Below are positions 1-45,026 of a stretch of 45,026 nt of DNA, piece after piece (position 1 is the stretch's first letter; the number at the start of each line of letters is the position of its first letter). Origin of the DNA: Verrucomicrobiales bacterium (GTDB lineage Bacteria; Verrucomicrobiota; Verrucomicrobiia; Limisphaerales; UBA9464). The notes beneath the pieces were generated by a model, which did not search any database, was not told the DNA's origin, and saw only the letters and a program-made list of their open reading frames with translations. The stretch covers positions 1 through 45,026 of the forward strand of contig JAIXUV010000368.1 in the NCBI GenBank assembly GCA_027483345.1, in the 5' to 3' direction. Made by a program: the position numbers and the translations under genes.

Positions 1-789
1 CCGATCCTGTTCGACTTCGGCGCCTTCCAGCTTCACTCGTTCGGACTGCTGGTCGCCCTCGGATTCATCTCCGGCACCTGGCTCGCCGCACGTCGGGCGA
101 AGGTGGCCGGCATCGATCCCATCGCCATCCAGGACATCGTGTTCCCCTGGCTCCTGGTCGGCGGCCTCGTCGGCGCCCGCATTCTCTTCGTCATCAGTTA
201 CTGGGACCGCGAGTTCGCCGGCCGGCCGCTTTCCGAGGCGTTCGCCATCTGGAAGGGCGGACTGGTGTTCTACGGCGGACTCATCGGCGCCACGCTGGTC
301 GGGATTGTCGGAGTCCGCCGACGCGGTCTTCCACTGTGGAAGACCGCCGACGCCCTCACCCCGGGCCTCGTGCTGGGACACGTCTTCGGCCGGCTCGGCT
401 GCCTCCTGAACGGCTGCTGCTTCGGACGGACCTGCGAACTGCCTTGGGCGATCCGCTTTCCCGCCGACCATTCCACCCGTGGGCTTCCTGTGCACCCGGC
501 GCAGCTCTACGAGGCGCTTCTCAACCTCGCCCTGTGCGGCTTCCTCGTCTGGTGGCACGACCGGAAGAAGCGCTTCGATGGACAGGTCTTCGCGCTCTAC
601 CTGCTGACCTATGCGGTGATCCGCACGGTCTCCGAGTACTTCCGTGGCGACTACGCGGTCCAAAGCACCCCGGCCGCCGGCGTGTTCACACCCGGCCAGT
701 CGACCAGCGCATTGATCCTCGCCGCCGGAATCGGCCTTTGGATCGCGCTCCGTCGCCGCCACACCCGCAGTCCCGTCTCCCCTTCCTGA
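1..789 (+). CDS. lgt: Prolipoprotein diacylglyceryl transferase Lgt (5' end outside window)
   Basis: Lgt transfers diacylglycerol from phosphatidylglycerol to the lipobox cysteine of prolipoproteins in the inner membrane. The frame is open from base 1, so the start lies upstream of the window; the GTG at 103 is internal, because the residues before it (including HSFGLLVALGF) are typical Lgt N-terminal sequence. Visible marks are the WKGGLVFYGGLIGA loop (about 250-291), the signature GRLGCLLNGCCFGR (about 388-429) holding the conserved arginine, and HPAQLYEALLNL (about 493-528). The remainder is a run of hydrophobic segments, as expected for a seven-helix enzyme. The GCCFG form of the signature differs from the E. 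coli GNFINGELWG form. The pseudouridine synthase gene follows 11 bases downstream on the same strand, so the two are probably cotranscribed. At least seven lipobox or signal-peptide proteins in this window would depend on such export and maturation steps. Confidence 0.95.
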   Translation, partial: PILFDFGAFQLHSFGLLVALGFISGTWLAARRAKVAGIDPIAIQDIVFPWLLVGGLVGARILFVISYWDREFAGRPLSEAFAIWKGGLVFYGGLIGATLVGIVGVRRRGLPLWKTADALTPGLVLGHVFGRLGCLLNGCCFGRTCELPWAIRFPADHSTRGLPVHPAQLYEALLNLALCGFLVWWHDRKKRFDGQVFALYLLTYAVIRTVSEYFRGDYAVQSTPAAGVFTPGQSTSALILAAGIGLWIALRRRHTRSPVSPS

Positions 790-800
790 AAACATCCCCA

Positions 801-1739
801 GTGCCCGCCCCCGAGTCCATCCTGGTCGCCACCAGCCAGCCGGGCGTCCGGCTCGACCGCTATCTTGCGACCCAGCTCCCCGCCCATTCCCGTGGGCGTT
901 TCCACCAACTGATCGACGAGGAGGCCATCCTGGTGAACGGCCATCCCGCCAAGGCCACCTACAGTCCACGCGCCGGTGACCGCATCGAGATCCACTGGCC
1001 CGAACCAACGGTCTCCGAGGTGCTCCCGCAGGACATCCCCCTGGACATCCTGCACGAAGACGACGACCTGCTCGTCCTCAACAAGCCGCAGGAACTGGTC
1101 GTGCACCCCGCGGCCGGCCATGCCGACGGAACGCTGGTCAACGCCCTGCTCCACCACTGCCGCGGCAAACTGAGTGGCATCGGCGGCGTGGAGCGCCCCG
1201 GCATCGTCCACCGCCTCGACCTCGGCACCAGCGGCTGCCTCGTCGTCGCCAAGTCCGACACCGCCCACCTGCACCTCTCCAAGCAGTTCGCCGAACGCGA
1301 GGTCGAGAAGATCTACGAGTGCCTCGTCATCGGCGACATCCACCCGTCCCATGGCGACATCCGCGCCCCCATCGCACGCCATGAGGTCCAGCGGAAGAAG
1401 ATGGGTGTGGCTCCGGCGGGAGACGGACGGGAGGCGTGGACCCAGTACGGTCGGATGGAATGCCTGAACGGCGCCAGTCGGGTCGAATGTCAGCTCCACA
1501 CCGGTCGCACCCACCAGATCCGGGTCCACATGGCCCACCTCGGGTTCCCGCTGCTGGGCGACCTCGTGTACGGGGAACGGGCCAATGCCCGCTTCCGCCA
1601 ATCCAATCCCGTCCACGTCCCCCGACAGATGCTCCACGCCCGGAGCCTCGCCTTCATCCATCCGCGCACCGGGCTCCGGGTCGGATTCGAGGCGCCGCTC
1701 CCCGCCGATTTCCTCAAGGTGCTCGAAGCCCTGCGCTGA
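801..1739 (+). CDS. RluA-family 23S rRNA pseudouridine synthase (RluD-like, with S4 domain)
   Basis: The 312-residue product starts at GTG 801. The frame is open further upstream, but that part overlaps lgt and has no family similarity. An S4 RNA-binding domain covers about residues 15-65 (VRLDRYLATQL ... ILVNG). The catalytic domain follows, with the family motif HRLDLGTSG at 137-145, whose aspartate 140 is the expected nucleophile. Later conserved blocks are KIYECLVIGD and LHTGRTHQIRVHMAHLGFPLLGD. Length and layout match RluC/RluD enzymes, which modify uridines in 23S rRNA. RluD is the best guess, but the exact target uridine cannot be read from the sequence, so no symbol is given. It follows lgt at an 11-base gap, a typical operon distance. 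Confidence 0.92.
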   Translation: MPAPESILVATSQPGVRLDRYLATQLPAHSRGRFHQLIDEEAILVNGHPAKATYSPRAGDRIEIHWPEPTVSEVLPQDIPLDILHEDDDLLVLNKPQELVVHPAAGHADGTLVNALLHHCRGKLSGIGGVERPGIVHRLDLGTSGCLVVAKSDTAHLHLSKQFAEREVEKIYECLVIGDIHPSHGDIRAPIARHEVQRKKMGVAPAGDGREAWTQYGRMECLNGASRVECQLHTGRTHQIRVHMAHLGFPLLGDLVYGERANARFRQSNPVHVPRQMLHARSLAFIHPRTGLRVGFEAPLPADFLKVLEALR

Positions 1740-1775
1740 GCCTGCACGAACAGCGGAAGCCGGTGCCGGTGCGGG

Positions 1776-2126
1776 CTACTCCTGCGGGATGGGACCGTAG
1801 GCCTCCGCGTACTGCAGCGTCTCCGGACTGAACCTCCGGAGTTCCGCACCCGTCCAGAGTCCCATCGAATGGATCACCCCGACCTGGGCCAGCGCGGTGG
1901 AACGGCTGAGGTCGTCGAACCCACGGGACAATTCCCCGTTCTGCTCCTCGATGTATCCGAGCAGCTCGCGATACCGGATCCGGGCGGACTCCCCCGGTTG
2001 ATCCAGCTCCCGGCGCAGCGACTCCAGGATCCGTTGGCAAAGCCGTTCTTCCGCCACAGCATGGAGTTCGCGGAAGATCCGCCAGTCGCGCTCTGAGATG
2101 CCGTTGTTCATCGGTTGCCACCTCAA
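1776..2126 (-). CDS. Small conserved-looking hypothetical protein
   Basis: The 116-residue (or 111-residue, if it starts at the second Met, MNNGISERDW) cytoplasmic protein has no signal peptide or membrane segment. The sequence is mostly charged helix: DWRIFRELHAVAEERLCQRIL and a following E/R-rich stretch. The composition, rich in Glu, Arg and Leu, and codon use like that of its neighbours suggest a real gene rather than a shadow. It converges on the pseudouridine synthase gene with 36 bases between stops, and diverges from the amidohydrolase gene at 2279. I do not recognise a family with a known function. Confidence 0.7.
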   Translation of the reverse strand: MRWQPMNNGISERDWRIFRELHAVAEERLCQRILESLRRELDQPGESARIRYRELLGYIEEQNGELSRGFDDLSRSTALAQVGVIHSMGLWTGAELRRFSPETLQYAEAYGPIPQE

Positions 2127-2278
2127 GGACGCCAGAGTTTCGGACGGCGCTCAATGCCGACGATTCCCGGGAACCTCCCGCTTTGTCGTCCCGACGCCCG
2201 CCAACGGTTCCGACGGACTCGGCTCCATGTTGCCACCATGGCCCCGCTGCCGTTTGCTTGCGCCCACCAGGTCACATC

Positions 2279-3511
2279 ATGCCCGAGTCCCTCGCCCAAC
2301 GCGTCCACCGGATCCTCGCCGCCACGCCGGTCCACGACATCCACACGCACCTCTACGACCCCGCGATGGGCAACCTGCTGCTGTGGGGCATCGATGAACA
2401 GCTGGTCTACCACTACCTGGTCAGCGAGTCGTTCCGCCAGATGGACATGCCCTTCGAGCGCTTCTGGGCGGCGAGCCGTTCGGAGCAGGCGGGGTTCGTC
2501 TGGGACGCCCTCTTCATGCGCCACTCGCCGGTGTCGGAGGCCTGCCGCGGCGTGTTGACCTCCTTGAACCTGCTCGGCATCGATCCGCGCAGGAACGACC
2601 TTGCCGCGATCCGCCAGCACTTCGCCCGATGGACTCCCGGCGAGTTCGTCGAACGCGTCCTCGGCACCGCCAACGTCGCCTCCATCTGCATGACGAACTC
2701 CCCGTTCGACGACGAGGAACGTCCCCACTGGGAGGCCGGGTTCGCCAGGGATCCGCGCTTCGTGGCCGCGCTCCGCATCGACCCGCTCCTGGTCGCCTGG
2801 CCCGACACCTGCCGCTGGCTGCGGGATCGCGGATACGAGGTCGAGGTCGGACTCGGCGAACGCACGATCTCCGAGGTCCGGAGGTTCCTCGCCGACTGGA
2901 CCCGCCGGATCGACAGCCGCTACTGCATGGTCTCCCTGCCGCCGTCGTTCGTCTGGCCCGCCGACTCCGACCTCTCGAGGCTGATCTCCGAGGTCGTCCT
3001 GCCCCACTGCCGAGAACACGGACAGGCCTTCGCGATGATGATGGGCGTGAAGCGGGCCGTGAACCCGGCGTTGCGCATGGCCGGCGACGGCGTCGGCCTG
3101 GCCGACCTCTCCTCCCTGCAACGGCTCTGCGCGGAACATCCCGGGAACCGTTTCCTGGTCACCTGCCTCGCCCGCGAGAACCAGCACGAACTCGTCGTCC
3201 TCGCCCGCAAGTTCCGGAACCTCCATCCGTTCGGCTGCTGGTGGTTCACCAACACCCCGCAGCTCATCTCGGAGATCACCACGATGCGCCTCGAGCTGCT
3301 CGGGACCTCGTTCACCCCACAGCATTCGGACGCCCGCGTTCTCGACCAGCTGCTCTACAAGTGGAGCCACTCGCGCTCGATCATCGCCGACAGCCTCGCC
3401 CGGAAGTACGAGCTGGCCGCGGCCGCGGGATGGGACGTGACGGACGACGAGATCCGGCGCGACTCGGCCGAACTGCTCGGCGGCGGCTTCGCGCGGTTCC
3501 TCGGACGCTGA
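2279..3511 (+). CDS. Uronate-isomerase-like amidohydrolase-superfamily protein
   Basis: The 410-residue product is chosen to start at ATG 2279, because the metal-site motif VHDIHTHL (HxH, residues 22 and 24) then sits close to the N terminus, as in UxaC. The upstream in-frame extension to 2183 is low-complexity and unsupported. Glucuronate isomerase (UxaC) interconverts glucuronate/fructuronate and galacturonate/tagaturonate using a TIM-barrel metal site. Family-like features include an early VYHYL segment and a C-terminal block, RLELLGTSFTPQHSDARVLDQLLYKW, around residues 335-360 (split here in mind as TSFTPQHSDARVLDQL and the YKWSHSR that follows). It is shorter than classical UxaC (about 470 residues) and stands alone without uxaB, uxuA or kdgK. 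It may therefore be a diverged relative acting on another sugar acid. Identification to superfamily is firm; the substrate is inferred. Confidence 0.75.
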   Translation: MPESLAQRVHRILAATPVHDIHTHLYDPAMGNLLLWGIDEQLVYHYLVSESFRQMDMPFERFWAASRSEQAGFVWDALFMRHSPVSEACRGVLTSLNLLGIDPRRNDLAAIRQHFARWTPGEFVERVLGTANVASICMTNSPFDDEERPHWEAGFARDPRFVAALRIDPLLVAWPDTCRWLRDRGYEVEVGLGERTISEVRRFLADWTRRIDSRYCMVSLPPSFVWPADSDLSRLISEVVLPHCREHGQAFAMMMGVKRAVNPALRMAGDGVGLADLSSLQRLCAEHPGNRFLVTCLARENQHELVVLARKFRNLHPFGCWWFTNTPQLISEITTMRLELLGTSFTPQHSDARVLDQLLYKWSHSRSIIADSLARKYELAAAAGWDVTDDEIRRDSAELLGGGFARFLGR

Positions 3512-3553
3512 ACCTCCGCTCGCGTGGTCGGCGAATCACGCTACGATCCGGCC

Positions 3554-5797
3554 GTGCGCCGCTCCCCGATCCTCGCCCTCGCGACCGCGGTCCTCGCCGG
3601 ACACCTGGCTGCACAGTCGCCGCGGGACCGCACGAACCGCACGCCGCCTCCGGTGTCGCGCAAGGAGGCGGCGAAACCCGGCGCAGGTTCCCTCGGCGCC
3701 CAGGATCTCGCCGCCCGGGCCCGCGGCTCCGTCCTGCGCATCCGCACCCGCGGCCGGGACGGTCCCGACGAAGGCGTCGGCACAGGATTCGTCGTCGGCA
3801 CCAATGGCCTCGTGGCAACCTGTCTCCACGTGATCGGTGAGGGCCGCCCGCTGGAGGTCCGGTTCCCGGACGGCTCCAAGGCCGCCGTCCTCGCCGTGCA
3901 CGCCTGGGACCGCGGACACGACCTCGCGATCCTCCGCATCGACCGCACCGGCCTGCCCGCCCTGCCCCTCGGCGACGCCGACCCACTTCCGCAGGGCGCC
4001 CCGCTCGTGGCCTTGGGCAATCCGCTCGGCCTCGAATACAGCGTGGTGGAAGGGGTGCTTTCCGGCCGACGCGAACTCGAGGGACAATCCCTTTTGCAGC
4101 TCGCCATCCCCATCGAACCCGGCAACAGCGGCGGTCCCGTGCTCGACCGCTCCGGCAAGGTCCAGGGCATCCTCAACGCCAAGTCCCTGCTCACCCGCAA
4201 CCTCGGCTTCGCCATCCCGGTCAACCGCCTCCTCCCGCTGCTGGAGAATCCCAGCCCGATCCCGTTCGACCGCTGGCTCCGTCTCGGCGAACCCGACCCG
4301 GAACGCTGGACGCCGCACCTCGGCGCGTCTTGGCGCCAACGGAGCGGCCGCATCGTCGTCGAGGGCGCCGGTTCCGGATTCGGCGGACGCACCTACCTGC
4401 TCGCCAAGACCCCGGCCCCGGGACCCGATTTCCACCTCCGGGCCACCGTCCGTCTCCAGGACGATTCCGGCGCCGCTGGACTGGTCTTCGGCGACGATGG
4501 CGCCGGCCGCCACTTCGGGTTCTATCCCACCGGAGGCAACCTCCGCCTCACCGCCTTCGACGGACCCGACGTCAGCTCGTGGCGCATCCTCGGCACGGTC
4601 CCCTCCTCCGCCTACCGCCCCGGTGAATGGAACCGCCTCGAGGTTCGGTCGGAAAACGGCCGTCTCCGGTGTCGCGTCAATGGCGAGACCGTCTTCGATC
4701 TCGAAGAGAAGATCCCGGCCGGGAAGGCCGTGGGACTCGCCGCCTTCCGCGGGACCGGCGCGGAGTTCCGCGAGTTCGTCGTCGAGCCACCCCCGGCGGC
4801 CGGTTCCGACAGCTTGTCCCCCGAGGTGGTCTCCGCCTTCACCGCCGGCCGGGAACCGGTCGACGCGTTGCGCACGAACCTCCCGGCCGCCGAGGCGTTC
4901 CTGGGCGACCGCGCCCGACGGCTCGAGGACGAGGCGCTCCGCCTTCGCGGACTGGCTCAGCGCCTCCGCCGCGAGGCCGCCCGCGACGCCCTGGTCCAGG
5001 AACTGGCCAAGCCCGACGGTTCGGCCCGTCTCGCCCGCGCGGTCCTCCTCCTCGCCGCCCACGACCAACCCGGCCTCGACGTCGAAGCCTGCCTCCGCGA
5101 ACTCGACACCCTTGCCGACCGGCTCCGGCCGCGCGTCGCCGCAATCCAGGAACCCGCGGAGCGTGTCGCCGAGCTCCGACGCTTCCTGTTCGAGGAGGAA
5201 GGCTTCCACGGTTCCCGCTCCGACTACCGGAACAACGCCAACAGCCACCTCAACCGGGTGCTCGACGACCGCGAGGGAATCCCCATCACGCTCGCCATCG
5301 TGTTCCTCGAGGTCGGAAGGGCCGCAGGCATCGGCGACCTCCAGGGACTTCCCCTGCCCGGACACTTCCTCGTGAAGCACGCTCCCGCCGGCGCCGACGC
5401 CCGTCTCTACGATCCCTATCACGGCGGAGTCCCGATCCTCTTCTCCGCCGCCGACGAACTGGGCTCCGAAAGCGCCGGCGTGCCGGTCCGCAGTGAACTC
5501 ATGGAGCCGGCGACGCGACGCGGGATCGTCGTCCGCATGGTGAACAACCTGCGCGCCTTCAACCTGGAATCCGACGGCATCGGCGCCGCATTGCCCTACT
5601 ACGACCTGCTCGTCGCCCTCGCCAACACCCCGGCTTCCGAAGCCACCGAACGTCTCGATCGCGCACGCCTGCTGGCCCGCTCCGGCAACCGCACCGCCGC
5701 GGCCGACGACCTGCGCAAGGTGCTGGCCCTCGAAGCCCCGGGCATCGACCTCGACCGCGTCGCCACAGCGCTGCGGGCCCTCGAGTCCGAACCCTGA
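3554..5797 (+). CDS. Secreted trypsin-like protease / jelly-roll / SirB1 transglutaminase-like fusion
   Basis: The GTG at 3554 is preferred to GTG 3524, because it puts the signal peptide (RRSPILALATAVLAGHLAAQ) at the very N terminus, giving 747 residues. Three parts follow in order. First is an S1C/HtrA-type serine protease at about 50-220, with an intact triad: His92 (ATCLHVIG), Asp123 (GHDLAILRID) and Ser192 (GNSGGPVLD). No PDZ domain follows. Second is a concanavalin-like jelly roll of the DUF1080 kind at about 246-412. Third is a SirB1-type transglutaminase-like domain at about 540-660 (SHLNRVLDDREGIPITLAIV and GLPLPGHFLVKH), ending in a short TPR-like helical tail. The product is predicted to be exported. 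The fusion suggests a periplasmic or surface proteolysis factor, but its substrate is unknown. The rhodanese gene begins 11 bases downstream. Confidence 0.85.
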   Translation: MRRSPILALATAVLAGHLAAQSPRDRTNRTPPPVSRKEAAKPGAGSLGAQDLAARARGSVLRIRTRGRDGPDEGVGTGFVVGTNGLVATCLHVIGEGRPLEVRFPDGSKAAVLAVHAWDRGHDLAILRIDRTGLPALPLGDADPLPQGAPLVALGNPLGLEYSVVEGVLSGRRELEGQSLLQLAIPIEPGNSGGPVLDRSGKVQGILNAKSLLTRNLGFAIPVNRLLPLLENPSPIPFDRWLRLGEPDPERWTPHLGASWRQRSGRIVVEGAGSGFGGRTYLLAKTPAPGPDFHLRATVRLQDDSGAAGLVFGDDGAGRHFGFYPTGGNLRLTAFDGPDVSSWRILGTVPSSAYRPGEWNRLEVRSENGRLRCRVNGETVFDLEEKIPAGKAVGLAAFRGTGAEFREFVVEPPPAAGSDSLSPEVVSAFTAGREPVDALRTNLPAAEAFLGDRARRLEDEALRLRGLAQRLRREAARDALVQELAKPDGSARLARAVLLLAAHDQPGLDVEACLRELDTLADRLRPRVAAIQEPAERVAELRRFLFEEEGFHGSRSDYRNNANSHLNRVLDDREGIPITLAIVFLEVGRAAGIGDLQGLPLPGHFLVKHAPAGADARLYDPYHGGVPILFSAADELGSESAGVPVRSELMEPATRRGIVVRMVNNLRAFNLESDGIGAALPYYDLLVALANTPASEATERLDRARLLARSGNRTAAADDLRKVLALEAPGIDLDRVATALRALESEP

Positions 5798-5808
5798 CCG
5801 GACTCCCC

Positions 5809-6345
5809 ATGAACCCCGCCCTCGGAACGCTCATGATCCTCCTCCTCGCCCGTGCACTTGTCGGGGTCCTTCGCGCCGACAGCGAGGCGCCGGATTCCCT
5901 CCAGCATTGGAAGGAGGTCGTACGCGCGAAGTTCCCGAAGGTCCCACAGCTGCCCACCGCCGAGTTGGCCCTCCGCCTCGCCGACACCAATTCCCCGGCT
6001 CCCCTGCTGCTGGACGTCCGCAAGGAAGAGGAATTCCGGGTGTCCCACATCCCCGGGGCCGTGCGCGTCGATCCCGATGCCAAGGCGACCACGCTGGCCC
6101 CGCTCCTGAACCGGCCGGATCGCCCCGTCGTCGTCTACTGCTCCGTGGGATGGCGCTCCTCCGCCTTGGCGGAACGCCTCCTCGAAGCCGGCCACACCAA
6201 CGTCGCGAACCTCGAAGGCTCCATCTTCGGCTGGGCCAACGAGGATCGCCCCTTGGTGTGCGACACCGGGGCAGCGCTGAAGGTGCATCCCTACAACCGG
6301 ACCTTTGGAAAGCTTCTCAAGCCGGGACGCAGGGCGGACCAATGA
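5809..6345 (+). CDS. Exported single-domain rhodanese-like sulfurtransferase
   Basis: The 178-residue protein has an N-terminal hydrophobic segment (ALGTLMILLLARALVGVL) that should act as signal peptide or anchor, followed by one rhodanese domain at about 45-155. The active loop YCSVGWRSS holds Cys111 and the conserved Arg116, so it looks catalytically competent. LLLDVRKEEEFRVSHIPGAVRV is the usual CH2A region. Rhodaneses carry persulfide sulfur on the loop cysteine. The next gene starts in an ATGA overlap, so the two are translationally coupled. The convergent operon next door encodes a DUF2892 protein; in E. coli YgaP, rhodanese and DUF2892 domains are fused in one polypeptide. This supports, but does not prove, a shared role in sulfane-sulfur handling. 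Confidence 0.88.
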   Translation: MNPALGTLMILLLARALVGVLRADSEAPDSLQHWKEVVRAKFPKVPQLPTAELALRLADTNSPAPLLLDVRKEEEFRVSHIPGAVRVDPDAKATTLAPLLNRPDRPVVVYCSVGWRSSALAERLLEAGHTNVANLEGSIFGWANEDRPLVCDTGAALKVHPYNRTFGKLLKPGRRADQ

Positions 6346-7169
6346 ACCTCCTTGCCGAGCCGGAAATCCTCCAGAAGGCGCGCGGAGCCCTCAGCCTCGG
6401 CTGGATGGTGGTCCTCCTCGCCTGGGAATCGGCCGGCCCCTACCTGCCTCTGTTCCGATCGCTTGGCGACCGCGGACTCCACGGGCTCCGCAACCTCACC
6501 ATCGGCTGGATCAACGGCCTGGCGATCGCACTGCCCTTTGCATTTCTGTGGAAGTGGGTGGCCGACTTCGCGGCCGGGCACGGATTCGGCCTCCTGAACC
6601 TCCTGCCCCTTCCGCGTTGGGTCCACCTCATCGCCGCCATCCTGCTCTTCGATCTCTGGACCTACTTCTGGCACCGGGCCGGACACGAATTCGCCCCGTT
6701 GTGGAAATTCCATCGGATGCACCATTCGGATCCGCAGATGGACGTCACCACCGCCAACCGTTTCCACCTCGTGGAAATTCTCCTGTCGTCGGTGCTTCGA
6801 GTCGCGTTGATCCCGCTGCTGGGGATCCACTTCGTCGAGGTGGTGATCTACGAGACCCTGTTGCAGGTGGTGGTGCAGATGCAGCACGCCAACGTGATGC
6901 TTCCGGGTTTCGTCGATAGGTGGATGCGTGGGGTGCTGGTCACCCCGTTGATGCACAAGATCCACCACTCCCGCTGGCAACCGGAGACCGACTCCAACTT
7001 CTCCTCGTTTCTCAGCCTCTGGGATCGCCTGTTCCGGACCTTCCGACTGCGATCCGACCCGGAGAACATCCGACTGGGACTCGACGGCTTCGACGGCACC
7101 GACCGCCAGAACCTGCGAGGCCTGTGGCGAACCCCCTTCGAAGACCCAACCCACCCACCCCGTTCCTAG
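6342..7169 (+). CDS. Fatty acid hydroxylase / sterol desaturase family membrane protein
   Basis: The start at ATG 6342 overlaps the rhodanese stop (ATGA), giving 275 residues; the frame upstream of it is a shadow of the rhodanese gene. Several membrane helices are visible (about 20-38, 52-75, 92-110, 143-175). The di-iron histidine boxes of the family are present: HRAGH (111-115), HRMHH (124-128) and HKIHHSR (205-211). Members are integral di-iron oxygenases that hydroxylate or desaturate lipids, sterols or carotenoids; the substrate cannot be told here. The gene ends tail to tail with the RND permease gene, the two stop codons overlapping in CTAG (7166-7169). Coupling to a rhodanese gene is unusual for this family. 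Confidence 0.88.
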
Positions 7170-10100
7170 CCCTTAGGACGGGTATGACGTGTCCCCATGA
7201 AGTAGAGCACCGGGACGGCCATCCGGCTGATCAACAACGAGGCGATCTCCCCGGCCATCAGCGACAGCGCCAAGCCTTGGAAGATCGGGTCACCCAGGAT
7301 CACAGCCGCTCCGACGATCACGGCCATCGCCGTCAACACCATCGGTCGGAACCGCACCGCTCCCGCGTCGATCACCGCCGCATCCAATGGCAGTCCCTCG
7401 GAGACGCGCTGCTCGATGAAGTCCACCAGGATGATCGAGTTGCGTACCACGATCCCGGCTCCCGCCATGAAGCCGATCATCGAGGTGGCCGAGAAGAACG
7501 CTCCCATGAGGCCGTGCGCAGGAAGGATCCCGACCAGTGAGAACGGAATGGCCACCATCACGATCATCGGGGTGAGGAACGACCGGAACCACCCGACCAT
7601 CAGCACGTAGATGAGCACCAGCACGGCCCCGAACGCGATGCCAAGGTCGCGGAAGACCTCCAAGGTGATGTGCCATTCGCCATCCCACTTCAGGGCCGAG
7701 TGCAGATCGGAACGCGGCATGGAGGCGTTCAGCAGCTCCACGCCCCCGGGAAGATCCCGCGTGCGCTCCCGGAGCAGGCGGTTCATCTCGGTGATGGCGT
7801 AGAACGGGCTCTCCACCACGCCGGCCACGTCGCCGATCACGTAGGTCACCGGCATCAGATTCTTGCGGTGACGGCTCTTGTCCACATGGGTCGTCTCCAG
7901 GCGGACCAACTCCCGCAGGGCAACCAGACCGCCGACACCATCCTGGACCGTCGGCTCGGGAAGGGCGTTGGCGTCGCCGCTGCGAACCCGCAGCGAAAGG
8001 AGCGACTCGGGATGGGTCCGAGCGGAACGCGGGAGCTGCAGGACCAGGTTCACGTCCTCCTTCTCGCCCGGAAGATGCAGCAGGTCGACCGACTCGCCGG
8101 CCACGGCGATGCGCAGGGTCTGGGCGATGGTCTCAGGACTGATCCCATGGAGCGCCGCCTTCTCACGGTCGACCACGAATCGGACCTTCGGCTGGTCGGC
8201 CTCGACATACCAGTCGATGTCCACCACGCCGGCGGTATCACGGAAGACGCCGCGGACGATCTCCGAAAGCCTTGCCCGATCCTGCTCCGTGGGACCGTAG
8301 ATCTCCGCGACAAGTGTCTGCAGGACCGGCGGCCCCGGAGGAACCTCGGCGACCGCGACACGGGCCCCGAACCGTGCAGCCACCGCGGCCACGGCGGGCC
8401 GAACCCTCTTGGCGATGTCATGGCTGCGGGCCGAGCGCTCCTGTTTCGGCGCGAGGTTTACCTGGATGTCCGCCACCGAAGGTCCACGGCGCAGGAAGTA
8501 GTGCCGGACGAGGCCGTTGAAGTTGTGTGGCGCGGCCAGTCCCACGTAGATCTGGTAATCGCGCACCTCAGGCTCCCCGCGGATCGCCCGTGCGATCTCC
8601 CGGGCCGCCTCGGCGGTGGTCTCCAACGAACTTCCCTCCGGCATGTTCAACACCACCTGGAACTCCGATTTGTTGTCGAAGGGCAGCATCTTCACCTTCA
8701 CCCAGCCGAAGTAGACGGTCGACATCGCTGCCAGCAACAGTGCCGTGATGCCGCCCAGGAAGGCCCAGCGCCAGACCGGACGGTGCAGCAGCGGGTCCAT
8801 GACCCGTCGATAGAGGCGGGTCAACAGGTCCTCGCCCCCGGCCCCGCCTCCGCCGACATGAAGCTTTGCGAGACGTTCCTCGCCCTTCCGCCAGCGGAGG
8901 ATCCGGATGGAAGCCCACGGCGTGACGGCGAAGGCGATCAGCAGGGACCAGAACATCGCCGCGCTGGCGCCCACCGGGATCGGCCGCATGTAGGGGCCCA
9001 TCAACCCGCCCACGAACGCCATCGGCAACACCGCGGCGATCACGGCCACCGTGGCGAGGATCGTCGGGTTTCCCACCTCGGCCACGGCCTCCACCGCGAC
9101 CGCGGAAAGCGACCGTCCCCGGTTGCCCGGCAGATGGACGTGTCGGACGATGTTCTCCACCACCACGATCGCGTCGTCGACGAGGATGCCGATGCTGAAG
9201 ATCAGGGCGAAGAGAGTGATCCGGTTCAGGGTGAAGCCATAGAGGTGGAAGACCAGCAGGGTCAGCGCGAGCGTCGCGGGGATGGCCACGGCCACGATGC
9301 CCGACTCGCGCCAACCCAGGGTGAGCCAGATCAGCACGGAGACGCTGACCACCGCGATCCCCATGTGCAGCAGCAGTTCGTCCGACTTCTCGGCCGCGGT
9401 TTCACCATAGTTGCGGGTGATGGAGACCGTGACGTCCGCGGGGATGACGTGGCCCTTGAGCGCCTCGACCTGTTCGAGGACCGCGTGCGCCACGGAGATC
9501 GCGTTGGAACCGGCCCGCTTGGCGATGGTGAGCGTGACCGCGGGCTGTTCGGACTGCGGCCCGGTTCCCCCGAGCCCATGGAACACATGGGCAGTCCGCT
9601 CGGATGGACCGTCCTCCACCGTGGCGACATCCCTCAGATGGACCGGTCCTCCGGGACCATTGGCGAGGACCACCGCGCCGACCTGTGCCGGGGTGTGCAG
9701 GAAACCGCCGGTCTCGACGACGATGCTCCGGTTGTCCGAGGTGAGTTCGCCGCCGCGGAACTGGCGGTTCGACTGCCGCAACACCGGAAGCAGTCCGGCA
9801 GGGGTCAATCCCCGCGAGGCGAGGCGGACCGGGTCCAGCAGGATCCGCAGTTCCCGACGAACACCGCCGAGCATCGCCGTCTCGGAGACGCTGGGAACCC
9901 GCTTCACCGAATCGTCGACCTGCGCAACAAGTCGCCGTAGCGAGACCTCGTCCACGATCGCGCTGTGGAAGGTGAGCGCGAGGATCGGGACGTCGTCGAT
10001 AGAACGGAGCTTCAGGACGGGGAACGCCACGCCGTGGGGCATCCGGTCGACGTTGGAACGGAGCTTCTCGGCGACCTTCGCGAGACTCGTGTCGGGATCG

Positions 10101-10438
10101 GAACCGACCGCGAACCGGACGATGGTCATCCCCTCCCCTTCGCGGGATTGGGAGTAGAGATACTCCACGCCGGGCAACTCCCAGAGCAGCTTCTCCATGG
10201 GCCGGGTGGCGCGGTCTTCCATCTCCTCCGCGGAAGTCCCGGGCATCGAGACCATCACGTCGATCATGGGGACCCGGATCTGCGGCTCCTCCTCGCGCGG
10301 CAGCATCAGGACGGAGAAGACGCCGAGCAGCACGGAGGCGAGGACGATCAGCGGCGTGAGCTTGGAGTCGATGAGCGCGGCGGCGATGCGGCCGGCCATT
10401 CCGGCATGGGTGCCGGAGGGCGAAACGGAATCCTTCAT
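7166..10438 (-). CDS. RND-family efflux transporter permease
   Basis: The 1090-residue inner-membrane pump subunit starts at ATG 10438, which overlaps the adaptor stop codon (ATGA); a start at 10471 would overlap the adaptor further. Typical RND organisation is seen: TM1 ([20 protein letters not shown]), a large periplasmic porter domain with [22 protein letters not shown]2-6 with the proton-relay segment [13 protein letters not shown] in TM4, a second porter domain from about 585, and a second TM bundle ([18 protein letters not shown] onward). The opening segment LPREEEPQI and the general pattern place it in the broad HAE/CzcA-like group, not in the SecDF or HpnN groups. Substrate is unknown. 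The operon is DUF2892, adaptor, permease; no TolC-like outer-membrane factor lies in the window. The ArsR neighbour suggests induction by a thiol-reactive or metal signal. Confidence 0.93.
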
Positions 10439-11487
10439 CGGGCGCCCTCCACGGACTGGCCATCCGCCCACTGGCCGTCGGCGACGGCGGCCACGCGCTC
10501 ACCGGGCCGGATGCCGGCGACCAATTCGACCCGCCCGCCGGCGACCCTGCCGGTGCGGACCAGGCGAAGTCGCACGACGCCATCGGCGACGACCTGGACG
10601 AACTCCAGTTGTCCACGCCGCAGCACCGCCGTCGTCGGCACGTGGAGGACGGATTCGCCGCCGGTGGGTACGAAGACCCTGCCGAACTGGCCCGACCGGA
10701 GACCTAAGCCGGCAGGCAGGTCGAACTTCACCCGGAAGGATCGGCTCACGGGATCGCTCACCGGCGAAACCTCGACCACGGTCGCGCGGATCGGATCGAC
10801 TCGGTCGCCGACCCGGACCGGAAAGGCGGCACCGGGCCGGATGCGCGGCAGCATGGCCTCCGAGAGGTCCGTCTCGAATCGCAGGCGCGCCGGGTCCTCC
10901 ATCTCGAAAAGCCCGCGTCCCGGGGTGGCGAGGTCGCCGACGTCGGCCAGCTTGCGGGTCACAACGCCGTCGAACGGAGCGGCGATCCGGGTCTGGTCGA
11001 GCAGTGTCGCCGCCTCCGCGGCCACCGCGACCGCGACCGCCTGTCGGGCTTGCACCGCATCCAGTTCCGAAGCGGTGGCTGCGCCGTCGCGAACGAGCCG
11101 GGTGATCCGCTCCAGGTCCTTCACCGACTGCTCCCGGACCGCGGTCGCCGAATCCAGCCTCGCTCGGATCTCCCGGGCGTCGAGCACGGCGAGGGTCTCC
11201 CCCTTCCGCACAGCCTGACCGACCACCACCCGAAGTTCTTCGATGCGACCCGGAACCTTGGCTTCGACCGTGGCCTTGAGGACCGGACGGACGGTTCCGA
11301 CCACCTCTTCCTCCTGGACGAAACCCTCGCCCGCCACCGCCACCGCCACCGGCTTCGCGGGCGGCGGCAGCACGGCACCCGGGGAAGTCTGCGGTTCACC
11401 GGAGCAGCCCGCGGCCAACAGCACTGCGGCCAAGGCGGCACAGTGGCGATGGCGTGGAAACCTATTGGGAGCGGAGGTCGTTCTCAT
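10435..11487 (-). CDS. RND efflux periplasmic adaptor (membrane fusion) lipoprotein
   Basis: The 350-residue protein begins with a basic n-region, a hydrophobic stretch and the lipobox LAAGC, so Cys28 should be lipidated and anchor it to the membrane. It then follows the HlyD/AcrA plan: beta-barrel and lipoyl halves ([19 protein letters not shown], about 70-90; [19 protein letters not shown], about 167-185) around a short helical hairpin (about 105-160), and a C-terminal barrel ([14 protein letters not shown]). The adaptor joins the permease to an outer-membrane channel. Its stop overlaps the permease start, which indicates translational coupling. It lies 48 bases downstream of the DUF2892 gene in the same operon. 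Confidence 0.92.
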
Positions 11488-11535
11488 GATGGCGAGGACT
11501 TCGGTTGACAGTTCGATGGAGGGGCCACGGGGAGG

Positions 11536-11781
11536 TCAGCGACAGCCGCCACCGCTGCAGCCGCCACCGGTCCCGCAACCCGGACCGCAGCCACCTTCCG
11601 TGAATCCCATCCGGCGGAACACCGCAGTCGCGGGACAGAACCCGGTGAACGCCGACTGGATCAGGTTCACCCCCACGAACGCGCTGAGGAGGATCCACAT
11701 CGGATCTACCAGCCGCGACAACATCACCCCGACGAGAACCATCGTCCCCGCCAGCACACGGATCCCGTTTTCAATTTTCAT
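11536..11781 (-). CDS. DUF2892 (YgaP-type) membrane protein with Cys-rich tail
   Basis: The 81-residue protein has two transmembrane helices (about 7-22 and 27-46) and the DUF2892 signature GFCPATAVFRRMG (47-59), as in the membrane domain of the E. coli rhodanese YgaP. The distinctive part is the C-terminal tail after residue 62. It is almost only Gly and Cys, with Cys65, 69, 75 and 80 in addition to Cys49. Such a tail could bind a soft metal or carry persulfide; this is inference. It is the first gene of the operon that continues with the adaptor and RND permease, and is transcribed divergently from the ArsR gene, with the palindrome 11788-11803 between them. Confidence 0.88.
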   Translation of the reverse strand: MKIENGIRVLAGTMVLVGVMLSRLVDPMWILLSAFVGVNLIQSAFTGFCPATAVFRRMGFTEGGCGPGCGTGGGCSGGGCR

Positions 11782-11787
11782 GTTTTT

Positions 11788-11803
11788 ATGAGTATATGCT
11801 CAT
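11788..11803. promoter_or_regulatory. Palindromic operator candidate between ArsR and DUF2892 genes
   Basis: The 16-base element ATGAGTATATGCTCAT is a near-perfect palindrome: seven of eight base pairs match. It lies 7 bases upstream of the DUF2892 start codon and upstream of the preferred ArsR start. AT-rich dyads of this kind are usual ArsR/SmtB operators, and one site here could control both directions. The binding protein is inferred from position. Confidence 0.6.
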
Positions 11804-11815
11804 CTCTAGACATGC

Positions 11816-11831
11816 AAGCAAATGGATGCTT
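11816..11831. promoter_or_regulatory. Second inverted repeat upstream of ArsR gene
   Basis: AAGCA, six bases, then TGCTT form a 5-bp inverted repeat 12 bases downstream of the main palindrome and 12 bases upstream of ATG 11844. Its arms differ from those of the first dyad, so it may be a weaker second site or chance. Confidence 0.3.
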
Positions 11832-11843
11832 ACCTCCGTGCCG

Positions 11844-12215
11844 ATGGCCAAGACCCCGAAGACCAAGGCGGCCAAGCCGGAGCCGTCCGAATTGACCGAC
11901 GACGCGTTGGAGATGATTGCCCAGCGTTTCCGCGTGTTGGGTGAGGCCAACCGGCTGCGCCTGATCCGCTGCCTCGAGGACGGCGAGCTCTCGGTGAGCG
12001 ACCTGGTGGCGCGCACCTCGCTCACCCAGGCCAACGTCTCACGCCACCTCCAGACCCTGACCCACGCCGGGATCCTGGGCCGCCGTCGCGACGGCGTGAA
12101 CGTGCTGTACCGCATCGCGGATCCCGGGATCTTCGAGCTGTGCGGGCACGTCTGCGGCTCGCTCCAGGCGGACATGGCGCGCAAGGCGGGCGCCTTCGCC
12201 GCGCCCGCCCGATAG
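11844..12215 (+). CDS. ArsR/SmtB-family transcriptional regulator, possible persulfide sensor
   Basis: The ATG at 11844 (MAKTPKTK, 123 residues) is preferred. The earlier in-frame ATG at 11796 sits inside the operator palindrome, and its extra residues have no family similarity. The winged-helix fold is clear: RFRVLGEANRLRLIRCL (about 28-44), the recognition region LTQANVSRHLQTLTHAGIL (60-78), and the wing RRRDGVNVLYRI (80-91). The classic arsenic or zinc site ELCVCD is absent. Cys43 in helix 2 and Cys100/Cys104 in the last helix lie close to the paired cysteines of BigR, YgaV and SqrR (about 41/42 and 107/108), which respond to persulfides. Cys43 appears shifted by one residue. The protein likely represses the divergent DUF2892-adaptor-RND operon and itself. 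Confidence 0.85.
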   Translation: MAKTPKTKAAKPEPSELTDDALEMIAQRFRVLGEANRLRLIRCLEDGELSVSDLVARTSLTQANVSRHLQTLTHAGILGRRRDGVNVLYRIADPGIFELCGHVCGSLQADMARKAGAFAAPAR

Positions 12216-12287
12216 GCGATCGCCGGGGTCCCGACCCCATCGTCATCCGCGACTCGCGTCATGGAAGGGACCGGAACAAGGTCGGCC

Positions 12288-13253
12288 ATGCACCACCGTC
12301 CGATGCGAAGCTGGTTCCAGGCCGTCCCGGCTGCCCTGCTGCTTCTCCTGCCATCCGCCTCGGCAGAGGACGCGTCCGCAAAACCCCAGCCGGTTCCCGA
12401 TTCCACGCTGCAGCAGGGACCCGGTCTCGCGGCGCGGTATCCGATGGACTCCGGGATCCGGGACGATCCCCGGGTGATCTTCGCGGACGACTTCGAGAGC
12501 GGGAAGCTGGGGGCCGGGTGGGACGAGGTGGGCAACAAGGACGGGGCTGTGCTTTCGCTGCTGGATCCGGGCACGGGCAGCGGACTTGGCCGGCGATGCC
12601 TGCGGGTCGAGGCGCATCTGGGACGGGATACCGGCGGGGGGCTGACCCGCTGGTTCGAGTCGGCAGACACCGTCTTCGTGCGCTTCCACGTGCGGTTCGC
12701 CGAGGACTGCGACTACGTGCACCACTTCGTGACCCTGCGCGCGAACCGCGGACTGCGCGGCGGCGACCGTTGGAGCGGATTCGGCGGCGCCGGGCTCAAG
12801 CCCGAGGGCGGAGAACGCTTCTCGACCGCGCTGGAACCGTGGGGCGACTGGGGCCGCAACCCGCCGCCCGGCCGCTGGAACTTCTACAGCTACTGGCACG
12901 GGATGGCGCCCTCGCCGGACGGCAAGCACTGGGGGAACTCCTTTTCCGAACCGACGTCACCGACGATCACCCGGGGCCGATGGATCTCCGCCGAGTTCAT
13001 GCTCCGACACAATACGCCGGGCAAGGCCGACGGAGAGCAGGCGTTCTGGATCGACGGGAAACGGATCGGCCACTGGAGCGGTTTCTCCTGGCGGAAGTCC
13101 GAGACGCTCAAGGCCAACGCGCTCACGCTGGAAAGCTACTTCACCGACCGCTGGACGAAGAACCCCACGAACGTGGTGTGCTTCGACAACGTCGTCATCG
13201 CCCGTGCCGACATCGGACCGTCCGTCGAGAGGACGCCTACGGAATCGCCCTAG
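12288..13253 (+). CDS. Secreted jelly-roll protein, polysaccharide-lyase-like, function unknown
   Basis: The product is 321 residues from ATG 12288, with alternatives at 12261 and 12303. All give a signal peptide (WFQAVPAALLLLLPSASAED). The mature part opens with DDPRVIFADDFESGKLGAGWDEV, the usual entry strand of concanavalin-like glucan-binding or lyase domains (read as two adjoining pieces, DDPRVIFADDFESG and KLGAGWDEV). It later has NFYSYWHGM, RGRWISAEFMLRHNTPG and AFWIDGKRIGHWSG, the pattern of alginate- or heparin-lyase-like jelly rolls. No catalytic residues can be assigned. It follows the ArsR gene by 72 bases but has its own leader. It converges on the cupredoxin mosaic gene, with a probable terminator between them. 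Confidence 0.75.
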   Translation: MHHRPMRSWFQAVPAALLLLLPSASAEDASAKPQPVPDSTLQQGPGLAARYPMDSGIRDDPRVIFADDFESGKLGAGWDEVGNKDGAVLSLLDPGTGSGLGRRCLRVEAHLGRDTGGGLTRWFESADTVFVRFHVRFAEDCDYVHHFVTLRANRGLRGGDRWSGFGGAGLKPEGGERFSTALEPWGDWGRNPPPGRWNFYSYWHGMAPSPDGKHWGNSFSEPTSPTITRGRWISAEFMLRHNTPGKADGEQAFWIDGKRIGHWSGFSWRKSETLKANALTLESYFTDRWTKNPTNVVCFDNVVIARADIGPSVERTPTESP

Positions 13254-13405
13254 GCCTTTCCGAGGAGAGTCCCACCCAAACCGGGAAGACACGGATCCCC
13301 AGGTGGGGAGTTGGTCCTGGGATGCGAGGCCACGAGGGCTGGCGGACGAAGCTCCCCGCTCCGGAACAATCTGCCTCGTCCGCTTTGGGACCTGTCCAAG
13401 AAACA

Positions 13406-13435
13406 GGGGGCGCGGTGCTTGTCCCGAACGCCCCC
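13406..13435. terminator. Probable bidirectional terminator between convergent genes
   Basis: GGGGGCG (13406-13412) pairs with CGCCCCC (13429-13435) across a 16-base loop, and short T runs follow on both strands. It lies between the jelly-roll gene and the end of the cupredoxin mosaic gene, where both would need termination. The T tracts are short, so the call is moderate. Confidence 0.45.
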
Positions 13436-13467
13436 TTTCCATTCACCGGCGGGTCTAACGTCGTCGG

Positions 13468-16400
13468 CTACTCGCCGTCCTTGTGTTCATGTCCGGCACC
13501 GACGGCGGGAGCCACCGGGTTCTTCTTGAGATAGGCGTCCACGTCCTTGGTGACCACGAGGCGGCCCCACATCACGGACCAGTGGCCCGGGAAGGTGCAG
13601 ACGTACTCGTAGTCACCCTCGGCTTCCGGCGCGGTGAGCTTGAGCCGCGCGCTCTGGCCCGCCTCGACCAGCTTGGTCGCCCCGAGGATCGCCGGATTGG
13701 CCGGAACGAACGCCCTGCCCTGCCCGTCGAGCTGCGTGGGCTGCATCATGTCGGCGATGACGCCGACCAGCTCCCGGGAGTTCGGCTTCATCACGACGAG
13801 GTTGTGCGGCATGAAGTCGTCGTTCTCGAGGATGACCTCGAACGGCTTGCCCGCCTCGACGACCAGGCGTGGGGTGTCGTAGCGCATCTGCTCGCGGACC
13901 GTGCGCAACACGAAGACGTCGACCCGCAGGGCCTTGAGCTGAGCCCTCAACGCGTCGGCATCCGAAGAAGGAAGCAGACCGGCGAGGTCGCCGGCGGTCT
14001 GGAGTGCCTCGATGAACGGTTGCGCGGTGCGGGCGTCGGCCGGGGTCTTGCCGGCCCAGGCCACCAGCGCCTTCGCCGCCTCGGAGGCCGGAGCCGGCTT
14101 CCAGGAACCGCGCGGAAGCTGCCGGATACCCTGGGCCGCCGCGGTGACGCTCTCACCCCGGGCGATCAGGCCCGAGAAGGCCGCGAACAGCTCCTCCTGG
14201 TGCGTGTTCATGCTGACCAGTCCGCGGATGGCCGCGCGACGCAGACCCTCGGCCGGGTCGAGCGAAACGGGGATCCGGACACTGCGTTCCGGCGCCGGAA
14301 TGCCCTTCTGGACGAAGACCTCCTGACGCGCACCGTCCAGGAGGGTCAAGGTGAAGCCGTCCAGACGACGACCGAGGTTGTCCTCGGTGCGGTTCCACAC
14401 GGCGACGCCCTCCACCGGCTGCTCGGAGCCGAGGTCCACTTCCCACCAGGGCTGGTTCTCGTTCTCCGCGGAATGGGTCTGGGAGTTCATCCCGAAGATG
14501 CCATGGGTCTTGCCGTCGATGGCCCGCGACGCATCGGCGCCGTTGGCGGTGGTCGACTGCCGGGCCCGGCCGCGGGAGGCGACGTTGGCGCCGTCGGCGA
14601 AGACTTCCACTTCGGCGAGCGTCAGGGTGCCGCGACGCGGCAGGGAGATGCGGACATATCGGGCGCCACCCTTGGCCGCGACCGCGTTCCGGGTGCCGTC
14701 ACCGAGCAGGGCGGAAACGGGACCGTAGGCCTTCGCCCGGATGTCGGCGTCGTTGAGCAGCGGGATGCCGTTGACCAGCGCGGGGAGCGACTTCGCCTCC
14801 GTCGCCTCCTTCCAAACGCCGTCGAATCCACCGTCCGCGGCCACAAGGGCGGCCCATGCCGCGGGCTTCACGGCAGGGCTGGCCTCGGCGCCGGCCAAGG
14901 TGAGCAGCTCGGCGCGGGCCGACTTCAGTTCCGGTGCCGGCTGGATGGGCAGCAGGCGGGCCAAGCTCGCGGTGGCGTCATCCGTGCGGCCGGCGGGATT
15001 GCGCAGCATCTCCAGGATGAGCGCGGTCTTCGCCGACTTGCGGAAGGTCGCCAACTCGGCCAAGGCCGTTGCACGGTCCGCGTCGGTGAGTCCGGGACGG
15101 GTCACGAGGTCGGCCACGACCGGTTCGATGCGCGGCAGCTTCATCACCTCGGCGGTGCCGAGGGACTTCAGCAGGTAGCCGAGACCGGCCGGGTTGTCCT
15201 TCGCCACCGGACGTCCCTCGGCGATGGACCGCCTCCAGGCCGGCTCCAGCTGGCGGAGCGTCTCCTTGAGGGTGTACTCGAGGTAGTAGTCCAGCGGCTT
15301 GCGCAGCGCGGCGAGGGCGACCTCGGCGGCGGCGGGCTCACGGTAGAAGCTGGCCGCACGGACCGCCTCCAACCGGACGCGCGGATGCTCGTCGACGGCT
15401 AGTTCAGAGAACCGTTCCAGGGCGTCGGGCACGCGGTCGCGCCAGTAGCACAGCACGCGACCCGCGGCGGCCCGGGCCCGGGGCTCGGGCGACTTCAACA
15501 TCCGCGAAAGCAGTCCGGCATCCACCACGTTCATCCACTGGTGGACCCAGAGGGCCTCCATCATGTGGTGCTCGTAGGCCGGGTCCTTGGCGTCCAGTCC
15601 GGCGGTCCACTTCTTCACAGCGGCGACGACCGCCTCGGCAGGACGTCCACCGAGTTCGATCTTGGCCAGTTCGCGGGTCTGGTTCTCCGGCTCCTTCAGA
15701 AGGTCGAGCAGCGCCGGGACGGGCTGCCCGTGGATCTTGGCCGGCTTCATCAGCGGACGGCCCTCGTAGGTGATCCGGTAGATGCGTCCGTGCTCATGGC
15801 CGCGGTTCGGATCACGCAGATGGTGCTGCATGTGGCCGATGATCGACTGGTGCCAATCCGCGAAGTAGAGGGCGCCGTCGGGTCCGGTGCTGATGCAGAT
15901 GGGACGGAAGTTGGGGTCGGAGGAGGAGATGAGATTCTCCAGCGTCTCGCCCTTCAGGCCCGAGCCCTCCTCGGAGACCTTGACCCGGTAGATGCCCTGG
16001 AAGGAGATGACGTTGAGGTTGAGGAAATTGCCCTGGAACTCCTCGGGGAAGTGGCGGCTGGTGAGGATGCCGGTTCCGGGACACGGACGGGACGGGCGGT
16101 TCCAGAACTCGCGCATTCCGGGGTGCTTGGCCGGATGGTCGAGGCGGCCGCTGATGGCCGCGCCGAAGAAGGTGTTGTTGCCGGTGGCGTCGGTGACGAG
16201 GTCGTTGCCCCAGTGGTCGAACACGCGGCCGTGGGGATTGGCGAATCCGTACGGGATATAGGTCTCGAACCGGTGGGTGCGGGGCTCGTAACGGTAGATG
16301 GCCGCATCGTTGTTGCGGACCGGTCCGAAGCCCGTCTCCACCTGGGAACGGTGAAAGACGCCGTCGCTGAGGTAGATCGCGCCGCCCGGGTCGAGGCAGA

Positions 16401-17880
16401 TCGCGTTCGCGGTGTGGTGGGAGTCGGCGGAATCGAGGCCCATCAGGACCCGCTCACGCGAATCCGCCCGGCCGTCTCCGTCGGTGTCCCGCAGGAACCA
16501 CAGGTCCGGCGCCTGCACGACGAGGACGCCGTCCTGGTAGAACTGGAAGCCGGTCGGGCAGTTCAGGTCGTCGGCGAAGGTGGTGACCTTGTCGGCCTTG
16601 CCGTCGAGGTCGGTGTCCTCGAACACGAGCAGGCGGTCCCCTTCCTTGCTGGTGGGCGTCCGCTCCGGGTAGTTCGGCCAGGTCGCGATCCAGAGACGAC
16701 CGCGGGTGTCCCAAGCCATCTGCAGCGGGTTCTTCAGTTCCGGGAAGCGCTTCTCGTCGGCGAAGAGGTTCACCTTCATCCCGCTGTGCACGGTCATCTT
16801 CGAGATGGCCTGCTCGCCGTCGATGTACACCGGGCTGCCGTCGGGGTTCGGGCCGGGCTTGTTGGAGACGATCCGGGTGACCGGCGGCAGGTTGGAGTCG
16901 TCGACCACCAGGTCGGTGTCCCGGGCCACGGCCCAGACGCGCTGGTCGCGGTTGGCGGTGAGGACGTCGCGCTGCGACATCTCCTCCTGCATGACCTTGT
17001 AGTTGGAGATGTAGGGTTCGGCCGCGCTGCGGTCGCTCACGAAGCCGCCCTTTCCGGGCTGGTAGGCCAACGCCGAACGGCCGCCGTACACGTTGTAGCC
17101 GTCCACCGTCCGGTAGCGCTGATGCCACTGCCAGTTCTTCTCGTTCACCGCCGCGCGGAGCTTCTCCATGTCGCCGGACGGCGGCTTCTCGCCGATCAGG
17201 CCTTCGAAGAGGACCGGCGCCAGGGCCCGATCACCGTCATCGGAGGTGAGGAAGCCGTCGATGGTCAGGGAGCGGCCCGCCTTCTTCAGGGAGGCGGAGA
17301 GTTCCAGCGAGGGGTTGAAGGCGTCGACGAACGGCACCCCGTTCTCCTTCGCGACCTGCTCGATGGCGGCTGTGTACGCGCGCAGCGCCGGGTTGTTCCC
17401 GGAAAGGTCGGGAAAGTCCGGGTTCGGATGGCGCTCGTTGGCGATGGGGGAGAACAGGACGACGCGGGCCGCGCCACGTCCGGAGTAATCCGTCGCCCGC
17501 ACATGCTTGACCCAGTCGTCGAGATCCTTGCGGAACTTCGGGAGCCCCTCCGCGCCCTGGAACGACTCGTTGTATCCGAAAAAGGCGAAGACGACGTCGG
17601 CCTTCACCCGCCGCAACCAGTCGTCCGGCGAACCGAAGTTCTCGGAGCGGTGCCGGTTGGCCACCTCGTCGCCCGCCGCGGCGAGGTTGCGGACCACGAG
17701 CCGGTGGTCTGGAAAACGGTCCTGCAGGAGCGTCTCGAAATGTCCCGAATGCTGCATCCGGTCGGCCATGGCGCCACCCACGATGGCGATGTGGTCGCCG
17801 GGGTTCGGCCGGAACCCGGCACCGGAGGCGATCAGGCCGGAGAGCGGGATGAGAAGCAGGAAGGCACGGATTGGATTCAT
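13468..17880 (-). CDS. Secreted SGNH / beta-propeller / HEAT / F5-8C / cupredoxin mosaic protein
   Basis: The start at ATG 17880 gives 1470 residues, a signal peptide (RAFLLLIPLSGLIASG) and a good ribosome site (AGGGGG, about 10 bases before). Upstream in-frame sequence belongs to the kinase gene region. Domains in order: an SGNH-like hydrolase at about 25-240 (IAIVGGAMADRMQ, FFGYNESF), a PVC-type six-bladed propeller at about 360-707 with two Asp-rich DxDxDG loops, HEAT repeats at about 720-1030, an F5/8-type C discoidin domain at about 1063-1184, and a C-terminal plastocyanin-like domain at about 1317-1447. The copper ligands of the last appear complete: His1359 (MPHNLVV), Cys1428, His1433 and Met1437 (VCTFPGHWSVM). 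No CxxCH heme motif is present, although relatives usually carry one. The role is probably extracellular oxidation or electron transfer, inferred. Confidence 0.88.
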   Translation of the reverse strand: MNPIRAFLLLIPLSGLIASGAGFRPNPGDHIAIVGGAMADRMQHSGHFETLLQDRFPDHRLVVRNLAAAGDEVANRHRSENFGSPDDWLRRVKADVVFAFFGYNESFQGAEGLPKFRKDLDDWVKHVRATDYSGRGAARVVLFSPIANERHPNPDFPDLSGNNPALRAYTAAIEQVAKENGVPFVDAFNPSLELSASLKKAGRSLTIDGFLTSDDGDRALAPVLFEGLIGEKPPSGDMEKLRAAVNEKNWQWHQRYRTVDGYNVYGGRSALAYQPGKGGFVSDRSAAEPYISNYKVMQEEMSQRDVLTANRDQRVWAVARDTDLVVDDSNLPPVTRIVSNKPGPNPDGSPVYIDGEQAISKMTVHSGMKVNLFADEKRFPELKNPLQMAWDTRGRLWIATWPNYPERTPTSKEGDRLLVFEDTDLDGKADKVTTFADDLNCPTGFQFYQDGVLVVQAPDLWFLRDTDGDGRADSRERVLMGLDSADSHHTANAICLDPGGAIYLSDGVFHRSQVETGFGPVRNNDAAIYRYEPRTHRFETYIPYGFANPHGRVFDHWGNDLVTDATGNNTFFGAAISGRLDHPAKHPGMREFWNRPSRPCPGTGILTSRHFPEEFQGNFLNLNVISFQGIYRVKVSEEGSGLKGETLENLISSSDPNFRPICISTGPDGALYFADWHQSIIGHMQHHLRDPNRGHEHGRIYRITYEGRPLMKPAKIHGQPVPALLDLLKEPENQTRELAKIELGGRPAEAVVAAVKKWTAGLDAKDPAYEHHMMEALWVHQWMNVVDAGLLSRMLKSPEPRARAAAGRVLCYWRDRVPDALERFSELAVDEHPRVRLEAVRAASFYREPAAAEVALAALRKPLDYYLEYTLKETLRQLEPAWRRSIAEGRPVAKDNPAGLGYLLKSLGTAEVMKLPRIEPVVADLVTRPGLTDADRATALAELATFRKSAKTALILEMLRNPAGRTDDATASLARLLPIQPAPELKSARAELLTLAGAEASPAVKPAAWAALVAADGGFDGVWKEATEAKSLPALVNGIPLLNDADIRAKAYGPVSALLGDGTRNAVAAKGGARYVRISLPRRGTLTLAEVEVFADGANVASRGRARQSTTANGADASRAIDGKTHGIFGMNSQTHSAENENQPWWEVDLGSEQPVEGVAVWNRTEDNLGRRLDGFTLTLLDGARQEVFVQKGIPAPERSVRIPVSLDPAEGLRRAAIRGLVSMNTHQEELFAAFSGLIARGESVTAAAQGIRQLPRGSWKPAPASEAAKALVAWAGKTPADARTAQPFIEALQTAGDLAGLLPSSDADALRAQLKALRVDVFVLRTVREQMRYDTPRLVVEAGKPFEVILENDDFMPHNLVVMKPNSRELVGVIADMMQPTQLDGQGRAFVPANPAILGATKLVEAGQSARLKLTAPEAEGDYEYVCTFPGHWSVMWGRLVVTKDVDAYLKKNPVAPAVGAGHEHKDGE

Positions 17881-17900
17881 GTGAAAAAGTCCCCCTGTGG

Positions 17901-17918
17901 ACTCCGGCCACCCGGAGT
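17901..17918 (-). other. Leader hairpin upstream of the mosaic gene
   Basis: ACTCCGG and CCGGAGT form a 7-bp stem with a 4-base loop, 20 bases upstream of the start codon of the mosaic gene and just before its ribosome site. It could affect mRNA stability or mark the end of the kinase transcript. The T run that follows is too far away for a standard terminator. Confidence 0.35.
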
Positions 17919-18037
17919 TATTCAGGAAGTGGATGCCCAAGATTGGACGCGACCCCGGGTGGACAGCCATGGAAATCCACGGGAAGGCCGGCAGCCTCCG
18001 AATCGTCGAGGCCGACGCTGCCGCCACGGCGACGGGA

Positions 18038-21000
18038 CTAGGCCTGCGTGGTCGGGGCGTCCGGCGGGATGTTCCCGGCGTCGGGGACGACGAGGACGAT
18101 CCGGGTCCCGAAGGTCGCAGCCGTCCGGATGTCCACCGATCCACCCAACAGGCGGGCGCGTTCCCGGATGTTCGACAGGCCGTTGCCACCGCCGATGGCG
18201 CGGTCGTGCTCGATCTGCTCCAGGTCGAAGCCGCAGCCGTCGTCGACGATCTCCACCAGGACGCGTCCCGGTTCCCGGCTGACCAGGACCTCGCAGGTGG
18301 CGGCGTGGGAGTGCTTCACCACGTTGTTGACGCATTCCTGGACGATCCGGAAGAGGTGGATCCCCAGTTCCCGCGGGATGTGTTCGCCGACCCCGGAGAG
18401 GCTCCAGCGGATCTGGATGGCGCTGGAGGAGGCGATCCGTTGGAGGCTGGCGGACAGGGCCCGCTCGAGGCCGAGTTCATCCAACTGGAAGGGACGGAGG
18501 TTCTGTGAGATCTCGCGGACCTCGCGCACGGAACCGGAGGCGACGTCGGCCGCCTCGCGGAGCTGCTCGGCGACCCGTTCCGGATTGCCGAGGTGCTGTT
18601 GTGCGAGGGCGAGGCGGTTCCGGATGACCAGCAGGTTCTGGCCGAGGCTGTCGTGGAGTTCCCGGGCAATCCGCTGCCGCTCGGCCTCCTGGGAGTCGAT
18701 GAGGCGCTGGGAGAAGGCCTTCCGGGCGAGGTTCTCGCGGGTGAATCCCCGGATGCGGGCGTTGTAGGCGGCGGCGGCCACTCCGAGCAGTGCCAAGAGC
18801 ACCCCGCCGCGGAACCACCAGGTCTGGTGAAAGCGTGGCAGGATCCGGAACTCCACCCCGGGACTTGGAGGCCCCCAGACGCCATCCTCGTTGCAGGCCG
18901 CCACCTCGAAGCGGTAGTCGCCTGGCGGGAGCCCTTGGAACGAGGCGACGCGCCGGGAACCGGCCGGATTCCACTCCGACTCCAGCCCCGTCAGGCGGTA
19001 GCGGAACCGCAGCTGCTCCGTCCCCATGAAGCGCGGGGCGGTGTACCGGAGTTCCACGGACTGGCTTCCCGTGGGGATCCCGATCGGAGGCACACCGGGG
19101 CTGACGACACGGTCGGCGTCGCCGCTCAGGAAGACGGTCTGCCGGCGTGAGCCGCCGTACTCGAGCACCTCGATCCGTGCACGCGGCGGTGAAGGTGTCG
19201 GCGGAAGCCGATCCGGATCGACCACCGCCACCCCGCCGAAGGTGGCGAACCAGACCTGCCCCCCACGGCTGCGGACCACGGAAGGCTGGATGCCTGCGGA
19301 GCATTCGCTGGTCTCCATTCCATCCTCGCGGCCGAACCGCCGCGGCACTCCCGTCACTTCGACCCCGTCGGCCCAGCCATTCAGGATCGAACGTTCCACC
19401 CGATAGACGCCGTCGCTGGATCCGATCCAGAGATGGCCGTGGCGGTCCTCGACGAAACCGGAGGGCCACTTGGGCAGTCCAGCATCACCGGGATGGAGGC
19501 GCTTGGCTTGGCCGTCCCGGATCCGCACCAGGCCGCCGGCGGCGACCGCCACCCAGACCGTCTGGTCCGAGTCGACAAGCAGGGCCGACACCGTGAGCCG
19601 TTCGGGCAGCCCAGGCAGGGGAAACCGCGACCAGTCACCGGACTCCCGGACCAGGAGCCCGCCCCCGTCGAGCCCCAGCCATAGACGCCTCCGCGAATCC
19701 AAGGCCATCGCCCGAACCCCGGAGTCTTCCTGGGAAACCGGCAACGGCACACGCATCAGGCGGTTTCCGACGATTCGGGAAAGCCCGTCCTCCCGACCCA
19801 CCCAGATTCCAAGGTCGGGCTCCTCGAAGAGCACGGCCACGTTGCGGCGTTCCTCCATCTCGAGAGGTTCCGCGCGGAGCCCCCGATCCGGATCGATCCG
19901 GTGGATCATTCCGCTGTACGTGCCGGCCCAGATCGTGCCCGACGAGTCGCAGAAGACGCTTCGGCACAAGGCCTGTTCCAAGATCAGCCGAGACTTAGAG
20001 CCGTCGGTCGGATCCATCACCGAGACGCCCTCCTGACCGGCGAACCAGATGCGGCCCACCGTATCCTCGGCCACCGAGCGGGTGATGCTGGACGCGGCGG
20101 CGGAACCGGTCCTCGCGGTCCTGAACGCACGGCGCCGCAGCCGATGGAGCCCGCTGCCTTCCATGCCCATCCAGATGTTGCCCTCGGAATCCTCGAACAG
20201 GGACCGCACCGGCTCCGATGGGGCGCCCCGGTCGAGGGCGAAGCGTTGGATCCCGCCGTCGGACGAATACCGCCACAACCCCTGCACCCAGCTCCCGATC
20301 CAGACATTGCCGTCCCGATCCTCCAATCCCGCGGAACTGTCGCCGATCGGTTCGGGGAACGGGATCTCGGCGAGGAAACGGCCGTCCTTGATCCGATGGA
20401 TGCCCCAGTCGGACACCAGCCAGACGCCACCGTCGCGAGACCCCACCGCCTGGACCATCTTGCGGACCTTGCCGCTGGGTCCCGGGACCAAGTGGACCAA
20501 GTCCTGGAGCACCACCTGCACCCACTGCCCATCCAGGCGGATCCAAGGGATCCCACCTTCCTGGATGTGGAGGCTGGTGAGATCGCCCACCCGCTTGCCA
20601 TCACCCCAGATCGGGCGGGTCTCCTCGTAGCGTCCGCCTTCCGATTCCACGTACCAGATCCCGGTGGAAGGGTTCTCGAAGTACCGCCGTCCATCCGGCG
20701 ACTCGCCACGGATGCTCGGGAACTGCTTGGGCAGACCGTACTCGAGTCCCCGCGTCAGCACGCCATCCTGCACCCAGACCAACTGGCCTCCCTTGAACTC
20801 CACCGTGATGCGGCCCTTGGAGTCCTTGAAGAAGGTGTTCACCGAATCCTGGCCGTCGATGATCCGCGTGTTCGAGCGGTCGAAGACCGTGAACCGAACG
20901 CCGTCGAAGCGGACCAGCCCGCGGTAGGTCGAGAACCAGAGGTAGCCGTCGGGCGTCTGCGTGATCCGCGTGACCGAGTTCTGCGGCAGCCCTTCGTCCA

Positions 21001-21211
21001 CCGAATAGCTGCGGACCGTGTACTCGTCACCCAGATCCAACGGAGCCAAGGCCCCGACGGCCCGGAGGCCACCGAATGCGAACCAGACCCAGGAGACCAT
21101 CAACAAGACGGTTCGCACCGGATTCCAAACCGGCTGCAGCGCGCGGCCAGGACCCGAAGCAGGCACACACCGGCCTGACGGCGTTCCGTTGGATGGCGGC
21201 TGGGGGATCAC
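18038..21211 (-). CDS. Reg_prop / Y_Y_Y sensor histidine kinase (HisKA_3 type)
   Basis: The 1057-residue membrane sensor has an N-terminal hydrophobic segment (VRTVLLMVSWVWFAFGGL, about 33-50). Then comes a long periplasmic propeller made of two-component-regulator repeats such as SVDEGLPQNSVTRITQTPDG and repeated 'G.LWIGS..GVYR' units up to about 650. A Y_Y_Y domain follows (RYRLTGLESEWNPAGSRRV to about 790), one transmembrane helix (WWFRGGVLLALLGVAAAAYN) and a NarL-type kinase core. The phospho-acceptor His853 is in RIARELHDSLGQN; the ATP lid residues are in VQECVNNVVKHS, DDGCGFD and GGNGLSNIRERARLLGG. No response regulator is adjacent, so it is an orphan here. In Bacteroidetes such sensors read carbohydrate fragments; here the ligand is unknown. 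The start is uncertain. Confidence 0.9.
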   Translation of the reverse strand: MIPQPPSNGTPSGRCVPASGPGRALQPVWNPVRTVLLMVSWVWFAFGGLRAVGALAPLDLGDEYTVRSYSVDEGLPQNSVTRITQTPDGYLWFSTYRGLVRFDGVRFTVFDRSNTRIIDGQDSVNTFFKDSKGRITVEFKGGQLVWVQDGVLTRGLEYGLPKQFPSIRGESPDGRRYFENPSTGIWYVESEGGRYEETRPIWGDGKRVGDLTSLHIQEGGIPWIRLDGQWVQVVLQDLVHLVPGPSGKVRKMVQAVGSRDGGVWLVSDWGIHRIKDGRFLAEIPFPEPIGDSSAGLEDRDGNVWIGSWVQGLWRYSSDGGIQRFALDRGAPSEPVRSLFEDSEGNIWMGMEGSGLHRLRRRAFRTARTGSAAASSITRSVAEDTVGRIWFAGQEGVSVMDPTDGSKSRLILEQALCRSVFCDSSGTIWAGTYSGMIHRIDPDRGLRAEPLEMEERRNVAVLFEEPDLGIWVGREDGLSRIVGNRLMRVPLPVSQEDSGVRAMALDSRRRLWLGLDGGGLLVRESGDWSRFPLPGLPERLTVSALLVDSDQTVWVAVAAGGLVRIRDGQAKRLHPGDAGLPKWPSGFVEDRHGHLWIGSSDGVYRVERSILNGWADGVEVTGVPRRFGREDGMETSECSAGIQPSVVRSRGGQVWFATFGGVAVVDPDRLPPTPSPPRARIEVLEYGGSRRQTVFLSGDADRVVSPGVPPIGIPTGSQSVELRYTAPRFMGTEQLRFRYRLTGLESEWNPAGSRRVASFQGLPPGDYRFEVAACNEDGVWGPPSPGVEFRILPRFHQTWWFRGGVLLALLGVAAAAYNARIRGFTRENLARKAFSQRLIDSQEAERQRIARELHDSLGQNLLVIRNRLALAQQHLGNPERVAEQLREAADVASGSVREVREISQNLRPFQLDELGLERALSASLQRIASSSAIQIRWSLSGVGEHIPRELGIHLFRIVQECVNNVVKHSHAATCEVLVSREPGRVLVEIVDDGCGFDLEQIEHDRAIGGGNGLSNIRERARLLGGSVDIRTAATFGTRIVLVVPDAGNIPPDAPTTQA

Positions 21212-21339
21212 GGGTTGATGAGGACGCCCATTCCTAGCCGAATCTTCCCCGGGGACTCCAGACTAACCACCGGACCCGACGAGGACGCCGGCCGCCGATT
21301 TCTGTGCCGCGCCGATCCGGTGCCCGCTAGCCTGAGGCC

Positions 21340-22860
21340 ATGGCGCGCCCCGATGGATCCCTTCCCCTCTGGAGGAAGCTTCTCCGGCTACTCGGAATCC
21401 TGCTGACCCTGCTCGTCCTCGGGATGATCTCGCGGTTCCTCTGGATGACCCGCGACCGTCATCCGGGCTACCGGGCCGATCTGCACATCCCGGCTCCGGC
21501 CGATCCCAAGCCCCTGCGGGCCGGATTCGGACAACGCGACATCACGCCCGACGTCTCCGATCCGTCCAAGCCCGTCTGGCTCGCCGGCTTCAGCCAGGGA
21601 AGATCCGCGACCAACGTCCACGACCCGCTGATGGCGGTGGCGATCGCCCTCGACGACGGACACCACCGGCTGGCGGTCGTCTCCATCGACTCCATCGGCA
21701 TCTTCCACGACGACGTGGTCCGGTTGCGCAAATCGCTGCCGGCGGAACTCCGTCTCGACCACGTCACGCTCTGTTCCACGCACAACCATTCCACACCGGA
21801 CCTGATGGGGCTCTGGGGACCGGACATCCTCCACTCCGGCATCGATCCGGAGTACCGGAACCGTGTCCTGAGGGATGCCGCCGCGGCGATCGCGGACGCG
21901 GTGAAGTCGCTCCAGGAGGTCCGCATGGCGGCGCACGAGATCCGCACCGCGCCGGAGGGCCTCGTGACCGACACCCGGAAACCGGAGGTGTACGACGCGG
22001 ACCTCCGGGTGCTGCACTTCACATCGGTCGACGACGGCAAAACGGTGGGCACGGTGGTCGGCTGGGGCAACCACCCCGAGACGCCGTGGGCGGGCAACCG
22101 CGACATCACCGCCGACTTCCCCGGCGTGATCCGGGAGTCCCTCGGTTCCGGGATCCGATATTCCGGAACCGTCCGCAAGGCGGGCCTGGGCGGCATCCAC
22201 CTGTTCGTGAACGGCGCCGTGGGCGGACTGATGACCACCCACCCCTCGATCACCGTGCGCGACCTGTTCCTCGGCGAGGACTTCAAGACGCCTTCGCACG
22301 ACAAGACCCGCGCGTTGGGGAACAGTCTCGCGGCGAAAATCCTCGACCGCATCGCGACCAATGCGGTGCCGACGGTTTCGACCGCGGCCTTGGGAATCGA
22401 AGCCCGCACGCTGGACCTGCCCCTGGCGAACAAAGGCTTTCTGGTCGCCGGCTTCCTCGGACTGCTCGACCGGGGTCATTCCGGCTTCATGAAGATGCGC
22501 TCCGAGGTCGGGCTCCTGCGGATCGGGGACGTCTCCGTGGCGCTGATCCCCGGGGAGATCTATCCGGAGATCGTGAACGGTGGGATCGTCCGCACCGACG
22601 GCGGGGATTTCGGGATCGAGCCGCTGGAGGTGCCACCGATCCGGGAGTTCCTGCCCGGCAAGGTGAAGTTCGTCTTCGGCCTCGCGAACGACGAGATTGG
22701 CTACATCATCCCGAAGTCCGAGTGGGACACCGTCGCGCCCTTCAACTACGGAGCCAAGGGAGCCCCCTACGGCGAGGTCAACTCGGTCGGGCCCGAGACC
22801 GCGCGCATCCTGCATTCGGCACTTCGCGAGCTGAGCGCGGCCGCCTCGGGCAAACCCTGA
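21340..22860 (+). CDS. Membrane-anchored neutral/alkaline ceramidase-like hydrolase
   Basis: The 506-residue protein has one N-terminal transmembrane helix (LLRLLGILLTLLVLGMISRF, about 14-33) and then a domain like the N-terminal part of neutral/alkaline non-lysosomal ceramidase: RAGFGQRDITPDV (60-72), VVSIDSIGIFHDDV, and the metal-binding motif CSTHNHSTPD (145-154). VGWGNHPETPW and GAVGGL are further family blocks. True neutral ceramidases are longer (about 650 residues or more) and have a C-terminal Ig-like part that is missing here, so ceramide need not be the substrate. It faces the reg_prop kinase gene head to head across 128 bases, and ends 69 bases before the hisN gene on the other strand. 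Confidence 0.8.
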   Translation: MARPDGSLPLWRKLLRLLGILLTLLVLGMISRFLWMTRDRHPGYRADLHIPAPADPKPLRAGFGQRDITPDVSDPSKPVWLAGFSQGRSATNVHDPLMAVAIALDDGHHRLAVVSIDSIGIFHDDVVRLRKSLPAELRLDHVTLCSTHNHSTPDLMGLWGPDILHSGIDPEYRNRVLRDAAAAIADAVKSLQEVRMAAHEIRTAPEGLVTDTRKPEVYDADLRVLHFTSVDDGKTVGTVVGWGNHPETPWAGNRDITADFPGVIRESLGSGIRYSGTVRKAGLGGIHLFVNGAVGGLMTTHPSITVRDLFLGEDFKTPSHDKTRALGNSLAAKILDRIATNAVPTVSTAALGIEARTLDLPLANKGFLVAGFLGLLDRGHSGFMKMRSEVGLLRIGDVSVALIPGEIYPEIVNGGIVRTDGGDFGIEPLEVPPIREFLPGKVKFVFGLANDEIGYIIPKSEWDTVAPFNYGAKGAPYGEVNSVGPETARILHSALRELSAAASGKP

Positions 22861-22929
22861 AACGGGCGTCCGGCCCCCCATGAAATTGCGGGCCGGAATT
22901 CTTCCGTATCGGCTGCGTCCAACAGCGGC

Positions 22930-23700
22930 TCAGGAATTGAGCAGGCGGATGACCTCGTCGTGGATGCCCGGCGTGGCGGCGATGGCGGAGGTCGCGCCGG
23001 CATGGTCGGCCGGCCTTCCCTGCCAGTCGGTGAGGCTGGCTCCGGCCCCCTTGAGCACCGGCACCAAGGGAAGCAGGTCCCAGGGATTCATGATCGGATC
23101 GACGACCACATCCACCCAGCCCGAGCACAGCATCAGATATCCGTAGCAGTCGCTGAATCCCCGGTAGAGCCGGACGGATTTCGCCAAGGCGTCGAACCCG
23201 GGTCCATTCTGGTACTTGGCCGGAAACAGCGGATCCGTGGTCAGCATGGTCGCCTCCGAAAGCCGAGGGCAGGCGCGGACTCGGACCGGTTGGCCGTTGA
23301 GCGTGGTGGTCTCGCCGTCGCCGATCATCCGTTGACGCAGGATCGGCTGGTCGATGCAACCCAAGACCGGCTTGCCCCGGTGCAAGAGCCCGATGAGCGT
23401 GCCGAAGAGGGGCACGTTGAGGATGAAGCTCTTGGTCCCGTCCACCGGATCCAGCACCCAGACGAACTCCGCGTCCCCCTTCTCGGTACCGAACTCCTCG
23501 CCGACGATCCCATGGTCGGGGAACCGGGCCTGGATCATCTCGCGCATCACCTTCTCGGCGCCGCGGTCGGCGAGGGTCACCGGCGAGGAGTCGCCCTTGA
23601 GTTCCAGTCCCATGTCCCGGGCGCCGTAGTAGGGCCGGATCACCTGGGCACTGGCTTCTGTGAGCTCGTGGACAAACGGAATGAAGGCGGAGGCGTTCAC
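22930..23700 (-). CDS. hisN: Histidinol-phosphatase of the inositol monophosphatase fold
   Basis: The 256-residue product is read from GTG 23700; a GTG at 23739 is also possible. The Mg-dependent phosphatase motifs are all present: GEEFG (67-71), WVLDPVDGTKSF (81-92), and the C-terminal PIMNPWDLLPLVPVLKGAGA region with Asp208. The segments LFGTLIGLLHRGKPVLGCID, DQPILRQRMIGDGETT and FSDCYGYLMLCSGWVDVVV match the HisN subgroup that removes phosphate from histidinol phosphate, more than the SuhB or CysQ subgroups. No other his genes are nearby. The subgroup call is by recalled pattern, so inositol monophosphatase activity stays possible. Confidence 0.82.
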   Translation of the reverse strand: MNASAFIPFVHELTEASAQVIRPYYGARDMGLELKGDSSPVTLADRGAEKVMREMIQARFPDHGIVGEEFGTEKGDAEFVWVLDPVDGTKSFILNVPLFGTLIGLLHRGKPVLGCIDQPILRQRMIGDGETTTLNGQPVRVRACPRLSEATMLTTDPLFPAKYQNGPGFDALAKSVRLYRGFSDCYGYLMLCSGWVDVVVDPIMNPWDLLPLVPVLKGAGASLTDWQGRPADHAGATSAIAATPGIHDEVIRLLNS

Positions 23701-23784
23701 CGGACGAATCGGAACAGATTCCGACCCGCAGGCAAACACCGCAGCGTTGCGCGGATTCCGGCAGGAACCGCGGGCCGGGTTCGG

Positions 23785-24837
23785 TCAGCGGACGGCATCC
23801 GCCGCCTCACGCCCGAGCCGTTCCGCCTCGCGGACCGGGGCGCGCAGGCAGGCGAAGCGGGCCCGGCCGTCGGTGAACGCCGCGACCGAAAGCTCCAACT
23901 GGTGGCCGAGGACGCGGGCGTAGCCGGCCACGGGGCTCTGGCAACCGCCGCCGAGCGAACGGAGAAAGGTCCTTTCCGCCGTGACCGCCTGACGGGTGTT
24001 GAAGTGGTCGAGGACGGAGACCAATTCGAGGATCTCGGGATCGGCGCTGCGGATCTCCATGGCGACCGCCCCCTGCCCCACCGCGGGGATCATCTCGTTG
24101 GGCTCGAGGATGGAGGCGAGGATGCCTTCCGGCGGAGCCTCGATCGAAGCCCGCGCCTTGGGTCCCAATCGCGGGTCCACACGCAGGGCGCCGCGCGGAT
24201 CGAGGTCGAGCATCAACCTCGACAGGCCTGCGGCGGCCAAGAGCGTCGCGTCGATCGCGTCGTCCTCCATGAGCTTCCGGAGGCGTGTGCCGACATTGCC
24301 GCGGATCGGGACGACCTGGACGTCCGGACGTCGGTGCTGCAGCAACGCCGCACGACGGGTGCTGCTCGTGGCCACCACCGCGCCCTCCGGGAGTTCCTCA
24401 AGGGACAGGTGGGAATCGAATCCGGTCCTCTCCTTCATGCCGGGCCGCCACTCCGCGTCCGCACGGCGCTCACTTTCCACCCGTCGGCGGTCCCGATAGA
24501 GAAGCACGTCGCGGACGTCCGCCCGCGGTCCGACCGCTCCGATCGTCAGGCCCTCCGGCAGTTCGGTGGGAAGATCCTTGAGGCTGTGCACCGCCAGGTC
24601 GGCCTTGCCCTCCAGCAGGGCGACTTCGAGTTCCTTGGTGAAGAGTCCCTTGGGCAAGGCCGCGTCCGGATTCGCGAGCGACGCGCTCTGGAGGTGGTCA
24701 CCGGTGGTGCGGATGACCTCGAGGCGGAACTCGATGGCGGGGAAGGCCATCTCGAGATGGCCGAGGATCTGTTTGGATTGGGCCAGCGCCAGGGCACTGC
24801 CCCGGGTCGCGACGACCACGGGTCGGTCGAGTGACAT
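23785..24837 (-). CDS. hemC: Hydroxymethylbilane synthase (porphobilinogen deaminase)
   Basis: HemC joins four porphobilinogen units into hydroxymethylbilane in the cytoplasm, using a covalently bound dipyrromethane cofactor. The 350-residue protein shows the N-terminal ATRGSALALAQSKQI, the active-site AVHSLKDLPTELPEGLTIGA, VATSSTRRAALLQ and PIRGNVGTRLRKL, and the cofactor attachment site LGGGCQSPVAGYA, with Cys299. It is longer than E. coli HemC (313 residues). The extra residues are an Arg-rich loop at about 115-140 and a second insert near 215-245 (DPRGALRVDPRLGPKARAS). It starts 9 bases after the hemA stop and is the last gene of the hemX-hemA-hemC operon. Confidence 0.96.
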   Translation of the reverse strand: MSLDRPVVVATRGSALALAQSKQILGHLEMAFPAIEFRLEVIRTTGDHLQSASLANPDAALPKGLFTKELEVALLEGKADLAVHSLKDLPTELPEGLTIGAVGPRADVRDVLLYRDRRRVESERRADAEWRPGMKERTGFDSHLSLEELPEGAVVATSSTRRAALLQHRRPDVQVVPIRGNVGTRLRKLMEDDAIDATLLAAAGLSRLMLDLDPRGALRVDPRLGPKARASIEAPPEGILASILEPNEMIPAVGQGAVAMEIRSADPEILELVSVLDHFNTRQAVTAERTFLRSLGGGCQSPVAGYARVLGHQLELSVAAFTDGRARFACLRAPVREAERLGREAADAVR

Positions 24838-24846
24838 GGATGGAAT

Positions 24847-25893
24847 TCAGGAAGCCGGTGAACGGACGCCGAATGGACCGAAGCGACGTCCCTCCGAGAA
24901 CTCGGCCGCGGTCTGGCGGATCATCTCCTCGCAACGCGCCAGCTCCTCGCGGCGCTGCTGGGCCGCGGTATCGGCGACCGCCTGGAGGTCGTCGACATTG
25001 GCGAGATAGACGTCCCGCAGTCCGGCGACGACCGGGTCGATGTCGCGCGGCACCGCGAGGTCGATCAGGAGCAGCGGCCGACGTCCTCGGACCTGCAGCA
25101 GCCTCTCGAGGCGCGGGCGGTCCAGGATGTAGTGCGGGGCGCCGGTGGCGCTGACCACGATGTCGACCCGGGAGAAGGCCTTCTCCCAGTCCTCGAAACG
25201 GATGGCCGTACCGCCCAACTCCTCCGCCAAGGCAGCAGCCCGGTCGAAGGTGCGGTTGGAGACGAGGATGCTCGTGGCTCCACGGCTGCGCAGGGCCCGC
25301 GCGGTCTTCTCGCTGGTGTCGCCCGCACCCACGACCAGCACGTCATGGCCGGACAACGAGTCGAAGATCCGTTCGGCGAGTTCCACGGCCACCGAGGCGA
25401 CGCTGGTGTTGCCGCGTTGGATCTGGGTCTCCGTCCGGAGGCGCTTGGCCACGTTGAACGCCTTCTGGAAGACGCGGTTCAGCTCACCGCCGGTATGGCC
25501 CCCGGCCAAGGCGGCCGAATAGGCCTTCTTCACCTGGCCCAGGATCTCGGTCTCGCCCAGCACCAGGGAGTCGAGGCCGGAGACGACCCGGAATAGGTGT
25601 TCGAGCGCAGCCGCACCGGAATGGAGGTAGGTCACGGGAACGATGTCCGCGGCGAAAGCCCTGTCGGCGGCGAGGAATGCGCGGACGTTGCGGGCGACCG
25701 CCGCGGCGTCGCCCGTGCCGGCGCCGTAGATTTCCACGCGGTTGCAGGTGGAGACCACGACCGCCTCGTTCACGATGCCTGCGGCACGAAGCCGGGCGGC
25801 GGCGGGGACGAGGTCGGCTTCCGCGAAAGCCAACCTCTCGCGGACATCCACGGAGGCGCAACGGTGGCTGGTGCCGGCGACGACGAGGGGCAT
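24847..25893 (-). CDS. hemA: Glutamyl-tRNA reductase, lacking most of the dimerisation domain
   Basis: HemA reduces glutamyl-tRNA to glutamate-1-semialdehyde, the first committed step of tetrapyrrole synthesis. The start ATG 25893 shares one base with the hemX stop (TGATG); the longer frame upstream is a shadow of hemX. The catalytic motif VVSTCNRVEIY places Cys50 exactly where expected. GTSHRCASVDVRERLAF (7-23) and the NADPH-binding VLVVGAGDTSEKTARALRSRG follow. At 348 residues it is about 70 shorter than E. coli HemA: the sequence ends soon after the linker helix (RREELARCEEMIRQTAAEF), so the C-terminal dimerisation domain is mostly missing. HemC follows 9 bases later, which excludes a simple frameshift hiding the rest. 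Confidence 0.95.
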   Translation of the reverse strand: MPLVVAGTSHRCASVDVRERLAFAEADLVPAAARLRAAGIVNEAVVVSTCNRVEIYGAGTGDAAAVARNVRAFLAADRAFAADIVPVTYLHSGAAALEHLFRVVSGLDSLVLGETEILGQVKKAYSAALAGGHTGGELNRVFQKAFNVAKRLRTETQIQRGNTSVASVAVELAERIFDSLSGHDVLVVGAGDTSEKTARALRSRGATSILVSNRTFDRAAALAEELGGTAIRFEDWEKAFSRVDIVVSATGAPHYILDRPRLERLLQVRGRRPLLLIDLAVPRDIDPVVAGLRDVYLANVDDLQAVADTAAQQRREELARCEEMIRQTAAEFSEGRRFGPFGVRSPAS

Positions 25894-26738
25894 CAGAGGT
25901 TCGCGGGGTTGGCTCCGCGGTTGTGCATGTCGGAGAGCAGGTACACACCCCAGAAGGTGAGCATGAGCACGGCGAAGCCCAGCAGTGCGCCCCAGGCCAA
26001 TCTCCGGCCTCGTTGGTGGAACCTCCAGGCCCCGACCAGCAAGCCGCCATAGACGAGCCAGGTGGCAACCGAATAGACCACGAAGGGGTCCGGGACGAAC
26101 CAGGCGCCGCGGGCTTGGCGGAGGTACAGCGACCCAGTGAACAGGCCGGCCGAAAGCAGTGCGAGCCCCACCCAGAGAAGACGGGTGACGGTGAGTTCCA
26201 GGCGGGCGATCGGCGGAAGGAGGGCGAAAAGGGCCTGCGACTTGTTGAACCGCAGGTTGTGCTCCTGACGCAGGTACATTCCCGAAGCAACGGAGCCGAG
26301 GCCGAAGGAACCGTAGGCGAGGAGGACCAGCGCCGCGTGGACCGGCCCCCAACCGGCGGAGAAGTCCGGATGCAGCCCGCGGTTCCGGTCCAATGCCGGC
26401 ATCAGGGCGAACACACCCAGCACCGTCAGAAGCGGCGCCGCAAAGGCGCCGAGGAACCGCAACCGACGGAAGCCTCCGATCACCGAGTAGGCCGCCGAGA
26501 TGGTCCAACCCACGAACATCGTCGCCTCGAAGAGGTTCGTGATCGGACAGCGGTCGAGCGAGAAGCCCCGGCGAAACATGGCCCCGGTGTGGAGCACGAG
26601 ACCGGCCAGCATCAGGACGAAGATCGGCTTGGACTCGTCCCGGAAGCCGCGACGCCACACCACGACGGCGAACACGGCAGCCGCGGCGTAAAGGGCCACC
26701 GCGGCCGCGAAGAGCATCCTGTCAGACGGGAAATCCAC
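25893..26738 (-). CDS. hemX: HemX/CcsA-family multi-pass membrane protein
   Basis: The 281-residue protein has about eight membrane helices and belongs to the CcmF/CcsA/HemX superfamily, whose members handle heme or cytochrome c assembly. GLVLHTGAMF, WGPVHAALVLLAYGSFGLG and the C-terminal LLSDMHNRG hold conserved histidines. The tryptophan-rich heme-handling loop of true CcsA (WGxxWxWDPKE) is replaced by GAWFVPDPFVVYS. This, together with the position directly before hemA, fits HemX; in Bacillus subtilis, hemX follows hemA and lowers HemA level. It starts at GTG 26738 (ATG 26717 is an alternative) and overlaps hemA by one base. A CcsA role in cytochrome c maturation remains possible. Confidence 0.82.
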   Translation of the reverse strand: MDFPSDRMLFAAAVALYAAAAVFAVVVWRRGFRDESKPIFVLMLAGLVLHTGAMFRRGFSLDRCPITNLFEATMFVGWTISAAYSVIGGFRRLRFLGAFAAPLLTVLGVFALMPALDRNRGLHPDFSAGWGPVHAALVLLAYGSFGLGSVASGMYLRQEHNLRFNKSQALFALLPPIARLELTVTRLLWVGLALLSAGLFTGSLYLRQARGAWFVPDPFVVYSVATWLVYGGLLVGAWRFHQRGRRLAWGALLGFAVLMLTFWGVYLLSDMHNRGANPANL

Positions 26739-26762
26739 CGGAGGAAGGTTGATGGGGAAACA

Positions 26763-26799
26763 AGGCCGGGCAAACCGCGGTTCCGCGGCCGCCCGGCCT
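26763..26799 (-). terminator. Probable terminator downstream of the DUF1080 lipoprotein gene
   Basis: AGGCCGGGC and GCCCGGCCT form a 9-bp stem, and the loop itself contains a CCGCGG/CCGCGG dyad. On the minus strand the stem is followed by TGTTT. It lies 40 bases past the DUF1080 stop and just upstream of hemX, separating the two transcripts. The T run is weak. Confidence 0.5.
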
Positions 26800-26808
26800 G
26801 TTTCGGGG

Positions 26809-26827
26809 TCCGGGAACGGTTCCCGGA
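26809..26827 (-). terminator. Compact hairpin directly after the DUF1080 stop codon
   Basis: TCCGGGAA, CGG and TTCCCGGA make an 8-bp stem with a 3-base loop, 11 bases past the stop codon. It has no T run, so it may protect the 3' end or assist the terminator at 26763-26799. Confidence 0.35.
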
Positions 26828-26838
26828 ATCCAACCGGT

Positions 26839-27540
26839 TCAGAGCTTCTTGACCCGGATGTTCTTGTAGAACACCACCGACTTCGGGTCGTGGGCCTGGA
26901 GGGCGATCGTTCCGGCGTTGAGCTTGCGCTCGAAGTCCTTGCCGGGCTGGCGGCCGGCCTCCTCGGTGAAGTCGTTCACCAGGGTGCCGTTCAGGTAGAT
27001 CTTGATGTTGTTGCCCTTCACCACGACGTGGTGGGTGTACCACTGGTTGTCCTGCACCACGCCCTTGAGCTTGTCTTCCTTGACGTCCTGGACCGAGTAG
27101 ACGCTGCCGGACTTGCGCCAGTCACCCTGCGTCTGGTTCACCTGGGTCTCGTAGCCACCCCAAGGCCAACCGGTGTCGAGGTACTTGGTGTGGATGTAGA
27201 TGCCGCCGTTGGAACCGGGCTCGGTGAGCACATCGACCTTCAGTTCGAAATCCTTAAACGGGGCCAGCGGACCGTAGTAGAAGTTGTGGGACCGATCACC
27301 CTGGGCGCGGAACGCACCGTCGACGGTGGTCCAGGCCTTGGCGTTCTCGTTGACCCTCCAACCGGTCCAGGAACCGTCCGAGATGAGGGTAAAACCTTCG
27401 CTGTCCACGGAACCGAGGACTCCGGCGGTCGCGGTCGACGGGGCCACCTGGACGCTCTTGGCGGTGGAACTGCCGGACTGGGAGGCGCATCCGGCGAGGA
27501 GCGCCAACGCGGAAATTCGAAGCAAATGGGAGGTTTTCAT
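26839..27540 (-). CDS. DUF1080 (3-keto-disaccharide hydrolase domain) lipoprotein
   Basis: The start at ATG 27540 gives 233 residues with the lipobox LLAGC, so Cys18 should be lipidated. The rest is one DUF1080 jelly-roll domain (about 45-232): LISDGSWTGWRVNENAKAW, a central NGGIYIHTKY, GGYETQVNQTQGDWRKSGS, and the closing strand AGTIALQAHDPKSVVFYKNI RVKKL (split at RV). Members of this family cleave 3-keto-glycosides or bind glycans, and are strongly expanded in PVC bacteria. The gene faces the membrane-protein gene at 27661 across 120 bases, and two hairpins follow it. No keto-sugar dehydrogenase is next to it. Confidence 0.88.
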   Translation of the reverse strand: MKTSHLLRISALALLAGCASQSGSSTAKSVQVAPSTATAGVLGSVDSEGFTLISDGSWTGWRVNENAKAWTTVDGAFRAQGDRSHNFYYGPLAPFKDFELKVDVLTEPGSNGGIYIHTKYLDTGWPWGGYETQVNQTQGDWRKSGSVYSVQDVKEDKLKGVVQDNQWYTHHVVVKGNNIKIYLNGTLVNDFTEEAGRQPGKDFERKLNAGTIALQAHDPKSVVFYKNIRVKKL

Positions 27541-27660
27541 GGTCGGATCGGAATTGAACTGAGAGCAACCGAGTTTGTGGTGGACCACCGATCCGGGCAA
27601 ATGGGAAATCGTCGGAGGGGACGGATTGCCGTCGGCAGCCGTTCCGGTTGAATCTCCGCC

Positions 27661-28623
27661 GTGGACGAAAAGCCCAAGAACCCGCCTGCCGAAGGGAATG
27701 GCGCGTCCCGACCCCGGTTCCGGCTGGGAGCCTGGCAGCCCTTCACCGGCTCCGGAATCGGGGCCTTTGCCGACTCCCCGACATGGAGATCGGGCAGCTG
27801 GATCCTGCTATCCTCCGGCTTGGTCGGACTCTCCCTCGCATGGCTTCTTTGGTCCGCATGGTGGCCCGTGGTCGCCGCCGCGGCCGAATCGTTCCCGGAT
27901 TCACAGGTCGAGCTGCGCAACGGAGCCTTGAACTGGAACGGAGCCCGTTCCGGTATCCTCGCCGAAGCCCCGAAATTCGCGATCGCCCTGCGTTCCGAGT
28001 CACCGGCTTCCACCGGCCGGATCGCCGATCTCCAGCTGGAACTCTGGCGGACGGAGTGCCGACTTTCCGGAATCGCCGGCTTCGTCGCCTTTCCATGGCC
28101 CGCGGGGTGGACGCTTTCCCTCGATCGTCGGGACGCCGTCGCCGGATGGGGAGCGTGGAAGCGCCCCTTGTTGTTCGCGTCGGCTGTCGGTGGCGGGATC
28201 GCGGCCGCCTTGGTGTCGATCCTCCTTGGCCTGGCGCTGACGTTGCCCGTCTGGTTGCTGGGTTGGATCCTGGGACGGGGTATCCCACTGGGCGGGGCCG
28301 GTCGACTGGCCCTGGTCTCGACGGTCACTCCCAACCTCTGCGCCGTGGCGACGGTTGTCGGCTACGGACTGCTCTGGATACCCTGGCCGTTCTTCCTCGC
28401 GGCGGTCAGCTGTCATCCCATCGCCACGTTGCTGCTGGCGGTCTGGGCGGTCTTGGAGAAGCCCGCCGGGCCTCCCCCGGCGAAGAAGAACACGGAATCT
28501 CGGCGCCCGGGAAAGGAGTCCCGCGGCGGCAATCCGTTCGGACAGAAAGAAGCCGGGCAACCCGAATCGGCCGACGGTGGCAGGGCTTCCAGGAAGAAGA
28601 CCCCAAATCCCTTCCGACGCTAA
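27661..28623 (+). CDS. Multi-pass membrane protein of unknown function
   Basis: The 320-residue protein starts at GTG 27661. It has a soluble N-terminal stretch, a first helix (SWILLSSGLVGLSLAWLLW, about 48-66), an extracytoplasmic region of about 100 residues (SQVELRNGALNWNGARSGIL and on), then about four helices between 172 and 268. A basic, Pro/Lys/Arg-rich, probably disordered tail ends in TPNPFRR. The large loop followed by a helix bundle gives no recognised family match. Long open frames on both strands overlap here; this one has the only hydrophobic pattern expected of a real membrane protein, and codon use like its neighbours. Confidence 0.75.
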   Translation: MDEKPKNPPAEGNGASRPRFRLGAWQPFTGSGIGAFADSPTWRSGSWILLSSGLVGLSLAWLLWSAWWPVVAAAAESFPDSQVELRNGALNWNGARSGILAEAPKFAIALRSESPASTGRIADLQLELWRTECRLSGIAGFVAFPWPAGWTLSLDRRDAVAGWGAWKRPLLFASAVGGGIAAALVSILLGLALTLPVWLLGWILGRGIPLGGAGRLALVSTVTPNLCAVATVVGYGLLWIPWPFFLAAVSCHPIATLLLAVWAVLEKPAGPPPAKKNTESRRPGKESRGGNPFGQKEAGQPESADGGRASRKKTPNPFRR

Positions 28624-28656
28624 ACCGGCAACGCCCGGGAATCCGAGGCGAACCGC

Positions 28657-29514
28657 TCAGTTCGCCTCGGCGGGATTGATGCGCGCTCCCTTGGACTTCA
28701 AGACCTCGAGGACCTTCTTCGAGTTGCGAGAAAGCGGATTGTCCTGGAGTTGGATGCGGACGAACGGGGCGAACGAACGGGGACCGGCGAGATCCGGCGC
28801 CATCCACTTCTCCAACGGAGCGAGGTCGCGGATGCGGTTGCCGGAGAGGTTCAGATGGAACGGTGCCCTGAAACCCGCCACCGGCGAGAGATCCGCGATC
28901 CGATTCTTCGACGCGGAGAGGGACGTGATGCCACGCAGCGCCTCGAATCCCGCGAGGCTCGAGATCTTGTTGCCGTCGAGGTAGACCGTGGTGAGGCGGG
29001 TCAGGTTGGTCAGCGCGGACACCGAAGCCAGGCGGTTTCCGGTGAGGTAGACCGAGGCGAGGTTGGTGAGTCCGGCAAGCGGGGAAACGTCGGAGACCTG
29101 GTTGCGGGTCAGTTCCAGGTATTGAAGTGCCGGAACCCCGGAAAGCGGCGTCAGCACCTTCACGCTGTTGGAGGCCAGGTTGACCAACTGCAGCTGCTTC
29201 AGGCCGGAAAGGGGACGCAGGTCGACGATCCTGTTGCCCGGGAGCTCCAGCATCGCCAACGAACGGCAGTGCTCAAGGCCCGTCAGGTTCGTGATGCCAG
29301 CGAAGGGCGCCGAAACCGTGGACACGGTTCCGACGTCGGCGGCGGTCAGCGGCTCCTGGCTGCCCCGTTTCGCGAAGACCTGCTGCCGCACGGCCGCCTC
29401 CAGCCGCTTGTCGGCGAAGATGGACACCGGGGAATTGGTGGCATCCGCGGCCTCGAGACCCGGCATGAGGAACCCTGCGATGCACAACAGTAGGCGTGGG
29501 AGAATCTTGCTCAT
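28657..29514 (-). CDS. Secreted leucine-rich-repeat protein (internalin-like)
   Basis: The 285-residue product has a signal peptide (ILPRLLLCIAGFLMPGLEAA), then a cap region with ITNLTGLEHCRSLAMLELPGN, and about seven repeats of 21-22 residues of the form L..L.L..N.(I/V).(D/S)(L/V).PL(A/S)G. Clear units are LQLVNLASNSVKVLTPLSGV, LQYLELTRNQVSDVSPLAGL, LASVYLTGNRLASVSALTNL and LTTVYLDGNKISSLAGF. The repeats match the internalin-type (LRR_4) consensus and should form a curved binding scaffold. No enzyme domain is seen. It converges on the gene at 27661, with 33 bases between stops, and lies downstream of the tRNA-Leu gene but behind a strong terminator. Confidence 0.88.
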   Translation of the reverse strand: MSKILPRLLLCIAGFLMPGLEAADATNSPVSIFADKRLEAAVRQQVFAKRGSQEPLTAADVGTVSTVSAPFAGITNLTGLEHCRSLAMLELPGNRIVDLRPLSGLKQLQLVNLASNSVKVLTPLSGVPALQYLELTRNQVSDVSPLAGLTNLASVYLTGNRLASVSALTNLTRLTTVYLDGNKISSLAGFEALRGITSLSASKNRIADLSPVAGFRAPFHLNLSGNRIRDLAPLEKWMAPDLAGPRSFAPFVRIQLQDNPLSRNSKKVLEVLKSKGARINPAEAN

Positions 29515-29643
29515 GGAAACGAGCCGCCATGATGGCGGACGGGCCTGCGTGGGAAAGGGATTTCGTGGCGGCTGACTTGTCCCAACGCCGGCAAGGAACG
29601 CCGGACTTCACCCCCGGATTCGGGCGCCGGATCGACCTGAAGC

Positions 29644-29675
29644 GACAAAAACGAAAACCGCGATTGCTCGCGGTT
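29644..29675 (-). terminator. Strong rho-independent terminator of tRNA-Leu
   Basis: On the minus strand AACCGCGA, a 4-base loop and TCGCGGTT form an 8-bp stem (29656-29675), followed directly by TTTTCGTTTTTG. It begins 7 bases past the encoded CCA of the tRNA, so it ends that transcript before the LRR gene. Confidence 0.85.
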
Positions 29676-29682
29676 GTACAGA

Positions 29683-29768
29683 TGGTGCCGGTGGAGGGAC
29701 TCGAACCCCCACTCCCTTGCGGGAAACAGATTTTGAGTCTATCGCGTCTGCCATTTCGCCACACCGGC
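29683..29768 (-). tRNA. tRNA-Leu, anticodon CAA
   Basis: On the minus strand the 7-bp acceptor stem GCCGGTG pairs with CACCGGC, followed by discriminator A and an encoded CCA (29683-29685). The T arm contains GGTTCGAGTCC. The anticodon loop reads CTCAAAA, giving anticodon CAA, which reads UUG leucine. A long variable arm with the stem CCCGCAAGGGA identifies a class II tRNA. Length is 86 bases including CCA. It is a single-gene unit with its own terminator. Confidence 0.96.
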
Positions 29769-29906
29769 GCGCATCAGGTCCGGTTTAAATGCCAGCGGCG
29801 CGCACGCATGGCAATCCAAACGTTCGGGTTTGGCCGCATCGCGGGGTCGAATCCACACGGGCCCACCACACCTCAAGGGATCCTTCAGGCCCTCACGGCT
29901 TCCGGG

Positions 29907-31172
29907 TCAGGGACGCCAGACGATCCGGCTGATCGAGTCGTTGGTGGTCGACTGGAACCATCCTCCGTACTCGACCAGATAGAGCGCGCCGTCCGGACCC
30001 AACCGCATCGCGACCGGCCCTCCAGGCAGGTTCTGGGCGAAGGATTCGCTGTCGCCGGGCCGTCCCGACTTGGGGTCCACGGGGGCGAACCGGACCGACT
30101 TGCGGTTGTAGTCCGCATAGAACAGGCCGCCCAGGAACCGCTCGGGGAAGGCCCCGGGTTTGCGCGGGGCCCGGTAGATGAGCGCGCCGGTGCAGGAGCC
30201 GCCGGTGTTGCGCAGGTAATGGAACCAGGGGGGCGAATACCCGGCGATTCGGTTGGTCCGGGTCAGCGTTTCCATCCCGTCAGAGAAGACCCGCGGCCAA
30301 CCGTGGCTGGCACCGGGCTCCAAACGGTTCACCTCCTCGTGGTCGTCCAGTTCATCGCCGCCGTTCTCGGCCTCCAGGACCCAACCGGTCGGGGCGTCGA
30401 AGCTCAGCGCCCACGGTTGGCGATGTCCCACGGTGTACACCTCGCCCCGGGCACCGGGCCTTCCAACGAACGGGTTGCGGGCCGGGATGGAGCCATCCAA
30501 GCCGATCCGGAGCACCTTCCCGCGGAGATCGCCGGGGTTCAGCGCCTGGTTGTTGGTGTCGGAGCAGTAGGACTTCAGCCTTCCGATCTCGTTGTTGTCC
30601 CCGGTGGTCACGTACAGGAGACGCTCCACGGGATGCACCAGCAGTCCGCCACCAACGTGCTGTCCCCGCTCCTCACCGTCGAACTCGAGCAGGACCTTCT
30701 CCGAATCCGGCACCAGCCTCGCGGCCGGACCGGCTCCGGCCACGCTCCATTTCGAAACCCGGCTCCGGTAGAGTCCGGCGGGCTTGTTGGTCGCGTGATG
30801 GAACAGGAAGACCTCCCCGCCGTTGGCCGCCGAGAAGTCCGGATGGAAGGCGATCCCGTGGAGCCCACGGTCGCCGGCGGTGTCGGTGGGGATCCGGCCC
30901 ACCAGGACCACGGACCGGTCCTGCGGATCCATCCTCCAGACATGACCCGAGCGCCCGGTGATCCACGGGGCCCCATCCGGGGCGAAGGCTAGGTCCATCG
31001 GTTCCTGCAGCTCGGAGCCCGCCAATCCCTCGCGGACAAAGCCGTTCGGAAGCCGGACGGACGCGCCCTCGGTCCCGGGGGTTGCCACCAACAGCAGCAC
31101 GATTCCGGCGAGGAACAGGAATCTGGCAACCAGGCTCGGGTGCGGGGCGCAGGACCGGTTTCCGGGATTCAT
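29907..31172 (-). CDS. Exported PQQ-dependent sugar dehydrogenase-like protein
   Basis: From ATG 31172 the protein has 421 residues and a signal peptide (LVARFLFLAGIVLLLVATPG). It shows the glucose/sorbosone dehydrogenase beta-propeller: LQEPMDLAFAPDGAPWITGR, DRGLHGIAFHPDF with the histidine expected at the catalytic site, LLYVTTGDNNEIGR, LRGKVLRIGLDGSIPARNPF, YTVGHRQPWALSFD and GALYLVEYGG. Such soluble periplasmic enzymes oxidise aldose sugars with PQQ, though many relatives have no proven activity and no PQQ genes lie nearby. It ends 138 bases from the tRNA. It starts 65 bases after the lpxA stop on the same strand, so it may be read through from the lpx operon. Confidence 0.85.
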   Translation of the reverse strand: MNPGNRSCAPHPSLVARFLFLAGIVLLLVATPGTEGASVRLPNGFVREGLAGSELQEPMDLAFAPDGAPWITGRSGHVWRMDPQDRSVVLVGRIPTDTAGDRGLHGIAFHPDFSAANGGEVFLFHHATNKPAGLYRSRVSKWSVAGAGPAARLVPDSEKVLLEFDGEERGQHVGGGLLVHPVERLLYVTTGDNNEIGRLKSYCSDTNNQALNPGDLRGKVLRIGLDGSIPARNPFVGRPGARGEVYTVGHRQPWALSFDAPTGWVLEAENGGDELDDHEEVNRLEPGASHGWPRVFSDGMETLTRTNRIAGYSPPWFHYLRNTGGSCTGALIYRAPRKPGAFPERFLGGLFYADYNRKSVRFAPVDPKSGRPGDSESFAQNLPGGPVAMRLGPDGALYLVEYGGWFQSTTNDSISRIVWRP

Positions 31173-31237
31173 TAGATGAATCCCATTCCCGCCGATTCCG
31201 GTCCGCATGTCCACAGCGAGGGGACCGGTTTTCGACA

Positions 31238-32005
31238 CTACTTGGCCAAGCCCCGCTTGGAATCCCGGGCGAATGCCATCAGATGCGTCAGCTCCTCGGA
31301 GGCCGGCAACTCGGACTCCAGGCGGGCCAGTGCGTTGGCCGTGGTCAGTCCGGAACGGAACAACACCTTGTAGGCCTTGGTGAGGTTCGAGAGGGATTCC
31401 GCGGCGAACCCGGCACGCTCCAGGCCGACCTTGTTGACGAACCGCGTCTCGGCCGGATTGCCGTCCGCCATCATGTACGGGGCAATGTCCTGGACCACCT
31501 TTGAACAGCCCCCGATCATCGAGAAGCGTCCGATCCGGCAGAACTGGTGCACCGCCGCCAAGCCCCCGATGATCGCGTGGTCCTCCACGATCACATGGCC
31601 GGCGAGCGTGGCCACGTTGGACATGATCACGTGGCTGCCCACCTGGACGTCGTGGGCCAGATGGGTGTAGGCGAGGAAATGGTTGTCGGAACCCACAGTC
31701 GTCGCGTCGCCGTCGGCGGTCGCGCTGTGGACGGTCGAGTACTCGCGGAAGACGTTGCGGTCGCCGATCACGGTCCTTGTCTCCCCACCGTTCCACTTCA
31801 GGTCCTGGGTCTTGGTGCCGAGGCAGGCGAAGGGGAAGATCTCGTTGTCCGATCCCAACGTCGTGACGCCGTCGAGGACCACGTGGGAATGGAGTCGGCA
31901 ACGGTCGCCGAGGACCACCCTCGGCCCAACGATGCAATACGGACCGATGTCGCAATCGGCACCGAGACGGGCTCCGGCGTGGATGACGGCGGTGGGATGG
32001 ATCAT
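31238..32005 (-). CDS. lpxA: UDP-N-acetylglucosamine acyltransferase LpxA
   Basis: LpxA adds a 3-hydroxyacyl chain to UDP-GlcNAc, the first step of lipid A synthesis, in the cytoplasm. The 255-residue protein opens with MIHPTAVIHAGARLGADCDI and continues through left-handed beta-helix hexapeptide repeats. The catalytic histidine is His118 in YTHLAHDVQVG. The C-terminal helical part (GLERAGFAAESLSNLTKAY onward) is normal. The start at ATG 32005 overlaps the stop of the small membrane-protein gene (ATGA); the longer frame upstream is not supported. The order lpxC-fabZ, small membrane protein, lpxA resembles the Bacteroidetes and Chlamydiae lpx clusters, except for the extra gene. Confidence 0.95.
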   Translation of the reverse strand: MIHPTAVIHAGARLGADCDIGPYCIVGPRVVLGDRCRLHSHVVLDGVTTLGSDNEIFPFACLGTKTQDLKWNGGETRTVIGDRNVFREYSTVHSATADGDATTVGSDNHFLAYTHLAHDVQVGSHVIMSNVATLAGHVIVEDHAIIGGLAAVHQFCRIGRFSMIGGCSKVVQDIAPYMMADGNPAETRFVNKVGLERAGFAAESLSNLTKAYKVLFRSGLTTANALARLESELPASEELTHLMAFARDSKRGLAK

Positions 32006-32292
32006 CGGGCGGTCTTGGTGGAGTCGGAGATGTCTGCCGGCCCGCATGGGTTCCGGCGTTGGAAGAACAGGCCAACCAGCACCGCGAAGACCCCGAGACC
32101 GCCGCCGAGGAAGACCCCGCCGGTGGCGCCAAGGACGATCGCGAAACCCACCGGCTCGACGTCGTTCCAGGGGATGAAATGCCGGAAGAACGACGGCACC
32201 AGGGTTCCCGCCGCCCAGCCGAACAGGCCGCCCATGGACATCCCCGCAAGTGCCCCAAGGGACACGCGGGCGAATATGACGAGCCAGCTCAT
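32002..32292 (-). CDS. Small two-to-three-helix membrane protein in the lpx operon
   Basis: The 96-residue protein has a Gly-rich first helix (SLGALAGMSMGGLFGWAAG) and a second long hydrophobic stretch (GFAIVLGATGGVFLGGGLGVFAVLVGLFF, about 49-77, read in two pieces), with a short soluble tail. I do not recognise a family. It starts 28 bases after the lpxC-fabZ stop and its stop overlaps the lpxA start, so it is translated as part of this operon. The Gly-zipper-like helices suggest packing within the inner membrane. A role in lipid A synthesis or regulation is only guilt by association. Confidence 0.78.
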   Translation of the reverse strand: MSWLVIFARVSLGALAGMSMGGLFGWAAGTLVPSFFRHFIPWNDVEPVGFAIVLGATGGVFLGGGLGVFAVLVGLFFQRRNPCGPADISDSTKTAR

Positions 32293-32320
32293 GGATACCG
32301 GTTTGGGACCGAAGTGCGGT

Positions 32321-33724
32321 TCATCGGTCCATCAACATGAAGGTGACGTCCGCCTCGGAGACGGTCTCGCCATCCACGGAGCACTTGCCCTTCGCCTTGC
32401 CGATCTTGCCGCGCGACTTGGTCATCTCGACCTCGATCATGAGGACGTCGCCAGGCCGCACCGGCTTCCGCCATTTCACGTCTTCGGCGGACATGAAGTA
32501 GGCCAGTTTCCCGGCGTTCTCCGCCTGGCGCATCATGAGGATGCCGGCGACCTGGGCGATGGCCTCCAACTGGAGCACGCCCGGCATGATCGGATGACCG
32601 GGGAAGTGGCCTTCGAAGAAGGGTTCGCCCATCGTGACGTTCTTCTGGGCGACGATCCGGTTGCCGTCGATCTTGGTGACCTTGTCCACCATGAGGAACG
32701 GCGGGCGATGCGGCAGGACCTTCATGACCTGCATGACGTCGAGCGTGGCGCCGTCCTGGACGAGGTTCTCGGAATGCGGTGTGGAATTCACGACGGGAAC
32801 TGCGGGTTTCGCGGCGGACTTGGGCGACGTGGAAGCGGACTTGGTCTCGGAGGCGACCGGCGGCGGGGCGAAGGTCCGGGCGGCCTCGATGGGGCGGCGC
32901 ATCTGGGCGAGGATCGCCTTCGCCAGCTCGGTGTTCGCGTGATGGCTCGGCTTGACCGCAATGACGTGTCCCCGGATCGGCCGACCGACCAGCGAAAGGT
33001 CGCCGACGATGTCGAGGATCTTGTGCCGGACGAACTCCTCGCGGTAGCGAAGGGGCTCGTTGGTGAGGATCGCGTCGTCGCGGATGACGATCGCGTTCTC
33101 GAGGCTGCCTCCCTTGATCAGGCCGTTCTTGATGAGGTACTCGATCTCCTCGTAGAAGCAGAACGTCCGGGCGTGGCTGAGTTCCTTTTCCCAGGACGCG
33201 GAGGTGACCTCAAGGGAGAAGAACTGGGTGAACCGGCCTCCGCGATCGGAGCTGGTGCAGGTGACCTTGAAGCCGTCGTGCGGAAAGACCGCCATCTGGG
33301 TCTCGCCGATGGTCAGCTCGATCGGGGCCACGACCGAGTAGGGTTCGACGACGTCCGCCTGGGGGACGGTCCCGGCCTCGCGGAGCATCCGGACGAACTC
33401 GCGGGAACTGCCGTCGGCGATGGGCGGTTCGCCGGCATCCAATTCGACCACCGCGTTGTCGATCCCGGCCCCGGCGAACGCCGCCAGGACGTGTTCCACG
33501 GTGTGGATCCGAACCGAACCCTTGCCGATGGTGGTCGAACGTTGGGTGTCGACGACGTGTTCCGCGCGGGCCTCGACCTCCGGGCGACCGTCCAGATCCA
33601 CGCGACGGAACCGCAGGCCGGTTCCCGGCGCGGCGGGCAGGAAGGTCATGGAGACCTTGTTCCCGCCATGCAGGCCGATGCCCGAGAAGGACACGGACTG
33701 TTTGAGAGTCTGCTGTTGAGGCAC
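32321..33724 (-). CDS. lpxC-fabZ: Bifunctional LpxC deacetylase / FabZ dehydratase fusion
   Basis: The start at GTG 33724 gives 467 residues; the frame upstream has no family similarity. The LpxC half (1-290) makes the committed step of lipid A: GIGLHGG (about 16-21), the zinc motif HTVEH (74-78), LSHARTFCFYEE, and RHKILDIVGDLSLVG with the third metal/active-site region, then GHVIAVKPSHHAN. An Ala/Pro/Ser-rich linker (about 290-320) leads to FabZ (about 325-467), with LPHRPPFLMVDKV, the active His in EGHFPGHPIMPGV and the Glu in LQLEAIAQ. FabZ dehydrates 3-hydroxyacyl-ACP, the same acyl pool used by LpxA. This fusion is known in Bacteroidetes and Verrucomicrobia. The fused enzyme can balance fatty acid and lipid A synthesis. 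Confidence 0.96.
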   Translation of the reverse strand: MPQQQTLKQSVSFSGIGLHGGNKVSMTFLPAAPGTGLRFRRVDLDGRPEVEARAEHVVDTQRSTTIGKGSVRIHTVEHVLAAFAGAGIDNAVVELDAGEPPIADGSSREFVRMLREAGTVPQADVVEPYSVVAPIELTIGETQMAVFPHDGFKVTCTSSDRGGRFTQFFSLEVTSASWEKELSHARTFCFYEEIEYLIKNGLIKGGSLENAIVIRDDAILTNEPLRYREEFVRHKILDIVGDLSLVGRPIRGHVIAVKPSHHANTELAKAILAQMRRPIEAARTFAPPPVASETKSASTSPKSAAKPAVPVVNSTPHSENLVQDGATLDVMQVMKVLPHRPPFLMVDKVTKIDGNRIVAQKNVTMGEPFFEGHFPGHPIMPGVLQLEAIAQVAGILMMRQAENAGKLAYFMSAEDVKWRKPVRPGDVLMIEVEMTKSRGKIGKAKGKCSVDGETVSEADVTFMLMDR

Positions 33725-34100
33725 GGCGCTGGGTAATAGCGAATTGAAAACCGGCAAGGCAATGCCCCAGTGCGGAAGACGCCCGGAAGCACCTCGGCTC
33801 CAGCCACCCTCTGCGACCCGGAGTCCATCACGCTCGCACATTCCCAAGCCACGATCCGGCAAACCTTTCCTTAACCAGGTCTGGGAGGGGCGGAACAGTC
33901 CAAGACATCGGCACCACCTCGGGTTCGTACCTCAACGGCACATCGAGGCACGGAGAGAGCGAGACGCCCCCGCTTCGTTTTCCGAACTTCAGGCAGGCGA
34001 CTGCGGCACCGAACGACGGATCCCTACCGAGTCGGTTCTGAAAACCACCCCGTCATCGAGGAGAGCGTGGGAGATCGCCCCTCTCGGACGTGGGTGCGGC
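33725..34100. other. 376-base intergenic region upstream of the lpx operon
   Basis: No convincing gene is seen. It must hold the promoter of the lpxC-fabZ operon; TTGCCT and TATTAC, 18 bases apart on the minus strand about 10 bases before the GTG, are a possible but weak sigma-70 promoter. It also contains the 3' flank of the secreted-protein gene at 34101. One TTAA at about 33873 is isolated and is not a regulator box. Confidence 0.5.
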
Positions 34101-34955
34101 TCAGGGGGCAAACCGGTAGAACCGCGCCGAGACCGAAGGATCGATCGCCTCGGAGGAGGTGACCGGGGTCCAATTCGTGGAGCCCAGGAACGGCGCCGCC
34201 TCGACGCCGTTCCATAGGGCCACGGTGTCGAGAACCAACCGAGGACCAGCCTCCCCCCTTTCGAAACGCACGGGACGGAACCGGTTGTCGACCCCGACCC
34301 GAAGAGGTTCGCCAGGCTGTCCTAAGCCGAAGCCCTTGAGTCGCACCTTGAGTGAATCGTCGCCCGCCGGCTGGGGACCGAAATTCCAGTGGCCTTGGAA
34401 ACGGAGGGTCACCCATCCCTGTCGGGCCTCGGCCCCTTCTCCGACCCTGAAAAAAACGTTGTGGGGTTCACTTGCCGAAAATGCTTGGGACGGAATTCCG
34501 ATGTTCGCGACGCCTCCCCCAATCACGGAAACGATGTTTCTTCCAAAACCACCCAATACAACGGTGCTCCGCCCGACCGAACAGACAGAGACCGGGCTCG
34601 AAGTCCATTGCGGATGGTCGCCTTGCGGATCTGCGCTTTCTGGCCAAAGGACCCGCACACCAAAAATTCCCGGATCGGCTCGGATAAAGACACCCTCTCT
34701 CGGCTCGAAAGTCAGATCGCGGCTCCATTCAGGGCCAACGCCGAACGGTTCCGGAAGGGCCGGGTACCGGAGCGACGTCTCCACCAACTCCAACTCGGGC
34801 GCTCCATCCCCATCAAGGTCGATCGGAAAGCGGTTGACCGACGTCGACGATTTGGGCTCCAGCCCAGGCGACGCGCCCGTGGTCGAAAGCAGGAATCCAG
34901 AAAGGATGCCGTAGGAAAGAAGGGCAAGACCCGGGCGTCGTGTCGTGGACTTCAT
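34101..34955 (-). CDS. Secreted protein of unknown function with lower GC
   Basis: From ATG 34955 the product has 284 residues, with a signal peptide (GLALLSYGILSGFLLSTTGA). The mature part opens with FPIDLDGDGAPELELVE, a calcium-loop or FG-GAP-like strand. It ends in GSTNWTPVTSSEAIDPSVSARFYRFAP, read here as STNWTPV ... ARFYRFAP, a C-terminal pattern shared by many verrucomicrobial exported proteins. Between them are plain beta-rich segments with no known domain. Third-position GC is visibly lower than in the flanking genes, with A runs that are rare elsewhere in the window, which may mean recent acquisition or weak constraint. Its neighbours are the lpx operon and the response regulator, each on the far side of a long spacer. 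Confidence 0.65.
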   Translation of the reverse strand: MKSTTRRPGLALLSYGILSGFLLSTTGASPGLEPKSSTSVNRFPIDLDGDGAPELELVETSLRYPALPEPFGVGPEWSRDLTFEPREGVFIRADPGIFGVRVLWPESADPQGDHPQWTSSPVSVCSVGRSTVVLGGFGRNIVSVIGGGVANIGIPSQAFSASEPHNVFFRVGEGAEARQGWVTLRFQGHWNFGPQPAGDDSLKVRLKGFGLGQPGEPLRVGVDNRFRPVRFERGEAGPRLVLDTVALWNGVEAAPFLGSTNWTPVTSSEAIDPSVSARFYRFAP

Positions 34956-35438
34956 GATGCGATCAGCCCTTGAACCACATCTTTCAGAATGCTGACTCCG
35001 GAACGGTTGGCAAGATGGCAGGGAGCCGCGGAAGACCGATGTCGTTTCCGCCATCTCTGCCGACAATGGACGGATCCTTCTTGGCCTCATGAAAGGCGCG
35101 AGGCGGAAGCGGGCGTAAGGGCCAACGAAACGGGTGGCTTTGAGCGCTGCTGTTTCACGGAGCCGCTTCCAGCTTGAACCCGGCTTGAAGGAAGTGTCCT
35201 GCATGGATCCGATCCGGAACCGACGATGATTCGGATGTGGGTCGTGCCGCGACGATCCCGATCCGGTCTGGCCGTAGGCGGAGGATCGGGACCGGTTCCA
35301 GAACCGCCGCGCGGAATCCGGTGACGGGCAGGAAATGTGCGACGATCGCCGGCCGGCTGAGCCGGTCCCGTGATCGCAATCGGCTCGTCCCGAAGCCGGC
35401 AAAAAGGCGGCCGTTTCCGTCCGGCGGCGAAGGGTGGA
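34956..35438. other. Long spacer upstream of the response regulator gene
   Basis: No gene is supported: the short frames here lack signal, motif or ribosome site. It carries the 5' flank of the secreted-protein gene on one side and leads into the response-regulator boxes on the other. Several GGAACC/GGTTCC and CCGATCC-like repeats occur but form no clear array. Confidence 0.5.
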
Positions 35439-35460
35439 TTTAATCGTCATTTAAGGTCAT
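35439..35460 (+). promoter_or_regulatory. Direct-repeat box upstream of the response regulator (PmrA/QseB-like)
   Basis: Two copies, TTTAATCGTCA and TTTAAGGTCAT, stand in tandem with exactly 11 bases between their TTAA cores (35440 and 35451). The layout hexamer-N5-hexamer matches the (C/T)TTAA(G/T) boxes of PmrA/BasR and QseB-type OmpR-family regulators. The box ends 20 bases before ATG 35481, and GATAAC (35465-35470) could be the -10. Autoregulation is inferred. Confidence 0.6.
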
Positions 35461-35480
35461 CCCGGATAACTTGCCCCGCG

Positions 35481-36161
35481 ATGCGGATCCTCGTGGTCGA
35501 AGACGAACCAAAGGTCGCGCGGTTCCTGGAGCGCGGCCTCCGTCAGCAGGCGCATGCCGTGGACCTCGCGTTCGACGGAGAGGATGGGCTGCGCTTGGCC
35601 TTCGAGAACGACTACGACGTGGTGGTCCTCGACGTCATGCTTCCGGGGAGGGACGGCTTCTCGGTCCTCACGGAACTCCGCACCGCACAAAAGGCGGTCC
35701 GCGTGCTCATGCTCACCGCCCGCGACGAGGTCGGCGACCGGGTCCGGGGCTTGGATCTCGGGGCCGACGACTACCTCGTCAAACCGTTCGACTTCGACGA
35801 GTTCCTCGCGCGTATCCGGGCTCTCATCCGTCGCGCGGCCTCCGAGGGACAAACCACCCTGCGTTGTGCGGATCTGGAGCTGGACACCAGGACGCGGCAG
35901 GTACGGCGTGGCGGAAAACCGGTTCAGCTTACGGCGAAACCCTTCGCGATACTCGACCTGCTCTTGCGCCGCCAGGGACAGGTCGTCAGCCGCACGGAGA
36001 TTTCGGAACACGTCTGGGACCAGCGCTTCGATCCCTTGGGCAACGTCATCGACGTCACCGTCCACCAACTCCGTGACAAGGTGGACAAGGGATTCGAACC
36101 CCGCCTGATCCACACCGTCCGCGGGGTCGGCTACGTGCTGCGAGCCGGGGAACAGGCATGA
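35481..36161 (+). CDS. OmpR/PhoB-family DNA-binding response regulator
   Basis: The start at ATG 35481 gives 226 residues; the frame upstream runs over the promoter box. The receiver domain (1-115) has the acidic pair Glu7/Asp8 (VVEDEPKV), phospho-acceptor Asp51 (VVLDVMLPGRDGF), Thr79 (LMLTARD) and Lys101 (LVKPF). The winged-helix Trans_reg_C domain follows (about 128-222): RRGGKPVQLTAKPFAILDLL, the recognition helix DVTVHQLRDKVD and the wing IHTVRGVGYVLR. It is closest in pattern to the CusR/QseB/PmrA group. The kinase gene overlaps its stop (ATGA), forming a coupled pair. It probably binds the TTAA-type direct repeats at 35439-35460 and 37680-37722. Confidence 0.93.
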   Translation: MRILVVEDEPKVARFLERGLRQQAHAVDLAFDGEDGLRLAFENDYDVVVLDVMLPGRDGFSVLTELRTAQKAVRVLMLTARDEVGDRVRGLDLGADDYLVKPFDFDEFLARIRALIRRAASEGQTTLRCADLELDTRTRQVRRGGKPVQLTAKPFAILDLLLRRQGQVVSRTEISEHVWDQRFDPLGNVIDVTVHQLRDKVDKGFEPRLIHTVRGVGYVLRAGEQA

Positions 36162-37684
36162 GACGCACCTCCGTGATCTGGTGGTTCCTGGGGGCGGCTG
36201 CCGTCGCCCTGATCGCCATCAGCCGGTCCCAGCTCGACCTCGCCAACCGTCGCGACCGCGACCACGCCGAATTGATCCTCAAACTCTCGGCCCGGACACT
36301 CGCCGGCCAAGTCGATCCGCGGAAGCCCGCCTACGACGCGGGATTCGTTGCCCCTTCCGGGGGGCACTTCGGACGACCGGTGGTCCTGCTCTACGATCTC
36401 GCCGGTCGCGAGGCCGGCCGCGCCGCAGGCTCGGATCCCGTGCTTCCCTTGAACGCCTCGGCGGCCCGCCTCGTGCCCGCCGGTCTCCTTCGCCCGAAGT
36501 CGGGCGAGACCCCGTTGGCACCGGCCCCGCCCGCCACCTCCGAGCTCGCCGAGGAACCAGGCCCCAGCAGTCTCGACCACGCGACGGATGTCCTCGGAAG
36601 CGCATGGCTCTCGGAGATGAAGGGAACCGACGGCAGAGACTGGCTCGTCGCCACCGCGCCGGTCCGCTTCCGGGACCCTTCTGGGCGGCTGAACCTCGTC
36701 AGCGCCTGGATCCAAGCCGCCCTTCCCCTGGACGAAATCCTCCGGGCTTCGCGCGAACGCACGGTCCGCTTCCTTGTCTTCTGGGCGGCCGCCGGTTCCC
36801 TGACGCTCCTCGCCGCTTTGTGGTCCGTCCGCGGACGCGTTTCGTTGGCGGCGGTCGCCGACGCGGCCGACCGCATGCAGACCGCGAAACTCTCCTCCAC
36901 CCGCCTCCCTGAGACCGTGGACGATCCGGAGGCCCTGCGTCTTGTCCGGGCCTGCAACCGCCTGATCGACCGCGTCGCCGAGATCCATGCCGGGCAGCAG
37001 CGATTCGTCGCCGACGCCGCCCACGAACTCCGCACGCCTTTGACCATCCTGCGCGGTGAAATCCAGGTGGCCCTGCGCGAACCGGGGAACCATCCGCTCC
37101 TGATCGACACCCTCAAGAGCAACCTCGACGAGTCGCTCCATCTCAGTCGGCTCATCGACAGCCTTCTGACCCTCGCGCGTGCCGATGCCGGCACAGGCCT
37201 CGGGAAACGCGAGCAAGTCGATCCCGCGGATCCCATCCGCCGCGTTCTCGAACGTCTAGGGCCGATCGCTGGTGAACGCGGCGTCACCCTGAAATTCACC
37301 GGCGACGACGAGGGAACGCGCCCGGCTCTATTCGCCGACCCTGCCGCCCTCGAGAGGATCCTCTTCAACCTCACGGAGAACGCGGTGAAACACTCTCCGG
37401 CGGGAAACCCGGTCGAGGTCATCCTTTCGGTCGAAGCCGGCGAGGTGCGGTTCCAGGTCGTCGACCGCGGCGTCGGCATCGCGCCCGAACACCTTCCGAG
37501 AATCTTCGATCGATTCTACCGCATCGATGCCGCGCGCCGCCGGATGGACGGCGGAGCCGGCCTGGGCCTAGCCATCGTGAAGACGCTCGTCGAGGCGCAC
37601 GGGGGATCCGTTTCCGTCGAGAGCGAGGTCGGTACCGGCAGCCGCTTCACGATCGTACTGCCCCGGAGTACGCGGGACCCTTAA
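36158..37684 (+). CDS. Membrane sensor histidine kinase paired with the OmpR-type regulator
   Basis: The 508-residue kinase has TM1 (about 6-22), a periplasmic sensor region of about 180 residues with no recognised fold, TM2 (about 204-224, FLVFWAAAGSLTLLAALWSV), and a HAMP-like linker. The HisKA domain has phospho-acceptor His289 in FVADAAHELRTPLTILRGEI. The HATPase domain (about 376-505) has NLTENAVKHSPAG, VVDRGVGIAPEHLPRIF, RFYRI and GGAGLGLAIVKTLVEAHGGS. All catalytic boxes are intact. The start overlaps the regulator stop, so they are made together. Its own stop codon lies inside the first unit of the repeat array 37680-37722. The signal sensed is unknown; there is no obvious metal-binding motif in the sensor region. 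Confidence 0.93.
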   Translation: MRRTSVIWWFLGAAAVALIAISRSQLDLANRRDRDHAELILKLSARTLAGQVDPRKPAYDAGFVAPSGGHFGRPVVLLYDLAGREAGRAAGSDPVLPLNASAARLVPAGLLRPKSGETPLAPAPPATSELAEEPGPSSLDHATDVLGSAWLSEMKGTDGRDWLVATAPVRFRDPSGRLNLVSAWIQAALPLDEILRASRERTVRFLVFWAAAGSLTLLAALWSVRGRVSLAAVADAADRMQTAKLSSTRLPETVDDPEALRLVRACNRLIDRVAEIHAGQQRFVADAAHELRTPLTILRGEIQVALREPGNHPLLIDTLKSNLDESLHLSRLIDSLLTLARADAGTGLGKREQVDPADPIRRVLERLGPIAGERGVTLKFTGDDEGTRPALFADPAALERILFNLTENAVKHSPAGNPVEVILSVEAGEVRFQVVDRGVGIAPEHLPRIFDRFYRIDAARRRMDGGAGLGLAIVKTLVEAHGGSVSVESEVGTGSRFTIVLPRSTRDP

Positions 37685-37722
37685 ACCGATTTAAGGTTCG
37701 GTTAACCGGCGTTTAAGGCCGG
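37680..37722 (+). promoter_or_regulatory. Four-unit TTAA direct-repeat array upstream of the giant secreted protein
   Basis: CTTAAACCGA, TTTAAGGTTCG, GTTAACCGGCG and TTTAAGGCCGG follow each other, with TTAA cores at 37681, 37691, 37702 and 37713, that is 10, 11 and 11 bases apart. Two units share TTTAAGG with the box at 35450. The array starts at the kinase stop codon and lies about 107 bases before ATG 37829. An embedded 6-bp inverted repeat (AACCGA/TCGGTT, 37684-37703) could also form a hairpin, but no T run follows. Confidence 0.6.
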
Positions 37723-37828
37723 AAATGGGAGGCTCTTCGCACCGAGTCCGGGGACGCCTCAGACCGACGCCGCCTAAACGACCTGGCGGCATCCCGATTC
37801 AGGGCGGAGACCGGATCGGGACGTCGCT

Positions 37829-40800
37829 ATGAGACTCCTTCCCCTCCGCACCACCGTCGCCGTCCACCTCACCCTGACCGCCGTCGCGGGAATCTGCGCC
37901 GCCGCGATCGCGCACAATCCGGTGCACCAGGATGCGGCCTCGGACGGCTCGTCGCTGGACGGGACCCGGGTGGAACGCCCGTCCGAGGCCGCCCGCACTG
38001 GCAAGCCCCAACCGGACGTCGCGCCGAAGGTAGGAACGGCTCCTGCGCCCTTCTCGATCCGGCCGATCGACCCGATCTTCGGCCGCGAGTTCGTCCAGAT
38101 CACACAGGACATCGGCCTGGTCGAACCGCCGGCCCCGGGGCGGACGGTGGTCTTCTCGGCCAGCGGACTGCCGCCGGCGGCGACCTTCTCGTCGGACACG
38201 GCGCAGTTCTCCTGGTTGCCGGGCGAATTGGACGGAGATACGAGCCACACGATCACGGTCACCGCGATCGACAACGGCATCCCGCCACAGACCAACTCGA
38301 CGACGTTCGACATCCATGTCGCGGAGGCGAACCGGCTGCCGGTCGTCGCACCGGTCGCCACCCTGGGCGTCGAGCTGGGGCAGACTCTGGAGCATTCCAT
38401 CCTCGCGACCGATGAAGACCAGCCGCCACAGTCCATCGGCTTCCGGTTGCTGAGCGGGCCGGCGGGCCTGGACATCTCCCCGACCGGGATCATCACATGG
38501 ACGCCCACGGCGTCGCAGACCGACGAACTCTACTCGGCGTCGGCCGGAGTCGGCGACGGCGTCGGCGAGATCGTCGTGCCGTTCAGCGTCTACGCGCGTT
38601 CTCAGCCCCAACCGCCGCAGGCGCCGCCGCCAATCTCCACGGTGCATTTGGGGCAACGGTTGGCCCTCGCGTGGACCAACCTTCCAGGAAGCTTCGCGGT
38701 CCAGGCCTCGACCAACCTCCTCACTCCGGTCTGGCGCACGCTCCAGGCGCACACCGCGTTGACCAACGGGCTTCGACTCCTGGCCCTCGACACCACGAAC
38801 GCCACCGAGTTCTTCCGGTTGAAGAACCTCGATGGCATCCGCCTCACGGCTGCGACGCCCCGGAACAGCCGGCTGTCGCCGGGAACCCAACTGTTCGTTG
38901 AACTCGGCTTGTCCGGCGGCCTCGCCAACGACGACCTCGTCGAGATCATCGAGCGCGGCGCGTTCTCCGAGGTGATCCGCCGGATTCCCGCCTCGCTGCT
39001 TGAGGACGTGGACGGCTCGGTCGGCTTCTTCCTGGACGGCGATTCCCTCCCCGTCTCCCTCGCCACGATCGGCGTCCGCCTCGTCGATTCCTCGGGAGCC
39101 TCCCGCGGCCTGTTCGCGTTCGATGTATCCAACGCCGCCGCCGTCCCCGCCGGAGCGGCGCCTTCGGTCCTGTCGCTGGCATGGGCCGGTCCCACCGGGC
39201 AGGTCCGCCGCCCGTCCGACACCAATTCCTCGGCCACGCCCGCCCTGGCGGTGACCGTGTCCGATCCCGACGGCGATCTCATCCGGCTGGGCGTGAGGAT
39301 CACCGCACCGGATCGGCAGACCCATTCATGGGAAAGCCCCGTCTCGAATCTCGGGACCGGTCCGACCAACCTCTTCCTCTATCCCACCGAGTTTGGTCCC
39401 GGGAGCGTTCCGGGATTCTGGGAAGCCGAGGTCACCGCGATCGACTCCTCGGGCCGTGCTTCGGCACCGGTGAAATCGGAACTGTTTCTCTCCGCGTCCC
39501 CGTTTTCCGAAGCCGCGGAGGCCCCGCGGATCGACTCTTTCTCGCCGCAGCGCGGACCCGCCGGCGCGATCGTGGAGATCCTCACCCGGAACGTTCCGAC
39601 GGCCGATCTCTCCAACGCAGTCGTCCGCATCGGCGGCCGCATCGCCATGGCGGCGGAAGTGTCCTCGAACGTGTTCCGCGCCGTCGTCCCGACGGACACC
39701 GACGGAGGCTTCATCGAACTGCGGACGCCGCAGGGCCGGACACGCACCCCGACGCGGTTCACGGTGTTGCCCGACGCCGGGATCGAACCCGCGGTGGCGC
39801 ACCTGCTGGCAGGTCAATCCATGCGCTTCGGCATCGACCGCCGGCTCCCGGCCGGTTCCGAGGTGACGTGGTCGCTTGTCGGTCCCGGCATCCTCTCGAC
39901 CAACGGGCTGTTCACGGCTCCAGCCAACCGTCAACTCCGGACCAACGCCACCATACGCGCCACGATCTCCATTGCCGGTACCAACCTCCTTGCCGAAGCC
40001 CATGCCGACATCGACCCGGCTCCGTTGAACCGGGGCGCCGCGACCGTCTCCGCCGTCCTCGGCGGGGTGGTCTGGTCCGACGATGCGCTGGCCCGGATCG
40101 AGATCCCCGCCGGGGCGCTCCCGACGAACAGCACGATCTCCGTCCGCCGTCCGATGCTCGCCGAGATGCCCGCCGCGCCGCGGAACACCTCGCTCGTCGG
40201 CGCCATCGAGTTCGGCCCCTCGGGCACGGTCTTCTTAGAACCGGCGACGGTCCTCGTCCCGCTCGACCGCTCGCTGGCGCCCGGGACGGCCCTGTCGCTG
40301 CGAGTCTGGAATCCGCAATCCGGACAGTGGGTGGACGAGGGCGTCGTCGCCGCGGTCGAGCCCGACGGACAACACGCCCGCGCGCTTGTCCGACACTTCA
40401 CCCTCTTCGGCCTCTTCGGCGACCCCTGTGCGGTCGGCGCGATTCCGGTCCTGGGTTCGATCACGCCCGCCAGCATCCTCGAGGGCGAAGAACGCCCGAT
40501 CCTGGTCGAGGGAAGCGGCCTTGATGGCGACGTTTCGTTCGATTTGGTCAACGCCGACGGTTCTCCGCTCGAAGGGCTCGGCCATGGACCGTTCGTCCGG
40601 GCCCGCCTCTCGCCCTTCGCCGAGGACGGGACACGCGCGGCCTTCATGCTGGATTGTCCGGTGCTGCCAGGACTTTCGGCGGGTTCCACGAGGACGATGA
40701 TGGTCCGGGTAAGGCGGTGCGGCGGGCCCATCGCGAGCCTTCCGCTCACCATCGTGGGCCTGGATGAATTCGACGCCGCACACCACAGGGCCGGATTTCC

Positions 40801-43800
40801 CGGGGAACGGACGACCAACCTCTATTCCGAGATCGTCGTGGACCGGGACCTGTTGGGAATCCGCAGCGACGTCGTGGATCTTCACGCGACGCGACGCGTG
40901 GTCATCTCCTCCCGTGTGGACCTCTCGGGCAGGAGGGGAATGGACGCGGACCGGCATGATCCGGGCGTCGCATTCGGGGGCGACACCCGCCAAGGCGTGA
41001 ATGGCGGGCGCAACGGCCCGGGAGCCGACGCAGTCTTCTCCGCGGTGTACGACCTGCCCGGGAACCGGCTGCGGTTCGGCTTCGGCGGGACGCGCGGGGC
41101 GGATCTCAACAGCATCTCCGAGCTGTCCGAAAGGATCGGATGCGTGGGCGGGGATGCACTGGAATGCTTCGAGGAATTGATCGCGGAACTGGTGAACGAC
41201 CCGTTCGACCGATTCGAGGAAGCACGCCCGAACTTCGAGAGGCTCCTCGCCTCCATTCCGGACGGACGCCGGGGCCATCCCGGACTCTGGCACGGCGCCC
41301 CGGGAGCTTGGTACACGCTCCGGACCAGCGGTGTGGTCAGCTCCAACCCGGGGTTCCGGAGGACCTTCGGGCCGGGCTCGGGCGGCGGCGGCGGCGGCGC
41401 CTCGGGCCGGATTCTGGGATCCTTCACCTCCACCCTCGGAGGCGGAGCCGGCGGCGAAGGCGGGGGTGCGATCCGCTTCCTCTCAGCCCGTGACCTGGTC
41501 TTCACAGGATCCATCCGGGCCAACGGCGGTGACGGCGGAGCGGGAAGCGCGGACAGGTTCGGCTTCTCGGGCGGCGGAGGGGGCGGCGGGGGCGGCGGCG
41601 CGGTCCGACTTGTCGCAGGCAGGAACGTGACCACGTCGCCCACGGCCACCATCGAGACCCGCGGAGGATTCTCCGGTCGGGGCGGATTCGCCACGTTTGT
41701 CCGCAGCATCGGATTCGGGCTGATGATCGAGATGCCCTACGCGGAACCGACGGAGCCGGCCTCAGGCATGGCAGTCATGGAAGGCTCGCCCTTCCCCGAG
41801 GAGCAGTTCGGCAACCGGGTCACCGCCAGCAACGTCCTCTCCGTCCTCACCCGGCGCGATCCGGACCTCTTCCTGCGCGATCCCGCCGGCAACGTCGGCC
41901 TCAACCCGGACCGTCCCTACGTCGTCGTCCGCCGGGCCGACGGATCGGCTTCGCGGCGCTGCTACCTCCACACCGCCGGCGAGCGGTTCCGGGTGAACCT
42001 CGTTCTCTTCCCGGGCGCCAACGTCGTCGAGATCGGTGATCCGGGGGAGGAACTCCGCCATCGCCACATCGTCTGCCTGAGCGGCATCGACACCGACGGC
42101 GACGGCCTGTCCAACCAGGACGAACTGGCCCTCGGCTCGGACCCCAACTCGGCGGACACCGACGGCGACGGCCTGGCCGACATCGACGAGGTGGCCACGG
42201 GAACCTCGCTCACAAGCGCGGACACGGACGGCGATCTCCTTCCCGACGTGGACGAAGCCCGGATCGGCAGTCTTGCAACCGATCCGGACACGGATGGTGA
42301 TGGGCTGTGGGACAGCCTCGAGCACTACCTCGGCCGGTCACCGGTGCTGGGCGACCGCAGTGATTTCCAATACGCCGAGGGCGACATCTTCACGGTGGTC
42401 ACGAACCAGCTGGGCGAACGGCTTCTCGCCCTGCTGGATCCGTTTTCTGGACGGCTGGGAGCCATCGGCCGCCTTCCCGGCAACCGGGGCGACGGCATCA
42501 CCTTCGACCATCGCGGGACCCTCTACCTCGCCCAGGGGTCGGAAATGTTCGAATGGGCGGGATCGGTCCCGGCGGAACGGCCCGACCTTCCCAACCGCGG
42601 CGGAGGATGGAGACTCCTTGCGGCTTCGTCCGGCTCGTCCCCCGGGAGTTCGGGCGGCAGCATTGTCGGCCTCGGTGCCGCGGTCGGCGGCAGTTCCCCG
42701 CCGGTGCCGGGTCGGATCCGGGACATGAGAAACATCGTTTCGAACGACGGGTTTCTCGTGTTCTCCAAACTGGGGGACATCCGATCGCAGAACGCCCTCG
42801 GGGGGTTCACCCTGCCCATAGCGGCCGGGCCGTTGACCTTCGACCGGTCTCCAAACGGATTCCGGCGAATCCATGGAGTCGCCACCGCGGGAGGAATCAA
42901 CGGTAACACCTTCCACCTGGCGGGCGACAACCGGATCGAGACCAACTTCGTTCCCGCGTTCGTTCCCGGAAACGGCGTAGGCCAACCGGTCAAGGCCCTC
43001 GCCTTCGGGCATCCCACGGGCTACTTCGCGCTGCTGGGTTCCGCCGGCGACGACGTGGTGCAGCAGATCAGACCCTTCGCCAGCGGAACCATCGGACTGG
43101 CCTTCCCGCTCGGCCGTGCGGACGGACTCGCGATGCTGCACCTGAACACCAACGACTTCATCGCCACCACGGCGACGAAGGAAGTCCTCCGCATCACGCT
43201 GGATGCGGCGCAGGCGACGATGACGGTCACGCCCCTGTCCTCGACGGTCGCGCCCTGCCATCTCCTGGCGCGTGTGCCGTGCGTGGACGGCTGCTTCAAC
43301 CCGAACCGGGTCTCCTCCGCCGGACCGCTCGGTCCGACTTTCACGACGGCCGGAATCCGCAACGGCGACTTCAACGGGGACGGCGTCCAGGACCTCGTGG
43401 TCGTCGGCGTTTCCACGAACACGGCGCGCGTCAACATCCTCCACGGCGACGGCACGGGGCGGTTCACCAACGCCATCGACCACGTCCTCGGGCCCGGCTC
43501 GATCGGTTCCTCCGGCAAGGTGGAACTGGCACGGGTCGATGCCGACAACCGTGACGACCTTGTCGTCTCTTGGACGACCGCCACCGGGTCCGGCCGCATC
43601 TCCGTCCTGCCCGGGACGGCCGACGGCCGGTTCGCGCCGCCGGGTCCGCCACTCGTCACGGGGAACACCTCGGACTTCGCCGCGGGGGCCTTCAACGGCT
43701 CCGCGACGGACGACCTGGTCTTGGCCGGCAACAACGTCACGCTGGTCCCGGGAACCGCCGTCGGGACCTTCGACCTCGCCTCCGCGCAGCCGTTGCTGCC

Positions 43801-44347
43801 CGCCAACCGCGCCAATCTCCACGTGGCCCTCGGCGACATTGACGGCGACGGCGTGAACGACCTGGTCCGCGTCGGGCAGTCGATCGCGACCCACCTCGGT
43901 GGCGCCACGACGGCAGGCTGGCAATCGGTCTCCGGATTCGGCGGCGGCGACGTGCTCGAGTTCGGCGACTGGGAAGGAAACGGCACGCGGGACCTGTTCT
44001 TCAGCGGTTACAGCGGATTCGTGACGGTGGTTCCCGGCAACGGGAACGGGACGTTCGCCCCCGCGGTCAGCGTCTACTCCGGGCAGCTCTACGGGAGCTC
44101 TCCCAAGTTCGCCGTCGGTGACCTCGACCTGGACGGCCGCAGCGATGTGGTCATGCCCGATCCCCTGCGGCCGCGCGCCCTGGTCCTGACGACGGTCCGC
44201 CCCGCCGCGGGCTTCGGGGTGCTGACGGAGCTCCCCCTCGGGCTCATCCCGGTCGCCGCCCGCATCTTCGACACGAACGGCGACGGCATACCGGACGTGG
44301 CCCTGATCTCAAACGCGGGCGTCATCGAAGTCGTGTTGGGCCGCTGA
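37829..44347 (+). CDS. Giant secreted multidomain protein (Ig/IPT/ZU5-like/Gly-rich/TSP3/FG-GAP)
   Basis: The 2172-residue protein begins with a probable signal peptide (VAVHLTLTAVAGICAAAIA). In order: two cadherin- or Ig-like domains (about 70-260), a verrucomicrobial ASTNLLTPVWRTL...FFRLKN module (about 275-335), Ig-like units to about 560, an IPT/TIG domain (about 564-648, PRIDSFSPQRGPAGAIVEIL), a ZU5-like strand set (about 750-835), and a second IPT-like start near 880. A Gly-rich stretch follows (about 1185-1265, with runs of six and ten glycines) and thrombospondin-3/calcium repeats DTDGDGL (about 1421-1501). A variable propeller-like part and an FG-GAP/VCBS propeller (about 1844-2170, GDFNGDGVQDLVVVG, VALGDIDGDGVNDLV) end it. 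No C-terminal sorting signal (PEP-CTERM, Por) is seen. It is likely a calcium-stabilised surface or matrix protein; the upstream TTAA array suggests control by the adjacent two-component system. Confidence 0.85.
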   Translation: MRLLPLRTTVAVHLTLTAVAGICAAAIAHNPVHQDAASDGSSLDGTRVERPSEAARTGKPQPDVAPKVGTAPAPFSIRPIDPIFGREFVQITQDIGLVEPPAPGRTVVFSASGLPPAATFSSDTAQFSWLPGELDGDTSHTITVTAIDNGIPPQTNSTTFDIHVAEANRLPVVAPVATLGVELGQTLEHSILATDEDQPPQSIGFRLLSGPAGLDISPTGIITWTPTASQTDELYSASAGVGDGVGEIVVPFSVYARSQPQPPQAPPPISTVHLGQRLALAWTNLPGSFAVQASTNLLTPVWRTLQAHTALTNGLRLLALDTTNATEFFRLKNLDGIRLTAATPRNSRLSPGTQLFVELGLSGGLANDDLVEIIERGAFSEVIRRIPASLLEDVDGSVGFFLDGDSLPVSLATIGVRLVDSSGASRGLFAFDVSNAAAVPAGAAPSVLSLAWAGPTGQVRRPSDTNSSATPALAVTVSDPDGDLIRLGVRITAPDRQTHSWESPVSNLGTGPTNLFLYPTEFGPGSVPGFWEAEVTAIDSSGRASAPVKSELFLSASPFSEAAEAPRIDSFSPQRGPAGAIVEILTRNVPTADLSNAVVRIGGRIAMAAEVSSNVFRAVVPTDTDGGFIELRTPQGRTRTPTRFTVLPDAGIEPAVAHLLAGQSMRFGIDRRLPAGSEVTWSLVGPGILSTNGLFTAPANRQLRTNATIRATISIAGTNLLAEAHADIDPAPLNRGAATVSAVLGGVVWSDDALARIEIPAGALPTNSTISVRRPMLAEMPAAPRNTSLVGAIEFGPSGTVFLEPATVLVPLDRSLAPGTALSLRVWNPQSGQWVDEGVVAAVEPDGQHARALVRHFTLFGLFGDPCAVGAIPVLGSITPASILEGEERPILVEGSGLDGDVSFDLVNADGSPLEGLGHGPFVRARLSPFAEDGTRAAFMLDCPVLPGLSAGSTRTMMVRVRRCGGPIASLPLTIVGLDEFDAAHHRAGFPGERTTNLYSEIVVDRDLLGIRSDVVDLHATRRVVISSRVDLSGRRGMDADRHDPGVAFGGDTRQGVNGGRNGPGADAVFSAVYDLPGNRLRFGFGGTRGADLNSISELSERIGCVGGDALECFEELIAELVNDPFDRFEEARPNFERLLASIPDGRRGHPGLWHGAPGAWYTLRTSGVVSSNPGFRRTFGPGSGGGGGGASGRILGSFTSTLGGGAGGEGGGAIRFLSARDLVFTGSIRANGGDGGAGSADRFGFSGGGGGGGGGGAVRLVAGRNVTTSPTATIETRGGFSGRGGFATFVRSIGFGLMIEMPYAEPTEPASGMAVMEGSPFPEEQFGNRVTASNVLSVLTRRDPDLFLRDPAGNVGLNPDRPYVVVRRADGSASRRCYLHTAGERFRVNLVLFPGANVVEIGDPGEELRHRHIVCLSGIDTDGDGLSNQDELALGSDPNSADTDGDGLADIDEVATGTSLTSADTDGDLLPDVDEARIGSLATDPDTDGDGLWDSLEHYLGRSPVLGDRSDFQYAEGDIFTVVTNQLGERLLALLDPFSGRLGAIGRLPGNRGDGITFDHRGTLYLAQGSEMFEWAGSVPAERPDLPNRGGGWRLLAASSGSSPGSSGGSIVGLGAAVGGSSPPVPGRIRDMRNIVSNDGFLVFSKLGDIRSQNALGGFTLPIAAGPLTFDRSPNGFRRIHGVATAGGINGNTFHLAGDNRIETNFVPAFVPGNGVGQPVKALAFGHPTGYFALLGSAGDDVVQQIRPFASGTIGLAFPLGRADGLAMLHLNTNDFIATTATKEVLRITLDAAQATMTVTPLSSTVAPCHLLARVPCVDGCFNPNRVSSAGPLGPTFTTAGIRNGDFNGDGVQDLVVVGVSTNTARVNILHGDGTGRFTNAIDHVLGPGSIGSSGKVELARVDADNRDDLVVSWTTATGSGRISVLPGTADGRFAPPGPPLVTGNTSDFAAGAFNGSATDDLVLAGNNVTLVPGTAVGTFDLASAQPLLPANRANLHVALGDIDGDGVNDLVRVGQSIATHLGGATTAGWQSVSGFGGGDVLEFGDWEGNGTRDLFFSGYSGFVTVVPGNGNGTFAPAVSVYSGQLYGSSPKFAVGDLDLDGRSDVVMPDPLRPRALVLTTVRPAAGFGVLTELPLGLIPVAARIFDTNGDGIPDVALISNAGVIEVVLGR

Positions 44348-44516
44348 ATGGACTCATCCGCTCCACACTTGGCACCCTTGGTTGTGAATCCCTAGGAACG
44401 GCGCCCTGGACGGGGATGCTGCGATTCAGACGATGACCAGACCGAAGCCTTGGCGGCCGGGGCGCCACGCTCTCCGCCATTGAGCCAGCCGTCGGGAGGC
44501 GGCTACGCTGCGCAGC

Positions 44517-45026
44517 GTGTCCACCCTGTCCCACGCTCCAAGACGCCGTCTCGCGGAAGCCGGCCTGTTCCTGGTCGTGGTCGTCCTCGGCGCCTTGCTG
44601 TCCGCGTTCGGCGGCAGCGTCGAACGACCCCGGTTCACCGTCGGTCCCGACGGAACGCGGCAACGGGAGTTCAAGGTCGACGCCGACGGCAACCGCGTCC
44701 CTGCCAAGGAACGGGTGAACAAGTTCCTCAACGCCGAGAATCTCACCCAACTCGCCAAGGACACCTCCTTCTTCGCCATCATGGCCGTCGGCATGACCTT
44801 CGTGGTCATCGCCGGACAGATCGACCTGAGCATCGGCTCGATCTACGCCCTCGCCGGAGTGGTCGCCGCCCAGGTGTTCCACCGGTTCGGCCCCGAGGGC
44901 GCCTCGGCAGGCTCCGGCGTCGGAGGAATCCTGCTGGGCATCGCCGTCTGCCTCGGAACCGGCGTCCTCGCCGGACTCGTCAACGGCGGCATGGTCGTCG
45001 CCCTCCGTGTCCACCCGTTCATCATC
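44517..45026 (+). CDS. RbsC-like sugar ABC transporter permease (3' end outside window)
   Basis: An open frame from GTG 44517 runs through the window end without a stop, 170 codons so far. After a first hydrophobic segment (AGLFLVVVVLGALLSAFGG) comes an unusual hydrophilic insert of about 35 residues (ERPRFTVGPDGTRQREFKV onward). Then comes the family core: NLTQLAKDTSFFAIMAVGMT, FVVIAGQIDLSIGSIYALAG (the IDLSxGS signature), and GVLAGLVNGGMVVALRVHPF. These match permeases of ribose/xylose/galactose-type importers, which form the channel with an RbsA-like ATPase and a binding protein. Those partners would be expected just beyond the window. It begins 169 bases after the giant-protein gene, in its own transcription unit or at the start of one. 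Confidence 0.85.
   Translation, partial: MSTLSHAPRRRLAEAGLFLVVVVLGALLSAFGGSVERPRFTVGPDGTRQREFKVDADGNRVPAKERVNKFLNAENLTQLAKDTSFFAIMAVGMTFVVIAGQIDLSIGSIYALAGVVAAQVFHRFGPEGASAGSGVGGILLGIAVCLGTGVLAGLVNGGMVVALRVHPFII

What the first reader, a model, noticed from the sequence alone, without database searches (positions are those of the whole stretch)
35439..37722. Matching 11-bp TTAA direct repeats link a two-component system to the giant secreted-protein gene
Seen: TTTAA-type units in tandem at 35439-35460 (two units) and 37680-37722 (four units), with cores 10-11 bases apart, in a genome where TTAA is rare. Two units share TTTAAGG. Known: PmrA/BasR- and QseB-type OmpR regulators bind (C/T)TTAA(G/T)-N5 repeats. 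Inference: the regulator at 35481 controls its own gene and the 2172-residue protein, making sensor, regulator and surface protein one module.
Basis: partly seen in the sequence, partly recalled or inferred. Interest (0 to 1): 0.65.

Follow-up and report, generated by a model that had tools for sequence, protein, structure and literature searches.

The report
TTAA operators of a two-component system
In a Verrucomicrobiota bacterium, evenly spaced TTAA repeats mark where a signalling regulator probably binds DNA to switch on its own gene (well supported by relatives) and probably the gene next door for a giant secreted protein (less certain), a small signal-to-surface module built with a known type of switch.

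Summary
Six of the nine TTAA words in the 45-kb window fall in the two arrays. TTAA-N7-TTAA occurs at 8 places in the 5.08-Mb genome, three of them here, including the only three-unit run. In 53 non-redundant promoters of related regulators from the same order, TTAA pairs pile up only at 11- and 22-bp spacing, and a -10 hexamer (TAnnnT) tends to follow 10-11 bp after the last unit. This is a PmrA/BqsR-type direct-repeat operator in PhoB-class position. The regulator's own promoter (TTTAAT-CGTCA-TTTAAG-N11-TAACTT-N8-ATG) fits fully and is a conserved island in two close relatives, so autoregulation is well supported. In relatives such boxes precede genes for secreted proteins, often beside the kinase-regulator pair.

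Control of the giant gene is plausible but weaker. Its array has three in-register units plus one off by 1 bp on the kinase stop codon, lacks TAnnnT (only a degenerate TGGGAGGCT stands at the right distance), and is seen only in three near-identical genomes. The terminator reading is disfavoured. The QseB comparison is wrong; PmrA and BqsR are right. The regulator belongs to the heavy-metal (CopR/CusR) subfamily. New member of a known kind.

The parts
35439..35455 (+). Operator of the regulator's own promoter: TTTAAT-CGTCA-TTTAAG, two direct units 11 bp apart
   Evidence: Sequence; 24 invariant columns TGGATTTAATCGTCATTTAAGGTC in G000/G004/G013 while about a third of the columns just upstream vary; spacing class recurs in the order
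35467..35472 (+). Predicted -10 hexamer TAACTT, 11 bp after the operator and 8 bp before the ATG (near-leaderless transcript predicted)
   Evidence: 2-D scan of spacing and offset in relatives; only genome match of TTAA-N7-TTAA-N11/12-TAnnnT; TAnnnT occurs at 0.0005 per base in the window
35481..36161 (+). OmpR/PhoB-family response regulator, heavy-metal (CopR/SilR/CzcR) subfamily
   Evidence: PF00072 and PF00486; TIGR01387 282.2 bits, cut-off 279.2; nearest DNA-binding-domain structure PcoR 2jzy
36158..37684 (+). Sensor histidine kinase, start overlapping the regulator stop by 4 bp
   Evidence: HisKA, HATPase_c; TIGR01386 229.8 bits, below its cut-off of 292.55
37680..37717 (+). Four-unit TTAA array CTTAAA-CCGA-TTTAAG-GTTCG-GTTAAC-CGGCG-TTTAAG; units 2-4 in 11-bp register, unit 1 off by 1 bp and on the kinase stop codon
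   Evidence: TTAA cores of all four units invariant in G004 and G013
37726..37734 (+). Candidate degenerate extended -10 TGGGAGGCT, hexamer GAGGCT 11 bp after the last unit
   Evidence: The only nAnnnT between the array and the giant ORF; speculative
37740..37828 (+). Possible structured 5' leader of the giant gene (hairpins GCCGCC/GGCGGC and CCCGAT/ATCGGG)
   Evidence: Energy z -2.6 for the 144-bp intergenic region and for the last 58 nt, -1.5 for the 89-nt leader alone; weak
37829..44347 (+). 2172-residue predicted secreted protein: N-terminal signal-like sequence, He_PIG, TIG, TSP3_bac, FG-GAP_3 repeats
   Evidence: Pfam, sequence; in-frame stop at 37775 places the array outside the ORF

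Best explanation
The arrays are operators of the regulator at 35481. When the kinase at 36158 phosphorylates it (inferred), regulator dimers bind head-to-tail TTAA units 11 bp apart, on one face of the helix. Upstream of its own gene the two-unit operator ends 11 bp before a -10 hexamer and takes the place of a -35 element, so the regulator activates its own near-leaderless promoter (geometry shown by comparison, binding and activation inferred). Between the kinase and the giant gene, three in-register units (plus one off-register unit) form a multi-dimer operator that probably drives an extra promoter for the giant secreted protein, starting near 37741 with a leader of about 88 nt (inferred, weaker). 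The result is a signal-to-secreted-protein module with positive feedback.
For: Array statistics. Spacing histogram in 53 non-redundant regulator promoters of the order: 11 bp in 8 loci, 22 bp in 5, 10 and 23 bp in 2 each, every other spacing 0-1; no peak in 75 promoters, mostly from other phyla. Spacing-by-offset scan with TTMA units: (11 bp, +11) 5 loci, (11, +10) 4, (22, +10) 3, mean cell 0.05; 9 of 53 promoters carry the full element, block shuffles 0.02. Conservation island at the regulator box. The full element has one match in the own genome, the regulator promoter. The three other regulator paralogues inspected in this genome lack TTMA pairs upstream. In relatives the same boxes, most of them within about 20 bp of a start codon, precede genes for secreted YHYH, multicopper oxidase, cytochrome, EF-hand and dioxygenase proteins, five boxes in 16 kb around one regulator in L266. 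Published parallels: PmrA consensus (PMC10729948); BqsR TTAAG-N6-TTAAG activator with a four-unit promoter (PMC4682146).
Against: No binding or expression data. The giant promoter has no TAnnnT; GAGGCT is degenerate. Unit 1 is at 10 bp, a spacing that abolishes BqsR activity (PMC4682146), and unit 3 (GTTAAC) departs from the PmrA consensus. The kinase-giant intergenic region differs at 5 of 144 sites between G000 and G004, little less than fourfold sites (6-7%), so its conservation is not informative. Only three near-identical genomes carry the TCS next to the giant gene. Two deep regulator clades use the motif, so another regulator could in principle bind these sites.
Confidence: 0.66

Rival explanations
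1. Only the upstream array is an activating operator; the downstream array acts on the TCS operon itself (repression, road-block or feedback near the kinase end), and the giant gene is transcribed by read-through or from an unrelated promoter.
For: No TAnnnT after the downstream array and a 112-bp distance to the ATG, unlike the mostly near-leaderless targets in relatives; unit 1 lies on the kinase stop codon; giant homologues in G034/G028 have no TCS beside them in the stretches fetched.
Against: The array lies immediately upstream of the giant gene and reads in its direction; in relatives boxes lie upstream of, and point at, neighbouring secreted-protein genes; a four-repeat activating promoter exists for BqsR (PMC4682146).
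Confidence: 0.2
2. The downstream array is a transcript-end hairpin (terminator) of the kinase gene, and its TTAA repeats are a by-product of palindromes such as CCTTAAA-CCGA-TTTAAGG.
For: The 47-nt array folds at -16.7 kcal/mol, z -2.2, as two hairpins; the two substitutions among relatives in the first hairpin can be kept as G-U pairs.
Against: No T-run follows and the terminator scan found nothing there; the 81-nt context is not unusual, z 0.14; a hairpin explains neither the 11-bp register nor the matching box before the regulator and before related regulators.
Confidence: 0.06
3. The boxes belong to a different OmpR-family regulator of the genome (cross-regulation), not to the product of the adjacent gene.
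For: A second deep clade of regulators uses the same motif class; two further conserved TTAA pairs lie elsewhere in this genome (C152, C195).
Against: The other regulator paralogues of this genome that were inspected (C318, C398, C5) have no such box of their own; the box is found with its adjacent regulator across families.
Confidence: 0.08

Closest known systems
BqsR/CarR of Pseudomonas aeruginosa, operator TTAAG-N6-TTAAG (PMC4682146)
   Same: TTAA-core direct repeats at 11-bp period; activator; multi-unit arrays including a four-unit promoter; box in the regulator's own (bqs) promoter
   Different: The window's pairs each carry at least one mismatch (TTAAT or TTAAC); unit 1 is out of register; here the -10 lies 10-11 bp after the box; the regulator is of the CopR subfamily; signal unknown (BqsR: Fe(II))
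PmrA/BasR box (C/T)TTAA(G/T)-N5-(C/T)TTAA(G/T) (PMC10729948)
   Same: The regulator box matches the consensus exactly (TTTAAT-N5-TTTAAG)
   Different: The regulator scores far below the PmrA equivalog cut-off (193 vs 330); unit 3 of the giant array is GTTAAC; phylum Verrucomicrobiota
CopR/CusR/CzcR heavy-metal two-component systems (TIGR01387/TIGR01386)
   Same: Regulator above the TIGR01387 cut-off; nearest DNA-binding-domain structure PcoR; a related system in G042 is followed by a CusB/HlyD-type gene
   Different: Kinase below the TIGR01386 cut-off; TTAA direct repeats rather than the CusR-type palindrome (recalled from memory); neighbour is a giant secreted protein, not an efflux pump
CarSR-RadD of Fusobacterium nucleatum (PMC12186487)
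   Same: A two-component system that directly controls a surface adhesin
   Different: radD is repressed; 17-bp AT-rich motif; no homology of the adhesin claimed
CtrA TTAA-N7-TTAA sites (from memory)
   Same: Identical core and spacing
   Different: Regulator 179 bits against a CtrA cut-off of 350; different phylum and role

Membership tests
OmpR/PhoB-family response regulator | Receiver domain plus C-terminal winged helix | tested here: met
   PF00072 1.1e-28, PF00486 2.4e-25
Heavy-metal response regulator (TIGR01387) | Score above curated cut-off | tested here: met
   282.2 vs 279.2 bits
Heavy-metal sensor kinase (TIGR01386) | Score above curated cut-off | tested here: not met
   229.8 vs 292.55 bits
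PmrA (NF007928) | Score above curated cut-off | tested here: not met
   193.2 vs 330 bits
PmrA-type operator (regulator promoter) | (C/T)TTAA(G/T)-N5-(C/T)TTAA(G/T) | tested here: met
   35439-35455 TTTAAT-CGTCA-TTTAAG
PmrA-type operator (giant array) | (C/T)TTAA(G/T)-N5-(C/T)TTAA(G/T) | tested here: not met
   Unit 3 is GTTAAC; units 2 and 4 fit but are 22 bp apart; unit 1 CTTAAA is 10 bp from unit 2
BqsR-type operator | TTAAG pentamers at exactly 11-bp period | tested here: inconclusive
   Period met for 35440/35451 and 37691/37702/37713; each pair has one pentamer mismatch; 37681/37691 is 10 bp
QseB site (PMC10729948) | G(C/T)(G/A)ACAAT(A/T)A-N4-TT | tested here: not met
   By inspection the arrays do not read so; consensus
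PhoB-class activated promoter (regulator gene) | Direct-repeat box about 10 bp upstream of a -10, replacing the -35 | tested here: met
   Box, 11 bp, TAACTT; the PhoB geometry itself is recalled from memory
PhoB-class activated promoter (giant gene) | Direct-repeat box about 10 bp upstream of a -10 | tested here: inconclusive
   No TAnnnT; degenerate TGGGAGGCT at 11 bp
Operator bound by the adjacent regulator | Phosphorylation-dependent binding | not testable with these tools
   Needs footprinting or gel shift
Intrinsic terminator | GC-rich stem followed by a T-run | tested here: not met
   No such site at 37676-37760

The most novel reading that the evidence does not exclude
This order of Verrucomicrobiota uses a PmrA/BqsR-like TTAA operator with a fixed short distance to a -10 and often near-leaderless starts as a general code for TCS-controlled secreted proteins (YHYH, multicopper oxidases, cytochromes, EF-hand proteins), and the window's system has recruited a giant TSP3/FG-GAP protein into it.
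Probability: 0.4. Interest if true: 0.55.

Novelty: new member of a known kind. Interest (0 to 1): 0.42.

Why it matters
A short, checkable motif with a fixed distance to the -10 would let regulons of two-component systems be read directly from genomes of a phylum in which I found no described example in the papers searched, and would tie one giant secreted protein of unknown role to a specific sensor kinase. It would also extend an operator type described in proteobacteria to Verrucomicrobiota and to CopR-subfamily regulators.

Tried and rejected
Terminator/hairpin for the downstream array: no T-run, context fold ordinary. Exact TTTAAG-N4..6-TTTAAG search: no match, too strict. Conservation of the kinase-giant intergenic region as proof of function: divergence too low to tell (5 of 144 against 6-7% at fourfold sites). 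Giant homologues at 46% identity in G034/G028 as an independent promoter test: the homologous part lies inside longer ORFs, no TCS found in the stretches fetched, promoter not comparable. Motif peak in regulators from other phyla: none in the mixed sample. G009 triple array: AT-rich sequence, likely chance; G053 four-fold CGGCAGTTTAA: a tandem repeat without a related TCS in the fetched 8 kb. Relaxing TTAA to TTMA was done after inspection; the scan over all spacings and offsets serves as the control.

Full report
What is there. The window (67% GC) carries a response regulator (35481-36161), a histidine kinase (36158-37684) and a 2172-residue predicted secreted protein (37829-44347) in one direction. 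The regulator has the OmpR/PhoB domains and passes the cut-off of the heavy-metal regulator subfamily TIGR01387; the kinase does not pass TIGR01386. The host belongs to Verrucomicrobiota: RpoB of its close relative G004, which is 99.8-100% identical to the host's two RpoB fragments, is 69-72% identical to three named Verrucomicrobia and 48-55% to Nitrospira, Paraburkholderia, Bacteroidetes, Omnitrophota and Acidobacteria; a fourth, short Verrucomicrobia fragment gave 55%.

The arrays. Two TTAA units 11 bp apart precede the regulator and four (steps 10, 11, 11) lie between kinase and giant gene. Six of the nine TTAA of the window are in them. TTAA-N7-TTAA occurs at 8 places in the genome, three of them here, and the three-unit run occurs only here. 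TTAA as such is not depleted for this composition. The first downstream unit contains the kinase stop codon and is 1 bp out of register.

Footprint in close relatives. G004 and G013 carry the same TCS (94-96% kinase identity) and both arrays. Before the regulator, 24 columns around the box are invariant while about a third of the columns just upstream vary. The kinase-giant region is nearly identical throughout and so says little.

Footprint across the order. I took promoters of related regulators from genomes of the genus, family and order, chosen by kinase similarity. In 53 non-redundant promoters TTAA pairs occur at 11 bp in 8, at 22 bp in 5, at 10 and 23 bp in 2 each, and at no other spacing between 5 and 35 bp in more than one. 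The 22-bp cases have a degenerate middle unit, for example TTTAAT-N5-GTTCAG-N5-TTTAAC. Scanning all spacings against all distances to a TAnnnT hexamer gives peaks only at 11 bp/+11 (5 loci), 11/+10 (4), 22/+10 (3) and 11/+21 (3, as expected for a third unit); the mean cell is 0.05, and 9 of 53 promoters against 0.02 in block shuffles carry the whole element. In 75 regulators, mostly from other phyla, there is no peak. A tree puts the boxes in two deep clades of the regulators.

Targets in relatives. A search of the 59 genomes for TTAA-N7-TTAA-N11/12-TAnnnT gives one match in the own genome, the regulator promoter. Over all genomes the reversed control has at least as many matches as the pattern, so single matches in AT-rich genomes mean nothing; but a recurring form CTTAAT-N5-CTTAAGGTT stands out, often 6-20 bp before a start codon of a predicted secreted protein: YHYH proteins (PF14240), a multicopper oxidase, PSCyt1-like cytochromes, a di-haem peroxidase-like protein, EF-hand proteins, a dioxygenase (the last assignments partly by eye from the sequences). 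In G051 five boxes lie within about 16 kb around one regulator and precede the regulator, a dioxygenase-like protein, a cytochrome, a YHYH protein and a multicopper oxidase (L266); in G042 two boxes precede secreted-protein genes next to a regulator (L267). So a TCS with TTAA boxes at neighbouring secreted-protein genes is a recurring arrangement, and the window's giant gene would be one more case.

How it probably works. The regulator box ends 11 bp before TAACTT, which ends 8 bp before the ATG: a PhoB-class geometry in which the repeat takes the place of the -35, with a near-leaderless transcript (geometry shown, function inferred). For the giant gene, units 2-4 are in 11-bp register; the only nAnnnT hexamer between the array and the ORF, GAGGCT with TG before it, lies exactly 11 bp after the last unit. 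That is a testable but weak candidate. BqsR gives a direct precedent: TTAAG-N6-TTAAG, inactive at spacers of 5 or 7 bp, with arrays of up to five units and a four-unit promoter whose last two units matter most (PMC4682146). By that rule unit 1 should contribute little.

Rivals. A terminator is disfavoured. That the downstream array serves the TCS rather than the giant gene cannot be excluded. Binding by another regulator is less likely because the three other close paralogues inspected in this genome lack such boxes.

Literature. I found no description of such operators in Verrucomicrobiota in the searches made, which cover only part of the literature.

Noticed in passing
L099:3683-3740 (own genome C152:33714) and L104, L105: A conserved TTAA pair (ATTAAGGTGGGATTAAG) between a small ORF plus a MauG/MbnP di-haem gene and, in the relatives, a DUF2809 gene; identical in three species, possibly a target of a related regulator.
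   Followed up: partly
L100:3851-3866 (own genome C195:13350) and L106: A second conserved TTAA pair (ATTAAGGCCGGGTTAAG) about 100 bp upstream of a 463-residue protein without Pfam match; its flanks resemble those of the C152 site.
   Followed up: partly
L266:2311-18535: G051 cluster with five TTAA-box promoters before regulator, dioxygenase, cytochrome, YHYH and multicopper oxidase genes: a compact candidate regulon.
   Followed up: partly
L060:250-286: Four tandem TTTAACGGCAG repeats (11-bp period) in G053 without a related TCS in the fetched 8 kb.
   Followed up: no
window 37740-37828: Two inverted repeats just upstream of the giant ORF; the differences among three genomes in this part lie outside the stems GCCGCC/GGCGGC and CCCGAT/ATCGGG.
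   Followed up: partly
L102:2225-3478: An AT-richer stretch of the own genome (53% GC) with a SMODS/DncV-like nucleotidyltransferase gene, possibly an anti-phage island.
   Followed up: no
L095, L096, L097: Homologues of the giant protein (about 46% identity) in another genus lie in longer ORFs with a different N-terminal part; no TCS in the fetched flanks.
   Followed up: partly
window 29686-29768: tRNA gene on the minus strand, the only Rfam match in the window.
   Followed up: no
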